This document shows positions 1 through 64,000 of a stretch of DNA of 64,000 nucleotides, one piece after another; position 1 is the first letter of the stretch, and each line of letters opens with the position of its first letter. Location: NCBI RefSeq assembly GCF_017254845.1, contig NZ_JAFKCU010000002.1, forward strand, positions 1,043,956 through 1,107,955, in the 5' to 3' direction. This DNA comes from Algoriphagus pacificus. GTDB lineage: Bacteria > Bacteroidota > Bacteroidia > Cytophagales > Cyclobacteriaceae. Under the pieces are notes generated by a model. It was not told the DNA's origin. It did not search any database and saw only the letters and a program-made list of their open reading frames with translations. The translations under genes and the position numbers were made by a program.

Positions 1-1
1 T

Positions 2-1813
2 GGAGGCTATCCGATCACCGTAACGCTGGGCTCAAATCCGAACTATAGCGTAACGCCAACCGCTGGTACACTGACCATTGATCCGAAGGAACTGACCATT
101 ACCGCAGACAATAAATCGAAATTTGTAGGCCAAACAAATCCTCCTTTCTCTGTCTACTACTCAGGTTTCGCAATTGGAGAAGATGAGAATGTTCTTACTG
201 GTACACTAGAATTCTCTACAGATGCAGATGAAAATTCATGCGCTGGTACTTATGATATTACTCCATCTGGACTGACCTCTACCAATTATGAAATTAAATT
301 CATGGATGGTACACTTACAGTAGAAGGTCTCACTATTGATGCTTCGGCATCCAGCGCGCCAGTTCAAGTAGGGTCAAATGCCATTCTAAGTGCTACTGTT
401 TCTCCGGCTGTTTCAGGAGTCTTTGTAACCTTCTATTTGAATGGAAATCCAGTAGGTAGCTCAAGTACCGATGCTAATGGCCTAGTTAATTTAACTGTTT
501 CATCTTCTGTACTAGGAAGTTTACCTGCTGTCTACAAAGTGGAAGCAATAGTAGGTTCTGGATGCGCTGAATCAGTAGCTTACTTACCTCTATATGATCC
601 AAATGGAAGCTTTGTCACCGGTGGTGGTTGGATTATGTCACCTGCTGGTGCTTATGAAGCAGATGAAAATTTAACTGGCAAAGCCAACTTCGGATTTGTT
701 TCCAAGTACAAAAAGGGGTCAAATCAGGTAGATGGAAATACTGAATTCCAATTCAAGGCTGGAGACTTAAACTTCAAGTCTACCTTCCATGAATCTGGTA
801 CTTTGGTGATTTCAGGTAAAAAAGCTACTTACAGAGGTGAAGGAACTATCAATGGACAACCTGGTTATAAATTCACCTTGGTTGCCTTGGATGGAGATTA
901 TAATGGTGGAACTGCTCCGGATGAATTTAGAATTAAAATTTGGGGTGATTCAGGTATTATCTACGATAATGGATTAGGAGCTGATGATAATGCTGACGTA
1001 GCAACTTTGCTTGGAGGAGGATCAATAGTAATCCATGAAGCTAAAGGCAAAGGCAATAAGCGCGTAGCTGCTGATTTGGTGGAAGTTCCTTGGAACACCT
1101 CTTCTGAAGAAATCGAGAAGAAAATCGTAAGTATGGCTTCAACTTGGTTTGAAGGAAAAGGCATTAAGTTGACTATCGACTCTGAAAGCTATGACCAATT
1201 GCGTCCCGGATTCTATGAATTCAAAGCTACGCTTGAAGAAAACGAATGGTATGCTTTGGATGAACCAATTTCAGTTAATGTTTTGGTTTTGGATAAACCA
1301 CTTGCTACTGATATTCAATTGAGTAATACTCTCATCGCTAGAAATATTCAAGCAGGTGATGCAATAGGAGACCTAAGCACAATTGATCCGGTAGATGATC
1401 AACATACTTACTCCATTGCTGAGAATTCTAATTTTGAACTAATCGGTAAGACGCTAATCTGGAAAGGGGCTGAAATTCCAGCAAATACTAGAATTACTGT
1501 CTTCAGTACTGATAGAGCTGGACAAACGATCGAAAAAGCAATTGATCTAAGTCGTGAACCTCGATTCGGTGACTTCAGCATGTTCCCTAACCCAGCTACT
1601 TCTGAAGTAAACATCGAAGTAGAATTGGAACAAAGCATGAATGTAGGAGTCAGAATCTTTGATGCTGTAGGTAGAATTGTGTTTGAAGAGGAAGGGGTTC
1701 AAAATGGAATCTCCACTTACCAAATCAATATTGACCACCTAAGTCCAGGATTATATGTTGTTCAATTGAAAACTGGAAAAATTGTAATGAATAAGAGATT
1801 GATCAAAAAATAA
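2..1813 (+). CDS. Secreted MBG/Ig-like protein with T9SS sorting domain (5' partial)
   Basis: The frame is open from base 2, so the start lies outside the window. At least two MBG-type repeats (motif NY.I with G.LTI; about nt 2-100 and 100-330) are followed by an Ig-like segment (about 330-580). Next comes a domain beginning VTGGGWIMSP with an acidic DGDYNGG stretch (about 600-1060), which I associate from memory with the 'post-COAP-1' domain. After a linker, the C-terminal 80 residues begin with MFPNPA and end with LYVVQLKTGKIVMNKRLIKK, the classic type A Por/T9SS sorting signal. It is therefore probably a large adhesin-like protein exported and surface-attached by type IX secretion. Ligand and total length cannot be told. 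The family and export route are well supported, the exact role is not. Confidence 0.85.
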   Translation, partial: GGYPITVTLGSNPNYSVTPTAGTLTIDPKELTITADNKSKFVGQTNPPFSVYYSGFAIGEDENVLTGTLEFSTDADENSCAGTYDITPSGLTSTNYEIKFMDGTLTVEGLTIDASASSAPVQVGSNAILSATVSPAVSGVFVTFYLNGNPVGSSSTDANGLVNLTVSSSVLGSLPAVYKVEAIVGSGCAESVAYLPLYDPNGSFVTGGGWIMSPAGAYEADENLTGKANFGFVSKYKKGSNQVDGNTEFQFKAGDLNFKSTFHESGTLVISGKKATYRGEGTINGQPGYKFTLVALDGDYNGGTAPDEFRIKIWGDSGIIYDNGLGADDNADVATLLGGGSIVIHEAKGKGNKRVAADLVEVPWNTSSEEIEKKIVSMASTWFEGKGIKLTIDSESYDQLRPGFYEFKATLEENEWYALDEPISVNVLVLDKPLATDIQLSNTLIARNIQAGDAIGDLSTIDPVDDQHTYSIAENSNFELIGKTLIWKGAEIPANTRITVFSTDRAGQTIEKAIDLSREPRFGDFSMFPNPATSEVNIEVELEQSMNVGVRIFDAVGRIVFEEEGVQNGISTYQINIDHLSPGLYVVQLKTGKIVMNKRLIKK

Positions 1814-1840
1814 TTTTAAGATTGATTGATGAGTGTTTAA

Positions 1841-1872
1841 ATCTTCCTCCTATATGGGAGGAAGATTTTTTT
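1841..1872. terminator. Bidirectional intrinsic terminator
   Basis: A perfect 10-bp stem (1841-1850 with 1857-1866) and 6-nt loop are followed by seven T on the plus strand, between convergent genes. The T run overlaps the stop codon of the acetyltransferase gene on the minus strand. Confidence 0.85.
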
Positions 1873-2416
1873 ATACCCTTTTCTTCATGATCTGAATTCT
1901 TCTAACCTCTTCAAAAAGTCTTTCAAACTCCAAATGATAAGTCAAAACCCATTCAAAACCCATTTTCTCATAAAATCGCTTTGCCTGAGGTTTTGATACC
2001 ATGGCTTCCAACCATATCCAATCTATCCCAGCTTTTATAGCGACTTCCTCTATATATTCCATCAATTCCTTGGCAACCCCATTTCCCTGCACAGAAGAAT
2101 CCAGGTAGAGTCTATGTAGTTTCATCGCATTTGGAATTTCTACTTCTCGAGGAGAAAAGGGGAAATCATACTTTAGAATACCGACCGTTTCCTTCTCGTA
2201 TTCAACAAAAAAATAATGGCTTCTCTCTCTGGAAAGCTCCTTTTTTAAGTTTTCTGGATTGTAACATAGATCCAAATACCAATCTCCACCATCGATCCAA
2301 AAATCTGAATAAGCATCCTTGTAGATTTTATTCATAAGAGTGAAAAGCTTAGAATGATCCCCTATTCTAATCGGGATTAATTGAATGGTTTTTAAAGAGA
2401 TCTTATAATCTTTCAT
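1871..2416 (-). CDS. GNAT family N-acetyltransferase
   Basis: This 181-residue protein has a single GNAT fold. The acetyl-CoA pyrophosphate-binding motif A is visible as LHRLYLDSSVQGNGVAKEL (Q-x-x-G-x-A form) around residues 105-122. The later motif B region contains the characteristic AKRFYEKMGF around residues 147-157. It should transfer an acetyl group from acetyl-CoA to an amine, but the substrate cannot be predicted. An aromatic-rich insertion (DFWIDGGDWYLDLCY) near residue 40 may shape the acceptor site. It stands alone, convergent with the preceding secreted-protein gene. The start ATG at 2416 is the only sensible one. Confidence 0.88.
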   Translation of the reverse strand: MKDYKISLKTIQLIPIRIGDHSKLFTLMNKIYKDAYSDFWIDGGDWYLDLCYNPENLKKELSRERSHYFFVEYEKETVGILKYDFPFSPREVEIPNAMKLHRLYLDSSVQGNGVAKELMEYIEEVAIKAGIDWIWLEAMVSKPQAKRFYEKMGFEWVLTYHLEFERLFEEVRRIQIMKKRV

Positions 2417-2549
2417 CGTTGGTGATTAGGAATAAATCCAATAGGCAGATAACTGAATAAAATTTGATTTTTTGAATTCTGAACCTCTGAGGTGATTCAA
2501 TTCATAAATCCGAATTCGTAAATTAATGCTAAAACAGAAACTCAATTTT

Positions 2550-3665
2550 ATGGCTAATCCTGATCATTTTAAAATTTTTCTTCAAGGGCCAAAAATCTGG
2601 AATAATTGGAGAGAAGAAAATCCGCAAATCCATCCGGATCTCGATGGAGAATTTATCTATCCACATTTCGCCAGAAAAGATAAAACCAAGCTTCTCACAA
2701 AAGGTGAGAGAACGGTTTCAGATTGGGATATCCCATTCAATTTTTCAAATACTTCTTTTCATAAAGCTTCCTTCGAGAATGCTGTTTTTCCAAAAGCAAA
2801 TATGACAAATTGCTATTTGTATGAAGCAGATTTAAGTAGCGCAGGTTTTCCTGGCGCAGATTTTTCGGGAAGTATGATCAGAAAAGCATATTGTTCTGGT
2901 ACAGACTTTTCCGATGCAAAATTCATAGACTGCGTATTAAACAATTCAACTTTTATAGGGACTGATTTCTCAGGAGCTAGGATTGAAGGTTGCAATGTTT
3001 ATGGTGTGTCTGCTTGGGAAATCTGCATCAGTGATGATACCGTTCAGAAAGAACTTTTTCTTCATAGAGATAATTTTTCTAGAAAAGATCTGAATGGCAA
3101 TAGCCATGTGGCTTTTGTTGATGACATCGCGCTAGCTCAATTTATCTATTTTATTCAGCAGGATGGAGGTTTTGGAAAATCCCTAAAGCAACTGAATCAA
3201 AGGTCTGTTTTGCTACTTGGTAAGTTTAGAGACGGTGGATTGGAATTGCTTCGAGATGTAGCGGATAAACTTCGGAAGAGGAACTTTATCCCGGTAATCT
3301 TTGATTTTAACCCTTCCGAAAACACAAACATCATAGAAAATGTGGTGACTATGGCGGGCTTAAGCAAGTTTGTAATCGCCAATTTAGAGGGAAGTTCGGT
3401 ACCTGCCGAACTCGCAAAAATTACCTCCAATTTCAGGAATCCAGTAATTGCTTGGATTCATGATGATAAGCATGATTCCATTTATGCCATGTTCCAGGAC
3501 GTAATTGCCCTAGAGCATGTGCAATATTTCACTTACACCAACCCCAATAATTTAGAAACTCAATTGGATAAAGCCCTTCAAAAGGCGGAAGCTTATATTG
3601 AGGAGCTTTCAAAGCATAAAACAGTTGCCAAGGGAAAAATGGACGAAGGAAGGGTTAAAGAATAA
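2550..3665 (+). CDS. Pentapeptide-repeat protein with C-terminal TIR-like alpha/beta domain
   Basis: The middle (about residues 65-155) is a run of pentapeptide repeats of the A(D/N)(F/L)xx type (for example ADFSG, TDFSD, TDFSG), predicted to form a right-handed quadrilateral beta helix. The C-terminal 160 residues start at SVLLLGKF and contain FIPVIFDF and the sequence KFVIANLEGSSVPAELAKI. From memory, this resembles the Rossmann-like, TIR-related domain attached to pentapeptide repeats in many bacterial proteins (FVIADLTDP..IPQEL type). I start at the second Met (2550); a start at 2526 adds eight residues. No signal peptide, so cytosolic. The function is unknown; a defence or stress role is only inference from the domain class. 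Confidence 0.8.
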   Translation: MANPDHFKIFLQGPKIWNNWREENPQIHPDLDGEFIYPHFARKDKTKLLTKGERTVSDWDIPFNFSNTSFHKASFENAVFPKANMTNCYLYEADLSSAGFPGADFSGSMIRKAYCSGTDFSDAKFIDCVLNNSTFIGTDFSGARIEGCNVYGVSAWEICISDDTVQKELFLHRDNFSRKDLNGNSHVAFVDDIALAQFIYFIQQDGGFGKSLKQLNQRSVLLLGKFRDGGLELLRDVADKLRKRNFIPVIFDFNPSENTNIIENVVTMAGLSKFVIANLEGSSVPAELAKITSNFRNPVIAWIHDDKHDSIYAMFQDVIALEHVQYFTYTNPNNLETQLDKALQKAEAYIEELSKHKTVAKGKMDEGRVKE

Positions 3666-3666
3666 A

Positions 3667-3694
3667 AAAACCACAGCCAAATGACTGTGGTTTT
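3667..3694. terminator. Bidirectional intrinsic terminator
   Basis: A perfect 10-bp stem (3667-3676 with 3685-3694) carries A and T runs on its outer sides. It separates the convergent pentapeptide-repeat and transketolase genes and can serve both. Confidence 0.82.
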
Positions 3695-3717
3695 CAAAGC
3701 AGCAATTGCTTTTAATC

Positions 3718-4686
3718 TTATTTTCTTGCCAAAGCTTTTTTAGCAGCTTTTACAATGTTTGCAGCATTCAAACCATACTTTTCCAATAATTGAGTAGGAG
3801 TACCAGACTCACCAAAACTATCATCCACACCTACATACTCCAATGGAGCAGGGTTGTTTCTGATTAAAGTCTGAGCGATACTATCTCCAAGACCTCCGTT
3901 GTATTGATGCTCTTCAGCAGAAACTGCGCAACCTGTTTTTGCTACAGATTCCAAAATCGCTTCTTCATCCAAAGGTTTGATTGTATGGATATTTATTACC
4001 TCAGCAGAGATTCCTTCTTCACGAAGCATTGCTTCAGCGATTACAGCTTCCCATACCAAATGTCCTGTTGCAAAGATGGTTACATCTTTTCCATCTATCA
4101 TTTTCCAGGCTTTTCCGATTTCAAATTTTTGATCGGCAGGAGTGAAGATAGGCCAAACTGGACGTCCAAATCTCAAATAAACAGGACCTTCATGTTCTGC
4201 AATCGCCATCGTAGCAGCTTTGGTCTGGTTGTAATCACAAGGGTTGATCACAGTCATATGAGGAAGCATTTTCATCATGCCTAAGTCCTCCAAGATCTGG
4301 TGAGTAGCACCATCTTCTCCAAGAGTCAAACCTGCGTGAGATGCACAAATCTTTACGTTTTTGTCAGAATAAGCCACTGACTGACGGATCTGATCATAAA
4401 CTCTACCGGTAGAGAAGTTGGCAAAAGTACCTGTGAAAGGAATTTTTCCGCTGATGCATAATCCAGCAGCGATACCGATCATGTTTGCTTCTGCAATTCC
4501 TGTTTGAAAGAATCTCTCAGGAAACTCTTTCTGAAAAGCACCCATTTTCAGGGAGCCAATTAAATCTGCACAAAGACCAACCACATTTGGGTTTTTGCGA
4601 CCTGCTTCAAGCAAGCCATCACCAAAACCTGAACGGGTATCTTTTTTATCTGTATAGTTGAATTTTAAATCCAATGTCTTTTCCAT
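3718..4686 (-). CDS. Transketolase, C-terminal (pyrimidine-binding plus C) subunit
   Basis: At 322 residues this corresponds to the Pyr-binding and C-terminal domains of transketolase. The region FFQTGIAEANMIGIAAGL near residue 60 carries the conserved glutamate that activates the thiamine diphosphate aminopyrimidine. GATHQILEDLGMM (about 130) and the phosphate-site region VYLRFGRP (about 170) follow. The second domain includes ATGHLVWEAV and SAEEHQYNGGLG. It acts with the N-terminal subunit encoded 35 bp upstream to move two-carbon units between sugar phosphates in the non-oxidative pentose phosphate pathway. A 1-deoxyxylulose-5-phosphate synthase is excluded by the split form and by its partner. 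Cytosolic. Confidence 0.93.
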   Translation of the reverse strand: MEKTLDLKFNYTDKKDTRSGFGDGLLEAGRKNPNVVGLCADLIGSLKMGAFQKEFPERFFQTGIAEANMIGIAAGLCISGKIPFTGTFANFSTGRVYDQIRQSVAYSDKNVKICASHAGLTLGEDGATHQILEDLGMMKMLPHMTVINPCDYNQTKAATMAIAEHEGPVYLRFGRPVWPIFTPADQKFEIGKAWKMIDGKDVTIFATGHLVWEAVIAEAMLREEGISAEVINIHTIKPLDEEAILESVAKTGCAVSAEEHQYNGGLGDSIAQTLIRNNPAPLEYVGVDDSFGESGTPTQLLEKYGLNAANIVKAAKKALARK

Positions 4687-4721
4687 GTTTTCTTTGAATT
4701 GAGGGTCAATAATAGCGTTGG

Positions 4722-5573
4722 TTAATAATCTCCCAATGTTTCTGGAAGTTGTGCCAAAGCATCTGCCAATTGTTGGTCATTTGGTGCGATACCATGCCAC
4801 TTATGGGTTCCTACCATAAAGTCAACGCCATATCCCATTTCAGTATGAAGCAAGTTCAAAATCGGCTTTCCTTGGCCTGTTAGATTTTTTGCTTTTTCCA
4901 ATCCGATCAATACAGATTCCATGTTGTTTCCCTGAAGGGTGTCAATAACTTCCCATCCGAAAGACTCATATTTTGCTCTCAAATCGATCAAATCCATGAT
5001 CTCTTTGGTAGGTCCATCGATCTGCTGTCTGTTTAAGTCGATTGTAGCGATTAGGTTGTCCACTTTCCAGTGAGCTGCATACATCGCAGCTTCCCAGATT
5101 TGACCTTCTTCCTGTTCTCCATCACCCATCATTACATAGACAAGACGATCATCACCATCTATTTTCTTAGCCTGAGCTGCACCGATTGCCACAGATAGCC
5201 CTTGACCCAAAGATCCCGAAGCGATTCGGATTCCCGGTAGGTTTTCTTCAGTAGCTGGGTGGCCTTGAAGCCTGGAATTTAATTTTCTAAAAGTGCTCAT
5301 TTCGGCAATCGGGAAATATCCGGATCTCGCCAAGACACTATACCATACAGGTGAAATATGACCATTGGAAAGGAAGAATAAATCTTCGTTTTTTCCTTTC
5401 ATATTGAAGTTTTTGTCATGCTTCATCTGGTCAAAGTAAAGGGCTGTAAAAAACTCAGTACAGCCTAATGATGCTCCAGGGTGGCCTGATTGTACTTGAT
5501 GTACCATTCGTAAGATGTCTCTTCTCACCTGAGAAGCTACTTCCTGAAGCTGTTCGGTTGATTTTTTTTCCAT
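4722..5573 (-). CDS. Transketolase, N-terminal (TPP-binding) subunit
   Basis: This 283-residue protein is the thiamine-diphosphate diphosphate-binding half of a split transketolase. Visible landmarks are SGHPGASLGCTEFFTALYF (residues 29-47), SNGHISPVWYS, ASGSLGQGLSVAIGAA and the Mg/TPP motif GDGEQEEGQIWEA ending with DLNRQQIDG. It is followed by the C-terminal subunit, with 35 bp between them, so the two are co-transcribed and form an alpha2beta2 enzyme. The split form is common in Bacteroidota, Firmicutes and archaea. The peroxiredoxin gene lies 9 bp upstream on the same strand, so the operon probably begins there or earlier. Confidence 0.93.
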   Translation of the reverse strand: MEKKSTEQLQEVASQVRRDILRMVHQVQSGHPGASLGCTEFFTALYFDQMKHDKNFNMKGKNEDLFFLSNGHISPVWYSVLARSGYFPIAEMSTFRKLNSRLQGHPATEENLPGIRIASGSLGQGLSVAIGAAQAKKIDGDDRLVYVMMGDGEQEEGQIWEAAMYAAHWKVDNLIATIDLNRQQIDGPTKEIMDLIDLRAKYESFGWEVIDTLQGNNMESVLIGLEKAKNLTGQGKPILNLLHTEMGYGVDFMVGTHKWHGIAPNDQQLADALAQLPETLGDY

Positions 5574-5582
5574 TACGGAGGT

Positions 5583-6032
5583 TTATTTTAAGATTTGAGC
5601 TGTGTGATCTTTGGTGTTTACTTTTTCGATGATTTCGGCGATTTTTCCTTCCTCATCGATGACAAAAGTAGTTCGGGCTGTGCCCATATATTTCCTGCCA
5701 TACATTGATTTTTCTACCCAAGTGCCATAGGCTTCATGCACTTTTTTATCCGGGTCAGCGATTAATGAAAACGGCAGGGATTGTTTTTCAATAAATTTCT
5801 GATGGGATTTTTCAGCATCTGAACTGATTCCCAATACTACATATCCAGCTTTCTGAAGGGCCTCGTAATTATCTCTTAAATTACAGGCTTGAGCTGTACA
5901 GCCAGGAGTATTGTCTTTTGGATAAAAGTATAGAACCACTTTTTTGCCTCGGTAATCCGAAAGTTTGATGGTTTCTCCTGTCTCAATTTTTGCTTCGAAA
6001 TCTGGGGCCATTTGGCCAACTTCTAAATTCAT
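5583..6032 (-). CDS. bcp: Thioredoxin-dependent peroxiredoxin, Bcp/PrxQ type
   Basis: The 149-residue length is typical for Bcp. The peroxidatic cysteine is C45 in DNTPGCTAQAC, with the resolving cysteine at C50, spacing as in Escherichia coli Bcp. The conserved YFYPKD precedes it, and RTTFVIDEEGKI is near the C-terminus. It reduces hydrogen peroxide and organic hydroperoxides in the cytoplasm with electrons from thioredoxin. The gene sits 9 bp upstream of the transketolase pair and 30 bp downstream of the M23 peptidase on the same strand; the transketolase link could be NADPH supply, but that is inference. Confidence 0.94.
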   Translation of the reverse strand: MNLEVGQMAPDFEAKIETGETIKLSDYRGKKVVLYFYPKDNTPGCTAQACNLRDNYEALQKAGYVVLGISSDAEKSHQKFIEKQSLPFSLIADPDKKVHEAYGTWVEKSMYGRKYMGTARTTFVIDEEGKIAEIIEKVNTKDHTAQILK

Positions 6033-6062
6033 GTTCTTTTCTTTTGGAATGAAACAATTTGT

Positions 6063-7934
6063 TTACAAAGTACCTTTCCATTCAGCGACGTTGCCAGCTT
6101 GGTCTTTTACTTTGAGGATCACTGGACCCTTCAGGGGTTCTCCGTTTAAGGTTTCGGACCAAATTACCGCCTGTTTGTATTCATAGCGCATCAAAAGCCA
6201 TTTGCCGTTGACATTTGCTTCGAAACTATCGATGCCTGAAGAGTTATCCCTAATGGTAAACCTCAATCCTGAAGAATTGATTCGAATCGGAGTAATTGTT
6301 GGTTTGACATCGTCGGTGGCTAGAACAAAAGTACCAAAAATTCTGGTTTTAAAACGGATAGATTCACCTTCCCAAGTTCCCCCGACATAGGACTTTCTTC
6401 CATTCGATGCTTCTTGGTACACAAAAACCTTCTCTTTGTCCCCTTTGTAGTCAGGTAGATGCCAGGTGATCTCCATTTCATTCCATAAATAATCCGATGG
6501 ATCATTGATCACCATCCTTGGAGCTGAAGCTGTACCTTTCTGCTCAATTCTGAGAAATAGATCTTCTAAAAGAGTTCGGTCAGTAAATTTGATTTTCACA
6601 TGATTATCTGCGAAAAGCTGGTCAGTATCTGCCGGTATTCTTGCATCAACACCTACTAAAACCACTTCGGAACAAACATCGATTTCTTCTGGAATCCCAA
6701 AATTCATATCCCATAAATAGGTTCTGCTTTGGGAATTTTGGTAGGCTGGAAGCATCTCAAAGGTATGTGCTCCCACATAGAATTTAGCAAGGCCTCCGTT
6801 GGGTGAAATTGGTGCTTTTACTTTTAAGATATTCCCTTCATAGCTCACTGAGGCTCTTGACGGAGCGGCTCCATCATTTACATTATGTTCTAGATCCTGA
6901 CCCTGAAGCGGAATTGAGATTTTTCGGGAATTGCCGTAAGCGTCTTTTAAAGCTAATTGATATGTTTTCTTGACGCCAGGCTCTAATTCCAAATGCCCTG
7001 TGTTTTCAGAATTTGGCTCGAAATAATCAAACTTTAAATCCTCCTGGACATAAAGTTTTGTAAACCTGTTTCTGTATGTATGCAATAAAAATTGTCTGGT
7101 AAAATTGAAGTCAACCTTGTCAACGACCATTCTATAGACCAAACCCGTTTCGTCGGATACTTCAAAAGTAGGATATCCATTTCGGTTGCTAGCTCCATCC
7201 AATTGGTCAAAACTTTGGATTTCCAGTCCAACTTGCCCTGTGATCTGGACAGTAGAAGGAAGGGTGTAAGATCCACCAGAATAAACAGGAGTCACTTCCA
7301 AGCGCTCAAATTTTCCATTCACTCTGGAATCAATGTCTAGCGGGACAATCGCAATTTTCTGAGGAGTAGGAGGAGTCTTGTCTACAATCTCAGAAAAACC
7401 CCAGAGTAATGGGTCCATTGCTCGTTCTAAACTGTCTCTGATTTCGAAATGCAAATGTGGGCCTCCAGAACCTCCGGTATTGCCACTGTCTGCAATTCGC
7501 TCTCCTTTTTTAACCGGTAATTCTCCTGGCTCTGGATAGACTTCTAATTCGTTTGCCTGGGCTTCATACATTTTATTGCGTATGAATTTGGTCAATTTAT
7601 CATTGAAGTTTCTCAGGTGACCATAAAGCGTGATAGTGCCATTGGGATGCTTAAGGTAAATCACATTTCCGTATCCAAAAGACGAAACTTTAATACGGTA
7701 AACCCATCCGTCAGCAGCAGCAAGGATAGGTTCTCCTTCTTGGCCTCCTGTTTTAAAATCCAGACCAGTATGAAAGTGATTAGGCCGCAACTCGGCAAAA
7801 TTCCCAGCCAAATAATTCCTGACTCCGGGCTTGATTGGATTAATGAAATAGCCTTTTTCAACTTCCTGGGCTATCCCGGAAACAGAAAAGAGTATTAAGA
7901 AAATGAGGAAAAGTGTTGATTTATTTAACTTCAA
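6063..7934 (-). CDS. Exported M23 family metallopeptidase (murein hydrolase)
   Basis: A signal peptide (hydrophobic STLFLIFLILFSVSGIAQ) is followed at once by an M23/LytM domain. Zinc ligands are visible as HTGLD (H55, D59) and HLHFE (H160, H162), with the conserved GYGNVIYL and TLYGHL between them. About 400 residues of beta-rich sequence follow, of unknown role. The expected product is a periplasmic endopeptidase that cuts peptidoglycan cross-links. I choose a TTG start at 7934 because it places K-L-N-K just before the hydrophobic core; an upstream ATG at 7997 would add 21 polar residues inside the neighbouring gene. With TTG the overlap with that gene is 14 bp. Confidence 0.86.
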   Translation of the reverse strand: MKLNKSTLFLIFLILFSVSGIAQEVEKGYFINPIKPGVRNYLAGNFAELRPNHFHTGLDFKTGGQEGEPILAAADGWVYRIKVSSFGYGNVIYLKHPNGTITLYGHLRNFNDKLTKFIRNKMYEAQANELEVYPEPGELPVKKGERIADSGNTGGSGGPHLHFEIRDSLERAMDPLLWGFSEIVDKTPPTPQKIAIVPLDIDSRVNGKFERLEVTPVYSGGSYTLPSTVQITGQVGLEIQSFDQLDGASNRNGYPTFEVSDETGLVYRMVVDKVDFNFTRQFLLHTYRNRFTKLYVQEDLKFDYFEPNSENTGHLELEPGVKKTYQLALKDAYGNSRKISIPLQGQDLEHNVNDGAAPSRASVSYEGNILKVKAPISPNGGLAKFYVGAHTFEMLPAYQNSQSRTYLWDMNFGIPEEIDVCSEVVLVGVDARIPADTDQLFADNHVKIKFTDRTLLEDLFLRIEQKGTASAPRMVINDPSDYLWNEMEITWHLPDYKGDKEKVFVYQEASNGRKSYVGGTWEGESIRFKTRIFGTFVLATDDVKPTITPIRINSSGLRFTIRDNSSGIDSFEANVNGKWLLMRYEYKQAVIWSETLNGEPLKGPVILKVKDQAGNVAEWKGTL

Positions 7935-8532
7935 AATCAAGTAGTTTTTTTGTTCCGATGAATCCTTCCAATCTATCGCCAGGTTTAACTGGGCCAACTC
8001 CGGCCGGCGTTCCTGTATAGATCAAATCACCTTTTTTCAACATAAAAAACTTAGTAACATATTCGATTATTGTCCCGAAATCAAATAATAGCAAGCTGGT
8101 GTTTCCTTGTTGTTTTATTTCTCCATTGACTTTTAGATGAAAGTCAATATTGTTTAGTTCTGGGAGTTCGGTTACTGGGATAAAATCGCCAATAGGAGCG
8201 GAGCCATTAAAGGCTTTGGCGATTTCCCATGGAAGACCTTTTGCTTTGCATTGATCCTGTAAGTCTCTTGCCGTGAAATCAATTCCAAAACCGATTTCAT
8301 CAAAGTAACGATGGGCAAATTTCTTTTCAACGTACTTTGCTTCCTTGTTGATTTTCAAAACCAACTCACCTTCATGATGGATATTCTGCGAAAACTCAGG
8401 ATAGTAAAATGGTGCCCCTTTTTTTAAAATAGCCGTTTCCGGTTTTAAAAATACGACAGGGTTAGTAGGCTTTTCGTTTTTGAGTTCCTCGATATGAGCC
8501 ACATAATTGCGGCCAATGCAAATAATTTTCAT
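7921..8532 (-). CDS. Fumarylacetoacetate hydrolase family protein
   Basis: This 203-residue protein matches the small FAHD1/YcgM type of the FAH superfamily. The N-terminus MKIICIGRNYVAHIEEL is typical, and the metal-binding acidic residues fall in IHHEGELVLKI (residues 70-80) and the IDFTARDLQ stretch near 104. The C-terminal YTGTPAGVGPVKPGD is the conserved loop. Members cleave acylpyruvates or decarboxylate oxaloacetate using Mg2+ or Mn2+; which reaction applies here cannot be told. No signal peptide, so cytosolic. Its stop codon overlaps the start of the M23 gene and it follows the DUF4377/META gene by 8 bp, so it belongs to a long minus-strand transcription unit. Confidence 0.9.
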   Translation of the reverse strand: MKIICIGRNYVAHIEELKNEKPTNPVVFLKPETAILKKGAPFYYPEFSQNIHHEGELVLKINKEAKYVEKKFAHRYFDEIGFGIDFTARDLQDQCKAKGLPWEIAKAFNGSAPIGDFIPVTELPELNNIDFHLKVNGEIKQQGNTSLLLFDFGTIIEYVTKFFMLKKGDLIYTGTPAGVGPVKPGDRLEGFIGTKKLLDFEVK

Positions 8533-8540
8533 GCGGAATT

Positions 8541-9218
8541 TTAATCTACAGCTTGTAAGAGCATTAATTCAGCTCCTTTTTCATCTAACAAAGTAAGTTG
8601 ATTCTCTGCAATTTGGTAAGATTTTGTAGCAGTAATTGCCTGAAGAATTGCATTTTCTACTGTCATGTCTGCACAAGCCATTTCAGTAACTGCACCCGGA
8701 CCAAAAGTCAAAATCGCAGCATCGAGATCTAGGATAGTTCCACTGATGGAATTGCAGCCCAATGAACCTGAATAGCTTCTTTCACTAGCTTTGATTTCGA
8801 ATAGCAGAGGATCTTTAGAATTGGGGTTTGTAGGATTTTCTATTTCGCCAACTTGGATTACCTTCCAGATATTTGTGATGCGCAAACTTGGATCCACTTC
8901 CTTCGAAATGACTTTTACCAACTCATATTTTTTGGAAGAGGCATCAGCAGGAATGGGTTCGGCTTTGTCAGAAACTTTCACCAAGACCTGATAAATGTAT
9001 CCTGCTTCATATTCAAATCCCTGAATTTGATCGTAGAAAAACTGCCAACCTCCAGGCTCCAAAGTTTCTCCCTTTTGGATTTGGAGGCAACTCATAGGTC
9101 CTACACCCACGCAATCTTTTTTGGCAGAATTGATCCACCAAGATTCTATTTGATCATCTTCTTTTTCGCAGCCCAAAATGCTAAGCAATAGTCCTATAAT
9201 TACCAGATAGATTTTCAT
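8541..9218 (-). CDS. Lipoprotein with DUF4377 and META/HslJ domains
   Basis: A lipoprotein signal ends at LSILGC (Cys17). The N-terminal half (about residues 28-85) contains WINSAKKDCVGVGPMSCLQI and WQFFYDQIQGFEY, which I recognise as the DUF4377 pattern. The C-terminal half (about 140-225) has GSLGCNSISGTI, TEMACAD and NQLTLLDEKG, the signature of META/HslJ domains. It is probably anchored to the periplasmic or outer face of an envelope membrane. HslJ-type proteins are linked to heat or antibiotic stress, but no activity is known. Its start overlaps the stop of the upstream SGNH esterase gene by 4 bp, so the two are translationally coupled. Confidence 0.84.
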   Translation of the reverse strand: MKIYLVIIGLLLSILGCEKEDDQIESWWINSAKKDCVGVGPMSCLQIQKGETLEPGGWQFFYDQIQGFEYEAGYIYQVLVKVSDKAEPIPADASSKKYELVKVISKEVDPSLRITNIWKVIQVGEIENPTNPNSKDPLLFEIKASERSYSGSLGCNSISGTILDLDAAILTFGPGAVTEMACADMTVENAILQAITATKSYQIAENQLTLLDEKGAELMLLQAVD

Positions 9219-9928
9219 TTGAATTCTTTTTTAGAGACGATTTCAATTAAGGCTTCTGCCCATTTTTTATAAACCAATCCACTGGGATGCAATTGGTCGT
9301 CAACTACCATTTCATCCTGCCCGCCAATCATTCGATATTCAGTAGTAATGTCAATGAAAACCACGCCGAATCTATCGCATATTTCTTTTTTCACTGAATT
9401 GAAGGCAGTGATTTCTTGGGCCACTTTTTCACTGTCTTTTCCATTGGCAGGAGCAAAAGGAGTCACTCCCCAATCTGGAATAGAAACGACAACCACATGA
9501 TCAGGTAGATTTCCTGCAAATCCAATGGCTTGGAGAAGCATTTTCTCAAAATCGATTTCGTACTGGTCGACAGAACCACCTCGGTATTGATCATTGACAC
9601 CAATCAACAGAGTCACCAAATCATAAGGCTGTCCTTCTAATGTTGACTTGCTGATTCCTTCATCCAATTCATCAACAGTCCATCCTGTTTTGGCGATGAT
9701 TTTTGGGGCAGCCCAAGTGTATTCAGTTGAGCTGTTGAGAAGTGAAACCAATTGATTTGGGTAGCGGTCTTCTTCTGGGACACCTTCTCCGATGGTATAG
9801 CTGTCACCCAGTGCCAGATAAGTTAGCGTTTCGTTTTCTTCCATAGTATTGTTGCTACCAGGTTCGTTTTTTGAACCTTGGCAGGCCAAAAGTGTCAATA
9901 TTGTACAGGTGATCAGAAGTGTTTTCAT
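9215..9928 (-). CDS. SGNH/GDSL-family esterase lipoprotein
   Basis: The lipobox LLAC places the lipidated cysteine at residue 16. Block I of the SGNH family is ALGDSYTIGEG with nucleophile S43. Block III is LLIGVNDQY around residue 110, supplying the oxyanion Asn, and block V is DDQLHPSG near residue 215, supplying Asp and His. It should be an envelope-anchored esterase or deacylase of lysophospholipase or carbohydrate-esterase type; the substrate is unknown. It overlaps the DUF4377/META lipoprotein gene by 4 bp and follows the LD-carboxypeptidase gene by 9 bp. This suggests a shared role at the cell envelope, perhaps on peptidoglycan or O-acetyl groups, which is inference. Confidence 0.9.
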   Translation of the reverse strand: MKTLLITCTILTLLACQGSKNEPGSNNTMEENETLTYLALGDSYTIGEGVPEEDRYPNQLVSLLNSSTEYTWAAPKIIAKTGWTVDELDEGISKSTLEGQPYDLVTLLIGVNDQYRGGSVDQYEIDFEKMLLQAIGFAGNLPDHVVVVSIPDWGVTPFAPANGKDSEKVAQEITAFNSVKKEICDRFGVVFIDITTEYRMIGGQDEMVVDDQLHPSGLVYKKWAEALIEIVSKKEFK

Positions 9929-9937
9929 CAGGGTAAA

Positions 9938-10981
9938 TTAGGATTCAAAAACTGATTCCATCATGGTAAAGGTACCTGCATCGGCATCCATTTTTACTTT
10001 GGCACCAACCGGCACGATGAACTGCCTGGAAATATGCCCGATCATAGCACCGGTATAAGCAGGGATTTTCAAAGGAAGGATGTAATCATCCATCACTTGA
10101 TCCACTGTTAACGAACCATAACCACCTCCGGGTTCACATTCGCTGCATTGTCCAAAAATAAATCCCTTGATCTGATCCAAAGTGCCGTTCAATTTCAAAG
10201 TACTCATCATCCGATCGATGCGGTATGGATCTTCTCCCACGTCCTCAATAAATAGAATGGCATTTTTGAAATCAGGGTAATAAGGAGTACCTGAGATTGC
10301 GGTCAAAACAGTCAGGTTTCCACCAAGAATAACCCCTTCCGCGGTTCCTGAATGAAGTGTCTGAATCCTATTTGATTTCGCAACCAAGTCTCCATTTTTG
10401 GTAATGTCATTTTCGAATCGAATCAATTCCTTTGCAAAAAACATTTTTTCAAACTGCTCTACATTGAAGGGATTCCAGCTTCCTGAGCCATTTGGACCAT
10501 GGAAAGTTATCAGGCCTGTCTGAGCATGGATGGCAGAATGCAATGCGGTGATGTCTGAATATCCCAGCAAGGGCTTTGGATTTTTTGAAATCAACTTATA
10601 ATCAATCAAAGGCAAAATTCTGGCTGCACCAGATCCGCCTCGGATGCAGATTATTGCTTTGATATCTGAGTCTGCAAACATGCCGTTGAGATCAGAGGCT
10701 CTATCTTCATCAGTTCCTGCCAAATGACCTCTTCTGTTTTTCGCATTTTCTCCCATTTTCACCTGAAAACCCAAAGCTTCCAAAGCTTCCTGAGCAAAGG
10801 TAAATTGCATGCGATCTGCAGAGGCAGCAGAGGGGCTGATCAATCCTACGGTATCACCTTTTTTGATGCCGAGAGGCTTTAATGTTTTGGCAAATTCTTC
10901 CTTGGTGGGAAAGGTAAAAGATAGGGCGGCAGCTGAACCGGCCATTAAGCCTAAAGATTTTAAGAAATCGCGTTTTTGCAT
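9938..10981 (-). CDS. S66 family peptidase (LD-carboxypeptidase-like), exported
   Basis: The 347-residue protein starts with MQKRDFLKSLGLMAGSAAAL, a secretion signal with a Tat-like arrangement but only one Arg. S66 landmarks follow: GDTVGLISPS, CIRGGSGAARI, the nucleophile region LLGYSDITALH, the Glu region GGNLTVLTAISGTPYYPDF followed by FIEDVGEDPYRIDRMM, and the C-terminal His in GAMIGHISRQFIVPVG. The family cleaves the L-Lys/DAP-D-Ala bond of tetrapeptides during murein recycling (cytosolic LdcA). Here the signal implies a periplasmic enzyme. Downstream in the same direction are an SGNH esterase and a META lipoprotein, consistent with an envelope operon. Confidence 0.9.
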   Translation of the reverse strand: MQKRDFLKSLGLMAGSAAALSFTFPTKEEFAKTLKPLGIKKGDTVGLISPSAASADRMQFTFAQEALEALGFQVKMGENAKNRRGHLAGTDEDRASDLNGMFADSDIKAIICIRGGSGAARILPLIDYKLISKNPKPLLGYSDITALHSAIHAQTGLITFHGPNGSGSWNPFNVEQFEKMFFAKELIRFENDITKNGDLVAKSNRIQTLHSGTAEGVILGGNLTVLTAISGTPYYPDFKNAILFIEDVGEDPYRIDRMMSTLKLNGTLDQIKGFIFGQCSECEPGGGYGSLTVDQVMDDYILPLKIPAYTGAMIGHISRQFIVPVGAKVKMDADAGTFTMMESVFES

Positions 10982-11485
10982 TCGATTGGTTTGTTTCCGA
11001 AATGTGAAAATAAGGTTTTCACCGCAAAGGACACAAAGGTTTTCTTGGATAACCGCAGAGACGCAAAGATTCAGTAATCAGTCAACAGTCGCAGTAACCA
11101 GTAACCAGTCAACAGTCGCAGTAGTCAAGTCGTATGCCAATAGCGCCATTGCGGGGGAGGAATGACCGGAGCAATCCCGATGTAAAAAACTTAAACCGTG
11201 GTCTGTGCCTTTCCGTCCGCAGGCGGGTCACACAGACATCAAGGTTTATATTTGACCTCAAAGCAAACAAAGTATCCCGCAGAGGCGCAAAGGGGCAGAA
11301 TATTTAGTTTGCAGTCGCAGTATTCAGTCACAGTAGTGGTAACCTATGAGGTTTTTAGATTAACGCAGTGTTCGCAAAGTATACCGCTAAGGACGCTAAG
11401 GGTGCTTTTAAGAGTTCAGAGTTTACAGTTTGCTTCCGTCTCCCGTCTCCTGTCTTCCATCTTCCAACTTCCAACTTCAATCCTT
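10982..11485. repeat. Gene-free stretch with decayed dispersed repeats
   Basis: No convincing gene is present in these 504 bp. There are three variants of a dispersed word containing 'accgca.agacgcaaag' (11021-11070, 11261-11297, 11361-11404). A direct repeat of CAGTCAACAGTCGCAGTA occurs at 11079-11096 and 11106-11123. A stretch with inverted GTCTGTG/CACAGAC words lies around 11198-11237, and a polypyrimidine run of short imperfect CTTCCA/CTCCCGT repeats at about 11436-11480. Open frames here are repeat artefacts. Confidence 0.7.
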
Positions 11486-12082
11486 TCACTTCGACTGTGC
11501 AATGCCTTCTTCTAGCATCCCTTCCATCTTTTCGATCAAGGGCTTTAGTTCACGATCGTACTTTTTGATTTTTCTGCGGATCTGCCAATGCATAAACACT
11601 GCGATTACTCCCGTAAGCGCCAAATGAATTCCGATTCTGGCCATTGCAGACAAAGGCTCCAACAAGATGAAATAGGAAATATTCAATGCTAGCAACAATA
11701 AAAAAGTGTAGCCATACATGTATTTGCTGGTAATGGTATATCGGGACTTCAGCTTAGCGATCTGAGCTTTTAAGTAAGCTGTGTTACTAAATCGCTCAGT
11801 ACCATTATCCTTACTTAATTTAGCTTTTACGGTTAGTGCAAGTACTCCGATCATCGCGAAGGCAATCAGATATAAACTGATGGCGATTCCTTGACTTTCT
11901 CTCCATGGCATGGACCAAAAGAGGAATCCAATGGTCAGAGGTGTGATAATCGCCATAAAGGTCAACTCTCTTCTTTGCTTGGCTTCAGTTTTTTTCAGTC
12001 CAGAAATCAGGGAGGAGAGGTCAAACTCCACAGGCTGTTGTGCTTGCCAAAGCTTTTGTATGTCTTCAAAATTATTTTCCAT
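11486..12082 (-). CDS. Four-helix membrane protein linked to ECF sigma factor (possible anti-sigma factor)
   Basis: The N-terminus (MENNFEDIQKLWQAQ, about 40 residues) is cytosolic and amphipathic. Four predicted membrane helices follow: about residues 43-58, 66-85, 122-140 and 147-166. The C-terminus is charged and ends near residue 198. The gene overlaps the ECF sigma gene by 11 bp and is last in that operon, the usual place of an anti-sigma factor. It lacks a recognisable zinc anti-sigma or FecR domain, so the anti-sigma role rests on position only. Proteins beginning 'MENNFEDIQKLWQ' recur beside sigma factors in Bacteroidota in my recollection. Confidence 0.62.
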   Translation of the reverse strand: MENNFEDIQKLWQAQQPVEFDLSSLISGLKKTEAKQRRELTFMAIITPLTIGFLFWSMPWRESQGIAISLYLIAFAMIGVLALTVKAKLSKDNGTERFSNTAYLKAQIAKLKSRYTITSKYMYGYTFLLLLALNISYFILLEPLSAMARIGIHLALTGVIAVFMHWQIRRKIKKYDRELKPLIEKMEGMLEEGIAQSK

Positions 12083-12575
12083 GGGGGTTGAGAATTTGAG
12101 TGAGCGAGGTTTTGATGCGGTTTACTTTCACAGCCACATAGTTTTCGGTGATGCCTGTTACCTCGGCGATGGTTTTGTATGGCGTATTTTCCAAAAGGAG
12201 GGTAGCGATTACCCGGTCGGTTTCCGGCAGGGAATTGATGGCTTCGTATAGTCTTTGAATCTGGATTTCCTGTTCCTGACTTCTATTTTCAGGCTCGGCC
12301 AGCTCCATTCCCTGCGGAAAATCCACCTGTTCCTGTTTTCGCTTTTCCTTGGCAGAAAAAGTAATTGCCGTGTTATAGGCAATTCGATAGATCCAGGTAC
12401 TGATGTCACTCTCACTTCGAAAACTATCCAGATGCCTCCAGATTTTGATCAAAATCTCCTGGAACAAGTCGTAAGCCAGGTCTCGATCTTTCACGAAACC
12501 CAGGCAAAGACGGAAGATCTTATCCTTATGGAGTTGGTAGAGGTTCTCAAATTCGAGTTCCTTGTTTTGCTTCAT
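12072..12575 (-). CDS. ECF subfamily RNA polymerase sigma-70 factor
   Basis: With the start at 12575 the protein has 167 residues. Region 2 spans about residues 10-80, including FRLCLGFVKDRDLAYDLFQE and the promoter-melting segment ISTWIYRIAYNTAI. Region 4 spans about 107-160, with LPETDRVIATLLLEN and a helix-turn-helix at YKTIAEVTGITENYVAVKVN. The chosen ATG forms an ATGA overlap (12572-12575) with the stop codon of the alpha/beta hydrolase; an earlier in-frame ATG at 12623 would add 16 residues that are unlike any sigma factor. It directs RNA polymerase to an unknown regulon, probably under control of the downstream membrane protein. Confidence 0.92.
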   Translation of the reverse strand: MKQNKELEFENLYQLHKDKIFRLCLGFVKDRDLAYDLFQEILIKIWRHLDSFRSESDISTWIYRIAYNTAITFSAKEKRKQEQVDFPQGMELAEPENRSQEQEIQIQRLYEAINSLPETDRVIATLLLENTPYKTIAEVTGITENYVAVKVNRIKTSLTQILNPHGK

Positions 12576-13429
12576 TGGATAAAACTTTTCACCTGTTCCA
12601 TAAACCAATCCGGATTGTCCCACATGATGAAATGATGTGCCGTAGGAGCCATTTCAATCTGAACATTAGCTGCTTTTTGGTATTGATTTTGGAAATTACT
12701 TTTCACTGAAGCTTCAGTCAGCCCATAATCCTTACCCGAATACCAAGCACCCAAAACCAATAAGGGAGTTTTGAGGTTGCTGAGATTCTCCCGATAATCT
12801 GTCACCATCAATTCGTACATGGCCTGCGAAAAAGTCTCCCGATCACTGGCCAAAGACCAATCCACAATCGTAGCTATTTTGTCCTGAGTCGCTGTCATCA
12901 TGCCCATTCCAGCTTGCTGTTGGGTTTTAAAATCTGCATCTGAAATTGATTCAATCATTTGTTTCATCTGTGCGGCCATAGGTTTCATGCCTTCGACAGT
13001 AGCTGCAGGATTCATCGCTGCCGAATAAAAAGGATACGAATCCACAATGATAGCTTTTTCTACCTTTTCGGGGAAGTCATTGGCCAGCTGCAAGGAAAGG
13101 AAACCTCCAAGACTATGGCCAATCAGAATCGCCGGTTGCCCGAGCTGGTTAAGGTATGCGCCTATTTCCTTTTCAACATCGGGAAGAAATCCCTTTTCCA
13201 AATCTATCGGAGCCTGTCCTGCAAAACCCGGTAAGGTCAGCACATGGCATTCGAAGTTTTGGGAGAGTTGGCTTACTGTTTCATTCCAAACATCTCCGGA
13301 AGAAGCAAGTCCCGGAATCAAAATGATAGGCTGGCCAGCTCCGGTAACTTTCACCGAAAAGGAAGTCTGTGAAAAAGAATAGGTGACAAGTCCAAAAATT
13401 AGGAGGTAAAGGATCAAGTATTTTTTCAT
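12572..13429 (-). CDS. Exported alpha/beta hydrolase
   Basis: A signal peptide (MKKYLILYLLIFGLVTYSFSQ) precedes a compact alpha/beta-hydrolase fold. The oxyanion region is IILIPGLASSGDVW, the nucleophile elbow is IGHSLGGFL (Ser near residue 105), and the catalytic His lies in APTAHHFIMWDNPDWF near the C-terminus. A Met-rich cap (MKPMAAQMKQMIESI and MGMMTATQ) sits between. It should be a periplasmic esterase or lipase-like enzyme with unknown substrate. It is the first gene of an operon with an ECF sigma factor and a membrane protein, so its expression may be tied to the sensed signal. The 94-bp gap upstream is the likely promoter region. Confidence 0.88.
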   Translation of the reverse strand: MKKYLILYLLIFGLVTYSFSQTSFSVKVTGAGQPIILIPGLASSGDVWNETVSQLSQNFECHVLTLPGFAGQAPIDLEKGFLPDVEKEIGAYLNQLGQPAILIGHSLGGFLSLQLANDFPEKVEKAIIVDSYPFYSAAMNPAATVEGMKPMAAQMKQMIESISDADFKTQQQAGMGMMTATQDKIATIVDWSLASDRETFSQAMYELMVTDYRENLSNLKTPLLVLGAWYSGKDYGLTEASVKSNFQNQYQKAANVQIEMAPTAHHFIMWDNPDWFMEQVKSFIQ

Positions 13430-13523
13430 GGTTCTGTTGTTTTTTCTCTTTAGACCATGAGTGATCCGAATCCTTACAGTTTCACGAATATTTTTTTGAA
13501 ATAATTTTGGGGGAGGCTATTTC

Positions 13524-14792
13524 TTACTTTTCAATTTGCTCTAATACTTGCTGGATCCAATCCCTGTCAAATGCCAGGCTCACCTGAGGACTGATCCCGA
13601 CTGATTCATAAGGCAGGTAATTGCCGGAATCCTTCATATCGGTGATATACAATTGGAATTTACCGGAGGGCAAAGTCTCTGTTTTGCCATAGTTATTACC
13701 ATAGGTCAGTATGCCCGCTGTTCGGATGCCTGCACTGGTGACATGATCCCGCTTGAGGAGTTCGATGGTGAATTGCTCCGCATTGCTGGCGGTTCTTTGG
13801 TTGAGGAGCACCCAGATATTTCCCTTCTCTGCATATTCACGGAGTAGTTGGTAGAAGATTCTCGATGCTTTAAATCCTCCACCACCGTTATTTCGCAAGT
13901 CCACAATCAGGTTTTCGCTAAGCAAAGAATCTTTAATCTGCTCGTGAAATTGCTGGGAGATTTCTAGTTGATCGTTGGATGTAGCAAAGGTGCCTAAGCG
14001 CAGGTAATCGGTTTTTGGAGTCAGATGTTTGAATTGAAACTTCTCCTCTTCGGTAGGGATCTGCGAAAAATCAGGTTCCCCGGGAGTCTTACTATAATTG
14101 ATCCGGGCAAAGGTTCCATTGACAAGCTGCTCGCCTCTATAGAGCCCTAGGTTCTTTTGCACAATATTGTAATTCCAGATATTCAAGTTGCCGTCAGGGA
14201 GCTTTCTTGCCAAAAAGGCGATCTGTCCCGGTGCCCAAGTGCCAAGTTTGGACTCAAATACCACGGCTATAAACTGACTGGGAATGGTCTGGAATAGCCC
14301 AACTTTCAGGTAATCCCCATACCAATAAATGCCTTCCGGATCTTCTTTGGATAGTTTGGAAAGGGCCGTTTCCAGAGAATCCATATTGGTGGTGACATTG
14401 GAAAAATTCAGAAACTCATCTTTTTGTCGGTAGGCTTGGACAAAAGCAGAGTCCTTTAGGTTTTCACTGCTGATAGGAGTCTTGGGAACCTGCGAAAGAT
14501 AAAGATGATTGTCCCGAAGGGGTGTAACCAGCCCGCTGATAGCCAAAAAGCACTGGCTGTCATTTTGAGCATTAAGGGCATTTTCCTGTAGGGTTTGGTA
14601 AGCTTTTTCGTATTCGGTTTTAAAATCACCTTTTACCTGATCCTTGTAGGAAGGCGTCTCTTGGAGATGCGCATAGAGGGCTTTGAGGTCAAGAAGGCAG
14701 CTGCTGTTTTCTTGTGCCTGTGCCAAATTGGGAGAGAGGAAGAATCCTAAAAGCCCCAAAAATATTCCGAAAAATCTATTGCTTGGTTTCAT
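13524..14792 (-). CDS. Exported S41 family peptidase (C-terminal processing protease-like)
   Basis: The signal peptide is FFGIFLGLLGFFLSPNLAQAQ. After about 250 residues without a clear PDZ domain comes an S41 core with LIVDLRNNGGGGFKASRIF (residues 295-313) and the nucleophile in NQRTASNAEQF (S336). This variant, with RTASNAE in place of the usual TASASE, is seen in Bacteroidota S41 proteins that lack PDZ. The final section contains the sequence SVGISPQVSLAFDRDWI. It is probably a periplasmic or secreted serine protease of unknown target. It is transcribed away from the lipoprotein gene upstream, which has its own terminator, so it is likely monocistronic. Confidence 0.85.
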   Translation of the reverse strand: MKPSNRFFGIFLGLLGFFLSPNLAQAQENSSCLLDLKALYAHLQETPSYKDQVKGDFKTEYEKAYQTLQENALNAQNDSQCFLAISGLVTPLRDNHLYLSQVPKTPISSENLKDSAFVQAYRQKDEFLNFSNVTTNMDSLETALSKLSKEDPEGIYWYGDYLKVGLFQTIPSQFIAVVFESKLGTWAPGQIAFLARKLPDGNLNIWNYNIVQKNLGLYRGEQLVNGTFARINYSKTPGEPDFSQIPTEEEKFQFKHLTPKTDYLRLGTFATSNDQLEISQQFHEQIKDSLLSENLIVDLRNNGGGGFKASRIFYQLLREYAEKGNIWVLLNQRTASNAEQFTIELLKRDHVTSAGIRTAGILTYGNNYGKTETLPSGKFQLYITDMKDSGNYLPYESVGISPQVSLAFDRDWIQQVLEQIEK

Positions 14793-14840
14793 TACCTTAA
14801 TCTACACGATTTCGGGGTAATTGGGAGGGGTTTGCAATTA

Positions 14841-14871
14841 AAAAATCGTGGTCTGTTTCTCACAGACCACG
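14841..14871 (-). terminator. Intrinsic terminator of the 14984-15340 lipoprotein gene
   Basis: A perfect 10-bp stem (14847-14856 with 14862-14871) and 5-nt loop have five A on the plus strand before them, so on the minus strand the hairpin is followed by a U run. The core word GTGGTCTGT also occurs near 11198, so the hairpin may derive from a dispersed repeat. Confidence 0.7.
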
Positions 14872-14983
14872 GTGATAAAATGTGACGATTCCCTTAGCCC
14901 ACGCCCTCAACAATTGTCGGGGTAAACCGTGGGCTATAAATTGAATAAAGGAAGAGGAGCCATTTCAATGGTTTCACATCCTA

Positions 14984-15340
14984 TCAAGAATTACAATTTG
15001 AATTTTTTGATTTCCAGATTACCTGTTGGTCTTCCAGTTCCAGATATATGCCATCTCCTTCCACAATTTCCCCCTGACAGTCATAAAAAAAATATGCAAC
15101 GGAAAGGCAAAATGCGCAGCAAGTGTGTTCATAAAATACCGTCTGACCTTGATATGTTGCCATAATCACAGAGGTTGCATCTGAATAGTCTCCAGCTTTA
15201 ATTTCGGCAATCTTCTCCTTAAGCCAAGGTAAATTCTCAACGGGGTCTGCTACTCCGCAGGCCATAATTGGATCTTCGGTTTCCTTACATGAAAACAAAG
15301 CCAAAACCAAAAGAAAGAGAGGGAATAAGGTCTTTTTCAT
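14984..15340 (-). CDS. Small cysteine-rich lipoprotein of unknown function
   Basis: The 118-residue product starts with MKKTLFPLFLLVLALFSC, a lipoprotein signal with lipidated Cys18. The mature part has the motif CGVADPVENLPWLKEKI, then a YQGQTVFYEHTCCAFCLSVAYFFYDCQG block containing four of its cysteines. Similar short lipoproteins with 'CG...P...LPWLKE' are widespread in Bacteroidota (I recall a DUF-level family but am unsure of its number). The even set of mature cysteines suggests disulfides in the periplasm or a metal site. It is monocistronic with a downstream terminator. Function unknown. Confidence 0.75.
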   Translation of the reverse strand: MKKTLFPLFLLVLALFSCKETEDPIMACGVADPVENLPWLKEKIAEIKAGDYSDATSVIMATYQGQTVFYEHTCCAFCLSVAYFFYDCQGEIVEGDGIYLELEDQQVIWKSKNSNCNS

Positions 15341-15559
15341 AAAAGTAAGTTTGTAATTGATTGTTTTTGATAATAGTACGAGGAATTTAGTGGAAGCGCA
15401 ACTGAGGTCGGGGAAAAAAAATTAAAAACTTAGGATCAATTAAGTTCAAGAGAGGATTTTTCTCAAACCAAAAATTTAAATTGAACTATTGTTTTATTAT
15501 TTTCTTCAGATTAAATTACCTAAGTAATTATTTTTCAACACTTTTAACTGATTTTTAAG

Positions 15560-16024
15560 ATGGAAAACAAAGTATCCATTGAGATCCCACCAGCGGATCT
15601 ACAGGCGATCAAAGACGCCATTGCTGTTTTAGTGACCAAATTGGGTCCCTTGCTCATTGCTCTCACCGAAGAGGAGCGTAAGTCGCTCTACAAGATGGGT
15701 GAGGCCTCCCGACCTTTTGCAGAAAAGGTACTGGAGTATGTAGTTTCCAATCCGGAATTTCTCCCACCGTTTACCGATGTGCCAGAGATGCAAAAAGACT
15801 GGAAAGCTATTACCGAATTATTGCCGATTTACAATGCTTTGGCGCAACTCTGCAGCAATCTGGATGATACGCTGATGGAGGCGGGCTCTGAGGTAATGGT
15901 GCCGGCAAGTTCTTATTACAAGTCAGTTCAGATGGCAACCAAACTGGCAGTACCGAGCGCCAAACCTATTTATGAGGATTTGAGAGTTCGGTTTGAGCGA
16001 AAGCCTAAACGGCCAGCAGCTTAA
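15560..16024 (+). CDS. Conserved helical protein of unknown function
   Basis: The 154-residue protein has no signal peptide or membrane segment and looks entirely alpha-helical. It begins MENKVSIEIPPADLQAIKDAI and includes an LTEEERKSLYKMGEASRPF segment and a proline-punctuated stretch (NPEFLPPFTDVPEMQKDW). The C-terminus is basic (RFERKPKRPAA). I do not recognise a named family, though similar stand-alone proteins are common in Bacteroidetes. A strong terminator follows at 16071-16099, and the 219-bp AT-rich gap upstream is a likely promoter region, so it is transcribed alone. Codon use matches the housekeeping genes rather than the restriction island that follows. Confidence 0.8.
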   Translation: MENKVSIEIPPADLQAIKDAIAVLVTKLGPLLIALTEEERKSLYKMGEASRPFAEKVLEYVVSNPEFLPPFTDVPEMQKDWKAITELLPIYNALAQLCSNLDDTLMEAGSEVMVPASSYYKSVQMATKLAVPSAKPIYEDLRVRFERKPKRPAA

Positions 16025-16070
16025 AAGTACCCCTGGCAATACCTGATTTTTTATCTTAACGCGAAGTGAA

Positions 16071-16099
16071 AACCGGTTCCTAGGAGCCGGTTTTTTTTT
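16071..16099 (+). terminator. Intrinsic terminator
   Basis: A 10-bp stem (16071-16080 with 16083-16092, one G-U pair) is followed by a run of nine T. It ends the transcript of the 15560-16024 gene and sits just before the 42-bp tandem repeats. Confidence 0.85.
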
Positions 16100-16115
16100 G
16101 ATTCATTCTCTAATA

Positions 16116-16409
16116 ATGAAAATTCATACTAAAAGAGTGAACGTTCATTGTTCAAGAGTAAAATTTCATACTAAAAGAATGAACGTTCAGTGTCAAAGAA
16201 TGAAAATTCATACTAAAAGAGTGAACGTTCATAGTTCAAGAGTAAAAATTCATACAAAAAGAGTGAATGTTCAGTATCCAAGAGTGAAACTCCATACTTA
16301 AAGAGTGAATGTTCATTGTTCAAGAGTGAAACTTCATACAAAAAGAATGAATGTTCAGTGTTCAAGAATGAAAATTCATACTAAAAGAATGAACGTTCAG
16401 TATCAAAGA
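16116..16409. repeat. Seven tandem 42-bp repeats with central palindromes
   Basis: Seven consecutive units of exactly 42 bp can be aligned from 16116, with a decayed eighth after 16409. Every unit contains the 10-bp word TGAACGTTCA (a perfect palindrome) or its variant TGAATGTTCA, at 16138, 16180, 16222, 16264, 16306, 16348 and 16390. Because 42 is a multiple of 3 the array reads as a 14-residue peptide repeat, but unit 5 contains an in-frame stop, so it is not a gene. The spacing equals four turns of B-DNA. It lies between a terminator and the restriction-modification gene. Confidence 0.9.
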
Positions 16410-16557
16410 ATAAATGCTCTTTAATTTTTTTGGTAGGGGAATGAATCAGCTAGGATAGGGGTAGGGCAATATTTATGCTTTTGGAATGAAAAAATCTGCT
16501 TTTAGTTATCGGGGTAAATGATATCTTTAGGAATCAATTTTTATCAACCCATTTTTC

Positions 16558-19500
16558 ATGACTGTTTCCGAATACCTTCAAAGTATCAATACCCGATTTA
16601 AACTTGGTCACGCTACCGAACATACTTTTAGAGGCGATCTTCAGCAACTCATAGAGTCCATCGTTCCGAATATTTCTGCAACCAACGAACCCAAACGGCA
16701 GGCATGTGGAGCACCGGATTACATTCTGACCAACAAAAAGGAAATCCCTGTCGGCTTTATCGAAGCCAAAGATATTGGTGACTCAGATCTGACAGGATCA
16801 AAAAAGAACGGAAACAAAGAACAGTTTGACCGATACAAGGAATCGCTGGACAACCTGATCTTTACCGATTACCTTGACTTTTACTATTACAAAAGCGGAG
16901 AACTCGTTACTTCCATTCGGATCGGGGTTGTAGATCAAGGCAAGATTCTTCCACTCCCTCATAACTTCCCAGCTTTCGAACTCCTAATCAAGGACTTCAC
17001 CACCCACATCGGGCAAAGCATCAAAAGTCCCAAGAAACTCGCGGAGATGATGGCGGGCAAAGCGCGAATGTTGGCCAATGTCATCGAAAACTCCCTCAAT
17101 TCCGATGAGGAAAACCAGGAAAACTCTACGCTGAAGGAACAGATGAATGCCTTTAAGGATATCCTGATCCATGATATTACCCCAAAGGAATTTTCGGATG
17201 TCTATGCCCAGACGATTGCTTATGGCATGTTTGCGGCGAGATTGTATGATGAAAGTCTAGATACTTTTTCCAGACAGGAAGCAGCTGAATTAATTCCCAA
17301 ATCCAATCCTTTCCTACGAAAGCTCTTTCAATACATCGCTGGCTATGATCTGGACGATCGAATCGTGTGGATCGTGGATACACTAGCGGATATCTTCCGG
17401 GCTACCGATGTGAGTGCGATCTTGAAAAACTTCGGCAAGGCCACCAAGATGGAGGACCCGATTATCCACTTTTACGAGGACTTCCTGAGCAGCTATGATC
17501 CCAAGCTGCGCAAAGCCCGTGGCGTCTGGTACACGCCGCATCCCGTGGTAAACTTTATTATCCGTGCTGTGGATGATATTCTGATCGATGAATTCGACCT
17601 CCCGATGGGGCTGGCGGATACTTCCAAAACCACCATCAAAGTACCCATTGCCACCCATGACAAACGCTTCTCAGGAGGAATGCGGGAAATCGATCAGGAA
17701 GTACATCGTGTGCAGTTCCTTGATCCTGCCACGGGCACAGGGACTTTTGTGGCGGAAGCAATCAACCAGATCTATTCTAAATTAAAAGGACAGCAAGGAA
17801 TCTGGAACTCTTATGTGGAAAATCACCTGCTGCCCCGCATCAATGGCTTCGAATTGCTGATGGCCTCATATGCTATGGCGCATCTAAAGCTGGATCTACT
17901 GCTAAAGCAAACAGGCTATACGGGTACCAAAGCTCAAAGATTCCGTATCTACCTGACCAATAGCCTAGAGGAATATCATAAAGACACGGGAACCCTCTTC
18001 GCCAACTGGCTTTCTGCTGAGGCCAATGAAGCAAATCAAATTAAGCGGGATGCTCCTGTAATGATCGTGGCAGGAAATCCACCTTATTCTGTGAGTAGCA
18101 CGAATAAAGGAGAGTGGATTCAAAATCTGATTGCGGATTATAAAAAGAACCTGAATGAAAGAAAGATAAACCTAGATGATGATTACATCAAGTTTATTCG
18201 ATACGGACAGCATTTTATTGATAAAAATGGTTCAGGAATTTTAGCATTTATTACTAATAATAGTTTTATCGATGGTATTACTCATCGTGAAATGAGGCAT
18301 AGCTTGATAAAATCTTTTAATAAAATCTACATTTTAGATTTACATGGTAATGCTAGTAAAAAAGAAAAAGATCCAAATGGTGGTTCCGATGAAAATGTTT
18401 TTGACATTCAGCAAGGAGTTTCTATTAATATATTTATAAAAACAGGTTCAAATAAAACAGAGATTTTTCATCAAGATCTATATGGAAAAAGGCAAGTAAA
18501 ATACGAATTTTTATCTAATTCAAGTTTAGATTCTATTAAATGGTCAGATGTTATTATTGAGAAGCCAAATTTCTTTTTTACTTCTAAAGATATTAATTCT
18601 AATAAAGAATTCTTAAAATATTTATCTCTTAATGTCTTATTTAAACTTGGGAATTCTGGTATTCAAACAAAGTGTGATAATATATCTATTGATGAAGATG
18701 TGAATATATTAAGAGAAAGGGTTGAAATTTTTAGAAATGAGGATATTGAAAGATTAAAATTAATATTCACTAAAGGAGAAAGTAGTGGATGGAATTATAA
18801 AAGTGCAAAGAATGATATTTTATCAAATAATGAAATAGAAATAGTAAGATATAACTATAGACCATTAGATTTTAGAAATATTGTTTATACAGGAACATCA
18901 TCTGGATTTTTAGGAAGATCAAGGAGCATTGTTATGAAACATTTCATAAATAAAGAGAATCTAGGTTTATGCTTAATGAGACAATTTTTTCAGGATGCTC
19001 CATATAGTCATATTTATATAACAAATTCATTAATTGATGAAAGAACAATGTATAGCAATAGAGGAGGGACATACTTATTTCCACTTTATCTCTACCCAGA
19101 TTCCGATTCTCAGCTATCTATAGATTCTCAGCCTACCCGAACGCCGAATTTGGATATGAAAATTCTGGCAGAGATTGCAAATGGTTTAGGTTTGAGTTTT
19201 GAATCAGAGAAGACCGATGCTAAAGGGAGTTTTGCACCGATAGATCTACTGGATTATATCTATGCAGTGTTGCATTCTCCGAGCTATAGAGAGACGTACA
19301 AAGAGTTTTTGAAGATTGACTTCCCGAGAGTGCCTTATCCTACCGATGCGGATGAGTTCTGGAGATTGGTTGCCCTAGGCGGGGAACTTCGATCCCTGCA
19401 CTTGATGGAAAGCCCAAGCCTCAGCGAATACATTACTGAATATCCAGTTGGAGGAGAAAATGAGGTGGATAGGCCAAAGTTTGAACCGTCATCGCGAGCA

Positions 19501-19770
19501 GAGCGAAGCGATCCCGATAATGAGACTGCTTCGGCAAAAAGCCTCGCAGTGACGGGCCGAGTCTATATCAACTCAGATCAATACTTTGACAAAGTACCCG
19601 AACTCGCATGGAACTTCTATATCGGCGGCTACCAACCCGCCCAAAAATGGCTCAAAGACCGCAAAGGCCGAACACTGGATTTCCAAGACATTCTGCATTA
19701 CCAAAAAATCATCAAGGCACTTGTGGAGACTGATAGGGTGATGAAGGAGATAGATGGGGGTGGTAAATAA
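16558..19770 (+). CDS. Single-chain restriction-modification enzyme (type IIG / type ISP-like)
   Basis: This 1070-residue protein combines nuclease, methyltransferase and specificity functions. The N-terminus has a PD-(D/E)xK-like site: D54 in APDYILTNK and E69-A-K71 in GFIEAKDIG. A helical linker leads to the N6-adenine methyltransferase, with motif I FLDPATGTGTF at 387-397 and motif IV NPPY at 507-510. The remaining 500 residues resemble the type ISP C-terminal specificity region. No helicase motifs are visible, so it is unlike full-length LlaGI-type ISP enzymes. It should methylate one adenine in its site and cut unmodified DNA. Nucleotides from about 18090 to 19085 are far more AT-rich than the flanks, and a palindromic repeat is read in frame at 19487-19557. 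Confidence 0.9.
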   Translation: MTVSEYLQSINTRFKLGHATEHTFRGDLQQLIESIVPNISATNEPKRQACGAPDYILTNKKEIPVGFIEAKDIGDSDLTGSKKNGNKEQFDRYKESLDNLIFTDYLDFYYYKSGELVTSIRIGVVDQGKILPLPHNFPAFELLIKDFTTHIGQSIKSPKKLAEMMAGKARMLANVIENSLNSDEENQENSTLKEQMNAFKDILIHDITPKEFSDVYAQTIAYGMFAARLYDESLDTFSRQEAAELIPKSNPFLRKLFQYIAGYDLDDRIVWIVDTLADIFRATDVSAILKNFGKATKMEDPIIHFYEDFLSSYDPKLRKARGVWYTPHPVVNFIIRAVDDILIDEFDLPMGLADTSKTTIKVPIATHDKRFSGGMREIDQEVHRVQFLDPATGTGTFVAEAINQIYSKLKGQQGIWNSYVENHLLPRINGFELLMASYAMAHLKLDLLLKQTGYTGTKAQRFRIYLTNSLEEYHKDTGTLFANWLSAEANEANQIKRDAPVMIVAGNPPYSVSSTNKGEWIQNLIADYKKNLNERKINLDDDYIKFIRYGQHFIDKNGSGILAFITNNSFIDGITHREMRHSLIKSFNKIYILDLHGNASKKEKDPNGGSDENVFDIQQGVSINIFIKTGSNKTEIFHQDLYGKRQVKYEFLSNSSLDSIKWSDVIIEKPNFFFTSKDINSNKEFLKYLSLNVLFKLGNSGIQTKCDNISIDEDVNILRERVEIFRNEDIERLKLIFTKGESSGWNYKSAKNDILSNNEIEIVRYNYRPLDFRNIVYTGTSSGFLGRSRSIVMKHFINKENLGLCLMRQFFQDAPYSHIYITNSLIDERTMYSNRGGTYLFPLYLYPDSDSQLSIDSQPTRTPNLDMKILAEIANGLGLSFESEKTDAKGSFAPIDLLDYIYAVLHSPSYRETYKEFLKIDFPRVPYPTDADEFWRLVALGGELRSLHLMESPSLSEYITEYPVGGENEVDRPKFEPSSRAERSDPDNETASAKSLAVTGRVYINSDQYFDKVPELAWNFYIGGYQPAQKWLKDRKGRTLDFQDILHYQKIIKALVETDRVMKEIDGGGK
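19487..19557. repeat. Palindromic dispersed repeat inside the restriction gene
   Basis: The 71-bp segment has imperfect terminal inverted repeats, CCGTCATCGCGAG and CTCGCAGTGACGG, and inner arms GAAGCGATC and GACTGCTTC. Its wording matches the intergenic 'GTCATTGCGAG...GAAGCAATC' class, also present at 20793-20834 and 21643-21684. Here it is translated as SSRAERSDP...SLAVTGR without breaking the frame. Confidence 0.85.
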
Positions 19771-19797
19771 AAGGTGGTGTCGGTAAATAATTGTAAA

Positions 19798-20526
19798 ATG
19801 GAAGAAAACAAAAAACCATTTCGATTTAGTAAAGAAGATGCCCAGCGTCTTTGGGAGTTAGCCGATCCGGAGAGATTAATTTCTGGATCATTCTCAAATA
19901 TTGATACATTTTCGTTTTTAGAAATTGTTGATAATAGTATAAAAAGAATTAATAATTCAGAAAATCCTAGGGTTATTATTTTAGAAACATGGCTAATTCT
20001 TGACTATACTATAAGAGAGCTTTTAAGAAGAGGTTTAGATATTAAGAGATTTTGTGATGACTCATTTGATCCTTTACCAAATGGGTTTAGGGATTGTTCA
20101 AACTTATTAGAGAATTTTATTAATAAGCAAAATTCAAAAAAAAAGAATCCTTATTTAATATTTTCAGAGGTTCAAATTCCAATAGGATTACGAGATTTAA
20201 TTTATTCTAAACAAAAAGTGCTCAAGGAAATTCTGGAATTCCAGTTTGAGTTTTGTAATAAAAATAATATTTCTGCTCTAACTATAAAAAACAGAGAAGA
20301 TGTTAAATTTCAAAACGTTGATACATTTTGGCTTAATTCTGTAAAAATGTTAGATAGTAATTGGTTCAAAGATGCTAATAAGATAAATAAAGTTCGGAAT
20401 CAAGCTGCCCATTCAATTAATGAAGAAAAAATATATATCATATTAGGCATAAAAGGAGAAAAGAAGTTAGAAGCGTTAAAGAGATATTGTAATCACTCAT
20501 TAAAACAATTGATAGGATTAAAATAA
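19798..20526 (+). CDS. HEPN-like protein of unknown function beside restriction enzyme
   Basis: With the ATG at 19798 the product has 242 residues (a GTG at 19774 would add eight). It is mostly helical, without signal or membrane segments. A segment ENPRVIILETWLILDYTIREL near residue 60 resembles helices of DUF4145/HEPN-type proteins. The C-terminal part has KVRNQAAHS with R200 and H205, fitting the R-x4-H motif of HEPN RNases. It starts 27 bp after the restriction gene stop and shares the low GC of that gene's core, so the two probably arrived together. A role as an accessory or abortive-infection RNase is inference; HEPN folds also occur in non-catalytic proteins. Confidence 0.6.
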   Translation: MEENKKPFRFSKEDAQRLWELADPERLISGSFSNIDTFSFLEIVDNSIKRINNSENPRVIILETWLILDYTIRELLRRGLDIKRFCDDSFDPLPNGFRDCSNLLENFINKQNSKKKNPYLIFSEVQIPIGLRDLIYSKQKVLKEILEFQFEFCNKNNISALTIKNREDVKFQNVDTFWLNSVKMLDSNWFKDANKINKVRNQAAHSINEEKIYIILGIKGEKKLEALKRYCNHSLKQLIGLK

Positions 20527-20966
20527 ATTCAACCTTAACTGGGAGTAGAAACTTTACCTAAGCGTAGACCTCTATAGCAATCGGGCGCATCTACGCTTTT
20601 TTGTTTTAAATCTTAGATTGATTTTTTACTGATCGTGCCTTTGGCACTCTCAAGAAAAGCTGATTCTTTGACCCAGCATTACGCTTCGCTGATGCTGGGT
20701 TGGCACTGATCGCACCTTTGGTGCTTGTTTCCATCTGCGTCTTTGCGACCTTAGCGAGAGTCTTTGTGGTTAAAAGAATATAGAGGTTCTTTTGACGGGA
20801 TTGCTTCGCCTCGTTCCTCGTCTCGCAATGACGGTTAAAAACAAAAACCTTCGAAGTTGAAAAAAAACCTCAAAGGTTAGGCTTGTTGCGCCTTTGCGCC
20901 GTTGCGTGAGAATCTTTGCGCCTTCGCGGGAGTCTTTGTGAACTTTGCGGTTAAATAATCAACCTT
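20527..20966. repeat. Gene-free stretch of dispersed repeats and hairpins
   Basis: Contents in order: a terminator hairpin (20560-20602); a 9-bp stem ACCCAGCAT/ATGCTGGGT (20671-20679, 20692-20700) flanked by direct repeats ACTGATCG..CCTTTGG..C (about 20628 and 20706); two copies of a CTTTGCG-rich word (20734-20774, 20884-20955); and one copy (20778-20846) of a 69-bp element repeated at 21628-21696. No gene is supported. Confidence 0.75.
20560..20602 (+). terminator. Probable terminator of the restriction island
   Basis: A 9-bp stem (20560-20568 with 20590-20598) with a 21-nt loop runs into six T. It lies 34 bp after the HEPN-like gene. Confidence 0.6.
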
Positions 20967-21422
20967 CTACTCAGAAGCATGGATTGCAAAGGTTTTTCCT
21001 TTGTCCTCGGATTTTACTTCGAATAGAAGCTCTTCTTTATTTTCCCCTTTGATCAGGTACACTTTTGTTTGAGGGTAGAAACCAACATATCGCTTTTCAA
21101 AAGGATAGAAGCTAAGCACATTATCTGCAATCCGTAATTTCTTGGGGAAAATGCTGTTGTTCTTAATGGAAAAAGGAATGGAACCTGGGTTGCGGGATTC
21201 AGCCGATGGAAGAGTATCTGTTTCTTGAAGTGTTTCTGCTGTATTTGCTTTCCGGTTGTTTCGTATTTCTTCCCATTCCTCAGGAGTTTTGGAATTATTG
21301 AATTCCTCATAGTAGGCTTTTCGTTCTTCCGCAGTCATGTTTTCAGGATAGCTTTTATCTGCACATCCGGCTAGGATAGACAAAGAAATAAGTAGAGATG
21401 CTTTAAAAAGAATGGTTTTCAT
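20967..21422 (-). CDS. Lipoprotein of unknown function bracketed by repeats
   Basis: The 151-residue protein has a lipoprotein signal ending in SILAGC (Cys19). The first half of the mature chain is charged and disordered-looking (MTAEERKAYYEEFNNSKTPEEWEEIRNN contains most of it). The second half (about residues 82-150) alternates hydrophobic residues as in a small beta sandwich, with IPFSIKNNS, LSFYPFEKRYVGFYP and TKVYLIKGE. No known family is recognised. The gene lies between two copies of a 69-bp repeat 850 bp apart, so homologous recombination could delete it. Confidence 0.72.
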   Translation of the reverse strand: MKTILFKASLLISLSILAGCADKSYPENMTAEERKAYYEEFNNSKTPEEWEEIRNNRKANTAETLQETDTLPSAESRNPGSIPFSIKNNSIFPKKLRIADNVLSFYPFEKRYVGFYPQTKVYLIKGENKEELLFEVKSEDKGKTFAIHASE

Positions 21423-21798
21423 TTAGTGTGTTGATTTGAGATGCTTGGTAGGATTTCAATTCCAATGCCAGTTAAATCTTTGTTTTTCAGACGATTTTGG
21501 CCATTTCCAAAATCATTAATTAAAAAATCCGATCAATTTTGTTCGCTTTCGAGCGATTTGAGGTTTGCCAATTGCTTGTTTCCTTCTGCTCCTTTGCGCC
21601 TTCGCGGGAGCCCTTGTGTTTAAAAACATATAGAGGTTCTTTTCACGGGATTGCTTCGCCTCGTTCCTCGTCTCGCAATGACGGTTAAAAACAAAAGATT
21701 GCCACGTCGTCGTTCCTCCTCCTTCCACCACGGCGGACAGGCGCAATGACGGTCAAAAAAACGTCCTACATCTTACATCTAACATCTGACATCCCACC
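21423..21798. repeat. Gene-free stretch with second repeat copy
   Basis: These 376 bp hold a CTTTGCG-rich word (21590-21625), the second copy of the 69-bp element (21628-21696, one mismatch), a decayed copy of the GCAATGACGG word near 21740, and short ACATCT/ACATCC repeats at 21766-21793. Nothing coding is supported. Confidence 0.75.
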
Positions 21799-23109
21799 TC
21801 ACAACATGTCCCTTACCTGCACCAGTACTTTTTCCATTTCACGGCGAACTTCAGAGGCTTTGTAAGGATAGTTGGAATTCATAAAGGCAAAGCAAAATGT
21901 TTTACCGCTTTTAGTCTTGATCAGTCCCACGAGGCTGTGATTGTTACTCATCGTACCTGTCTTGGCAAAGATGTAGGGAGTTTGCGCTTGATAGCTGTTT
22001 TTGATCGTTCCGGAAACTCCTCCAGTTGGTAGGATTTCATAGAGATCCTGATCCGGCATCATTCTGTAGATTTTCTCAAACAAGGCCACCATGGATCTGG
22101 GAGTCATTAGATTGTGACGGCTAAGTCCACTTCCATCCACCCATTGCGGTTGATCCGGCAAGTCAAAAAGATAGGTTTTCAGCATGTATTCGATCGCTCT
22201 TTCGGTATCCAAGCGTTGAAAAAGTCGATCCGAAACCATCAGCATCAATTGCTCAGCGAGGAAATTATCGCTTTCCAGCATCATTTCTTTTAGGATGGGA
22301 AATAGCGGTGATCCACGCCACTCCTGATGGATTTTTGGGAGGCTGTCTGGCTTATAGATCCAGCTTTTTCCTGTGGCTTCTGATGCCAGTTCGATAAATA
22401 ATTCAGGAGTTGAAATAAAGGGAATGAACTCCTCTGATCCCCGGAAATTATTGGGGTTGTAAAAGAACTTGTTCGAATGGAAATCCCTTTCGAGTTCCCG
22501 AATGCTTCGGTTGGTCGTAAAAACCGAGGCTTGGAATCGGGCTGGGGAGACAATAGGTCTGTTTCCTGATTTTCTAACCTGAACGAGATTTCCATAAATA
22601 GGAAGGGAGGTTCGCTCAGCGGAATAGTCGTAATAGTAATCATCCCATTGCCAACCATAGCCAAAGGCAGGAGCATCTTGATTGGCATCGGAGAAAATAA
22701 CGGTGGAATAAGGTGCTAAAAACGCTTTGATATCTGGCTGGAAGAAATCCTTGTACTTCCAGCTTGGATCACCTGAACCCCAAATCCGAATTGTGTCTCC
22801 GCTAGTGACATAGCGAAGAGTTTGTGTGGAATCATTCAGAATGATCAGGCTGGAGAAAAGTGTTAAGAGTTTTGTGGTGGAAGCCGGAATAAAGCGCTGC
22901 TCGCTGTTTCGCTCATAAACTACTAGTTGGCTGTCCAGATCATACAGTTCAAAACCGGAAAGGTGATTGGCAAAAAAGCTTCTATCGCCCACCAGCTGTT
23001 CGAGTTTTTCATATTGATCCCGATTGAGTTGGGCATAAGAAAAACTGCTCAGTAGGCCAAAGAAAATAACAAGCGAATAGGTAATTCTAGTCAACGACAA
23101 TTTGATCAT
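21799..23109 (-). CDS. dacB: D-alanyl-D-alanine carboxypeptidase/endopeptidase (PBP4 type, S13)
   Basis: All three penicillin-binding motifs are present: SxxK as S77-T-T-K80, SxN as S280-D-N282, and KTG as K383-T-G385. A signal peptide (TYSLVIFFGLLSSFSYAQ) directs it to the periplasm. The segment VDGSGLSRHNLMTPRSMV is typical of the S13 family. It should remove or cleave terminal D-Ala residues and cross-links of peptidoglycan. At 436 residues it is slightly shorter than E. coli DacB (477), which has a larger inserted domain. The start overlaps the end of the DUF423 gene by 23 bp, so the two are co-transcribed. Confidence 0.93.
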   Translation of the reverse strand: MIKLSLTRITYSLVIFFGLLSSFSYAQLNRDQYEKLEQLVGDRSFFANHLSGFELYDLDSQLVVYERNSEQRFIPASTTKLLTLFSSLIILNDSTQTLRYVTSGDTIRIWGSGDPSWKYKDFFQPDIKAFLAPYSTVIFSDANQDAPAFGYGWQWDDYYYDYSAERTSLPIYGNLVQVRKSGNRPIVSPARFQASVFTTNRSIRELERDFHSNKFFYNPNNFRGSEEFIPFISTPELFIELASEATGKSWIYKPDSLPKIHQEWRGSPLFPILKEMMLESDNFLAEQLMLMVSDRLFQRLDTERAIEYMLKTYLFDLPDQPQWVDGSGLSRHNLMTPRSMVALFEKIYRMMPDQDLYEILPTGGVSGTIKNSYQAQTPYIFAKTGTMSNNHSLVGLIKTKSGKTFCFAFMNSNYPYKASEVRREMEKVLVQVRDML

Positions 23110-23482
23110 TTCTTAAAGCTGCATAAAACAAACCCAACCAACCCAGGATAAAAAACACGCCACCTAGAGGAGTCACAGCTCCCCACCAAGTGACACCCGT
23201 CAAAGATAAAATATACAAGGAACCCGGGAATATTACGATTCCCCCGATCATGGACCAGGTGCTGAATTGAAGACTTTTCCAGTTGGGACGAACCAATTGA
23301 ATCAAACCGATCAGTGCCAAAGCCAGGGTATGGTAAAAATGGTATTTGACGGCTGTCTCAAAGGTTTCAGTTCTACCAGTTGCAGTCAGGGTTTCTTCTA
23401 AACCATGAGCGCCGAAGGCTCCTAGTCCTACTGCCAGTGCGCCGGAAAGTCCCGCGAGCATAATAATTTGTCTTCCGTTCAT
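23087..23482 (-). CDS. DUF423 family membrane protein
   Basis: The 131-residue protein has four predicted membrane helices. The family pattern is clear: AGLSGALAVGLGAFGAHGLEE near the N-terminus, FETAVKYHFYHTLALALIGL in the second helix region, and TWWGAVTPLGGVFFILGWLGL near the C-terminus. The family (YgdD-like) is widespread and its function is unknown. It lies upstream of, and overlaps, the PBP4-type gene. A co-function in the envelope is possible, but DUF423 genes have varied neighbours. The repeat-rich 603-bp gap upstream contains its promoter. Confidence 0.92.
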   Translation of the reverse strand: MNGRQIIMLAGLSGALAVGLGAFGAHGLEETLTATGRTETFETAVKYHFYHTLALALIGLIQLVRPNWKSLQFSTWSMIGGIVIFPGSLYILSLTGVTWWGAVTPLGGVFFILGWLGLFYAALRNDQIVVD

Positions 23483-24085
23483 GTGTTATTGTTTAGTTGC
23501 CAAAATTTTCGAAAGAGTTAAAATTCGAAGTTTAGCATTCATTATTCGGTGTTAGTTCAATTCACTGTTTTCGAATTTGTCCTCCTGCGAATTCTATTGG
23601 TTTCCAAAGGGAAATTCGGAGCAGGAGGGGAGAAAAGGTTTTGCATCACTATACCCAGGGGCCCGATAGCTATCGCGGCAAACCCTGGGCTATTGATATT
23701 TCATGCCTTCGGCATGCTTCCGTTTTTCATTTTTATCCAAGATCTGTTTCCCTATTCGATATTCAGCATTCATTATTCGGTGTTTTTTTCTCTGTTTTCG
23801 TCTCCGGCCTCCTGCGATTTCTATTGGTTTCCAAAGGGAAATTCTGGGCAGGAGGGGGCATTTTAAATCCATTTTTACCATGGGTTGCATTTGCTCACTT
23901 CGTTTCGCTCATTTACCCATGGCTATAACTATTTGACCCTCCCGAAAATATCGGGACAGGCTGTACAGGGTCTTTTCAGTTTTTACATTATGCCTGCTCT
24001 GGAAAACGAAGTCCAGTATTTCTATTTTCGTATTTCCTAAGTTTTCGACCACATCATAAATCTAACTTCTGAAATCTTACTTCCT
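23483..24085. repeat. Gene-free stretch with duplicated intergenic element
   Basis: A composite element occurs twice: AGCATTCATTATTCGGTGTT (23534-23553 and 23765-23784) followed by a 50-bp block with inverted ends CCTCCTGC/GCAGGAGG (23581-23630 and 23808-23857, three mismatches). Between and after them are palindromic units ending in GGCTAT: ACCCAGGG...CCCTGGG near 23653-23690 and CCATGGGT...ACCCATGG at 23878-23922. A hairpin CATGCC/GGCATG lies at 23702-23716, and a nested palindrome GACCCT(CCCGA..TCGGG)AGGGTC at 23935-23972. Apparent reading frames are produced by the repeats. Confidence 0.8.
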
Positions 24086-24754
24086 TTAGCCTCTGCTTCC
24101 AAAGATCGCGGATCCGATACGAACCATAGTACTTCCTTCCTCTTGAGCGATAAGGTAATCTCCGCTCATTCCCATGGAGAGTTCTTTCATCTCAACAAAT
24201 GCTGGAAGGGTTTCTTTTTTTAGATTTTCAAAAAGGCTTTTTAAACTTTTGAATTCCTTTCGGATTTGGTTTTCGTCTTCTGTGAAAGTAGCCATACCCA
24301 TCAATCCCTGAACGCTTACATGAGTCAGCGCAGTGAATTCAGGATCCTGAATCATTTCTTGGATTTCTTTGGCATCAAACCCAAACTTACTTTCTTCTTC
24401 TGCGATATGGATTTGAAGTAAAACAGGAATAATCCGATCGATTTTCTTCCCTTGCTTGTTGATTTCTTTCAGAAGCTTGAACGAATCCACTCCATGAATC
24501 AGATGGACAAATGGAGCGATGTATTTGACCTTGTTGCTTTGCAGATGGCCGATCATATGCCAACGGGTATCCTCAGGCATCTCGGGCTGCTTCGCCTGGA
24601 TCTCCTGTACTTTGTTTTCCCCAAAATCCCGTATGCCACAAGCATAGGCTTCTTTCAGATCTGCAAGAGGCTTGGTTTTGCTTACCGCAACCAAGAGACA
24701 GTCCGGATTAATAAAAGTTTTTTTTACTGCTTCTAGATTGGCTTTAATGTCCAT
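24086..24754 (-). CDS. YggS family pyridoxal phosphate homeostasis protein
   Basis: The 222-residue chain is a PLP-binding TIM barrel without further domains. The Schiff-base lysine is K26 in LVAVSKTKP. Further landmarks are DFGENKVQEIQAK, WHMIGHLQSNKVKYI, HIAEEESKFGF, ELSMGMSGDYLIA and VRIGSAIFG at the C-terminus, which binds the PLP phosphate. The protein carries PLP and buffers vitamin B6 and amino-acid pools rather than catalysing a known reaction. It is cytosolic. It is divergent from the GH3 gene with only 49 bp between the starts, so their promoters overlap. Confidence 0.95.
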   Translation of the reverse strand: MDIKANLEAVKKTFINPDCLLVAVSKTKPLADLKEAYACGIRDFGENKVQEIQAKQPEMPEDTRWHMIGHLQSNKVKYIAPFVHLIHGVDSFKLLKEINKQGKKIDRIIPVLLQIHIAEEESKFGFDAKEIQEMIQDPEFTALTHVSVQGLMGMATFTEDENQIRKEFKSLKSLFENLKKETLPAFVEMKELSMGMSGDYLIAQEEGSTMVRIGSAIFGSRG

Positions 24755-24803
24755 TTTCTATTTTTATGCTTTACTTTTTCACTAATTGGCCTAAAACAAA
24801 GAT

Positions 24804-26354
24804 ATGGCGATCATCAGTACTTTACTAAAAAGAGGCATAAGACTGCGCGAAAGTTTGGAGCAGGAATACTCGATGCCTCTTGAACTTCAACGTGCTACCC
24901 TTAAGAAATTATTAATCAAAGCGAACCGCACCGCCATAGCCACCAAATATGATTTCTCAGCCATTTTGAGAGGTTTCAAATTGGGTAATCATGAGTTCTA
25001 TGAGCGATACAAAGCTCAAGTTCCTATTTACGATTACAATAAAATACATGCCGAGTGGTGGCATTTGTTGCAGGAAGGAAAGCGTGACGTGACTTGGCCG
25101 GGTGAAGTCCGATATTTTGCCTTGAGTAGCGGCACATCAGGTGCGACTTCCAAATACATTCCGATCACGGTGGATATGGTGAGAGCCATTCGGAAAACAG
25201 GAGTAAGACAGATTTTATCACTTTCGAAATATGATTTGCCGGATTCTTTGTTTACAAAAGGTATTCTGATGCTGGGAGGAAGTACTGATCTGGAATTTAA
25301 CGGAACCTATTTTTCTGGAGATCTAAGTGGGATTACAGCAGGGAGATTGCCGATTTGGTTTCAGCGGTTTTATAAACCCGGAAAGAAGATTTCTAGAAGC
25401 AAAAATTGGGGAGAAAAACTGGATCAGATTGTCAAAAAAGCACCTCATTGGGATATCGGGATAATAGTTGGAGTTCCGGCTTGGTTGCAGATTTTGATTG
25501 AAAAAATAATCGAGGAATACGGTGTCAAAAATATTCATGAGATCTGGCCCAACCTTCAGATTTTCGTGCATGGCGGCGTATCTTTTGAGCCATACAAAAA
25601 GGGATTTGAAAAGCTCTTAGGGAAGCCGCTGATCTATATTGAGACTTACCTTGCTTCAGAAGGATTTTTGGCTTTTCAGGCTTTGCCTGACCGCAAATCC
25701 ATGCGTTTGGTGTTGAATAATGGAATCTTTCATGAGTTTGTGCCTTTTACGGAGGAAAACTTTGACGAGGAAGGAAATATCCGGGAAAATGCAAATGCTT
25801 TAAAAATTGACGAGGTTGAGGAAGGAGTAGATTATGCGCTTTTGATCAGTACCTGTGCCGGAGCTTGGCGCTATCTGATTGGAGATGTGGTGAAGTTTGT
25901 GTCCAAAGAGGAAAGTGAAATTATCATCACTGGGAGGACCAAGCATTACCTGAGTTTATGTGGGGAGCATTTGTCCGTGGACAATATGAATAAAGCTATA
26001 GAATTGGCCTCAGAAGAATTGAACATCACGATCCGTGAATTCACGGTTTTGGGAGTTCCTCATAAAAATCTCTTTGCACATCATTGGTTTGTGGGAACAA
26101 GTGATGATGTGGATCCGGATGCCTTAAAAGAGTCTCTGGATAGCCATTTGAAGGATCTCAATGATGACTATGGAGTGGAGCGAAAGCATGCCTTGAAAAA
26201 AGTGAAAGTCACCGTGGTACCGTCTTCCCTGTTTTATGAATGGATGAAGCTTCAGGGAAAAGAAGGTGGTCAAAATAAATTCCCAAGAGTATTAAAAGGT
26301 GAAAAGTCCACTTCCTGGCTTGAATTCATGAAATCAAAAGATATGATTTCATGA
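24804..26354 (+). CDS. GH3 family acyl-adenylate/amide synthetase-like protein
   Basis: The 516-residue protein matches the bacterial GH3 family (named after plant GH3 auxin/jasmonate-amido synthetases). The ATP-binding motif 1 is YFALSSGTSGATSKYIP (about residues 108-124). Motif 2 is IYIETYLASEGF (about 275-286). Motif 3 is the YLIGDVVKFV segment near 352-361, followed by the hinge ITGRTKHYLSLCGEHLS. Plant enzymes activate a carboxylate with ATP and join it to an amino acid; bacterial substrates are mostly unknown. Its stop overlaps the start of a LysE-family exporter gene by 4 bp (ATGA). Cytosolic. Confidence 0.9.
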   Translation: MAIISTLLKRGIRLRESLEQEYSMPLELQRATLKKLLIKANRTAIATKYDFSAILRGFKLGNHEFYERYKAQVPIYDYNKIHAEWWHLLQEGKRDVTWPGEVRYFALSSGTSGATSKYIPITVDMVRAIRKTGVRQILSLSKYDLPDSLFTKGILMLGGSTDLEFNGTYFSGDLSGITAGRLPIWFQRFYKPGKKISRSKNWGEKLDQIVKKAPHWDIGIIVGVPAWLQILIEKIIEEYGVKNIHEIWPNLQIFVHGGVSFEPYKKGFEKLLGKPLIYIETYLASEGFLAFQALPDRKSMRLVLNNGIFHEFVPFTEENFDEEGNIRENANALKIDEVEEGVDYALLISTCAGAWRYLIGDVVKFVSKEESEIIITGRTKHYLSLCGEHLSVDNMNKAIELASEELNITIREFTVLGVPHKNLFAHHWFVGTSDDVDPDALKESLDSHLKDLNDDYGVERKHALKKVKVTVVPSSLFYEWMKLQGKEGGQNKFPRVLKGEKSTSWLEFMKSKDMIS

Positions 26355-26974
26355 ATCCGGCATTACTCGAAGGCTTGAGTATGGGACTTTTGCTCTCAGC
26401 GCTGGTTGGACCGGTATTTTTCACTTTGATCCAAAGCAGTCTCAGTTACGGTTTCCGTTATGCAGCAGTACTCGCTTTGGGGATCTTAGTCAGCGACAGT
26501 ATTTACGTCGTAATCACTTTTTTTGGAGTCAAGTTTCTGGCGGATGCAACTTACTTTGAATTGGTTTTGGGTTATGTTGGAGGCTTGATTTTGATAGGAT
26601 TTGGCATTAGTTCTTTGTTGAAGAAAAAGGTTTCCAGGCCAAATTCAGGAGGATTGGATTTTCCGCAATTCAAAAAAAGATCAGCCTTTTTCAAAGGTTT
26701 CAGCATCAATGGAATCAATCCTTTTGTGCTTCTGTTTTGGATTTCCATTGCCAGCATTGTACAGATTAAAGATACTTTTGGCACAGCTGAAGTTTGGTAT
26801 TACTATCTAGGAATATTAGGAACAGTTTTCAGTATTGATTTGCTGAAGGCATTTATAGCCAAGCAACTTTCCCATTTAGTTACTCCTAAAATGATGGGTT
26901 GGTTGAATAAAGCTGTAGGTCTGATCATGATTGGGTTTGGTATCCGAATGTTGGTTTTTACCTACCTTCAGTAA
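26351..26974 (+). CDS. LysE family translocator
   Basis: The 207-residue protein has six predicted membrane helices. Family hallmarks are the N-terminal GLSMGLLLSALVGPVFFTLI (the Gly-Pro of the LysE/RhtB motif), GFRYAAVLALGILVSDSIYV, and the mid-protein GFSINGINPFVLLFWIS (NP motif). These transporters export amino acids and derivatives using the proton gradient. It is translated right after, and overlaps by 4 bp, the GH3-family synthetase gene, so its substrate may be an amino acid or the conjugate made by GH3; that link is inference. Inner membrane. Confidence 0.92.
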   Translation: MNPALLEGLSMGLLLSALVGPVFFTLIQSSLSYGFRYAAVLALGILVSDSIYVVITFFGVKFLADATYFELVLGYVGGLILIGFGISSLLKKKVSRPNSGGLDFPQFKKRSAFFKGFSINGINPFVLLFWISIASIVQIKDTFGTAEVWYYYLGILGTVFSIDLLKAFIAKQLSHLVTPKMMGWLNKAVGLIMIGFGIRMLVFTYLQ

Positions 26975-27038
26975 TTCAGCCAGCCTGAATTTCAAATCAG
27001 CCTCGAAAACACTTCTTCAGTCTAAGCGTTTTGCTTGT

Positions 27039-27641
27039 ATGAAAAATCTCCTTTCCCTATCTCTAATTTTGTTGATTTCTCTGCTCTTCCCTTGGGAAGC
27101 TTTTTCGCAGGAGATTCCAGAATTACCGATGTTCAATGAAACCAGAATCAACTACAATGAGTCAGGAATGATCATTCTAGGATCTTGGGCTTTGGGAAAT
27201 ATGGTTTGGGGAGGAATTGCAGCCAGCAATACGACTGGACAAACCCAAGCTTTTCACCAGATGAATCTTTATTGGAATTCAGTGAATTTACTGATTGCAG
27301 GATTGGGATATTGGCAGGCAAGCAAGGAAGTTCCCAGTAATGATTTGTTGGAGACGATGATGGCTCAGGGCAAAATGGAAAAGATTTTACTCTTTAATGC
27401 CGGATTGGATCTGGCTTATATGGCAGGAGGGATGTATCTCAAGGAAAGAGGACTGCGAATCAACAAGGATAAATTTGTGGGTTTTGGAAAGTCAATCATC
27501 CTGCAAGGAGCTTTTCTGTTGACTTTTGATGCGTTGATGTACACATTTCATGTCACCCATGCCAAAGAACTTCCCGTATTTTTCGAGCAGGTTTCTTTTA
27601 CTCCAGCTGGAATGACCATGACCATTCCTTTGGCTCGATAG
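27039..27641 (+). CDS. Conserved small membrane protein with signal peptide
   Basis: I choose the ATG at 27039, which gives a good signal peptide (MKNLLSLSLILLISLLFPWEAFSQ); an upstream ATG at 26931 lies inside the LysE gene. The 200-residue product has about four hydrophobic segments: GMIILGSWALGNMVWGGIAA, LYWNSVNLLIAGLGYWQ, ILLFNAGLDLAYMAGGMYL and SIILQGAFLLTFDALMYTF. The conserved-looking Gly/Trp/Asn positions suggest a compact four-helix bundle. The family recurs in Bacteroidota, but I cannot name a function. It follows the LysE gene by 64 bp on the same strand. Confidence 0.78.
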   Translation: MKNLLSLSLILLISLLFPWEAFSQEIPELPMFNETRINYNESGMIILGSWALGNMVWGGIAASNTTGQTQAFHQMNLYWNSVNLLIAGLGYWQASKEVPSNDLLETMMAQGKMEKILLFNAGLDLAYMAGGMYLKERGLRINKDKFVGFGKSIILQGAFLLTFDALMYTFHVTHAKELPVFFEQVSFTPAGMTMTIPLAR

Positions 27642-27668
27642 TCTTAAAAAACAGCCTTGAATTCGATT

Positions 27669-28367
27669 TTATTCAACTGGAAGCTCAGGGCTCAATTGTT
27701 TTTTGGATTCTTCCGAACAGTCACTCACAAAACTTTCTCCCGCTGAGGCAATCAAATCGCAAGTTCCTGTTCCCATTCCCATAATTGTTCGCATGGCATC
27801 CTGTGTTTGGACATTAAGGAAAGTGATCGATTCTTTAGGAACATGGTAAATGTTGCCGTTGGTGGGGTTTGGAGCAGTAGGAACGAAAACCGTGTACAAT
27901 TTCTCATTGATTTGATCGGTAATAAAACCTGTCATCATCGTTCCGCTTTTGTAAACATCAATCAGAACCACTTCAGAAAATGGTAGTTTTTTCAAGCCGA
28001 CAAACTGATAAACTGTTTGATGGATCAAATTGTAAAGAGGGACCTTCGTAAGGTATTTCTTTTCAAATCGGGAGAAGTAAATCTTTCCGACTCTGTTTCT
28101 GATTAAGGCTCCGATGATAAAAATGAAAAGAACCAAAATGCCGATCGAAAGGAAATTGATAGACCAATGAGGTTCTTCGGTTCCAGGATCTAGTATCGAA
28201 CTGATTGGAGCTACTATTTTGAAGATGAAGTTGAATGAAAAGGAAAGTAAAATGAGAACTATCGATAGGGGAAGTAAAATCAAAAATCCCTGAAAAAGTG
28301 TATCTAATAAAAATCCGCGTTTCAAATTGTTATCAATATTTTCTGAAGTGTTGAGCTGGGGGTCCAT
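27669..28367 (-). CDS. DUF502 family membrane protein
   Basis: The 232-residue protein has two N-terminal membrane helices (about residues 22-48 and 70-90). A soluble C-terminal domain carries the DUF502 signatures LYNLIHQTVYQFVG, SGTMMTGFITD, TVFVPTAPNPTNG and DAMRTIMGMG. The family occurs widely in bacteria and in plants (COV-like proteins), with no established biochemical role. It is likely an inner-membrane protein with the C-terminal domain in the cytosol. It is convergent with the 27039-27641 gene, separated by 27 bp. Confidence 0.92.
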   Translation of the reverse strand: MDPQLNTSENIDNNLKRGFLLDTLFQGFLILLPLSIVLILLSFSFNFIFKIVAPISSILDPGTEEPHWSINFLSIGILVLFIFIIGALIRNRVGKIYFSRFEKKYLTKVPLYNLIHQTVYQFVGLKKLPFSEVVLIDVYKSGTMMTGFITDQINEKLYTVFVPTAPNPTNGNIYHVPKESITFLNVQTQDAMRTIMGMGTGTCDLIASAGESFVSDCSEESKKQLSPELPVE

Positions 28368-28520
28368 GGTTTCAAATGTCTATTACTGATTAATTTTCAG
28401 TTATTTAACATTCAATTCCATGCCATGGCTTTAATTCAGATTTAAAGGGCATTGCCAGAATTTTGATTGGGTATCCAACGGATATAATTGGGGATATTTT
28501 GCCTCTCTTATCTCAAGGAC

Positions 28521-28555
28521 AAAAAAAAATCCCTCCCATTTTCACAGGAGGGATT
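28521..28555 (-). terminator. Intrinsic terminator of alanine dehydrogenase gene
   Basis: A 9-bp stem (28529-28537 with 28547-28555) has nine A before it on the plus strand, which makes the U run on the minus strand. It begins 20 bp after the ald stop codon. Confidence 0.85.
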
Positions 28556-28574
28556 TATTAGTATCGATTGCAGT

Positions 28575-29693
28575 TTAGTCAGCTAGGTATTTTACAACAG
28601 GAGTGTAATCCAAATCAAAAGCTTCTGCTACTGCTTGGTATACGATATCACCATTGATGATATTCAAACCTGGTACCAAATCAGGATTGTCTTGAGCAGC
28701 TTTCTTCCAGCCTTTTTCTGCCAATTGAATAGCATAAGGCAAAGTAGCATTAGTCAAAGCCAAAGTAGAAGTGTAAGGAACCGCACCAGGCATATTAGCA
28801 ACACAGTAATGAACCACATCATCGATGATGAAAGTAGGGTCCTGATGTGTAGTTGGCTTACAAGTTTCGATACAACCACCTTGATCCACTGCCACGTCCA
28901 CTAGAACTGTTCCTGGTTGCATTTCTTTCAACATGTCACGAGTGATCAAATGAGGAGCTTTCGCACCTGGAATCAACACAGCTCCAATGATCAAGTCATG
29001 ATTTTTGATCATTTTTCTGATGTTGTATTCATTGGACATCATTGTTTTTACATTGGCAGGCATTACATCAGCCAAGTATCTCATTCTTGGAAGAGAAACA
29101 TCCATGATAGTAACATCAGCTCCAAGTCCGGCAGCCATCCAAGCAGCCTGTGTTCCCACGATACCACCACCAAGAATCAAAACTTTAGCAGGAAGTACTC
29201 CTGGTACGCCACCCAAAAGAATTCCACGACCTTGCAATGGTTTCTCTAGGTAATTGGCACCTTTCTGAACAGCCATTCTACCGGCAACTTCAGACATAGG
29301 AATCAATAAAGGAAGGCTTCTGTCTGCTTTTTCTACAGTTTCATATGCCAAACAAACAGCTTTGCTTTCAACCATTGCTTTTGTAAGCGGCTCGTATGAA
29401 GCAAAGTGAAAATAGGTAAACAACAATTGATCTTCTTTGATCAGTTTGTATTCAGGTTCGATAGGCTCTTTAACCTTCATGATCATCTCAGCAATTTCAT
29501 ATGTTGCTTCGATAGTAGGAAGGATAGTAGCACCTGCTTCAGCATAAGCTTCGTCAGGGAAACCAGACCCTTCACCAGCAGTGTGTTGTACATAGACAGT
29601 ATGGCCTCTTTTGACCAACTCTTTCGCACCGGCAGGAGTGAGGGCTACTCGATTCTCGTTGTTTTTTATTTCCTTTGGAACACCTATAATCAT
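28575..29693 (-). CDS. ald: Alanine dehydrogenase
   Basis: Starting at the Met at 29693 (MIIGVPKEIKNNENRVALTP) the protein has 372 residues, the usual Ald length; an ATG at 29747 would add 18 unrelated residues. Substrate and catalytic residues fall at canonical positions: R15, K75 in KVKEP and H96 in FTYFHFAS. The NAD site is LILGGGIVGTQAAWMAAGLGADVTIMD, here seen in parts, and VDVAVDQGGC carries the catalytic Asp. It interconverts L-alanine and pyruvate plus ammonia with NAD. A word CAAAGATA at 29726-29733 (TATCTTTG on the minus strand) fits the Bacteroidota -7 box, but no good -33 partner was found. Confidence 0.96.
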   Translation of the reverse strand: MIIGVPKEIKNNENRVALTPAGAKELVKRGHTVYVQHTAGEGSGFPDEAYAEAGATILPTIEATYEIAEMIMKVKEPIEPEYKLIKEDQLLFTYFHFASYEPLTKAMVESKAVCLAYETVEKADRSLPLLIPMSEVAGRMAVQKGANYLEKPLQGRGILLGGVPGVLPAKVLILGGGIVGTQAAWMAAGLGADVTIMDVSLPRMRYLADVMPANVKTMMSNEYNIRKMIKNHDLIIGAVLIPGAKAPHLITRDMLKEMQPGTVLVDVAVDQGGCIETCKPTTHQDPTFIIDDVVHYCVANMPGAVPYTSTLALTNATLPYAIQLAEKGWKKAAQDNPDLVPGLNIINGDIVYQAVAEAFDLDYTPVVKYLAD

Positions 29694-30128
29694 GGCTTGT
29701 CTATTTGGATTTGTATAAAGTACTGCAAAGATACTAAGCAAAAACAAACTGAAAAGCCGGTAAACAAATAGTATTTGGTCTGATTCTGAAAAAATTAAAA
29801 AATCAGAATTTTATACTGTTTTTAATATTGATTTTTGTGAAAATTTTAAAATTCGAGTTTTAAACAAGTTTAATTTGGAAAATTTTTTTCTGTCAATAAA
29901 TCTTTTAACTTATTTCAAGCCCTTGCGAATATTTCAATTTTTTGAATGGTTTGTAATTGAATCACCAAATAATATTTGTTTTTGATCAAAAATATTTAAC
30001 ACAGTCCAAATTATTGATTGTAAATTTATTTTAAGGAAGTTTGTAAAAAAAAGGGATTTGGCTATTTTTGGAATATGCTACTTATAAAGCATAAATACGC
30101 CCAAAATAACTTTAGACTATAAGACCCT
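29694..30128. other. AT-rich divergent promoter region
   Basis: This 435-bp gap separates the divergent ald and E1 genes. It is very AT-rich with many A and T tracts. A Bacteroidota-type promoter for the E1 gene lies at 30040-30070 and a possible -7 box for ald at 29726-29733. No gene or RNA structure is apparent in the rest. Confidence 0.6.
30040..30070 (+). promoter_or_regulatory. Bacteroidota-type promoter of the E1 gene
   Basis: TTTG at 30040-30043 and TATTTTTG at 30063-30070 are 19 bp apart. They match the Bacteroidetes sigma consensus (-33 TTTG, -7 TAnnTTTG) exactly. The start site would be near 30077, giving a leader of about 50 nt. Confidence 0.65.
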
Positions 30129-32543
30129 ATGGCAGAAGTACAATCTTTATCTAAGAACCAAAATTCACCAAACTTTACGAAAGAAGCGATTCTGAATGAT
30201 TTCAGAGTGGCGCTTATGAGTAGGCAAGCCTCACTCGTAGGAAGGAAAGAAGTGTTTATGGGAAAGGCAAAGTTTGGGATTTTTGGAGATGGAAAAGAGC
30301 TTGCGCAAATCGCCATGGCTAGGGCATTTCAATTGGGAGATTTCAGATCTGGATACTACAGAGATCAGACTTTTATGTTTGCCATCAATGAGCTTACTGT
30401 GCAGCAATATTTTGCCCAGCTTTATGCTCATACCAATGTAGATGCTGAACCAGCAAGTGCGGGCAGATTGATGAATGGGCACTTTGCAACTCGTTCATTG
30501 AATGAGGATGGTAGCTGGAAGGACCTGACCAAAATGTATAATTCTGCTGCGGATATTTCTCCGACAGCTGCTCAGATGCCAAAACTTCTTGGTTTGGCAT
30601 ATGCATCTAAGCTTTTCAGAGAAAACAAGGGGTTGAAAACTCTTTCAAAATTCTCTGTGAATGGAAATGAGGTAGCATGGGGAACCATCGGAAATGCTTC
30701 CACTTCAGAAGGAATATTTTTCGAATCAATAAATGCTGCTGGGGTTTTACAAGTACCTATGGTTATCTCGATTTGGGATGATGGATATGGTATCTCTGTT
30801 CCTCAGGAATTCCATACCACCAAAGGAAGTATTTCTGAAGCTTTGGCTGGATTTGAAAGAACAGACAGCCAGAAAGGTTTTGAAATCATCAAGGTAAAAG
30901 GATGGGATTATGAAGGTCTGATGCATGCTTTCTTCCAAGCTGGAAAAATTGCACGCGATGAGCATGTGCCTGTTTTGATCCATGTGGAGGAAATGACTCA
31001 GCCACAAGGGCACTCTACTTCTGGTTCGCATGAGCGATACAAATCTCCAGAGCGATTGAAATGGGAAAAAGACTGGGATTGCATCAGCAAATTCAGAGAA
31101 TACATTCTTTCTTCAGAAGTGGCTACTGCAGAGACTTTGGATAAAATTGAAGCAGAAGTAAAAGCTGAGGTAAAGAGACAAAAAGAAGCCGCTTGGTCAG
31201 AATTTTCTAAAGAAATTAAATCCGAATTGACAGAGGCTATTGCCTTGATCAAAGAAGCTGCTCAAAACAGCACAAGAAAAGTATTGTTGACTCAAATGGC
31301 TGATGAACTAGCCAGAACAATCAATCCTATCCGAAAGGATGTGATTTCAACAGTTAGAAAAGCTTTACTCACACTCCGATTTGATCAGGGTTCCTCAAAA
31401 AATGCTTTGAAATCCTGGTATGAAGCACAGGGAGCAAAGAATTTCGATAGATATAACAGCCATTTGTACAGCCAGTCCGAGTGGAATGTTTTGAACATAG
31501 AAGAAATCAAGCCTATCTTTGATGAGAAATCCCACTTAGTGGATGGACGTGAGGTTTTGCAGAATTTCTTTGATTATACCCTAGAAAACAACCCCGCATT
31601 TTTTGCATTTGGAGAGGATGTAGGGAAAATAGGAGATGTTAATCAGGCTTTCGCAGGACTTCAAGCAAAGCATGGAGAATTGAGAGTGGGAGATACGGGT
31701 ATCCGTGAGGCGACTATTGTAGGGCAAGGAATTGGAACAGCACTAAGAGGATTAAGACCAATTGCAGAAATCCAATACCTGGATTATTTGCTTTATGGAC
31801 TTCAGATGCTATCTGATGATTTAGCTTGTTTGCAATACAGAACCAAAGGGGGCCAAAAGGCACCATTGATCATCAGAACAAGAGGTCATAGATTAGAAGG
31901 AGTTTGGCATTCAGGCTCTCCAATGGGAATGATTCTTTCTTCCCTAAGAGGAATGGTTGTTTGCGTGCCAAGAGATATGACTCAGGCTGCAGGGATGTAC
32001 GCTACGCTTCTGAAGGCGGACGAGCCAGCGATCGTAGTTGAATGTCTGAATGGTTACCGATTGAAAGAGAATTTACCAAGCAATTTAGGTGAATATACAG
32101 TTCCGATTGGCAAGCCGGAGATTTTAAGAGAAGGAAAAGACATCACTTTGGTGACTTACGGATCCATGTGTCGAATCGCATTGGATGCAGCTGCGGAATT
32201 GTTCGAATTAGGAATAGACGTTGAAGTAGTGGATGTACAGACACTGTTGCCTTTTGATGTTCATGGAATCATCGGAGAATCAATCAAAAAGACCAATAGA
32301 GTGATTTTTGCTGATGAGGACGTACCAGGAGGAGCTTCAGCATTTATGTTGCAGCAGGTAATTGAAGGCCAAGATGTATTTAGATATTTGGATTCAGAGC
32401 CTTTGACAATTGCAGCTCAAGCTCATAGACCGGCATACTCTTCAGATGGAGATTATTTCTCTAAACCGAGTCTTGAAGATATTGTGGAGAAAGTTTACAA
32501 GGTGATGCATGAAGTGGATCCGAAAACCTATCCAGCATTCTAA
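30129..32543 (+). CDS. 2-oxoacid dehydrogenase E1, fused alpha and beta subunits
   Basis: The 804-residue protein joins both halves of a branched-chain-type E1. The alpha part (about residues 15-340) contains the TPP/Mg motif region GNASTSEGIFFESINAAGV (about 188-206) with IWDDGYGISVPQ. After a helical linker the beta part starts near residue 470 at VDGREVLQNFFDYTLENNP and includes FGEDVGKIGDVNQAF, IRTRGHRLEGVWHSGSPM and FADEDVPGGASAFML. It decarboxylates pyruvate or branched-chain 2-oxoacids and transfers the acyl group to the E2 lipoyl domain. The fusion is common in Bacteroidota; the substrate (isovalerate type versus pyruvate) is uncertain. No E2 or E3 gene is in the window. Confidence 0.9.
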   Translation: MAEVQSLSKNQNSPNFTKEAILNDFRVALMSRQASLVGRKEVFMGKAKFGIFGDGKELAQIAMARAFQLGDFRSGYYRDQTFMFAINELTVQQYFAQLYAHTNVDAEPASAGRLMNGHFATRSLNEDGSWKDLTKMYNSAADISPTAAQMPKLLGLAYASKLFRENKGLKTLSKFSVNGNEVAWGTIGNASTSEGIFFESINAAGVLQVPMVISIWDDGYGISVPQEFHTTKGSISEALAGFERTDSQKGFEIIKVKGWDYEGLMHAFFQAGKIARDEHVPVLIHVEEMTQPQGHSTSGSHERYKSPERLKWEKDWDCISKFREYILSSEVATAETLDKIEAEVKAEVKRQKEAAWSEFSKEIKSELTEAIALIKEAAQNSTRKVLLTQMADELARTINPIRKDVISTVRKALLTLRFDQGSSKNALKSWYEAQGAKNFDRYNSHLYSQSEWNVLNIEEIKPIFDEKSHLVDGREVLQNFFDYTLENNPAFFAFGEDVGKIGDVNQAFAGLQAKHGELRVGDTGIREATIVGQGIGTALRGLRPIAEIQYLDYLLYGLQMLSDDLACLQYRTKGGQKAPLIIRTRGHRLEGVWHSGSPMGMILSSLRGMVVCVPRDMTQAAGMYATLLKADEPAIVVECLNGYRLKENLPSNLGEYTVPIGKPEILREGKDITLVTYGSMCRIALDAAAELFELGIDVEVVDVQTLLPFDVHGIIGESIKKTNRVIFADEDVPGGASAFMLQQVIEGQDVFRYLDSEPLTIAAQAHRPAYSSDGDYFSKPSLEDIVEKVYKVMHEVDPKTYPAF

Positions 32544-32548
32544 AAAGA

Positions 32549-32574
32549 AAAGCCCTTTTCAAAGGGCTTTTTTT
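32549..32574. terminator. Bidirectional intrinsic terminator
   Basis: A 9-bp stem (32549-32557 with 32562-32570) is flanked by A and T runs and lies between the convergent E1 and lipoprotein genes. The T run touches the stop codon of the minus-strand gene. Confidence 0.85.
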
Positions 32575-33244
32575 ATTTTCTGGTAATCTGACTTAGCGTG
32601 ACATCAGGACTTGTGACTTCGTTGCTTCTATTTAATCTTCGGTCTTGAATCTGGATTTCTACTCGGAGAGTATCTGTTCTGAAAATTGATTCCCAACCAG
32701 AAGAAAGCATTCCATATCTGATATTTCCCTCAATGGCTTGCTCCTTATCATCATTTAGGATTCTAGGAAACCTACCGTTGAAAGTTGTGTAGAATGGCGG
32801 ATCTTGCCATTTGAACTCAGTATATTGTCCGTTTCTCTTTCTGAAAAACTTAACGAAAATATTGTATTGATCCGGGTTTTGAATAACCCAAATTGTATCC
32901 TTTACAGTAGCATTGTTGATGATCGGGTCAATTACCCAATCGATTGGATTATAGCTTGGTGCATTAGCTGGTCTATTTGCATAATTGATCAATTCTCCTC
33001 GATTATCCCTTTGATATTCTACCGGATTAAATGGAGGATTATTTTCTGTAGCAGAAAGACCTAAATCCCCTTCAGCATCCTTAAAATCAACTGATACAAT
33101 CAATGAATCAGGACCAGCAGTTGGTACATATTCGATAGTTGCGAAATTAATTTCAGGAGTAGAGGGGAAATTATCAGGTGTGTTGACACAAGAAAAACCC
33201 GCAAGAGCTAAAAAGAATATTCCTGAATAGTTTTTGAAACGCAT
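32573..33244 (-). CDS. Lipoprotein of unknown function
   Basis: The 223-residue protein has a signal ending in ALAGFSC (Cys19). The mature chain begins with a Pro/Asn-rich stretch, then a beta-domain start with LIVSVDFKDAEGDLGLS, a calcium-site-like acidic segment found in several Bacteroidota lipoproteins. Later parts include YNIFVKFFRKRNGQYTEF and RVEIQIQDRRLNRSNEV, which suggest a single immunoglobulin-like domain. Envelope-anchored; function unknown. It is divergent from the LuxE-like gene, with 65 bp between starts. Confidence 0.75.
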   Translation of the reverse strand: MRFKNYSGIFFLALAGFSCVNTPDNFPSTPEINFATIEYVPTAGPDSLIVSVDFKDAEGDLGLSATENNPPFNPVEYQRDNRGELINYANRPANAPSYNPIDWVIDPIINNATVKDTIWVIQNPDQYNIFVKFFRKRNGQYTEFKWQDPPFYTTFNGRFPRILNDDKEQAIEGNIRYGMLSSGWESIFRTDTLRVEIQIQDRRLNRSNEVTSPDVTLSQITRK

Positions 33245-33309
33245 AGGTCGAAAGTAAATTTACATCCAAATGACATCAGTGCCGATTGGACTTTGCAAAA
33301 TATAAAACG

Positions 33310-34305
33310 ATGCAGGAATTTAAAAGTTTTTCAGAACGCATAAAGGATTTAAAATCCGAGGATTTTGATTCTTTGGCTTTAGAGATTTTTAGATTTCAGG
33401 CATCGCATAATCAAATTTACAGAAAATACGTCGAGGCAAGGCAAGTGGATGTTTCGAGCATTCAGCAGGTAGTGGATATTCCTTTTTTACCCATCCGTTT
33501 TTTTAAGGATTTTGATGTTATCTGTGGAGAAAAGGAAAATTTTTCAGGCTTTTATTCCAGCAGTGGCACCACAGGAATGATTACCAGTAAGCATTATTTC
33601 TGGTCAGAAGAGCTCTATTTACAACATACCCAATCCATTTTTGAAAGCGAATATGGTTCATTGGAAGATTTCCATGTTCTCGCTTTACTTCCTGCCTACT
33701 TGGAGAGAAAGGGGAGTAGTTTGGTTACGATGGCAGAATATTTTATTAAACAGAGCCATTCTGAGCATTCTGGTTTTTATTTATACAATCAGGATGAATT
33801 GCTTGATAAAATAAAATTGCTTTCCAAAGAGTCTAAAAAAATTCTATTGCTGGGAGTGACCTTTGCTTTGTTGGATCTGGCAGAATCAGGAAAGGCTTAT
33901 CCAAAAACGGATCAATTGATCGTCATGGAAACTGGTGGGATGAAAGGAAGAAGAAAAGAAATGATCCGAGAAGAGGTCCATGCTATTTTAAAGCCATTTT
34001 TTGGAGTTGATAGGATCCATTCAGAATATGGAATGACAGAATTACTTTCTCAGGCCTATTCAAAAGGAAATGGGAAATATACTTTACCTACATCGATGCG
34101 CGTTTATTTGAGAGATATCAATGATCCCTTGTCCTGGACTTCAAGAAAACAAGGTGGAATAAATGTTGTCGATTTGGCTAATTTTCACTCCTGTGCCTTT
34201 ATTGAAACCCAAGATTTAGGAAGATTTGATGAAAAGGGGGAGTTGGAGGTTTTGGGTAGATTTGATAATAGTGAAATCCGCGGGTGTAATCTTCTGGTGC
34301 AGTAA
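33310..34305 (+). CDS. LuxE/PaaK-like acyl-protein synthetase (AMP-forming)
   Basis: Starting at ATG 33310 the product has 331 residues (a TTG at 33286 would add eight). An adenylate-forming signature FYSSSGTTGMITSKHYFW lies around residues 86-103. RIHSEYGMTELLSQAYS near 240 is the second conserved motif, and ETQDLGRFDEKGELEVLGRFDNSEIRGCN closes the chain in the usual GRxD form. It resembles the acyl-protein synthetase LuxE, which activates fatty acids as acyl-AMP. No luciferase or LuxC-like reductase is nearby, so the acyl acceptor is unknown. Cytosolic and probably monocistronic. Confidence 0.8.
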   Translation: MQEFKSFSERIKDLKSEDFDSLALEIFRFQASHNQIYRKYVEARQVDVSSIQQVVDIPFLPIRFFKDFDVICGEKENFSGFYSSSGTTGMITSKHYFWSEELYLQHTQSIFESEYGSLEDFHVLALLPAYLERKGSSLVTMAEYFIKQSHSEHSGFYLYNQDELLDKIKLLSKESKKILLLGVTFALLDLAESGKAYPKTDQLIVMETGGMKGRRKEMIREEVHAILKPFFGVDRIHSEYGMTELLSQAYSKGNGKYTLPTSMRVYLRDINDPLSWTSRKQGGINVVDLANFHSCAFIETQDLGRFDEKGELEVLGRFDNSEIRGCNLLVQ

Positions 34306-34356
34306 TTGCTATCTTAAGATTAATTGAACATATTTGATCAGCATAAAATCTGAACT

Positions 34357-34476
34357 ATGAAAAAATTAGCAACAATCGCACTATTGGTAGGAATTTTAGC
34401 TTTGGGAGCTTGCGCTTCCAGCAAACCATGCCCAGCTTACGCAAAGGCTCCTTCTACTGAAAAGCCGAATAGTTAA
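34357..34476 (+). CDS. Tiny lipoprotein (39 residues)
   Basis: The frame encodes a signal with lipobox LALGAC (Cys19) and then only about 20 residues: AC-ASSKPCPAYAKAPSTEKPNS in short pieces. The mature part has a second cysteine in KPCPAY. A terminator follows at 34482. Such very short lipoproteins with a C-x-AY motif are common but often missed in Bacteroidota. It lies 51 bp after the LuxE-like gene and has room for its own promoter. Function unknown; expression is unproven, but the signal sequence and terminator argue for a real gene. Confidence 0.7.
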   Translation: MKKLATIALLVGILALGACASSKPCPAYAKAPSTEKPNS

Positions 34477-34481
34477 AAAAA

Positions 34482-34510
34482 ATGCTGACCTCAATAGTCA
34501 GCATATTTTT
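34482..34510. terminator. Bidirectional intrinsic terminator
   Basis: An 8-bp stem (34482-34489 with 34497-34504) is flanked by eight A and a T run. The right arm overlaps the last codons of the minus-strand response regulator gene. Confidence 0.78.
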
Positions 34511-35648
34511 TTATGTCCTCTAGACTGATTTCAGGTTCCCCTAAAATCACAAGTCTTTCCACTACATTTCGAAGTTCTCGGATATTTCCTGTCCATGGGA
34601 ATTCCTGCAATTTTTTAAGAGCTGCATCAGAAATTGATTTTTTAGCGTCGCCATTTTCTGATGAGATATCATCCAGGAATTTATTTACCAAAAGTGGAAT
34701 ATCTTCTTTTCGATCTTTCAAAGCTGGCACTTGAATCAAAATAACACTTAGCCTGTGGTATAAATCCTCACGGAAACGGCCTTCCTTGATTTCATTTTTC
34801 AAATCCTTATTGGTGGCAGCTAGCACTCGTACATCTACTTTAATGTCTTTGTCGCTTCCCACTCGATTGATCAGATTTTCCTGCAATGCTCTCAAAACTT
34901 TTGATTGAGCAGATAGGGACATGTCTCCGATTTCATCCAGAAATAAAGTACCTCCTTGTGCCTGTTCAAACTTTCCTTGTCTCTGTTTATGAGCTGAGGT
35001 GAAAGCTCCTTTTTCATGACCAAAAAGCTCACTTTCAATTAGTTCAGAAGGAATTGCTGCACAGTTTACTGCGACAAATGGTTCGGCAGATCTATGGCTT
35101 TTCGCATGAACCCAGTGAGCCACTAACTCCTTACCGGTTCCATTTGGACCTGTAATCAAAACCCTAGCATCGGTTGGAGCTACTTTTTCTATGGTTTCTT
35201 TGACATGTTGGATGGCGGATGATTCTCCGACCATGTCTAATTTTTTGGATAGCTTCTTTTTCAGAACTTTCGTCTCTGTAACCAGATTTTTCTTATCGAG
35301 AGCATTTCTGACAGTCAGCAATAAGCGATTGAGGTCTGGTGGTTTAGGAATAAAGTCAAATGCACCTTTTTTAGTGGCTTCCACAGCTGTTTCTATACTG
35401 CCGTGAGCAGAAATCATAATAAACTGAGGGGATTTGTCTAAAGCCTTTGCTTGATCCAGGACTTCGATTCCATCCATTTTGGGCATTTTGACATCGCAAA
35501 GCACCAAATCAAAATCTTCCTCCATCAATTTTTTGAGCCCTTCAGCACCGTCTTGAGCTTCTGTAACCTCAAATTTTTCGTATTCTAAAATTTCTCGCAA
35601 CGTGGCGCGGATGACTTTTTCGTCATCAATGATCAATATTTTTGACAT
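34491..35648 (-). CDS. Sigma-54-type response regulator without DNA-binding domain
   Basis: Residues 1-120 are a receiver domain with phosphorylatable D52 (CDVKMPKMDG), acidic pair D8-D9, T/S position S80 and K102. An AAA+ sigma-54 activator domain follows: Walker A GPNGTGKE (167-174), the sigma-54 contact loop GAFTSA (214-219; the usual form is GAFTGA), Walker B GGTLFLDEIGD (232-242) and sensor motifs. The protein ends at residue 385 after FPWTGNIRELRNVVERLVIL and a short helix, with no Fis-type helix-turn-helix. It may act without specific DNA binding or from solution. No histidine kinase gene is adjacent. Confidence 0.92.
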   Translation of the reverse strand: MSKILIIDDEKVIRATLREILEYEKFEVTEAQDGAEGLKKLMEEDFDLVLCDVKMPKMDGIEVLDQAKALDKSPQFIMISAHGSIETAVEATKKGAFDFIPKPPDLNRLLLTVRNALDKKNLVTETKVLKKKLSKKLDMVGESSAIQHVKETIEKVAPTDARVLITGPNGTGKELVAHWVHAKSHRSAEPFVAVNCAAIPSELIESELFGHEKGAFTSAHKQRQGKFEQAQGGTLFLDEIGDMSLSAQSKVLRALQENLINRVGSDKDIKVDVRVLAATNKDLKNEIKEGRFREDLYHRLSVILIQVPALKDRKEDIPLLVNKFLDDISSENGDAKKSISDAALKKLQEFPWTGNIRELRNVVERLVILGEPEISLEDIKKYADY

Positions 35649-35670
35649 GTCTCTAATATAAAATAAAAAA

Positions 35671-36085
35671 GTGCAAGTCTATAAGCCGGGTTCTGTTTCC
35701 CTATGCGAAATCGCAAGAGATTCTTGTCATTTATCTAGCCCTGACTTCACAGTCAGGATCCATCGATCTACCCATCCCGCGTAAGAGCGAGCAACTCTTC
35801 TTGGAACTGAATCCAATGCGGGACCTATTTGATCTTTCAACCCATAAGGTTTGCCATGCCTCCTACATCACTGTCGGAGCGGTGGGCTCTTACTCCACCT
35901 TTTCACCCTTATCCTGATTCCGACAAATCGGGATCGGGACGGTATATTTTCTGTTGCACTGGCTGTATTTATTCCGTCGCCAGAATAAACCCTTCCCGTT
36001 AGGAAGTATGGTGCTCTATGTTGCCCGGACTTTCCTCTCCCTCGAAAGAATCAAGGCAGCGACAAGTCGACTTGCACGACACAAA
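35671..36085 (-). ncRNA. rnpB: RNase P RNA (bacterial type A)
   Basis: On the minus strand the RNA begins near 36085 with GTGCAAGTCGACTTG and carries the universally conserved GAGGAAAGTCCGGGC (P4 5' strand) soon after. Near the 3' end it has ACAGAACCCGGCTTATAGAC, the P4 3' strand. The outer arms GTGCAAG and CTTGCAC (36071-36077, 35671-35677) form helix P1. A long imperfect hairpin at about 35905-35940 fits P12. The RNA is the catalytic part of RNase P, which trims tRNA 5' leaders. A promoter is visible at 36100-36133 and a T run follows the 3' end. Confidence 0.95.
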
Positions 36086-36099
36086 GAACGTAATTTTAT

Positions 36100-36133
36100 C
36101 CAAGATAGATTTCAAAGTTTTTTGATCGGTCAA
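36100..36133 (-). promoter_or_regulatory. Probable rnpB promoter
   Basis: On the minus strand TTGACC (36133-36128) and TATCTTGG (36107-36100) lie about 23 bp apart. They match the -33 TTG and, with one mismatch, the -7 TAnnTTTG boxes. The predicted start near 36090 agrees with the 5' end of the RNase P RNA. Confidence 0.5.
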
Positions 36134-36202
36134 TGGAACAAATAAAAAAAGACGATAAATATTCCTGATTGTCAAAACATTTGAATTTTATCCTTGTTAC
36201 AA

Positions 36203-36279
36203 ACAAAAGGCTAAATAATAGCTTTATTTCATAGTGCTGGGTTGAGCCGCTTCCGAAAGGGAGCGGTTCTTTTTTTATC
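36203..36279 (+). ncRNA. Candidate small RNA or leader ending in a strong terminator
   Basis: A TTG (36169-36171) and TATCCTTG (36189-36196), 17 bp apart, resemble a Bacteroidota promoter. The hairpin at 36244-36269 gives an RNA of about 77 nt ending in a U run. It could be a free small RNA or the 5' leader of the DUF4442 gene. Boundaries are inferred only. Confidence 0.35.
36244..36276 (+). terminator. Strong intrinsic terminator just before DUF4442 start
   Basis: An 11-bp stem (36244-36254 with 36259-36269, two G-U pairs) closed by a GAAA tetraloop is followed by seven T. The T run ends 10 bp before the start codon at 36287. No plus-strand gene precedes it. Confidence 0.8.
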
Positions 36280-36286
36280 TTTCCTG

Positions 36287-36766
36287 ATGGAAAAGAAAGA
36301 AAATAAGAATTTTAAGAAATTGATCCGCATGATCAATTGGTACCCGCCTTACTTGTTTTCGGGAATTAAAGTAGTGGATTATGCACCAGACTTTTCCATG
36401 TTTAAAACAAGATTAAAACTGACATGGTATAACAGGAACTTGATTGGAACTGCTTTTGGGGGCTCGCTTTATTCCATGTGCGACCCATTTTTCATGTTTA
36501 TTTTACTTACCAATCTTGGAAAAGAATACATCGTCTGGGATAAAAATGCATTTATAGATTTTGTCAAACCCGGAAAAGGTACCGTTTATGCAGTGTTTCA
36601 GCTTTCGCAGGAAGAGATTCGAGAGATAAAAATGAAAGTAGATGAAACAGGTAAACATGTTTTTGAGTTTCCTTGTGAGGTAAGGGATGCCTCAGGAAAT
36701 TTGATAGCAAGTCTCAAGAAAGGAGTTTATGTAAGGAAGAAAAACTTCCTAAAGCAAGATTCCTGA
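36287..36766 (+). CDS. DUF4442 family hotdog-fold protein
   Basis: From ATG 36287 the product has 159 residues (a TTG at 36242 lies within the terminator hairpin region and is rejected). It begins with a basic helix and INWYPPYLFSGIKV. The hotdog-fold core follows: LTWYNRNLIGTAFGGSLYSMCDPFFMFIL, in which the long central helix is evident. This pattern defines DUF4442, related to YiiD-type thioesterases. A thioesterase role is inferred from the fold, as no catalytic residue is certain. It is preceded by a strong terminator that could attenuate it, and followed at 48 bp by a DUF3109 gene. Confidence 0.86.
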   Translation: MEKKENKNFKKLIRMINWYPPYLFSGIKVVDYAPDFSMFKTRLKLTWYNRNLIGTAFGGSLYSMCDPFFMFILLTNLGKEYIVWDKNAFIDFVKPGKGTVYAVFQLSQEEIREIKMKVDETGKHVFEFPCEVRDASGNLIASLKKGVYVRKKNFLKQDS

Positions 36767-36814
36767 GCTCATTTCGATGTCAATGATTACCTTTGGAGCA
36801 AAATAATTGAGGTT

Positions 36815-37378
36815 ATGATTTTAGTGGGAAATGCAGTTCTGTCTGATGATATCAAGGAGAACTTTTTTGTCTGTGATTTAGAAGCTTGCAAAGGCGCTTG
36901 TTGTGTGGAGGGTGATGCTGGTGCTCCTTTGGAAGATGAAGAGACTAAGATTATTGAAGAAATTTATCCCATTGTAAAGGATTACATCACAGAAGAAGGT
37001 AGAAAAGCTATTGAGGCTCAAGGAACTTGGGTAATAGATAAAGACGGAGACAAAGGAACGCCAACTATTGGGGATAATAGGGAATGTGCCTATGCTCTCT
37101 ATGATGAGCGAGGGATTTTAAAGTGCGGTATTGAGCAAGCATATTTGGATGGGAAAATCTCATGGAAAAAGCCGATCAGTTGCCATATGTACCCGATCCG
37201 AATCACAAAATACGATCAGTTTGATGCCCTGAATTATGATCGTTGGCATATTTGCGATCCAGCTTGCCAACTAGGATCTAATTTGAAAGTCCCGATTTAC
37301 AAGTTTTTAAAGGATGCTTTAATAAGAAAATATGGCGAATCTTGGTATGAAGATTTGGTCCAAGAAATTGAAGGATAA
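36815..37378 (+). CDS. DUF3109 family cysteine-cluster protein
   Basis: The 187-residue protein has the DUF3109/YkgJ-like cysteine pattern: [19 protein letters not shown] near the N-terminus, RECAYAL and [19 protein letters not shown] in the middle, [10 protein letters not shown], and ICDPACQLG near residue 145. The eight or so conserved Cys residues suggest binding of zinc or an iron-sulfur cluster. No signal peptide, so cytosolic. Function is unknown in all bacteria that have it. It lies downstream of the DUF4442 gene on the same strand and is closed by a terminator at 37385-37414. Confidence 0.92.
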
Positions 37379-37384
37379 AAAACG

Positions 37385-37414
37385 AATCCTGCCCAATTGC
37401 TGGGCAGGATTTTT
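37385..37414. terminator. Bidirectional intrinsic terminator
   Basis: A perfect 11-bp stem (37385-37395 with 37401-37411) with a short loop and flanking A/T runs separates the convergent DUF3109 and S9 peptidase genes. The T run touches the stop codon of the peptidase gene. Confidence 0.85.
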
Positions 37415-39698
37415 AATTTGTATTGATTTGATAATGGCGAAGGGGTTTCTCTCCCATTAAATGCTCAATAAAGTAATCCCATCTCTTCTTTGTAAAATAA
37501 TCCCCACTAGTCCTTCCAAAACTATGATTTCTACTTGGCCAGATAAATAGGTCAAAGTCTTTTCCAGCATTGATTAATGCCTCAGCAAATTTAAAGGTTG
37601 CCGAAGGGTTTACATTTTCGTCGATTCCTCCATGTGCCAAAAGCAAATGACCCTTAAGGTTTGCCGCATTGGTAATATTGGACTGCTCATGATAGAAATC
37701 TCCGATTGGATAGCCCATATACATTTCAGGCCACCAAGCTTTCTCCATTCTGTGATCATGATCACCTGCAGAAGCAACTCCCACTTTGTAAAAATCGGGA
37801 TGTAGTAACATTGCTCTTCCGGCATCATATCCTCCTGCTGAGTGGCCAAAAATCCCCACTTTATCTACATCCATAAACTTATTTTTGGCAGCCAGTTCTT
37901 TGATTGCCAAAACATGATCTGTCGTGCCATCTCCCAAATTATTGTATGAAACATCGTTAAATGCTTTACCTCTTCCATTCGTGCCAAGCCCATCAACAGT
38001 TACCACCACAAAGCCCAGTTCCGACATGGGTTGCTGCAATCCAATCAAGCCAGCTTTGAATGTTTTTGGGGTAATATCCGTATGAGGTCCAGTATAGGTG
38101 TAGTCAATGATTGGATATTTCTTTTTTGCGTCGAAGTCAGTCGGGAGGTAATAAATGCCATAAATGGTTGTCTTTCCATCTTTGGCAGTTGCTGTAAAAG
38201 GAGTGGGGCTTTGGTATCCTTTTTTCAGAAGATTTGAAATGTCAGCTTTTGAAATTTCCTGAATTATTTTTCCTGTTTCTAATTCTCGTACAACGGAAAC
38301 AGTTGCTTGATTTACTGTAGAATAATTGTCTACAAAGTACTTACCATCGGGAGAATAAGAGATTTCATGATTAGCCTTTTCAGGTGTCAAAAGCTCGATA
38401 TTTGATCCATCAAAATTGACTTTGTAAAGAAATGAATAGTACGGATTTACATCCTTTTCTTTTCCGGAGGCTTCGAAGTAGATGATTTGGTTTTCCTCAT
38501 CGATCTTTATAAGGTTTTTTACAACAAAATCTCCATTCGTAATTCTATTGATTAATTCACCTGAGTTCCAATCCATGAGATACAATTGATTCCATCCTGA
38601 TTTTTCTGTTCCCAGAATAAATTGGCCATTATCCAATCTTCTAAAAATGTTATTGTTGTTGACATGGGTAGGGGAAGATTCGGAATATACTTTTCTGACT
38701 TTCTTTGAATCCGCATCAATTTCTATCAGGTCAAAAGCTTTAAATCCACGATGGAGATAGGTTCCGAAAAGTGATTTACTATCAGGTGCCCAATTGAAAT
38801 ACATCCCAATGAAATGGGGAAGTGAAAACTCGGGGAATTTAGTTTCCTCTTTCTTCTCAATATCAAAAATTACCGGAGTATAAGTAACTACTGTTGTGTC
38901 TCCAGGAGATCCGCGGTAATACCCCATCAATTGTGGGCGGAATTTATCATCCTGACTATTGTCTAGGAGCAACATTTTTTCGGCTAACCTCAGGTCCACT
39001 ATCTGGGTTTGGATCTTCTTAGAATCTGGCGACCAATTTACTGTAAAATGAAAAGGTCTTTCCCCACTTTCTCCGTAAATCATATCTGACCAACCCCAAA
39101 AAGAAGCGTATTCATAATCTTTTTTTCCATCAAAACTCAGTTGGATTTCTTCACCAGTCTCAAGATTTTCTACAAATAGATTAAAGTTTCGAGTATAGGC
39201 TTTCCAATTTCCATCAGGAGAAGTTGAGGAATCTCTATTTCTTGGTTCTGGAGCTCGTTTTGATTCCAAATTCCCATTTTGAAAAGTCCAGGTTTTGTTT
39301 TGCCAATCAAAGCTGATCTTGCCGTCTTTGGAGATTTGAATGCGGTTAAAAGGAAGCTTGTTTTCTGTGATTTCTTGTCCACTTTTTTCTGATAATAATT
39401 TTGCCAGCTGCTTGTGGTCAAAAGCTTCTTGAGTGGATTTTTTCTCCACATCGGTTAAGAAAAATCGCTTTCCATCTTTGGTATATGTCTGATGCCAAAA
39501 GCTTGTTTTTCCTTCCAACCAATTAGGAATAACTTCTAAATGGTATACCTCACGCTGGATATTGTTGCTTAAAAAGTATTCAGCTTTGTGATAGGTTTCC
39601 TCGGTAATTTGAGCGACAGCTACCTGAAGACTGCAAAGCAGGAGAAATAAAAAAAGTCCTGAAATTCTAAACAGTTTTAAAATTCTGTAATTAGTCAT
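37413..39698 (-). CDS. Exported S9B prolyl peptidase (dipeptidyl peptidase IV type)
   Basis: The 761-residue protein has an N-terminal signal (GLFLFLLLCSLQVAVAQ). Residues of about 60-520 form a beta propeller with repeated WSPDSKKIQ and FNWAPDSKS blades (DPP-IV N-terminal domain). The alpha/beta-hydrolase domain carries the triad S620 in GIFGHSAGGYDAG, D693 in GGIDENV and H725 in PSRNHSFG. It probably releases X-Pro or related dipeptides from peptides in the periplasm or outside the cell. GHSAGG instead of the DPP-IV GWSYGG makes exact specificity uncertain. It is monocistronic. Confidence 0.9.
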   Translation of the reverse strand: MTNYRILKLFRISGLFLFLLLCSLQVAVAQITEETYHKAEYFLSNNIQREVYHLEVIPNWLEGKTSFWHQTYTKDGKRFFLTDVEKKSTQEAFDHKQLAKLLSEKSGQEITENKLPFNRIQISKDGKISFDWQNKTWTFQNGNLESKRAPEPRNRDSSTSPDGNWKAYTRNFNLFVENLETGEEIQLSFDGKKDYEYASFWGWSDMIYGESGERPFHFTVNWSPDSKKIQTQIVDLRLAEKMLLLDNSQDDKFRPQLMGYYRGSPGDTTVVTYTPVIFDIEKKEETKFPEFSLPHFIGMYFNWAPDSKSLFGTYLHRGFKAFDLIEIDADSKKVRKVYSESSPTHVNNNNIFRRLDNGQFILGTEKSGWNQLYLMDWNSGELINRITNGDFVVKNLIKIDEENQIIYFEASGKEKDVNPYYSFLYKVNFDGSNIELLTPEKANHEISYSPDGKYFVDNYSTVNQATVSVVRELETGKIIQEISKADISNLLKKGYQSPTPFTATAKDGKTTIYGIYYLPTDFDAKKKYPIIDYTYTGPHTDITPKTFKAGLIGLQQPMSELGFVVVTVDGLGTNGRGKAFNDVSYNNLGDGTTDHVLAIKELAAKNKFMDVDKVGIFGHSAGGYDAGRAMLLHPDFYKVGVASAGDHDHRMEKAWWPEMYMGYPIGDFYHEQSNITNAANLKGHLLLAHGGIDENVNPSATFKFAEALINAGKDFDLFIWPSRNHSFGRTSGDYFTKKRWDYFIEHLMGEKPLRHYQINTN

Positions 39699-39798
39699 GG
39701 TTTTAGATTAGAAATTATCCATTCAAGGTAAGTTCAAAATAGCTGGAAAACATGTTTGAAATTGACCAGATGTGATCTTATTATGTGAATGGAATCAA

Positions 39799-40353
39799 TT
39801 ATCCAGCAGCATCATAGGCTTTTTTCAGCCAAGTAATGAGTTCTTTGGAGTATTGCTCCTCATGATTTACTACGATTCTATGCGATACCATTCCATTTGA
39901 CTTCGTGTCCAGTTCCAAAATGCCTTGTGGTTCTTGGCCTTTCAAATTGATTCCGATATCATATCTAGTCTTTGTGGCAGGGATCAATAAGGCAAATTGT
40001 TTTTTTCTCCTGACACTGACATAGGCGTTTTTTGGGGAGAACTCTACATCCTTTCCAAACTTCTTGATTTCTTCGCTTAGCTTTTCGTACAGGGGAAGGA
40101 AATGCTCTTTTCCTTTGTATTGTTTACTGATTAAATCGTCAGTGTCTTTTGCCGATCCCGCATCAGATTGTAGGGTCTTATGGGCAACTAGATTTGCAAA
40201 GCCATGGGTGAATCCATGATTTGTTTTGAGGAATTTTAGAATTTCCCCATGCTTTTCAAATTTTTCTTTTTTGACGATTTCCACCCATTGATCCAGACTT
40301 TTACCTGTATTTTTATGAAGGTTTTCAATCATGGTAATTGCTGCTTGGTCCAT
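39799..40353 (-). CDS. DUF4287 and DUF5655 domain protein
   Basis: The 184-residue protein has two short domains. The N-terminal DUF4287 part spans about residues 1-65 (ENLHKNTGKSLDQWVEIVKK and LKTNHGFTHGFANLVAHKT). The C-terminal DUF5655 part spans about residues 75-182 (FLPLYEKLSEEIKKFG, AYVSVRRKKQFALLIPATKTR and ELITWLKKAYDAAG). The combination is common in bacteria and is probably cytosolic; its function is unknown. DUF5655 is often seen as a small transport- or DNA-related fold, but I would not assign a role. It is 10 bp downstream of the EEP-family gene and co-directional. Confidence 0.88.
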   Translation of the reverse strand: MDQAAITMIENLHKNTGKSLDQWVEIVKKEKFEKHGEILKFLKTNHGFTHGFANLVAHKTLQSDAGSAKDTDDLISKQYKGKEHFLPLYEKLSEEIKKFGKDVEFSPKNAYVSVRRKKQFALLIPATKTRYDIGINLKGQEPQGILELDTKSNGMVSHRIVVNHEEQYSKELITWLKKAYDAAG

Positions 40354-40363
40354 TTTAATTCAT

Positions 40364-41356
40364 TTAAAATTCAACTTCAGATAGTATAGGAAAGTGATCG
40401 GAACCTTGAATCAATTGGTTTTTTACACTTTGAATTAAATCATCATCTTTTTCAATATAGGGGTTCCAGACTTTTCCTGCTGTTACATTTAATCCCTGAC
40501 TGGCCAAAATATGATCAATCAAAACATTTACCTGATCTCCGGTGATTCGATCTTTGTATCGACTTGAGTTGGGAGTCCAACCGTAGGAATTAAGTTTGGG
40601 TTTTGGCAAGACTGACTTGAGGATAAATTCAGGTTTCCATGTATCCCCAAGCAGTAATTCGACCGCACTTTTACTGAATCGATTTTCATAAAAATCCAAT
40701 TCAAAGCCATCGTTAATATCGCCCATGACCATCACCTGTTGGCCTTTTTCTAGGTATTCATCACAACGCTCTCTGATAGACATACATTCCGCAAAAAGCT
40801 TGAGCCTATCCCGTTGTGATATCTGCTCAAACCTGGCATAATCTACCATGTCAAAAATCCCCTTTGATTTGGTGTGGGCTATGATCACACGCGTGAGCAA
40901 AGTGTCATCCAGACCCAAAATGCTCAGTTCCAAAGGCGGTCTATAATGCTTGTATTGCTCTTTGATCAAGCGGTTTAAAGTGTCTACTAAAAAAGCCTCA
41001 TCAAAGCGTTTACCCTCTTTGGTTTCGGGTGTAAAAAGTACTTGAATCTTATCAGGATTATAGAGGGCGCATAGCTCTTGTTGACCGGGTGAAGGGAACC
41101 CGTGGATCCCTTTCAGGTTTTTGGAAGGTATAAATTCCTGAACCCATGCCTCCAATTGTAAGCTTGCTGTTTTTGATCCATTGACCAAAGTATTTGGTCC
41201 TTCCACGATTCCCAAAAAATCCGGGTCCATGGCTTCCACTACATCTGCTAATTTTCTGCTCCTGGCACCATCTGTTCCTGTAGTGATCGGGTGGCCTTCT
41301 GCGTCAAAAAGATCTCGCATCCATTCCACATTGTAAACTCCAATTTTTAGTTTCAT
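40364..41356 (-). CDS. Endonuclease/exonuclease/phosphatase (EEP) family protein
   Basis: The 330-residue protein has the EEP fold markers. The N-terminus has IGVYNVEWMRDLF (catalytic Asn and metal site). DFLGIVEGPN supplies the Glu that binds the metal. VMVMGDINDGFELDF carries the central G-D-x-N motif, and the C-terminus has VLIDHILAS and QGSDHFPIL with catalytic Asp-His. It hydrolyses phosphodiesters or phosphomonoesters; DNA, RNA or sugar phosphate substrates cannot be separated by eye. There is no signal peptide, so cytosolic. It is followed after 10 bp by the DUF4287/DUF5655 gene. Confidence 0.88.
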   Translation of the reverse strand: MKLKIGVYNVEWMRDLFDAEGHPITTGTDGARSRKLADVVEAMDPDFLGIVEGPNTLVNGSKTASLQLEAWVQEFIPSKNLKGIHGFPSPGQQELCALYNPDKIQVLFTPETKEGKRFDEAFLVDTLNRLIKEQYKHYRPPLELSILGLDDTLLTRVIIAHTKSKGIFDMVDYARFEQISQRDRLKLFAECMSIRERCDEYLEKGQQVMVMGDINDGFELDFYENRFSKSAVELLLGDTWKPEFILKSVLPKPKLNSYGWTPNSSRYKDRITGDQVNVLIDHILASQGLNVTAGKVWNPYIEKDDDLIQSVKNQLIQGSDHFPILSEVEF

Positions 41357-41387
41357 AAAAAAATCCCTGTTTGTTAGTAACAGGGAT
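41357..41387 (-). terminator. Intrinsic terminator downstream of DUF5009 gene
   Basis: A 9-bp stem (41363-41371 with 41379-41387) is followed on the minus strand by a U run that reaches the start codon of the EEP-family gene at 41356. Confidence 0.75.
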
Positions 41388-41433
41388 AATTTACGAAATT
41401 TAAACTAGAGTGATAATGCTCAGAGTGTTAAGA

Positions 41434-42579
41434 TTAAACCTTGATATAAATTTTCTTTTTATCCATCCATAAGCCTATTAACCAGATTAATAGCATATAG
41501 CTAAACGCAAAGAAGAAAGATGCATTCTTAGGACTAAGCCAACTGGTAAAAAGGTTTTGATAGATAACAGCTCTGAGGGACATATCACCAACAGGGATCA
41601 TTCCAAAAACTCGAATAACTATTCCAGATAAAACGTACAAGATCAAGGGATTTCTCCCGAAAACTTCAAAGAAATAAGTCCAGCCTTTGATCTTCTGTAA
41701 TTCGATGATATAAACCATGAGTGCCAGTAAAAGCAGGTCGATTCCAACAGTTAAAAGCACATAGGAACTGGTCCAGATTTTTTTGTTGATAGGAAATAAA
41801 ATATCCCATGCATATGCTAAGACAATTAGGATGACACCGCCAATGACCAGTTTTTTAATGGACTGCATCGTGTTGCCATATTTCTGGATCATTTTGCCCA
41901 CGATAAAACCAGCAATTACATTGACGATTGAAGGAAGCGTACTCAATAGACCTTCCGGATCAAATGGAATTCCTTCTCCTCCATACATTCTCTCTGGACC
42001 AATAAGTGCAAGATCCAGTTTAATTGCAGCATTTCCAGTCAATCCAAATGGATCAGCGGCGTCTCCAAAAAAATACATGATTGCCCAGTAGCCAAGTAAT
42101 GCAATGGCACTGAAAATCCATCCTAATCGAATTCCTCCTATGTAAAGAACAATGGCTGCGAAGAAATAGCTTAAAGCGATGCGCTGAAGAACTCCAAAGA
42201 GTCTGATTTCTGTGATGTTGATAAAATCGAATTCACCAGATTCTCCTACTCGATAAAAAGGAAAAGCATTCAGCAGCCATCCGATCAAAAAGATGAGAAA
42301 TGCTCTTTTTCCTACTTTTTTGAAAAAATTACCGGCAGACATATCCTGTAGTTTTTTCATTGAAAAGCTCATAGCATTACCCACTACAAATAAGAAAGTA
42401 GGAAAAACCAAGTCAGTGGGAGTGAAGCCATGCCATTTGGCATGAGCCAGAGGCGCATAAAGATTACTCCAGTCTCCGGCAGTATTTACAATGATCATAA
42501 ATGCAATGGTCAATCCTCTCAGGACATCTAAAGCTAGATACCGATTGCTCATTGCACCAGTTGGGTGATTTAATGTCAT
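41434..42579 (-). CDS. DUF5009 / NagX-type heparan-alpha-glucosaminide acetyltransferase-like membrane protein
   Basis: The 381-residue protein has about ten membrane helices. The N-terminus has the family signature RYLALDVLRGLTIAFMIIVNTAGDW and HAKWHGFTPTDLVFPTFLFVVGNAMSFS. The catalytic-like His lies in AKWHG. A loop with ALIGPERMYGGEGIPFDPEGLL is also typical. Human HGSNAT uses cytosolic acetyl-CoA to acetylate glucosamine across a membrane; bacterial members are believed to act on amino sugars. The product may begin at Met10 (42552) rather than at 42579. Inner membrane. The role in this organism is unknown. Confidence 0.86.
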   Translation of the reverse strand: MTLNHPTGAMSNRYLALDVLRGLTIAFMIIVNTAGDWSNLYAPLAHAKWHGFTPTDLVFPTFLFVVGNAMSFSMKKLQDMSAGNFFKKVGKRAFLIFLIGWLLNAFPFYRVGESGEFDFINITEIRLFGVLQRIALSYFFAAIVLYIGGIRLGWIFSAIALLGYWAIMYFFGDAADPFGLTGNAAIKLDLALIGPERMYGGEGIPFDPEGLLSTLPSIVNVIAGFIVGKMIQKYGNTMQSIKKLVIGGVILIVLAYAWDILFPINKKIWTSSYVLLTVGIDLLLLALMVYIIELQKIKGWTYFFEVFGRNPLILYVLSGIVIRVFGMIPVGDMSLRAVIYQNLFTSWLSPKNASFFFAFSYMLLIWLIGLWMDKKKIYIKV

Positions 42580-42701
42580 AACTTAAGGTTAATTGGGTGG
42601 TTTAATATTTGAAAAGGTACTTGAAGTCTTCCGAGCTCAATTTAAAATATTATCTTGTTTTATACTTTTCAACCAATTTTTTATTGACTTAAAATTAGAA
42701 A

Positions 42702-43589
42702 ATGAAACATATAGAAATCGAAAGCCTAAAAGTTGTCGCACCAATTAAACTTGCTTCAATTCCAACTTCTTTAGATCTCGAAACTTCTGAAAAGAAAAAA
42801 GAGAAAGTTTTAAATGATTACCGAGAGAAACTAAGTGAGCATCAGGATATCATGTATGCTCATAATAAATATTCTGTTTTGATCTGTCTGCAAGGAATGG
42901 ATACAGCAGGGAAGGACAGTCTAATTCGTGAGGTTTTTAAAGAGTTTAATCCCCGAGGAGTAGTTGTTCATAGTTTTAAAACACCTTCCTCCAATGAGCT
43001 GGAACATGATTATTTATGGAGGCATTATATCGCTTTGCCAGAGCGCGGGAAATTCGCAGTATTCAATAGAACTCATTACGAAAACGTCCTAGTTACCCGT
43101 GTACATCCTCAATATATTTTGTCAGAAAATATCCCAGGAATCAATAACGTAGAGGATATTACTCCAGCATTTTGGGAAAAGAGATTTGAACAGATTAATA
43201 ATTTCGAAAGTCATATCAGCCAAAATGGGATGATTGTATTGAAATTCTTCCTGCATCTCGGCAAAGAGGAACAAAGGCAAAGGCTGCTAAGAAGATTGGA
43301 TAAGAAGAAACACAATTGGAAATTTTCTCCTGGTGATTTGAAAGAAAGAGGTCATTGGGAGGAGTATCAAGCCTATTACGAAGAAGCGATTAATAGAACT
43401 TCTAAACCTCATGCACCATGGTATATTATCCCAGCAGACAATAAGGAAACGGCTAGATTGTTAGTTGCTAAAGCGATTTTGGAAGAAGTGTCTCGCTATA
43501 AAGACATCCAAGAACCAGTTTTGGAAGAGGCAGTGGCCAAAAATATCAGCCAATACCGAGAGATTTTATCGAAGGAATCAAAAGAATAA
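42702..43589 (+). CDS. ppk2: Polyphosphate kinase 2 family protein
   Basis: The 295-residue protein is a single PPK2 domain. The Walker A motif is GMDTAGKDS (residues 65-73). The Walker B and lid region follow with FKTPSSNELEHDYLWRHYIALPERGKFAVFNRTHYENVLVTRVHP seen in parts, and KFFLHLGKEEQRQRLLRRLD closes the lid. It uses polyphosphate to phosphorylate nucleoside mono- or diphosphates; the length and lack of duplication fit class I or III enzymes, so AMP or NDP is the likely acceptor. Cytosolic. The 122-bp gap upstream to the divergent DUF5009 gene holds the promoter. Confidence 0.93.
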   Translation: MKHIEIESLKVVAPIKLASIPTSLDLETSEKKKEKVLNDYREKLSEHQDIMYAHNKYSVLICLQGMDTAGKDSLIREVFKEFNPRGVVVHSFKTPSSNELEHDYLWRHYIALPERGKFAVFNRTHYENVLVTRVHPQYILSENIPGINNVEDITPAFWEKRFEQINNFESHISQNGMIVLKFFLHLGKEEQRQRLLRRLDKKKHNWKFSPGDLKERGHWEEYQAYYEEAINRTSKPHAPWYIIPADNKETARLLVAKAILEEVSRYKDIQEPVLEEAVAKNISQYREILSKESKE

Positions 43590-43699
43590 TTAATTAAATA
43601 GTACAATATTTATCTAGAAAATATCATATTTTTTGAAATATTTTTTTATCTTGATTTACTTTTAAAAAATTGATTTTTAGCTCTTTAACTTTTGTGTCT

Positions 43700-45088
43700 A
43701 TGAAAAAGGTGCTTTTTATACTCTTCATTGGGTTTTGTCTGTTTTCCTGCGAGTCAAATAAACCAATAATTGACTCATCTGGTACAAGCCAAAATTCACC
43801 TGAAAAAGAGCTTTTGAACTATGAATTATTTTTTCAGGATAGTTTAGAGTTTGTTCCTATTTCCCAAAATCCTATCTGTAAAAATGGAACAAATTCAAAA
43901 GAATGTCTCGCCCAAATCGAGCAGTTAAAATCAAGTGTTATTGCTAAGATCAGGGAAATAGACCCAACAATTCCAGTAAGCGAGGAACATGTAAGAGTTT
44001 ACATGCAAGTGTCGGTTTACTTTGATGATTTGACAGAGGCACAGCTTCAGACGCTTCAAGATCAATCTCAAAGTTTTAATTATATTTTGAAAAAGAGTTT
44101 TGGGGTTCAGATCAGAAGGCCAGTAATGCAATCTGATTTTATTGAGCAGGCAAGAAGGCCTGTGATGCAAGAACAATTGAGATATAATCCAGCGGATAAA
44201 GTAAGCACCTTAATTGACCTGATTGGGGGAGGAGAGCCTTCTAGCACCAATCCTACCCAAAAAGTTTGGATAGTTGACACGGGAATTGATAGAACACATC
44301 AAGACATCAATTTCTCATCTACAGAAATAGGGCTATCTAAGGATTTCTCTTATCCACCTAGCAATCCATTTAATGATCCTTTCAACGATTCGAATGGGCA
44401 TGGAACATTCCTAGCAGGGACAATCGGAGGATTGGCATCAGAAGATCCAATTTATGTCAGTGGCTATGGGGTAAATGGTGTATTCCCTAATGCAAGGATG
44501 GTTTCTATCAAGATTTTTGATAAGAATGATCATGCTCAAAGCGGAGAAATTGCCTCTGCTTTGGACTATATCCTTTTAAATTCTTTGCCTGGAGATATTG
44601 TCAACCTGAGTTGGGGTATGGAAATAACCCTTGGAGAATGTGATACATTGAATACCAAAGGGATTTATGATTACATCTATGAGTTGGCAGCAAAAGGAGT
44701 CTATGTGGTGATGTCAGCTGGTAATCAAGCGAAAGAGTCTTTGACCAATTTCCCTGGTTGCATGGAATTGCTGTCTTTCCCTGAATCTGTAAGATCAAAG
44801 ATATTTACTATAGGCTCAGTGGAAGTCACAAGTACAGGAGACTACCTTTATTCTTCCTTCTCTAATTTTGGTAGACCATCGATTGATTATCTTACTCCTG
44901 GAGAATATATCTTTACCACAGCTCCAGGTGGAAAATATGCTCTTGTTTCAGGAACTTCAGTTTCTACTGCGATATTCAGCGGAATCTTATACCATCAGAC
45001 TGGAATAGATACTTTGCTAAACATCAAGAGAGGTGCAGCGGCGGGTGATCCAGATCCTGATTATCCGGTAGCAAAAGTTGGTAATTAA
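43700..45088 (+). CDS. S8 subtilase lipoprotein with RRPVMQ repeats
   Basis: From ATG 43700 the protein has 462 residues and a lipoprotein signal ending in CLFSC (Cys17). Residues of about 40-140 look like an inhibitor I9-type prodomain (VYMQVSVYFDDLTEAQLQTLQ). Two copies of RRPVMQ follow at 139-144 and 152-157. The subtilisin domain has D193 (WIVDTGID), H234 (NGHGTFLAG), oxyanion N342 (MSAGNQ) and S420 (VSGTSVSTA). It should be an active envelope-anchored protease. It is convergent with an adenylate cyclase/TPR gene, and the pair is repeated immediately downstream. Confidence 0.92.
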   Translation: MKKVLFILFIGFCLFSCESNKPIIDSSGTSQNSPEKELLNYELFFQDSLEFVPISQNPICKNGTNSKECLAQIEQLKSSVIAKIREIDPTIPVSEEHVRVYMQVSVYFDDLTEAQLQTLQDQSQSFNYILKKSFGVQIRRPVMQSDFIEQARRPVMQEQLRYNPADKVSTLIDLIGGGEPSSTNPTQKVWIVDTGIDRTHQDINFSSTEIGLSKDFSYPPSNPFNDPFNDSNGHGTFLAGTIGGLASEDPIYVSGYGVNGVFPNARMVSIKIFDKNDHAQSGEIASALDYILLNSLPGDIVNLSWGMEITLGECDTLNTKGIYDYIYELAAKGVYVVMSAGNQAKESLTNFPGCMELLSFPESVRSKIFTIGSVEVTSTGDYLYSSFSNFGRPSIDYLTPGEYIFTTAPGGKYALVSGTSVSTAIFSGILYHQTGIDTLLNIKRGAAAGDPDPDYPVAKVGN

Positions 45089-45119
45089 GGTGTTGAAATT
45101 GTTGGGAAAATAATGTGAC

Positions 45120-47324
45120 TTACTTCATTATCAATTGGTTTGATACCAGCTGTTTGTTGGATTCAAAACGCTTGTCAAGGATTTGATTGACAATGTTTTG
45201 TACTCCGGGATCATTTAAAAAAGGCTTTAAGATGGGGTTTCTGCTTATGTAAAAATCATCTCTAAAGCCATTTTTATAGGCTTGGTTTAAGTATTCAACT
45301 ACTTTCGAGCCGTTATTTTTCAATGCTTCCAATTGTGCTAAATCCAACCAGATATTAAAATCTTGCTCAGTGGCTTGAACCGCACTTAGTCGGACTTCTA
45401 TTGCTGGGTTTATCAAAGACTCAGCCTCAGTTTTATTTTGGTTTTGAAGATAGATGTATGCTAAAACTATCGGAGTCGGATGACTCTTGTCGTTTTTCAT
45501 TTCTGGATTAAGCTGGTAAGCCTCATTTAAATATGGAAAAGCAAGATCCATTTCTTCAGCCATAAAAGCGATAAACCCTGCTGAGGATAGGTTATAATCC
45601 GATTTATCATCTTGAGCCAAGATCAGATCAATTTGTTCCAAAGCTTCTTTTTTCTTGTTTTGGCTCAGATATGTATAGGCAATTTGCTCAGAAGTAACAG
45701 GATCAAAAGTGAGTGAATTTGCCTTCTGAAGCCAATCAATAGCCTCATTTGGATGATTGAGTAGTCTATAAATCCATCCTGTGATTTGAAATGGAACAAA
45801 GTTCGTCGGGTTTAATGAGGCTGATTTCTGTTGATATTTTAGGGCTTCAGCCAATTTTCCTTGTGTCATGTAGACTGTGGCAAGGTTACCGATAGCACCG
45901 CTTAGATTAGGATTTAAGACTAATGCCTTTTCAAATGACATTTGGGCATATTCCAGCTGCCCTTTGTAATAAAAGACAGAACCTCTTGATTTAAAAGCGT
46001 CTTCAAGTTGAGGGTCTATAGACAAGGCTTTTTCGCTTGCCGCCAGACTTGAATCCAACCAATTTGATCCTTCTCCAAAATAATCCAACCGTGCATAGCT
46101 GTCAGCAAGTCCAGTATAGGCTGAGGCATAGTTTGGATCTATTTCAATTGCTTCTTTATAAAAACCGATGGCATCGTAAGTGTTTTTCTCGCTGAAATTA
46201 GAGTAAGATTCTTTGCCTTTGAGATAGAGCTCGTATGCATCAAAACTTACCGTTTGCTCTTTCGATATTTGTTCTTTTTCAGTTGAGCTCAGTTTATAAT
46301 TCAGAATGTCCGCGATTTTCGAAGCGATTTCTGCCTGAACTTTGAAGATGTCCCGGACCTCCCGATTATAGGTTTCTGTCCAAAGTGTTTTATTCTCCAC
46401 CGGATCAATCATTTCAATGGAAATTCGAATGTTATCACCGATCCATTGAATTGATCCCTGAACAATAGTACTCACATCCAAGATTGAAGCAATAGAATCG
46501 ATCGGGATCTGGCTGTCTTGAAATTCATAGACAGCAGCTTTATCAATCACTTTTACTTTTTCTAGTTTAGTCACATGGTTTATGATGTCTTCCGTAAGGC
46601 CTTCAGCAAAAAAAGCCTGATCTTGATTTGCTACAGTATTGGTAAAAGGTAAAACAGCTACAGACTTTTCTTTTTCCCAGGTGTAATCATTCCAAATCAA
46701 GGAATAAATCAAGAAGAGAACCAGCGTTGTTGAAATGATAGCAGCAGTCCAAAACATCCAGGTTGATTGTTTCTGATTAGCAGCGTTTTTCAGCAAATCC
46801 TTTCTCTCTGGACGGGAACATGGAGGGTTTGTTAAAGCAAATAGACTTATATCCTTTTCTACATTTTTGAGCTCAAACTTTCCGAGTTTGTTGTATGTAA
46901 ATTCTGTTTTGTGCTCAATCAATGGAAGGACCTTATCGGAAAAAATGACGCAAGAGGGAATTCCAATACCCTGAATCCTCGCAGCGATATTTACAGCGTC
47001 ACCGAAAACATCCCCATGGTCATAAATTATTTCTCCACAATGAAGCCCGATCCTTAGTTCTAATTTTCCTTCTTGAATCCAGATTTTTTGGATTTCTATG
47101 CTGGCAAGCAATGCCTCTTCTGCAGTTTCGAAAGTTCCTAGAATTCCATCTCCAAGTTCTTTTATGATCTGTCCATTGTATTTAGACATGATTTCGGAAT
47201 GAACGCGGAGATTTTGAGTAACAAGATCAAATGCCTCGTCCTCATTTTTTCCCATCAGTTTGGTATAACCGACTATATCAGAAAAATAAACAATCGAATG
47301 TTTTCGATTTAATTCGACACTCAT
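45120..47324 (-). CDS. Membrane class III adenylate cyclase with TolB-like and TPR domains
   Basis: Residues 10-160 are a class III cyclase catalytic domain. Both metal Asp residues are present (D16 in SDIVGYT, D59 in KELGDG). The ATP-selecting pair K55 and D105 and the transition-state residues N112 and R116 are also present, so it should make cAMP. One membrane helix (about 188-211) separates it from an external TolB/FlgO-like region starting SVAVLPFTN (about 221). About nine TPR-like helices follow from residue 375 onward (YASAYTGLADSYARL, GAIGNLATVYMTQGKLAEA). It probably senses periplasmic partners and signals inward. It faces the preceding subtilase gene with 31 bp between. Confidence 0.9.
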   Translation of the reverse strand: MSVELNRKHSIVYFSDIVGYTKLMGKNEDEAFDLVTQNLRVHSEIMSKYNGQIIKELGDGILGTFETAEEALLASIEIQKIWIQEGKLELRIGLHCGEIIYDHGDVFGDAVNIAARIQGIGIPSCVIFSDKVLPLIEHKTEFTYNKLGKFELKNVEKDISLFALTNPPCSRPERKDLLKNAANQKQSTWMFWTAAIISTTLVLFLIYSLIWNDYTWEKEKSVAVLPFTNTVANQDQAFFAEGLTEDIINHVTKLEKVKVIDKAAVYEFQDSQIPIDSIASILDVSTIVQGSIQWIGDNIRISIEMIDPVENKTLWTETYNREVRDIFKVQAEIASKIADILNYKLSSTEKEQISKEQTVSFDAYELYLKGKESYSNFSEKNTYDAIGFYKEAIEIDPNYASAYTGLADSYARLDYFGEGSNWLDSSLAASEKALSIDPQLEDAFKSRGSVFYYKGQLEYAQMSFEKALVLNPNLSGAIGNLATVYMTQGKLAEALKYQQKSASLNPTNFVPFQITGWIYRLLNHPNEAIDWLQKANSLTFDPVTSEQIAYTYLSQNKKKEALEQIDLILAQDDKSDYNLSSAGFIAFMAEEMDLAFPYLNEAYQLNPEMKNDKSHPTPIVLAYIYLQNQNKTEAESLINPAIEVRLSAVQATEQDFNIWLDLAQLEALKNNGSKVVEYLNQAYKNGFRDDFYISRNPILKPFLNDPGVQNIVNQILDKRFESNKQLVSNQLIMK

Positions 47325-47583
47325 AAAAATCAGGTTGTTCTAACTTATGTTAAATTTTGAAGCTAGGATAGTAATTTAATCATTTTTTAGATGCCCAAAA
47401 AGTACTGATTTACTTCTTGGATTTTTGACTTCTTCCAAATCTTTAAACTTATCCAAGCAATCATTGGCTTAAGCAAAATGCAACTATTTACTTTTAAAAA
47501 AAGCAATTAATACCAATAAAATTGTATTTTAGGTAATAGGTTGTCTTAAAATATTACAATCTAACTCACTTAATTTTTGAAAT

Positions 47584-48840
47584 ATGAAAAAAATTGGAAT
47601 CCTATTATTGCTTTTGACTTTTACATGGCTAGCACATGCCCAATCAAATGTATATGTGGTTACTATGAAAAGCACTTTTGAAAGTCCAGTTCTAGATAGC
47701 CGAACTGATAACGCTGACAGAATCACTCAGGCTCAACAAAACCAGGGAAAAAGGAATAACAAACAAGCCAAGCTTGACATGTTTATTCAGAATAAGGGCC
47801 TTACCAATGTGAGAAGCCGATTTATGGATGTGAAAATTGGATTTATCACTCCTCTTACTGAATCACAAAGAGCTGATCTTTTAAATGATCCTAATGTGGA
47901 AAGTGTCGTAGAGGACGTGGATATTCAAGGTAGACCCATCATGCAAGGTGATCCAGGGTCTCAAGGGCGACCTATTATGCAGGGAAGACCGATCATGCAA
48001 TCAGATGCGATGAGTCCAAGTTGGCTTTATGATCCTAATGGCAAAGCCAGTTGTGCGATTAATCTGGTAAATGGTTCGGAAAATAGCTCAAGTAGAAGAG
48101 AAAGTATCTGGATTATCGATACAGGAGTCGATGCGAACCATAGAGATCTGAATGTAAACCGTCAACAGGGTGTTGCGATTTCAATGATACCAGGAGAGTC
48201 ACCTTTTGATGATGTCTTAGGCCATGGAACCCATTGCGCGGGCTTGGTTGCCGGAAGAGGAACTGGTCCAATTTCAGCAACTGGGGTTTCTTCTGGAGCA
48301 GAAATCATTCCTTTAAAGGTTTTTGCTAGTAATGGAATTGGAAGCTGGTCAAAAATCCTGATGGCTTTGGATCATGTAGCCAAATATGGACAGGTAGGAG
48401 ATGTGGTACTCATGAGTTTGGGAAGCTATAATGTTTCCAATTGTGAGGTTTCCAATCCACTTTTAACATCAGCCATCAAAGCTATTGCAGCAAAAGGAAT
48501 GTTTGTAGTTATGTCTGCAGGAAATGATGGAGGAGATGCCGGACGAAATTTACCTGGATGCATTAATGGAAATAATATTTTTACCGTTGGAGCTCTTGAT
48601 TTCTCATGTGGTTCTATAGGAAGTAAATATTCAGCTTCCAACTTTGGATCCGGAGTTGATTATTTTGTACCGGGATCAAATGTATTTTCCACTTGGCCTG
48701 GAGGTCAATACATGGTCATGTCTGGAACGTCTATGTCAGCAGCTATCATGGCAGGAATTATCCATGCTACAAGAGGTAATCCACGATCTTCAGGAACGAT
48801 CAATATCGGAGGAATAAACTACAGAATAGCTTCTAAATAA
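47584..48840 (+). CDS. Exported S8 subtilase with RPIMQ repeats
   Basis: The 418-residue protein has a normal signal peptide (IGILLLLLTFTWLAHAQ). An I9-type prodomain spans about residues 22-114 (FITPLTESQRADLLNDPNVESVVED in parts). Three GRPIMQ copies follow at 116-121, 128-133 and 134-139. The catalytic domain has D179 (IIDTGVD), H214 (LGHGTHCAG), N314 (SAGND) and S383 (MSGTSMSA). Unlike its upstream paralog it lacks a lipobox. It is divergent from one cyclase gene (259 bp between starts) and convergent with the other (70 bp). The first helix promoter is not clear. Confidence 0.93.
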   Translation: MKKIGILLLLLTFTWLAHAQSNVYVVTMKSTFESPVLDSRTDNADRITQAQQNQGKRNNKQAKLDMFIQNKGLTNVRSRFMDVKIGFITPLTESQRADLLNDPNVESVVEDVDIQGRPIMQGDPGSQGRPIMQGRPIMQSDAMSPSWLYDPNGKASCAINLVNGSENSSSRRESIWIIDTGVDANHRDLNVNRQQGVAISMIPGESPFDDVLGHGTHCAGLVAGRGTGPISATGVSSGAEIIPLKVFASNGIGSWSKILMALDHVAKYGQVGDVVLMSLGSYNVSNCEVSNPLLTSAIKAIAAKGMFVVMSAGNDGGDAGRNLPGCINGNNIFTVGALDFSCGSIGSKYSASNFGSGVDYFVPGSNVFSTWPGGQYMVMSGTSMSAAIMAGIIHATRGNPRSSGTINIGGINYRIASK

Positions 48841-48862
48841 GATCTGAATCCTCATCCAACAA

Positions 48863-48893
48863 AAAAGCTCAGGAATTTCTCCTGAGCTTTTTT
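48863..48893. terminator. Bidirectional intrinsic terminator
   Basis: A perfect 12-bp stem (48863-48874 with 48880-48891) and 5-nt loop with A and T runs separates the convergent subtilase and cyclase genes of the second module. Confidence 0.88.
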
Positions 48894-48910
48894 AATTTCC
48901 TGATATTCGA

Positions 48911-51091
48911 TTAGATATTCTTTTTCATCTCTTGAAGTAGAGATTCAATTTCTTTTAGCAATTCTTGGTATTCTTTGTTTGATTTTAAATTTTGAAATAG
49001 TGCGTTGTTCTGTACTTCGAATACATCAACCCAATGAAGTTCCTTTGCTTTCTGAAGGTATTCTAGAGACGCTGACTCATCATTTTTCAAAAGGTAGATA
49101 GCAGAAACCATTAAAGCCAATTCATCCTCCTGAGAAGAATTTTCAAGTTCCTCAATTCTTAATTCCAAGCTATTTCCAAGCACTTCATCGATTTGGTCTG
49201 ATTGTCCATTCTTTTTCAATATATATGCGAGATAAATAGGTGCCGAAAAATATTCATCCAGAGAATTGGTTTCTCTTAATTCTATTGACCTTTTTAAATG
49301 ACTTTCGGCCTTGGCGAAATCTTGAGCAAAAAAAGCAATTTTTCCTGCTATCTCGTAATTGGCGTAAGTCTGGCCCAATGACAAGATCTTAGGAATCAAT
49401 TCCATTGCCCTACTGGTTTCATCCTCGAATAAAAAACTGTATGCAAGTTGCTCATAAGTTTCTATCACTTCTTGAATAGACAGTGATTTATCCAGCCAAA
49501 TCTGAGCTTCTTTTTGATCTCCAAGAATTCGGTAAATCCAGCCTACAATCTGAAAAGGGATATAGCTATTAGGATTCAATCCAGAAGCTCTTTTTTGAAG
49601 TGGCAATGCCTTATCCAACTGCCCAGTGATCATATATACTGTAGCAAGATTTCCTACAGCTCTTGAATGGTTGGGATTAAGATCGTATGCTTTTTGAATT
49701 TGAGGCAAAGCGAGATCATATCGATTTTGGTAGTAATAAATCACACCTTTTGAAAGGTATCCTCCAGGCAATTCAGGGTCAAGTTCGATAGCTTTCTGGC
49801 TTGAATTGAGACTTGAATCCATATAAGCATCACCTTCACCAAAAGCACCATACATCTGAGCATATGCATCCGCTAACCCCGTGTAAGCCAAGGCATAATT
49901 TTGATCTATTGCAATGGCCTCTTTGAATTCTTGAATGGCCAACATTATAGAATCGAATTGGTAATAATTATATTTTTGGCGGCCTTTTAGATAGGATTCG
50001 TATGCTTCAAAATCTGTCGTTGGTTTCTTTTCCAGTTGGGTGATTTCGGTCTCTGTCAGGCTACCTTCGAGCTGAACAGCAATCATCTGGGCTATTTCGC
50101 TTTGGACAGCAAATACATCTTCCAATTCCGGATCAAATGTTTCGGACCACATGTTTTCATTGGTCTTCGTATCGATCAATTGCACCCGAATTCTCAATTC
50201 ATCTCCTGACCATTGGACACTTCCATCAAGAATGGCTGAAACACCCAACTCCTCTGCTATTTGAGCATATGTCAAGGTCTTGTTTCGAAGTTTATCAATA
50301 CTCGATTTAGAAATTACTTGTATCGAATTGATTTTGGTTAATTGCGTAATAATATCCTCAGAAAGACCGTCGCTAAAAAAGTCTTTTTGAGCATCAAAAT
50401 TCAAGTTTTTAAGAGGTAAAACCGCTACCGATTTACTTTCTGGAGAGGTGGGTTGGAATAAGGGAGTCAAAGCAAAATAAGCGAGAACTATGACAAGAAT
50501 TGCAGTAAAAATACTGACGCCAGTTACCCATTTCTTCTGAAGTGCAGCCTGGTTTTTTTCGATGTCAATTTTTCTAGGAACTTTCACTCCATTGGCACCA
50601 ATAGCAAAAATCTCTATTGGCCTGAACACATTCTTCAGTTCGTATTTCCCCATCGGGATTTTAGCGATGGAGATTTTGTCCGGAATGAGTTCTTTGACTT
50701 TTTTACTGATCAAAATACAACCGCCAACTCCTATAGCCTGAATCCTTGAGGCAATGTTTACAGCGTCTCCAAATACATCGTGATTATCGTAGATAATGTC
50801 TCCGTGGTGGATACCTATCCTGATCTCTATTGTATTTCTTTTGTAATAGTATTGTTGGATCTCGATGCTAGCCAATAAGGCCGCTTCAACACTTGGATAA
50901 ATAGACAAAATTCCGTCTCCAAGTTCTTTAATTAATTCTCCGTTGTACTTTTCAATAATAGAGAGATGAATCTCATTATTTTCCTTTAAAAGAGTATAAG
51001 CTCTTTCTTCATCCTCTCCCATAAGGCGGGTATATCCCACTATATCTGAGAAAACTACTGCGACAAGTTTCCTGGTTACCTGCTTATCCAT
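48911..51091 (-). CDS. Membrane class III adenylate cyclase with TolB-like and TPR domains (second copy)
   Basis: This 726-residue protein is a paralog of the gene at 45120-47324 with the same layout. Catalytic residues sit at identical positions: D16, K55, D59, D105, N112 and R116. One membrane helix (about 189-212) is followed by SVAVLPLKNLNFDAQKDFF, the TolB-like region, then a TPR array (YALAYTGLADAYAQMYG, RAVGNLATVYMITGQLDKA). It should be an active adenylate cyclase with its sensor part outside the cytoplasm. Together with the adjacent subtilase it forms the second unit of a duplicated convergent pair. Confidence 0.9.
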   Translation of the reverse strand: MDKQVTRKLVAVVFSDIVGYTRLMGEDEERAYTLLKENNEIHLSIIEKYNGELIKELGDGILSIYPSVEAALLASIEIQQYYYKRNTIEIRIGIHHGDIIYDNHDVFGDAVNIASRIQAIGVGGCILISKKVKELIPDKISIAKIPMGKYELKNVFRPIEIFAIGANGVKVPRKIDIEKNQAALQKKWVTGVSIFTAILVIVLAYFALTPLFQPTSPESKSVAVLPLKNLNFDAQKDFFSDGLSEDIITQLTKINSIQVISKSSIDKLRNKTLTYAQIAEELGVSAILDGSVQWSGDELRIRVQLIDTKTNENMWSETFDPELEDVFAVQSEIAQMIAVQLEGSLTETEITQLEKKPTTDFEAYESYLKGRQKYNYYQFDSIMLAIQEFKEAIAIDQNYALAYTGLADAYAQMYGAFGEGDAYMDSSLNSSQKAIELDPELPGGYLSKGVIYYYQNRYDLALPQIQKAYDLNPNHSRAVGNLATVYMITGQLDKALPLQKRASGLNPNSYIPFQIVGWIYRILGDQKEAQIWLDKSLSIQEVIETYEQLAYSFLFEDETSRAMELIPKILSLGQTYANYEIAGKIAFFAQDFAKAESHLKRSIELRETNSLDEYFSAPIYLAYILKKNGQSDQIDEVLGNSLELRIEELENSSQEDELALMVSAIYLLKNDESASLEYLQKAKELHWVDVFEVQNNALFQNLKSNKEYQELLKEIESLLQEMKKNI

Positions 51092-51244
51092 AGAAAACCT
51101 TCGGAGAATCCAAAATCCTTTAAGTGATAAAAACTAGACTACAAAAATATTCCGATAAGAAACGGAATATTGTGTTCATTTGGAAGTGGTATTGAATTCT
51201 TTTTTTTAATCCTTCTAAAAAAAATCCAATAAACATGAAAATCG

Positions 51245-53383
51245 TCAATCCTCTAGTAAAACTTCATCTACAAACACCCATCCTTTGGAACCAGCACCAG
51301 GATGCCAGCTTGGTAACTTGGCAATAGGAGTAAGCCGGATGCGGATTGAAGAAAAGTCCGAAGCAGGTAAGTCATAAGCCAAAGCTTCAAAACGGGCGTT
51401 TTTGGCTTCGGTACTTTGCTCAGGAACTTCATTGATAACAGATCGCCAAGACGTTCCTTCTTTCACCCAGACTTCAGCTTGCTGAGGAGGGAAAATGTAA
51501 GCCGACTCACTATATAGTAAACTTAAAACCACTCTGGAGGGACGTTTATTCGGGTCAAATTTCACCTCGACATCAAAAGGGTTGTCCTGATATCCAAGCC
51601 ATTCTCCCGTAGTGTGATTGTTTTTGCCTTTTATCTGATCGTTTAAGGTTCTTCCCTCTTGAGCTTTATATTGCTTGTTTGGTTCTTTCAAAAGAGTGAC
51701 TTCACTAGGGTGAATACCTGATTTGAAAAGTAAAATGCTTTCTTCTGCACTTCCAATCCAATCTTTTGCAAAAACTCTGGCATTGATTTTTGAAGTGTTT
51801 TTAACCCAAACTGGCTCAGTATATAAGGGGCTATTTATACTATCAGGCTTGGTCCCGTCTAAAGTGTATCGAATTTCAACCGTTTTGATTGGATGCTTTA
51901 TTTCCAACAAAGTACTATCCTGAAAAAGGATTTCATCGTAAACCAATTTCGGGGCATTTAACTCATAATTCACATTTGCTGCATTAAAACCAAAATCGAT
52001 TTCCACGTCAGTTATTTTTTCCTTCAATTCTTGTTTTCCAGCTTCACTCAACCCGGTTTGCCAAGCAAATAATTTTCTTAGATTTTTGAATTTTAGGATA
52101 CTTGGAATTGAAGAATCGCTGATTGGATTTCCTGAAATAGCTAAACTTTCGAGGTTTTCTAACTGACTGAGTTCGGCTAATTGATCATCAGTTAAGTCTG
52201 AAAAATTCAACTGTAATTCCTCAAGATTTGAAAACGTTTTTAGGAAAGAAAGATCGATTCCTTCCAAAGGCATTTTATTCAAATTGATCTTGACAACTTG
52301 TTCTTTTACCTTTTTGAGGTCTTCCAGTGAATTTGGATCAAATGCAGAAATCCCAAAATAAGAAACCTCGAGGGCTGGTGATTCAGGATAGAGTGGATTC
52401 ACCTTTCTGAAAAAGTTGTTTAATTCTGCAATGTCATCTGGATCTGCTTCCTCGAAATCATAAGTTTTCTCATTGGTGAATTTTTGCGAAGCCAACATAA
52501 ATAAGTCGCTTTCAGCCGGAAGTTCTCTGACCTTTTTTTCAAAGTCAGCGCCTGAATTGACCCAAGCCGTTAATATTTCAATTTCCTCTTCTGTCAACTG
52601 CTCCTTGTTTTTAGGGGGCATGTGTTTTTTTTCTTCTTTGGGAAGATGGATTCTTTGGGTTAATAGCGACTCTTCAGTATTTCCGGCAAGCACAAATGGG
52701 CCTGATTTGCCACCTTTTCGGATCCCTTCTAACTGATCCAATCTTAATTCGCCTTTAATTTTGCCTTCCTTGTGACAGCTTTGGCATTTAGATTCGAGAA
52801 TCGGTTGAACCAGATCCTCAAAAACTCTAGCATCCGCTAGTTGTACTTTTGGAGTTTCATTCGATTTGATCGGTGCCAATAAAAAATCGCTTCCATGTGT
52901 CAAATTAGCTCCTAGATGCCCAGTCACAACAACTGAAAGGACCAAAACTAGACTTAGTGGCTTTAGTAATTGAGCTTTTGAATTTCTATAGAAATATAAA
53001 AGCATCGAAATTCCATAAGCAGCGATTCCCATCCATTGATGCCAATTTAATTCCGAGCCTTCGTAATCTTCTTTTGCCAATAATAATCCAGCAATCACTG
53101 TGATTCCGGCAAAATTACTTCCAATCAAAAGACTGAAAGATCCGATCTCTTTTACTTCCGAGTTTTTATCCGGTAACCAAAAAAAGACAACCCCAAAAAT
53201 TAATAAAACGATAGGAAAGTGGAGGAGAAGAGGGTGAGATCTTCCAACCACTTGAAGCCAACTTGGAATTTCAATGGAATTACCTGCAATGGCTAAGATT
53301 AGGGCTAATCCTAACCAAGCAAACAGACTATTTTCTAAGATTTGCTGAATACGATGGATTTTTGGCATAAAGAAATCAGGCAA
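51245..53383 (-). CDS. Membrane cytochrome c with DUF2231, LRR and chitobiase-like domains
   Basis: The N-terminal 170 residues contain four membrane helices (including LLLHFPIVLLIFGVVFFWL, DUF2231-like). A planctomycete-type cytochrome c follows with the haem motif C200-QSC-H204 and EILTAWVNSGADF. Residues of about 345-460 hold leucine-rich repeats (LEELQLNFSDLTDDQLAEL and LESLAISGNPISD). A chitobiase C-terminal/FN3-like module (VEIRYTLDGTKPDSINSPLY) and a final beta domain end the chain. The start at 53383 overlaps the DUF1501 gene by 8 bp, while Met6 would not. Role within the cassette is unknown. Confidence 0.83.
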   Translation of the reverse strand: MPDFFMPKIHRIQQILENSLFAWLGLALILAIAGNSIEIPSWLQVVGRSHPLLLHFPIVLLIFGVVFFWLPDKNSEVKEIGSFSLLIGSNFAGITVIAGLLLAKEDYEGSELNWHQWMGIAAYGISMLLYFYRNSKAQLLKPLSLVLVLSVVVTGHLGANLTHGSDFLLAPIKSNETPKVQLADARVFEDLVQPILESKCQSCHKEGKIKGELRLDQLEGIRKGGKSGPFVLAGNTEESLLTQRIHLPKEEKKHMPPKNKEQLTEEEIEILTAWVNSGADFEKKVRELPAESDLFMLASQKFTNEKTYDFEEADPDDIAELNNFFRKVNPLYPESPALEVSYFGISAFDPNSLEDLKKVKEQVVKINLNKMPLEGIDLSFLKTFSNLEELQLNFSDLTDDQLAELSQLENLESLAISGNPISDSSIPSILKFKNLRKLFAWQTGLSEAGKQELKEKITDVEIDFGFNAANVNYELNAPKLVYDEILFQDSTLLEIKHPIKTVEIRYTLDGTKPDSINSPLYTEPVWVKNTSKINARVFAKDWIGSAEESILLFKSGIHPSEVTLLKEPNKQYKAQEGRTLNDQIKGKNNHTTGEWLGYQDNPFDVEVKFDPNKRPSRVVLSLLYSESAYIFPPQQAEVWVKEGTSWRSVINEVPEQSTEAKNARFEALAYDLPASDFSSIRIRLTPIAKLPSWHPGAGSKGWVFVDEVLLED

Positions 53384-54830
53384 TTAGGTCTTTGATTACT
53401 TTGCCGGAAACATCTGTTAGTCGGTATCTTCTACCTAAATGTTTGTAGGTAAGTCGCTCGTGATCAATTCCCATCAGGTGAAGCATCGTTGCTTGAAAAT
53501 CATGTACATGCACTGGGTTTTCTGCGATATTATAACCGAATTCATCCGTTTCTCCATAGACCATTCCGGATTTTACTCCACCGCCAGCCATCCAAATGGA
53601 AAATGCCCTTGGGTGATGATCTCTGCCATAATTATGGGGAAGAATTTTTCCCTGGCAGTAATTCGTTCTGCCAAATTCTCCTCCCCAAATCACCAAAGTC
53701 TCATCTAATAAGCCTCTTTGTTTTAAATCAGAAATCAAAGCTGCTGATGCTTGATCTACATCTTTGGCTTGCATCGCCATTTGGTCAGGAAGATCACCAT
53801 GCTGATCCCATCCTTGATGATACAGCTGTACGAATCTAACACCGCTTTCAGATAATTTTCTAGCCAGAAGACAGTTGGCAGCATAGGTGCCTGGTACCAA
53901 ACAATCCGGGCCATACATTTTGATGATACTATCTGGTTCTTTAGAAACATCAGTCATTTCTGGAACGGCAGTTTGCATTCTGAATGCCATTTCATATTGC
54001 TGTACTTTGGCACTGATTTGTGGGTCATTAAATTCCCGGTAACTCAAATCATTCATAGATGCGATTTGATCGAGCATTTTTCTACGCTCGTCTCTCGACA
54101 TGGAGTTGGGATCCTTCAAATAAAGCACCGGGTCTTCTGAATTCGAAAACTGAACTCCTTGATGGGTTGCATCCAAGAAACCATTGCTCCAAAGTTTGGA
54201 ATAAACACCCTGGCCATTTCCTTTTCCTCGGCTTAGCAACACGCAAAATGCGGGTAAATTACTATTCTCACTACCTAAACCGTAACTCAACCAAGATCCC
54301 ATACTTGGTCTGTTCCCTACCTGAGCTCCAGTTTGGAAAAAAGTCAATGCTGGATCATGGTTGATCGCTTCAGTATGCATGGATTTGACAATACAAATGT
54401 CATCCACCACACTAGCAGTATGAGGAAATATCTCTGAAATCCAAGCTCTGGATTCTCCATATTGATTGAATTTGAAGTAGGAACCTACTAAAGGAAATGA
54501 GGTTTGACCTGCAGTCATTCCAGTCAATCGCTGCCCACCTCTGATGGATTCAGGAAGTTCCTGACCCATGTTTTTATTCAACAAAGGCTTGTAATCAAAG
54601 GATTCCAGTTGACTTGGAGCACCATTCTGGAAAAGATAAATAACGCGTTTGGCTTTTGGAGCAAAATGGGGGAGCGCTGCCATAATCGCATCTTCATCTG
54701 GACTTCCTCCCTTAAAAAGATCAGGAATCAATAAAGAACCCAAGGCGACACTTCCTACTCCCAAACTTAATCGGGATAAAAACTTCCTCCTATTCAGATT
54801 TAAACCCTGCTCTAATATTTCCTTTTCCAT
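53376..54830 (-). CDS. DUF1501 family Tat-exported sulfatase-like protein
   Basis: The 484-residue protein begins with a twin-arginine signal (NRRKFLSRLSLGVGSVALGSLLIP). DUF1501 signatures include VIYLFQNGAPSQLESFDYKP, GESRAWISEIFPHTASVVDDICIV, HTEAINHDPALTFFQTG and GGEFGRTNYCQGK followed by GRDHHPRAFSIWMAGGG. The fold is related to the alkaline phosphatase/sulfatase superfamily, but activity is unproven. It lies between the PSD1/DUF1549/DUF1553 gene (1 bp apart) and the cytochrome-LRR gene (8-bp overlap), a typical partnership first noticed in planctomycetes. Periplasmic. Confidence 0.92.
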   Translation of the reverse strand: MEKEILEQGLNLNRRKFLSRLSLGVGSVALGSLLIPDLFKGGSPDEDAIMAALPHFAPKAKRVIYLFQNGAPSQLESFDYKPLLNKNMGQELPESIRGGQRLTGMTAGQTSFPLVGSYFKFNQYGESRAWISEIFPHTASVVDDICIVKSMHTEAINHDPALTFFQTGAQVGNRPSMGSWLSYGLGSENSNLPAFCVLLSRGKGNGQGVYSKLWSNGFLDATHQGVQFSNSEDPVLYLKDPNSMSRDERRKMLDQIASMNDLSYREFNDPQISAKVQQYEMAFRMQTAVPEMTDVSKEPDSIIKMYGPDCLVPGTYAANCLLARKLSESGVRFVQLYHQGWDQHGDLPDQMAMQAKDVDQASAALISDLKQRGLLDETLVIWGGEFGRTNYCQGKILPHNYGRDHHPRAFSIWMAGGGVKSGMVYGETDEFGYNIAENPVHVHDFQATMLHLMGIDHERLTYKHLGRRYRLTDVSGKVIKDLIA

Positions 54831-54831
54831 T

Positions 54832-57150
54832 TTAAATCTTGGTAATCGTTTCTTCTAAATTGTACAAGCTTACTATCACTTGCATTAATGCGGCTGTCCT
54901 TGCCGTTTTCTCTGATTTCTCAATCGGATATTCACCCACCTCTAAAGTCGGCTTAATTTGCTCTGGATTTGCTTCAAATCGATCGAGTTGATCTTCAAAG
55001 TAGCTTTCCAAAATCTCCTCTTCCTCAGAATTCATATCTCTACAAAGGATTCTCTTAAATGCTGTTTTGATTACTTCTGAGTCATCTTTGATTTCTGAAT
55101 CAAGTCTTGTGGCCAACACTCGAGACGCTTCCAAAACCATCGGGTCATTTAGCATTAACAAAGCCTGAAGAGGAGTATTTGTCCTGCCTCTTCCTACTTC
55201 GCATTGGTCACGATTGCTAGAGTCAAAAATGATAGCTTTTGGTGGAGGTACGGTGAGCTTAATAAAATTGTAAAGTCCTCTTCGATATAGACTTTTGCCT
55301 GTATCCTGAACATAAGTTGCTAGCACGCCTCTTCCAGAGGTTGCAGCTTCCCAAACTCCTTCTGGTTGATAGGGTTTCACACTTGGGCCTCCAAGTTCCT
55401 TATGAAGTAAGCCACTGCTTGCAAGAACCAAATCTTGGATATTTTCTGCAGAAAGTCTAAGTCTCGGAGCTCTTGCCAAATAAACATTAGCGGGATCAAT
55501 AGCCAAATGATCTTTATTGATTGCTGCGGATTGTTGATAGGTAGCTGATGTGACGATTTGTTTCAAAAGACGCTTGATATCCCAACCGTTTTCCATAAAA
55601 TCAACTGCTAACCAATCCAGTAATTCAGGATGGCTAGGAAGGTCGCCTTGCATGCCAAAATCCCCAGCAGATTTTACGATTCCTGTTCCGAATATTTCCT
55701 GCCACATCAGGTTGACAAATACCCTTGCGGTTAATGGGTTTTCTCTAGAAGTAGTCCATTTAGCCAATCCCAATCTATTGCCTTCCATGTTTTTAGGAAG
55801 CTCTAAAATTGCAGCTGGCGTGGAGGCTTCTACTGGGACGGTAGGAGCATCGTAAACTCCCCGATCAAGAATATAAGTGATTCTTTTCTCCCCTTCATCC
55901 AATTCACCCATAACTGACACGCTTAATTTTGAAGTGTCTTGGTAATTGATAAAGCTCATTACACCAGATAAATCTTCCTGATCCATCCAAAGAATAGGAG
56001 TTTTTGCAGGTTTTGAAACGGAAACATCTCCCTCATAGCCTTTTTCAGGAGTATTATTGAAAAAGGCAAACATCTCGTAATACTCTTTTTGAGAGAATGG
56101 ATCATATTTATGATCATGGCATTGCGCACATTCCATAGTGATTCCCAAAATCCCCTTGCTAAACGTGTTGGTTTTATCCAAAACATATTCAATGCGGTAT
56201 TCTTCATCAATAACTCCACCTTCTTCCGTGTATTTATGATTTCGGTTGAAGGCAGTAGCAAGGATTTGTTCTTTATTGGCATCAGGAAGTAAATCTCCTG
56301 CCAATTGCCAAGTCAAAAACTGATCATAGGGCATGTTTTCATTGAAAGCATGAATGACCCAATCTCTATAAGGCCATTGGGTTCTGATATTGTCATCCTG
56401 ATATCCGTAACTATCCGAGTAGCGAGAAATATCCATCCAAAGTACCGCTAACTTCTCTCCAAATGCTGGATCTGACATTAAACCATCTACCAAATCCTCA
56501 TAGCTATTAGGGCCAGAAAAATCCCCGTACTTATCTAAAACTTCAGGGCTAGGAGGTAGGCCGGTTAAATCCAAACTTACTCTTTTGATTAACTCATGAG
56601 GCTTAGCAACTGGGTTAGGTTCTAATCCCTGCGAAATGATTTTTTGGTAGGTAAAAAGATCGATTTCATTTTTTGTCCACTCGTTGGATGGTGGAAGAGC
56701 AGGTTTTTCAGCTTTGGAAAAAGCCCAATGAGGTTCATATTTTGCTCCTTGTTTGATCCATTCCTTGATAAGATTGATTTCTGATTCAGTTAAAACCAAG
56801 TTTGATTCAGGGGGAGGCATAAGTTCACCTGTATCTTCAGAAGTTATCCTATGATAAACCTCGGATTCTTCCAGATTTCCTGAAACCAAAGCAAATTTCC
56901 CTGGACTGTCTTTTAGTGAAGCAAATGCACCTTCCTCTGTGTCTAATCTTAGGTCAGCCTCACGTTTGTTGGCGTCTGGTCCATGACAGGCAAAACATTT
57001 ATCAGAAAGTATTGGTCGAATGTGAAAATTGTAGCTGATTTGATCATTTGGAGCTAATTCCAATGATTTATTCTCCTTGGACGTACAATTCCAAGCAAGC
57101 AAAGCTAGTGTTAAGAGTGCTAAAGAGTTAGATGTTCTAAAAAGCGACAT
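54832..57150 (-). CDS. PSD1 / planctomycete cytochrome c with DUF1549 and DUF1553
   Basis: The 772-residue protein has an N-terminal hydrophobic signal, and the Cys22 in LLAWNC could be lipidated (the Asn before it is unusual). A planctomycete-type cytochrome c domain has the haem motif C52-FAC-H56 and a KREADLRLDTEEGAF segment. DUF1549 (about residues 165-375) includes RVSLDLTGLPPSPEV and WPYRDWVIHAFNENMPYDQF. DUF1553 (about 460-735) includes LAKWTTSRENPLTARVFVNLMWQEIFG. It is the first gene of the three-gene cassette. The likely setting is periplasmic carbohydrate or sulfated-polymer breakdown, but this is inference from neighbours in other genomes. Confidence 0.92.
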   Translation of the reverse strand: MSLFRTSNSLALLTLALLAWNCTSKENKSLELAPNDQISYNFHIRPILSDKCFACHGPDANKREADLRLDTEEGAFASLKDSPGKFALVSGNLEESEVYHRITSEDTGELMPPPESNLVLTESEINLIKEWIKQGAKYEPHWAFSKAEKPALPPSNEWTKNEIDLFTYQKIISQGLEPNPVAKPHELIKRVSLDLTGLPPSPEVLDKYGDFSGPNSYEDLVDGLMSDPAFGEKLAVLWMDISRYSDSYGYQDDNIRTQWPYRDWVIHAFNENMPYDQFLTWQLAGDLLPDANKEQILATAFNRNHKYTEEGGVIDEEYRIEYVLDKTNTFSKGILGITMECAQCHDHKYDPFSQKEYYEMFAFFNNTPEKGYEGDVSVSKPAKTPILWMDQEDLSGVMSFINYQDTSKLSVSVMGELDEGEKRITYILDRGVYDAPTVPVEASTPAAILELPKNMEGNRLGLAKWTTSRENPLTARVFVNLMWQEIFGTGIVKSAGDFGMQGDLPSHPELLDWLAVDFMENGWDIKRLLKQIVTSATYQQSAAINKDHLAIDPANVYLARAPRLRLSAENIQDLVLASSGLLHKELGGPSVKPYQPEGVWEAATSGRGVLATYVQDTGKSLYRRGLYNFIKLTVPPPKAIIFDSSNRDQCEVGRGRTNTPLQALLMLNDPMVLEASRVLATRLDSEIKDDSEVIKTAFKRILCRDMNSEEEEILESYFEDQLDRFEANPEQIKPTLEVGEYPIEKSEKTARTAALMQVIVSLYNLEETITKI

Positions 57151-57440
57151 TTAGATTATTTTGGTATTTCAAATTATGAAAAAAAATTAAGAAAGTCTTT
57201 CTAATTATTAAAAAAAACTATTTATGTGAAAGACCAAAATTGGGAAGTAATTGTCGAATTGGGTTGATTTTAAATTAGCAATTTTCGCAAAAAGTAAATT
57301 ACTGTTTTTTGGAAAATAATAATTTAACATGCTGTCAAATTACCTTTTTACGGATTAAATCAACGAATTTTAACTGAATAAATTTTAAGATAATCGATTA
57401 ATAGTTAAATGGTTAGTTTGAATTTTTGACAATTAAATAA

Positions 57441-57941
57441 ATGAGATCTTATTTTTTCTTAGTGTTTTGGCTTATTGGATTTTCTGTATTGGCACAAAAT
57501 ACTGTGCTTCCTACTGGACCTTTTATCAGAATTTATAATGCAGAAGGAAAGAAAATCGGAAAAGGTAGAGTGATAACTGTTTCAGATTCTGTTTTAACCT
57601 TTGGGTCTGATTACAGAGGTATTAGTCTACCGATCCAAAATATTCATACTATCAAAACCAAACATTCAAAAGGTCATCTTCCACTGGTTTTAGGTATTTC
57701 AGGTTTTGTTGCTGGGGCCACAATCGCAGGCATTAATTATAATGAAGATGCGATATTATTTGGAAGAGGCTTCGAAATGATTGGTACCGGATTTATTGGA
57801 GCATTAGGGACATCTTCTATAGGTGCGATAATTTCTGGTGCTAGGAAAGAGGAAGTTTTTATTGTCGATGGCGACATTGAAAAAGTGAATAAGATGATTT
57901 CTGAATTAGGAATAAATCAAAGTTCTAATCAGAAGGAGTAA
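57441..57941 (+). CDS. Small exported protein of unknown function
   Basis: The 166-residue protein begins with a signal peptide (SYFFLVFWLIGFSVLAQ). A small beta domain (about residues 22-75) has IRIYNAEGKKIGKGRVITVS and YRGISLPIQNIHTIKTKHSKG. It is followed by two hydrophobic segments (LPLVLGISGFVAGATIAGI and MIGTGFIGALGTSSIGAII) and a tail with EVFIVDGDIEKVNKMISEL. I do not recognise the family. The same order of a small beta domain ending in an IK-K motif followed by a membrane helix appears in the next gene, 67 bp downstream, so the two may be diverged relatives. Confidence 0.75.
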   Translation: MRSYFFLVFWLIGFSVLAQNTVLPTGPFIRIYNAEGKKIGKGRVITVSDSVLTFGSDYRGISLPIQNIHTIKTKHSKGHLPLVLGISGFVAGATIAGINYNEDAILFGRGFEMIGTGFIGALGTSSIGAIISGARKEEVFIVDGDIEKVNKMISELGINQSSNQKE

Positions 57942-58008
57942 TTCAAGTTCGGACTTACGAATTATCATTTTCGCAATCCTAGATTTTGATTTTAATAAAC
58001 AGAAAAAT

Positions 58009-58446
58009 ATGATGGCAACTCGTACCCAACTATTAATGACCTCCTTGATTTTTTGTTTGATTTTATCTTCCTGCAAAGTCTATCAAAAAGTGGATTGGGT
58101 TGAACCCAAAATGCCTGCTGAATCAAGGAATAAATATTTCGAACCAAGGCAACTTTCCAAAATATCAGAAGGAGATTACTTAGATGTATTGACAATAGAT
58201 AGTATCAGTTATGAAATAACCTTTTCAATGGTTAGAAATGATTCTATTCAAGGTTTATTTACACAGAAAAACAATAGAAGAATAAAATTCCCTATTCAAT
58301 CTGGTATTCCTATTTCTGAAATCAAAATGATAAAAGTAAAGAAGTTTAATTATGTGGCAACAATGCTAACTGTAGTCTCCATTCCAATTGGACTATGGCT
58401 TATGGTTAAGTCTATTACATTCAGTCCGGGTTTTTTTGGTATTTAA
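58009..58446 (+). CDS. Small lipoprotein of unknown function, membrane-spanning C-terminus
   Basis: The 145-residue protein (start at 58009 or the adjacent Met at 58012) has a signal ending in LILSSC (Cys22). Mature residues of about 50-110 look beta-rich, with YLDVLTIDSISYEITFSMV and RRIKFPIQSGIPISEIKMIKVKKF. The chain ends with a hydrophobic helix (YVATMLTVVSIPIGLWLMV) and a short tail. No family is recognised. It follows the 57441-57941 gene on the same strand and probably shares a transcript, which ends at the hairpin 58461-58487. Confidence 0.72.
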   Translation: MMATRTQLLMTSLIFCLILSSCKVYQKVDWVEPKMPAESRNKYFEPRQLSKISEGDYLDVLTIDSISYEITFSMVRNDSIQGLFTQKNNRRIKFPIQSGIPISEIKMIKVKKFNYVATMLTVVSIPIGLWLMVKSITFSPGFFGI

Positions 58447-58460
58447 TCCAAGAAATAAAA

Positions 58461-58487
58461 AAAAGCTGCCCTTTTGGAGCAGCTTTT
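58461..58487. terminator. Bidirectional intrinsic terminator
   Basis: A 9-bp stem (58461-58469 with 58479-58487) carries A and T runs on its outer sides. It separates the convergent small-lipoprotein and accC genes. Confidence 0.8.
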
Positions 58488-58506
58488 AAATTGGTAAAAG
58501 GTTGGA

Positions 58507-59856
58507 TTATTTTTTAATAACTGAGAAGTCAAATGTTTCAAGAAACTTCGTGGTGAAATTCCCTGCTTTGAATTCAGGATCATCCAGTAATGCAATATGG
58601 AAAGGAATGGTTGTTTTGATGCCATCAATTACAAACTCTTCCAAAGCTCTCTTCATTCTGACGATAACTTCTTCTCGAGACTGACCGCTTACAATCAGCT
58701 TTGCTATCATAGAATCATAGTTTGGCGGGATCACATAGCCTGCATAAACGTGTGAATCCACACGAACTCCTCGTCCACCTGGGATATGCAGATTGTTGAT
58801 TTTTCCTGGGCTAGGTCTGAAACCATTAGCAGGATCTTCAGCATTGATTCTACACTCCATTGCATAAAGCTTAGGGAAGTAGTTTTTGCCGCTGATCACA
58901 TCTCCTGCTGCAACTTTGATTTGCTCTTTGATCAGGTCAAAATCAGTTACCTCTTCAGTGATTGGATGCTCTACTTGGATACGGGTATTCATTTCCATGA
59001 AGTAGAAATTCCGGTTTTTGTCCACCAAAAATTCAATAGTACCAGCACCTTCATATCCAATCGCTTCAGCTCCTTTGATAGCAGCTGCTCCCATTGCTTC
59101 ACGAAGTTCATCCGTAATAAATGGGGAAGGAGTTTCCTCTACCAGTTTTTGGTGACGTCTCTGGATTGAGCAGTCTCTTTCTGACAAATGGCAAGCTCTT
59201 CCGTTTTTATCACCGATTACTTGAATTTCAATATGTCTTGGCTCTTCTACAAATTTTTCAAGGTAAAGACCGTCGTTTCCAAAAGCTGCTCCGGATTCCA
59301 TTCTGGCATCATCCCATGCTTTTTTGAATCCGCTTTCTTCTTTGACGATTCGCATACCACGACCACCACCACCGGCTGTAGCTTTCAAAATTACAGGATA
59401 ACCCATTTCATTGGCTAGCTTGATTCCCTGCTCGATTGATTCCAATAATCCATCGGAACCAGGAACAGTAGGAACGCCAGCTTCACGCATGGTAGCTTTT
59501 GCGGTAGCTTTATCACCCATTTTGCCAATCATATCTGGACTGGCTCCAATGAATTTGATTCCGTATTCTTCGCAGATTCTTGAAAATTCAGCATTTTCAG
59601 AAAGGAAGCCATATCCAGGATGGATGGCATCTGCGTTGGTGATTTCTGCTGCCGCAATAATTCTAGGGATATTCAAATAGGACTCTCTACTAGGAGCTGG
59701 ACCTATGCAAACAGCCTCATCGGCAAACCTTACATGAAGGCTGTCCTTGTCAGCTGTTGAATAAACGGCAACAGTTTTGATTCCCATCTCTTTGCATGTT
59801 CTGATGACACGCAAAGCGATTTCTCCTCTATTGGCAATAAGTATTTTTTTAAACAC
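58507..59856 (-). CDS. accC: Acetyl-CoA carboxylase, biotin carboxylase subunit
   Basis: The 449-residue length is standard. Signatures include the N-terminal [33 protein letters not shown], the ATP-grasp glycine loop [14 protein letters not shown], the metal-binding [16 protein letters not shown] and the C-terminal [16 protein letters not shown]. It carboxylates the biotin on AccB with bicarbonate and ATP as the first half of malonyl-CoA synthesis. It follows accB by 24 bp and ends the fabH-efp-accB-accC run. AccA and AccD are not in the window. Cytosolic. Confidence 0.97.
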
Positions 59857-59880
59857 GGTCGTATCTTTTGGTGAAAAAAA

Positions 59881-60366
59881 TTACCCTGCAGGATCTACAA
59901 GGAATAATGGCTGGTCGTATTCTACAGGAGTAGAATTAGAAACCAGGATTTTCACGATTTTTCCAGAGATTTCAGATTCGATCTCATTGAAAAGCTTCAT
60001 AGCTTCAATGATACAAACAGTTTGTCCTGGCTTGATAGTATCTCCCTCGGTGACGAAAGCAGGAGAGTCCGGATTTGGAGTCATGTAGAAAGTACCAATC
60101 ATTGGAGATTTGATCTCTACTAGATTGGAAGCTGCAGGAGCCGGAGCTGCTGGTTGAGCTGGGGCCGGAGCTGGAGCTGCTGGTTGAGCAGGTGCAGGAG
60201 CTGCCGGTGCTGGAGCAGGAGCTGCTTCGACCATTCTTACATTTGAAGAATCTGCATATTTTTTAATGGACAACTCAAATTCTTCAGTCTTGATTTTTAC
60301 TTCAGCCAATCCTGAATTTGAGATATAATCGATTAACTCTTGAATCTCTTTAGGTTTCATAGTCAT
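59881..60366 (-). CDS. accB: Biotin carboxyl carrier protein of acetyl-CoA carboxylase
   Basis: The 161-residue protein has an N-terminal segment (KPKEIQELIDYISNSGL), a Pro/Ala-rich flexible linker at about residues 48-79 and a C-terminal biotinyl domain. The biotinylated lysine is K124 in EAMKLFNEIE, and the thumb and beta barrel are as usual. BirA-type ligase attaches biotin, AccC carboxylates it and the carboxyl group is passed to acetyl-CoA. The Pro-Ala linker is encoded by repeated GCTGGAGC-like units (about 60130-60220), prone to length change. A terminator lies between efp and accB. Confidence 0.97.
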   Translation of the reverse strand: MTMKPKEIQELIDYISNSGLAEVKIKTEEFELSIKKYADSSNVRMVEAAPAPAPAAPAPAQPAAPAPAPAQPAAPAPAASNLVEIKSPMIGTFYMTPNPDSPAFVTEGDTIKPGQTVCIIEAMKLFNEIESEISGKIVKILVSNSTPVEYDQPLFLVDPAG

Positions 60367-60408
60367 GTTTTTTATAAAATGTCCTCGGACAATTCAATTG
60401 GGTTTAAA

Positions 60409-60446
60409 CAAAAAAAGCTGTTCCAATTATTTATTGAGGACAGCTA
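60409..60446 (-). terminator. Intrinsic terminator after efp
   Basis: Imperfect stem (60416-60424 with 60438-60445, one bulge) has seven A before it on the plus strand, giving a U run on the minus strand. It lies 7 bp after the efp stop and would partly separate accBC from upstream transcription. Confidence 0.65.
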
Positions 60447-60452
60447 AGTTAA

Positions 60453-61016
60453 TTATTTTACTCTTTCGGAATAAGAACCATCTCTGGTATCCACCTTAAT
60501 CATAATATCCTGCTCAACGAAAAGAGGAACCATTACAGTGGCACCGGTTTCTACTGTTGCTGGCTTTAATGCATTTGTAGCAGTATCGCCTTTGATTCCC
60601 GGCTCTGTATAAGTAATCATCAATTCAACGAATGGTGGAAGTTCCACAGAAAGTGGTGTTTCAGTTTCGTCGTGGATCAGGATATCTACTAATTGACCAT
60701 CTTTTAAAAGGTTAGATCTTTCGATCAGTTTTTCCTCCAAAGAAATCTGCTCAAAGGTATTGGTGTCCATAAAATGGTATCCCAAATCGTCTTTGTACAA
60801 AAATTGGTGAGGTCTCTTTTCAACTCTCGCGGTTTCTACTTTCTCGCCTGCGTTGAAAGTCTTTTCAAGTGTTTTACCACTTGTCAAACCCTTTAATTTT
60901 GTTCTTACAAAAGCTGCTCCTTTACCAGGTTTGACATGCTGGAATTCAACAATGCTGAAAATATCATTGTTCATTACCAGGCAAAGGCCATTTTTAAAAT
61001 CTGCAGTACTTGCCAT
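60453..61016 (-). CDS. efp: Elongation factor P
   Basis: The 187-residue protein shows the three-barrel EF-P layout. The N-terminal KOW-like domain has VEFQHVKPGKGAAFVRTKLK, with the modified residue at K32 in the loop PGKGAA. The middle domain includes PHQFLYKDDLGYHFMDTNTFEQI. The C-terminal OB part ends EQDIMIKVDTRDGSYSERVK. It helps ribosomes through polyproline stretches; the Lys tip would be modified by an unknown enzyme (a Lys tip often points to the EpmA or a related route, which is not in the window). It is 21 bp after the fabH gene. Confidence 0.96.
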   Translation of the reverse strand: MASTADFKNGLCLVMNNDIFSIVEFQHVKPGKGAAFVRTKLKGLTSGKTLEKTFNAGEKVETARVEKRPHQFLYKDDLGYHFMDTNTFEQISLEEKLIERSNLLKDGQLVDILIHDETETPLSVELPPFVELMITYTEPGIKGDTATNALKPATVETGATVMVPLFVEQDIMIKVDTRDGSYSERVK

Positions 61017-61037
61017 ATGTTCAAATATATAATTTAC

Positions 61038-62036
61038 TTATTTCGGATCGTATCCCCACTTCAAATAAATAGCACCCCAGGTAAATCCACCTCCAAATGC
61101 AGCCAATACTAGATTGTCGCCTTTTTTAAGTTGGTTTTCATAGTCCCAAAGACAAAGAGGCAAAGTGGCAGCAGTAGTGTTTCCGTAATTCTCAATGTTC
61201 ATCATCACTTTATCAGATCCGATTCCCATTCTACTTGCTGTTGCATCGATGATACGCTTATTAGCCTGATGAGGAACTAGCCAAGCAACATCTTCACTGG
61301 TTAAATTATTTCTTTCCATGACAGCTGCACTTACATCCGCCATGTTGGTCACAGCAAATTTGAAAACGGTAGATCCTTCCTGAGCTGCAAAGTGCTCACG
61401 AGCATCAACTGTTTCATGCGTAGCAGGCTTCATGCTTCCCCCAGCTTTCATATTTAGATAGGGTGCTCCTGTTCCATCAGCATGTAACAATGCATCCATG
61501 ATACCAAATTCCTCAGTAGTTGGCTCAAGCATAACTGCTCCAGCACCATCTCCAAATAAGATACAGGTGGTTCTATCTTCGTAATTGACGATGGAAGACA
61601 TCTTGTCTGCCCCAACAACAATTACTTTCTTATGTAATCCTGTCTGAATAAACTGACTTCCAATTTGCAAGGCATATAAAAATCCAGAGCAAGCTGCAGC
61701 AATATCAAAGCTATAGCTTTTCTTGGCTCCAACTTTATCCGCTATAATATTGGCAGTTGCAGGAAATGGCATATCAGGAGTCACAGTGGCGCAAATGATC
61801 AAATCCACATCCATAGGATCTGTGTTGGTTTTGGCTAGCAATCCTTTGATTGCTTCTACGGCCATTACAGAAGTTCCTTGATTTTCTCCTTTAAGGATTC
61901 TTCTTTCCCTGATTCCTGTTCTTGTGTAAATCCACTCGTCGTTGGTATCTACCAGAGTTTCAAGTTCTTTGTTGGTTAATCGGTATTCAGGAACATATCC
62001 TTGAACCCCAGTTACCATAGCTCTGATTTTGTCCAT
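61038..62036 (-). CDS. fabH: Beta-ketoacyl-ACP synthase III
   Basis: At 332 residues it has the FabH catalytic triad C116 ([11 protein letters not shown]), H256 (VPHQANKRI) and N286 ([11 protein letters not shown]). The start is [21 protein letters not shown] and the C-terminus [13 protein letters not shown]. It condenses acetyl-CoA (or a branched starter) with malonyl-ACP to begin fatty acid synthesis; Bacteroidota often use branched starters, which would fit the branched-chain-type E1 elsewhere in the window. A terminator between rpmF and fabH implies its own promoter in the 229-bp gap upstream. Cytosolic. Confidence 0.96.
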
Positions 62037-62212
62037 TATAGTTTGGTTATAAAAAGGAGCCCCAAATAAAAAACTCCTTAAATATGGGTTGAAAGGTAGG
62101 TATGCTTTCTTTGGGTAGGGTCAAAAATATTACAATTGTACCTGACCACCAAAATAAAAACTACCAATAGAATTCAATGTACTGAAAGCCAGCCAATTGA
62201 ATTCCGTTTAAA

Positions 62213-62244
62213 ACAAAAAATCCATTCTTAGCTAAGAATGGATT
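62213..62244 (-). terminator. Intrinsic terminator after rpmF
   Basis: A perfect 13-bp stem without a long loop (62219-62231 with 62232-62244) carries an A run on the left side in plus-strand terms, which reads as a U run for the minus-strand rpmF transcript. Confidence 0.85.
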
Positions 62245-62265
62245 TAATATGTTTCGGTTGACTGA

Positions 62266-62457
62266 TTAAGCCAATACCTCTTTTTCGATAATAACTTGTC
62301 CTTTATAGTACAATTTACCGTCCAACCAGAATGCTCTGTGTGGCAAGTGCATTTCGCCAGTAGTTTGGCATTTCGCCAATCCAGGAGCTTCTAACTTGTA
62401 ATGAGTTCTTCTTTTATCTCTTCTGGTTTTCGAAATTTTTCGTTTAGGATGTGCCAT
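62266..62457 (-). CDS. rpmF: 50S ribosomal protein L32
   Basis: The 63-residue protein is L32: [22 protein letters not shown] is the typical basic N-terminus. The central region [17 protein letters not shown] contains a single Cys in place of the CxxC...CxxC zinc site, so this is the zinc-independent (C-minus) form. The C-terminus VIIEKEVLA is usual for Bacteroidota. It is 18 bp downstream of the DUF177 gene, a very common pair in bacteria, and is followed by a strong terminator. Confidence 0.97.
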
Positions 62458-62475
62458 TTTATATGTGGTTTATGA

Positions 62476-63045
62476 TTATTCCTTGTTTTTTAAATTTTTT
62501 AATGATGCCCAGCGGGGATCAATTTCTTTTGGTTCTTCTTTTGAGTTGTCCTCAAGTTCGTCATCTTCGAAGTTTTCATCATCTAGATAAACTATGCCTC
62601 CTTCTCCTTCAAAATCTTCATCATCCAGTTCATTACGGTAGTCTGGGTGAATCTTTTTTGCCGGAAGATTGAGCAATATGAATTCATAGATCAATTGAGC
62701 CACATTGACAGAAGGGGTGTCCCTAGTGATCATCATGACATCTTCGTTGATTTCTTTTTCCTCGGAGCCGAATTTGTAGATCATCTTTTCATGGATGTCC
62801 AAAGGCTGCTCAAACTCTTCCAGACTTCTGTCACAGATAAGATTTACAGTTCCTTGGATATGAAAATCCATTTCTATCAAATGTGCTCCTTTGTCCATGA
62901 TGATCCGTACGATCATCTGACCTTTTTCGACAAGATTGTTGTCTTCGAAGTGTTGGAAGAAAGAATCTCCGATTTCGAATTCGATTTCGTGTCTTCCTTC
63001 AACGAACTTAATTACCTCAATATCAAAGGTTCTCCAGAATTTCAC
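62476..63045 (-). CDS. DUF177 (YceD-like) protein
   Basis: The 189-residue protein belongs to DUF177/YceD, which almost always precedes rpmF. Visible signatures are the MDFHIQGTVNLICDRSLEEFEQPL segment (about residues 75-98), containing the C-D-R-x-L core, and the acidic tail DDENFEDDELEDNSKEEPKE before DPRWASLKNLKNKE. In plants and E. coli it takes part in 23S rRNA maturation. The gene is 18 bp upstream of rpmF and 115 bp downstream of pdxA. Cytosolic. Confidence 0.93.
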   Translation of the reverse strand: MKFWRTFDIEVIKFVEGRHEIEFEIGDSFFQHFEDNNLVEKGQMIVRIIMDKGAHLIEMDFHIQGTVNLICDRSLEEFEQPLDIHEKMIYKFGSEEKEINEDVMMITRDTPSVNVAQLIYEFILLNLPAKKIHPDYRNELDDEDFEGEGGIVYLDDENFEDDELEDNSKEEPKEIDPRWASLKNLKNKE

Positions 63046-63160
63046 GATTCCTCCTCTCGATTTAAGACCGCAAATTTAGGGAATTATTTAAATAGGATAA
63101 AATAGATTGTAAAATATTCTTTGGTCAATTGCGGATTTCTTGACAAGAATTTGAATAAAT

Positions 63161-64000
63161 CTATTCTTCCTCTGGTGTGTGCTGGGAAATAATGTCTGCT
63201 GCAAGGAAAATCGCAGCTCGCATGGATCCTTCATCTGCCAGGTTTTTGCCTGCAATGTTATAGGCTGTGCCATGATCAGGTGAAGTTCTGATTACTGGCA
63301 AACCAGCAGTATAATTCACACCAGAACTGAATGCGATTGACTTAAAGGGAATCAAGCCTTGGTCATGATACATCGCCAATATTCCATCAAACTTCGTCTG
63401 GTGCATCATTCCAAAGAAGCCATCAGAAGGGTAGGGACCAAAAACCATTTTATTTTGATCTTTTAATTCCCGAATTGCCGGTTTGATGATTTCCTCCTCT
63501 TCTTTACCCAGCAACCCATCTTCTCCAGCATGGGGATTCAGACCCAGAATAGCGATTTTTGGCTTGTTGATTCCAAAGTCCTTTTCCAAGCTATCCAATA
63601 ACAACTTGGCTTTTTTAAGAATTCTTTCCTTTGTAACTGCTTCTGGGACTTTTGCCAAAGGGATATGCCCAGTTACCAAACCAACTCTCAATTGGTCTGA
63701 AACCATCAGCATCAAACTGTCTTTTGCTCCCACAGCTTCTGTGATGAATTCAGTATGTCCTACGAAATGAAGCTCCTCGGAATTTATATTGTTTTTGTTG
63801 ACTGGAGCAGTAACCAGCGCTTGAATCTGACCTGATTTAAGGTCTTCTACAGCTTGAGATAATGCTGCCAAAGCCATTTTACCTGCTTCTTGAGTTTCTA
63901 CCCCGGGAATCACATCAGGACATTCCTCCATAACATTGATGACATTCACACGCTTGTGTTGCACTTCATCCAGACTTTTGATCTGTACGAAATTAAAATC
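63161..64000 (-). CDS. pdxA: 4-hydroxythreonine-4-phosphate dehydrogenase (5' partial)
   Basis: The frame remains open to base 64000, so the N-terminus is missing. The 280 visible residues contain the PdxA markers VTAPVNKNNI, HFVGHTEFITEAVGA, LVTGHIPLAKVPEAV, LGLNPHAGEDGLLGKEE, the metal-binding YHDQGLIPFK and SPDHGTAYNIAGKNLAD near the C-terminus. It oxidises 4-phosphohydroxy-L-threonine with NAD in pyridoxal phosphate synthesis, and the product condenses with deoxyxylulose phosphate via PdxJ. It is the first visible gene of the cluster leading to DUF177-rpmF. The GTG at 63964 is internal and not the start. Confidence 0.95.
   Translation of the reverse strand, partial: DFNFVQIKSLDEVQHKRVNVINVMEECPDVIPGVETQEAGKMALAALSQAVEDLKSGQIQALVTAPVNKNNINSEELHFVGHTEFITEAVGAKDSLMLMVSDQLRVGLVTGHIPLAKVPEAVTKERILKKAKLLLDSLEKDFGINKPKIAILGLNPHAGEDGLLGKEEEEIIKPAIRELKDQNKMVFGPYPSDGFFGMMHQTKFDGILAMYHDQGLIPFKSIAFSSGVNYTAGLPVIRTSPDHGTAYNIAGKNLADEGSMRAAIFLAADIISQHTPEEE

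Follow-up and report, generated by a model that had tools for sequence, protein, structure and literature searches.

What could join an exported protease to a membrane-bound nucleotide cyclase encoded face to face with it? This question is raised by a window of 64,000 nucleotides from Algoriphagus pacificus (contig NZ_JAFKCU010000002.1), the whole stretch of DNA analysed, in which two subtilase genes converge each on the gene of a class III cyclase with a TPR tail. Cyclases with such tails are numerous, and few of their ligands are known. In a preliminary description of the locus the TPR part was proposed to sense the protease or its products. This is plausible, and short peptides repeated within the subtilases are a concrete candidate ligand.

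The two units of the window

The gene order subtilase(+), cyclase(-), subtilase(+), cyclase(-), with convergent facing pairs, is confirmed by the open reading frames (Table 1); 31 bp lie between subtilase A and partner A, and 70 bp between subtilase B and partner B. The start of subtilase A is the ATG at 43700, and the ORF listing also has a TTG in frame at 43670. Pfam assigned Peptidase_S8 to subtilases A (E 1.2e-25) and B (E 9.2e-28), Inhibitor_I9 to subtilase B only (E 4.4e-4; no I9 match in subtilase A), and Guanylate_cyc, above cut-off, to cyclases A (E 2.3e-11) and B (E 8.7e-15), together with many TPR families. The four annotated proteins flanking the units are PPK2 and PSCyt1/DUF1501/PSD1 (Pfam).

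The units had been described as a tandem duplication. The units are instead distant paralogues: identity is 29% between the subtilases and 41% between the cyclases, and the two pairs fall into separate clades of midpoint-rooted trees. A recent tandem duplication is therefore rejected. The element found by eye between subtilase B and partner B looks like a bidirectional terminator. A promoter/terminator scan gave nothing above chance, and the stem at this place is absent from its output.

Table 1. Positions of the genes, sensor parts, repeat cores and intergenic element in the window
Feature	Positions	Strand	Basis and content
Subtilase A	43700-45088	+	ORF and Pfam; pro-subtilase with lipoprotein-type signal (LFSC), prodomain region, repeat loop, S8 catalytic domain
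Repeat core 1 RPVMQ, subtilase A (unit RRPVMQ)	44117..44131	+	
Repeat core 2 RPVMQ, subtilase A	44156..44170	+	
Partner A	45120-47324	-	ORF and Pfam; class III nucleotide cyclase domain, one TM segment, TolB_N-like/TPR sensor region
Predicted periplasmic TolB_N-like/TPR sensor part, partner A	45123..46667	-	
Subtilase B	47584-48840	+	ORF, Pfam and model; pro-subtilase with Sec-type signal, I9-like prodomain, repeat loop, S8 catalytic domain
Repeat core 1 RPIMQ, subtilase B (unit GRPIMQ)	47932..47946	+	
Repeat core 2 RPIMQ, subtilase B	47968..47982	+	
Repeat core 3 RPIMQ, subtilase B	47986..48000	+	
A-tract / GCTCAGGA..TCCTGAGC stem / T-tract	48861..48893	.	Between convergent subtilase B and partner B, by eye
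Partner B	48911-51091	-	ORF and Pfam; class III nucleotide cyclase domain, one TM segment, TolB_N-like/TPR sensor region
Predicted periplasmic TolB_N-like/TPR sensor part, partner B	48914..50434	-	

Conservation of the subtilase-sensor pair

The pairing of subtilase and sensor is genuine. Among 391 Cyclobacteriaceae genomes, treated as one draw in the sensor and subtilase searches (size and handles agree), both gene types are present in 45, the sensor only in four, the subtilase only in one and neither in 341. Presence and absence thus agree in 386 genomes. The preliminary description had made its case depend on co-occurrence beyond chance, which was found (Fisher P 3.6e-53, shared ancestry uncorrected). 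Contig ends account for three of the five exceptions, and one genome was scored as having both genes though these lie on two contigs (G765). Two sensor-type proteins (G134 and G229) count against the pairing, since they have no adjoining subtilase and none was found in their genomes at the cut-off used.

Orientation is not random either: the 45 fetched partner loci are all convergent, each beside a repeat-bearing subtilase, with gaps of -229 to +240 bp. An exported S8 protease with a CHD-TM-TPR cyclase, as had been suggested from the window, is therefore a conserved two-gene unit. Repeat-bearing subtilases were found in 10 genera of the family, and the pair seems to be inherited at a stable locus, because a gene of 381 aa is found nearby in many relatives. 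The earlier idea of several parallel pairs fits the window but not most other loci, a single partner gene being present in 16 of the 17 fetched loci with two subtilases.

Among the 27 held-out loci fetched after profile building (L228-L254, two of which, L252 and L254, end at contig ends), 26 contain both repeat and partner. The remaining one has the repeat and is cut by a contig end, and in its genome the partner gene lies at the end of a different contig (L267). Neither repeat nor partner is present in six subtilase loci of lower score that were fetched alongside (L255-L260). Profile score alone does not split the two types; for instance, G008 (284 bits) carries the repeat and G112 (297 bits) does not.

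Searches beyond the family covered sampled genomes with family profiles, few candidates being scored per genome. Of 395 genomes of the phylum, 13 matched at 1e-70, and the seven matching genomes outside the family had no such repeat. Among 315 genomes of the class, all five with the sensor type belong to the Cyclobacteriaceae. None of 80 wider genome-contig loci combines repeat and sensor; one has an exact repeat under looser spacing (VDAAH, L162), two have generic TPR matches scoring about 50 bits (L136 and L154), and in another a weak match to the cyclase domain lies close to a subtilase, the two in tandem (L126). A single-protein scan of genome contigs gave no matches. Divergent versions of the pair are possible elsewhere. 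Among the papers listed by searches of open literature, some of them with narrow queries and some showing a few of many hits, none deals with such a subtilase-sensor pair; few subscription papers were covered.

Peptide repeats at the propeptide/enzyme junction

All 63 subtilases of the paired type carry, at the propeptide/enzyme junction, two to three copies of a short unit of 5-7 residues, with cores 6-14 residues apart (140 units, 22 core sequences). The units of the window are RRPVMQ, twice in subtilase A, and GRPIMQ, three times in subtilase B. A tandem form of the units can be written as GRPIMQGRPIMQ. These repeats were absent from the preliminary description. One locus (L085) was added to the repeat set by hand, and another (L253) kept its count on a second reading, which leaves out a third copy of variant sequence (DDPIMM).

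All 63 enzymes retain Asp, His and the oxyanion Asn, and 62 retain the catalytic Ser, the remaining protein being cut by a contig end. The model of subtilase B (pLDDT 85.6, pTM 0.86) has as its best fold match unprocessed pro-subtilisin E (3whi), and an I9-like prodomain is indicated by this match, the Pfam match and the model itself. The single stretch below pLDDT 50 comprises residues 119-143 and holds the repeats, the first core starting at residue 117. In the model, therefore, a disordered loop at the junction between propeptide and enzyme contains the repeats of subtilase B.

Units were accepted if they conformed to [RKNQE][PA]x[MQHIL][QMH] with at most two mismatches to another unit of the same protein, and under this rule, which is biased towards within-protein likeness, 74 of 91 within-protein core pairs are identical and mean core identity is 0.958 within vs 0.653 between proteins. 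The codons of the repeats show pS 0.88 and pN 0.040 within genes, and pS 0.91 and pN 0.238 between genes. Since the peptides are nearly identical despite synonymous saturation of their codons, the likeness of copies within a protein is maintained by selection. For the set as a whole, the same saturation speaks against a recent origin of the copies by DNA duplication or gene conversion, which is rejected; a few genes (L078 and L082) retain many identical codons across units.

Gln ends 135 of the 140 cores (the other five are EPIMM or EPILH), lies within the four residues preceding the first unit in 56 of 63 proteins and is contained in 32 of 38 long spacers. An exact five-residue repeat in the linker is present in 58/63 paired subtilases, in 2/23 unpaired subtilases of the Cyclobacteriaceae (both PTPDP) and in 0/77 from the wider genome-contig loci. 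However, when one mismatch is allowed the figures become 61/63, 6/23 and 14/77, which counts against so sharp a distinction. A low-complexity artefact as source of the repeats is disfavoured by these unpaired controls. DNA coding for RP[IVM]MQ occurs five times in the 5.28 Mb genome, always as the window units, and a wider tag common to other proteins was not found in this genome with the codons for that motif.

The sequence of the repeat co-varies more with the sensor part of the partner than with its cyclase domain. In partial Mantel tests, uncorrected for the tree, the correlation of core with TPR given the cyclase domain (CHD) is 0.293, and that of core with CHD given TPR is 0.038. The core-TPR correlation given the catalytic domain of the subtilase, also uncorrected for the tree, is 0.272-0.344 (permutation P 0.001-0.002). 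However, the core also co-varies with its own catalytic domain given TPR (0.254 and 0.344, tree uncorrected), which is what a self-cleavage site would show. Within one locus, the cores of the distant A and B subtilases are more alike than expected (0.817 vs 0.742 when permuted, P 0.008, nine clade representatives), but without the RARMQ clade P rises to 0.07.

A candidate peptide-signalling pair and its alternatives

The cyclase residues D16, K55, D59, D105, N112 and R116, correctly read beforehand in both window copies, are invariant in the 38 full-length aligned cyclase partners. We take them to be the two metal-binding Asp, the substrate Lys/Asp and the transition-state Asn/Arg, the Lys/Asp pair presumably indicating ATP as substrate. 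The product is probably cAMP, and the genome of the window has 13 cNMP_binding matches. One partner split in two ORFs (L086) was excluded from the 38, its longer ORF alone entering the TPR tree. The output assumed earlier, a cyclase, is that of most partners, but in 6 of 45 a TIR-like domain replaces it; all six carry the YD[IV]FISYR and S.TYCD..AW..E motifs, and the three scanned match TIR_2 with E 0.0016-0.017, short of the Pfam curated cut-off. Each of the 38 cyclase partners has one hydrophobic segment and each of the six TIR-like partners three. If the enzyme domain is cytoplasmic, the TPR part is expected on the far side of the inner membrane. For partner B the model is of low overall quality (pLDDT 59.3).

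These features would fit a self-contained peptide-signalling pair, a reading to which we give an even chance. The subtilase would be exported as a pro-enzyme whose flexible loop, with its two to three mostly Gln-ended units, lies between an I9-like prodomain and the catalytic domain. Maturation would cut this loop, most simply after Gln and by the subtilase itself, and release peptides of a few residues, for example GRPIMQ or RRPVMQ. Its convergent partner would be an inner-membrane receptor whose periplasmic TolB_N-like/TPR part binds the peptide, and binding would switch the cytoplasmic domain: a class III cyclase, probably making cAMP, in most lineages and a TIR-like domain in one clade. 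The peptide might act on the same cell or on neighbours.

It looks like a new kind of peptide-signalling pair, judging from sequence. A wider interpretation is possible, though we incline to doubt it: pheromone precursor and freeing protease would be united in one polypeptide, and the receptor would be a membrane-spanning second-messenger enzyme whose TPR part faces outward, the whole serving Gram-negative communication. Units and sensors would drift jointly into lineage-specific dialects (RPIMQ, RPRMQ, RARMQ, NPIHQ, EPIMM and others), with an output swappable between cyclase and TIR. A candidate ligand of about six residues for a named receptor can be read from the genome. If the peptide reading is right, RRNPP-like peptide-TPR logic arose again, outside the cytoplasm, in Bacteroidota; the unusual coordinated evolution of tandem peptides inside a protease would be accounted for, and TIR-like and cyclase domains would be linked as exchangeable outputs of one sensor.

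The repeats could instead be merely redundant processing or inhibitory sites, with the cyclase answering the protease by other means (cleaved substrates, free prodomain or cell-surface damage). Their location at the junction, the covariation of core and catalytic domain, and the Gln of units and spacers, which fits a P1 residue, agree with this. We nevertheless think it unlikely, because subtilases elsewhere mature with no repeats of this kind and few of the unpaired ones examined have an exact linker repeat, because the core-TPR covariation persists after accounting for the catalytic domain, and because cores are shared between the A and B subtilases of a locus despite distant catalytic domains.

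Cyclase and TIR domains work as dimers or oligomers. One pro-subtilase might act uncut as a bivalent or trivalent ligand, bridging two or three TPR sensors and joining their output domains until cutting of the loop ends the signal; at least two copies are present in all 63 proteins, they are kept alike by selection, and both alternating outputs need such assembly. The Gln endings and the disordered loop at the usual maturation junction in the subtilase B model favour cutting, however, and the spacing of the cores would leave little space for two TPR superhelices, which makes an uncut ligand quite improbable.

In a conflict or self-recognition system, the TIR-like or cyclase output would do harm or raise an alarm, and the peptide would be a mark of self, of damage or of kin; such a system is very unlikely. 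Unit sequences are diverse between lineages (the 22 cores), six partners have the TIR-like output, and PADLOC matched both window cyclases to Pycsar cyclases (E 9e-10 and 1e-6) and both window subtilases to its 'subtilase' model (E 2e-14 and 4e-16). These matches span only the common cyclase and S8 domains, however, and the three TIR-like partners scanned with PADLOC matched nothing. PycC matches are confined to the cyclase domain, with no Pycsar effector among the flanking PPK2 and PSCyt1/DUF1501/PSD1 proteins (Pfam); the sensor part is predicted outside the cytoplasm, and the pair occupies a stable inherited locus. Finally, that the two genes are neighbours without functional link is extremely improbable: convergent genes are not co-transcribed and both are co-inherited within one family, but their presence and absence agree, the repeats accompany the paired type and the fetched pairs are always convergent.

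The preferred reading, peptides freed from a subtilase and sensed by its partner, has a counterpart in Firmicutes. The extracellular proteases Bpr and WprA are subtilases. The RRNPPA systems (Rap-Phr, NprR, PlcR, AimR) employ peptides of about six residues from an exported precursor and a TPR receptor encoded next door, and Phr105 of phi105 contains two identical ERPVGT copies (PMC11343458, PMC9765709); the peptides are freed by NprE, Bpr and WprA (PMC11343458). The likeness lies in short peptides, sometimes in identical tandem copies within one exported precursor, and in the adjoining TPR receptor gene. In those accounts, however, the receptor is a cytoplasmic regulator and the precursor a small peptide gene. 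In the Bacteroidota pair a protease would itself be the precursor, and a membrane-bound cyclase or TIR-like protein, its TPR part facing outward, would act as receptor. Unlike RRNPPA receptors, with their N-terminal HTH or three-helix bundle, the partners have a cyclase or TIR-like domain at the N-terminus and, after it, one or three TM segments, and Pfam and NCBIfam matches of the window partners comprise general TPR and cyclase families, none of Rap, NprR, PlcR, AimR, Rgg or PrgX.

A signalling peptide within a subtilase is also described in soybean, where GmSubPep is a 12-residue plant defence peptide (PMC6770897). It is described there as one peptide, located inside the S8 region in the protease-associated domain, with its receptor listed as unknown. 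The domain order of the partners is that of CHD-TM-TPR class III cyclases such as NCBIfam TIGR04510 ('putative peptide modification system cyclase'). However, the window cyclases score 59.1 and 63.3 bits, far under its 400-bit cut-off, and the four flanking proteins include no peptide-modification enzyme. With pro-subtilisins (S8 enzymes with an I9 prodomain, such as 3whi) the window type has fold, triad and prodomain in common; unlike them, the paired subtilases have a junction loop of two to three near-identical units.

Association of the subtilase with its sensor gene

The preliminary description had placed two subtilase genes in the window, each facing an adenylate cyclase gene with a TPR part; all four genes lie at the positions and carry the domains it gave, and the cyclase residues that it named (D16, K55, D59, D105, N112 and R116) are right. 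The locus lies between a PPK2 gene (left) and PSCyt1/DUF1501/PSD1 genes (right).

Among 245 genomes of the Cyclobacteriaceae, the best 14 cyclase matches (13 genomes) all adjoin a subtilase match; most lower-scoring ones do not. A subtilase profile (A1), built from 23 subtilases that face a partner gene, was searched against 391 genomes of the family and at 1e-72 gave matches in 58 of them. A repeat-bearing subtilase is present in 46 of these 58, from 10 genera, and each of the other 12 was inspected and contained none. A second profile (A2), restricted to the TolB_N-TPR region of the partner and searched in these 391 genomes, gave 50 loci scoring at least 540 bits, from 49 genomes; the next score was 392 bits. 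Both gene types occur in 45 genomes, the sensor only in 4, the subtilase only in 1 and neither in 341 (Fisher 3.6e-53, relatedness ignored). Among the mismatches, genomes G748 and G696 have a convergent subtilase end cut by the contig end, and in G008 the subtilase is faced, where its contig stops, by the end of a TPR protein. True orphans are found in G134 and G229, where no subtilase adjoins the sensor; these two sensors could be eavesdropping receptors or receptors in decay. In each of the 45 fetched pairs, partner and neighbouring subtilase converge, frequently with a 26-bp overlap. The association is strong, and the function proposed below is inferred; literature searches for a description of it found none, and it offers a concrete, cheap test.

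Coordinates of the features (L-numbers are fetched loci)
Feature	Location	Strand	Remarks
Subtilase A	window 43700-45088	+	
Cyclase partner A	window 45120-47324	-	
Subtilase B	window 47584-48840	+	
Cyclase partner B	window 48911-51091	-	
Short subtilase C-terminal motif	near window 45088 and 48840		Invariant Tyr (Y413 in subtilase B; 23/23 aligned sequences)
PSCyt1/LRR, DUF1501, PSD1/PSCyt2 cluster	window 51245-57150	-	Planctomycete-type cytochrome families; adjoins pair
Bacterial RNase P class A RNA	window 35666-36078	-	266.8 bits
Orphan sensor, G134	L083:5126-7117		Without output domain
Orphan sensor, G229	L081:4034-6619		TIR-like output domain
Split cyclase partner	L086:3894-6138		Two overlapping ORFs, 245 and 524 aa
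Subtilase with most divergent unit	L028:1-1855		SEPILH x3; end of TPR protein faces it at contig end
Unpaired subtilases	L101:4919; L102:4278		Linker with proline-rich PTPDP repeat, a different kind of low-complexity repeat
Unpaired subtilase, window genome	L003:333-2685		Convergent with 237-aa exported protein, TPR-like by eye
Related sensor, window genome	L007:1081-3144		AraC-type helix-turn-helix-like N-terminus (by eye), TM segment, TolB_N-TPR part

Peptide repeats of the paired subtilases

Every paired subtilase, when the stretch ahead of its catalytic domain was printed out, carries there two or three copies of a short unit, for instance RRPVMQ, GRPIMQ, GRPIQQ, GRPIHQ, KPRMQ, TRARMQ, RNPMQQ, GQPIQQ, SEPILH or DEPIMM. 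In a held-out test, the repeats were also present in 27/27 loci fetched after their discovery. The 63 proteins hold 140 units with 22 different five-residue cores; Gln ends 135 of the units and is present in 32/38 long spacers. As a control, subtilases were screened for five residues repeated exactly within 20 residues; 58/63 paired ones, 2/23 unpaired ones of the family and 0/77 others have such a repeat, and when one mismatch was permitted, the figures were 61/63, 6/23 and 14/77. The last group includes one locus of the family, L129, with which L094, from one of the family genomes, is identical. A search of the whole window genome for DNA encoding RP[IVM]MQ gave five sites, all of them repeat units of the two window subtilases (5 observed in the window against 0.09 expected).

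Unit identity is 0.958 within proteins and 0.653 between them; 0/2000 shuffles attained what was observed. Between units of one gene pS is 0.88 and pN 0.040; silent sites thus diverge within a gene about as much as between genes while residues mostly stay the same. Selection preserves the likeness of copies within a gene, while from lineage to lineage they change. In the model of subtilase B, only one stretch is disordered; it holds the units and separates the enzyme from a prodomain that is itself well modelled. The nearest solved structure is unprocessed pro-subtilisin E.

Sensor outputs, covariation and locus history

The 45 partners comprise 39 cyclases (38 complete, one in two ORFs, a split that reflects either a genuine frameshift or faulty assembly) and six proteins with a TIR-like N-terminus. 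One hydrophobic segment near residue 190 is found in 38/38 complete cyclase partners and three segments in 6/6 TIR-like ones, which would place the TPR part on the periplasmic side in both types, provided that the enzyme domain is inside. In midpoint-rooted trees, read without support values, the TIR-like partners form one clade. Their subtilases, together with that of L028, likewise form one clade, indicating that the output was probably swapped once; a TIR-like output is predicted for the L028 partner.

The distances between cores remain correlated with those between TPR parts when the subtilase catalytic domain is accounted for (0.344 for 45 pairs, 0.272 for 38 cyclase pairs), and likewise when the cyclase domain is (0.293); there is no correlation with the cyclase domain once corrected for TPR (0.038). 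Cores also correlate with the catalytic domain corrected for TPR (0.254, 0.344), as would be expected of a self-cleavage site. Where a locus has both an A and a B subtilase (17 loci), the cores of the two are more alike than expected (0/20,000 permutations); P is 0.008 with nine clade representatives and 0.07 without the RARMQ clade. For instance, L235 has RPRMQ in both subtilases, the nearest B-type relatives having RARMQ. The core-TPR correlation, this core sharing and L235 lend moderate support to a shared receptor.

In the same trees the subtilases of the window's genus divide into A and B types. A-type subtilases mostly have lipoprotein signals (simple pattern), and B-type N-termini look, by eye, like Sec signals. 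Window partner A clusters with partners from A-only loci (L074, L236) and partner B with those from B-only loci (L242, L243, L246). A single partner is present in 16/17 two-subtilase loci. The window thus retains two distinct pairs; the fewer genes of most relatives are most simply explained by loss.

Proposed mechanism and genomic surroundings

The subtilase, whose export signals are seen in the sequence, would be exported, then fold and mature (fold and triad are recognizable), and the repeat loop would be cut after Gln, releasing peptides. These could be bound by the TPR part of the partner, as pairing, covariation and the RRNPPA precedent suggest, and binding would change the state of the cyclase or TIR domain. 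Cyclase and TIR domains act as dimers or oligomers. Of the 13 cNMP-binding matches in the window genome, some might relay a cAMP response.

By analogy, the nearest working counterpart is Rap-Phr, above all Phr105. Phr105 has two identical ERPVGT copies with a four-residue spacer; extracellular proteases mature them, and WprA is required for the internal copy (PMC11343458). The subtilase-partner pair lies outside the Rap-Phr family, since receptor type, location and precursor are all different.

The window copies are the only full-length CHD-TPR cyclase matches in their genome. Four further Guanylate_cyc matches are present, and thus the pair is not the sole cyclase source there. The next subtilase match (L003) is without repeats and does not adjoin a CHD-TPR cyclase. 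The L007 protein, whose TolB_N-TPR part is related (28% identity) and scores 245 bits against A2, has no subtilase within the 4.4 kb fetched; it may represent this kind of sensor with yet another output. Several relatives (L074, L238, L245) have genes similar in length to those of the PSCyt1/DUF1501/PSD1 cluster, about 710 and 484 aa, bordering the locus.
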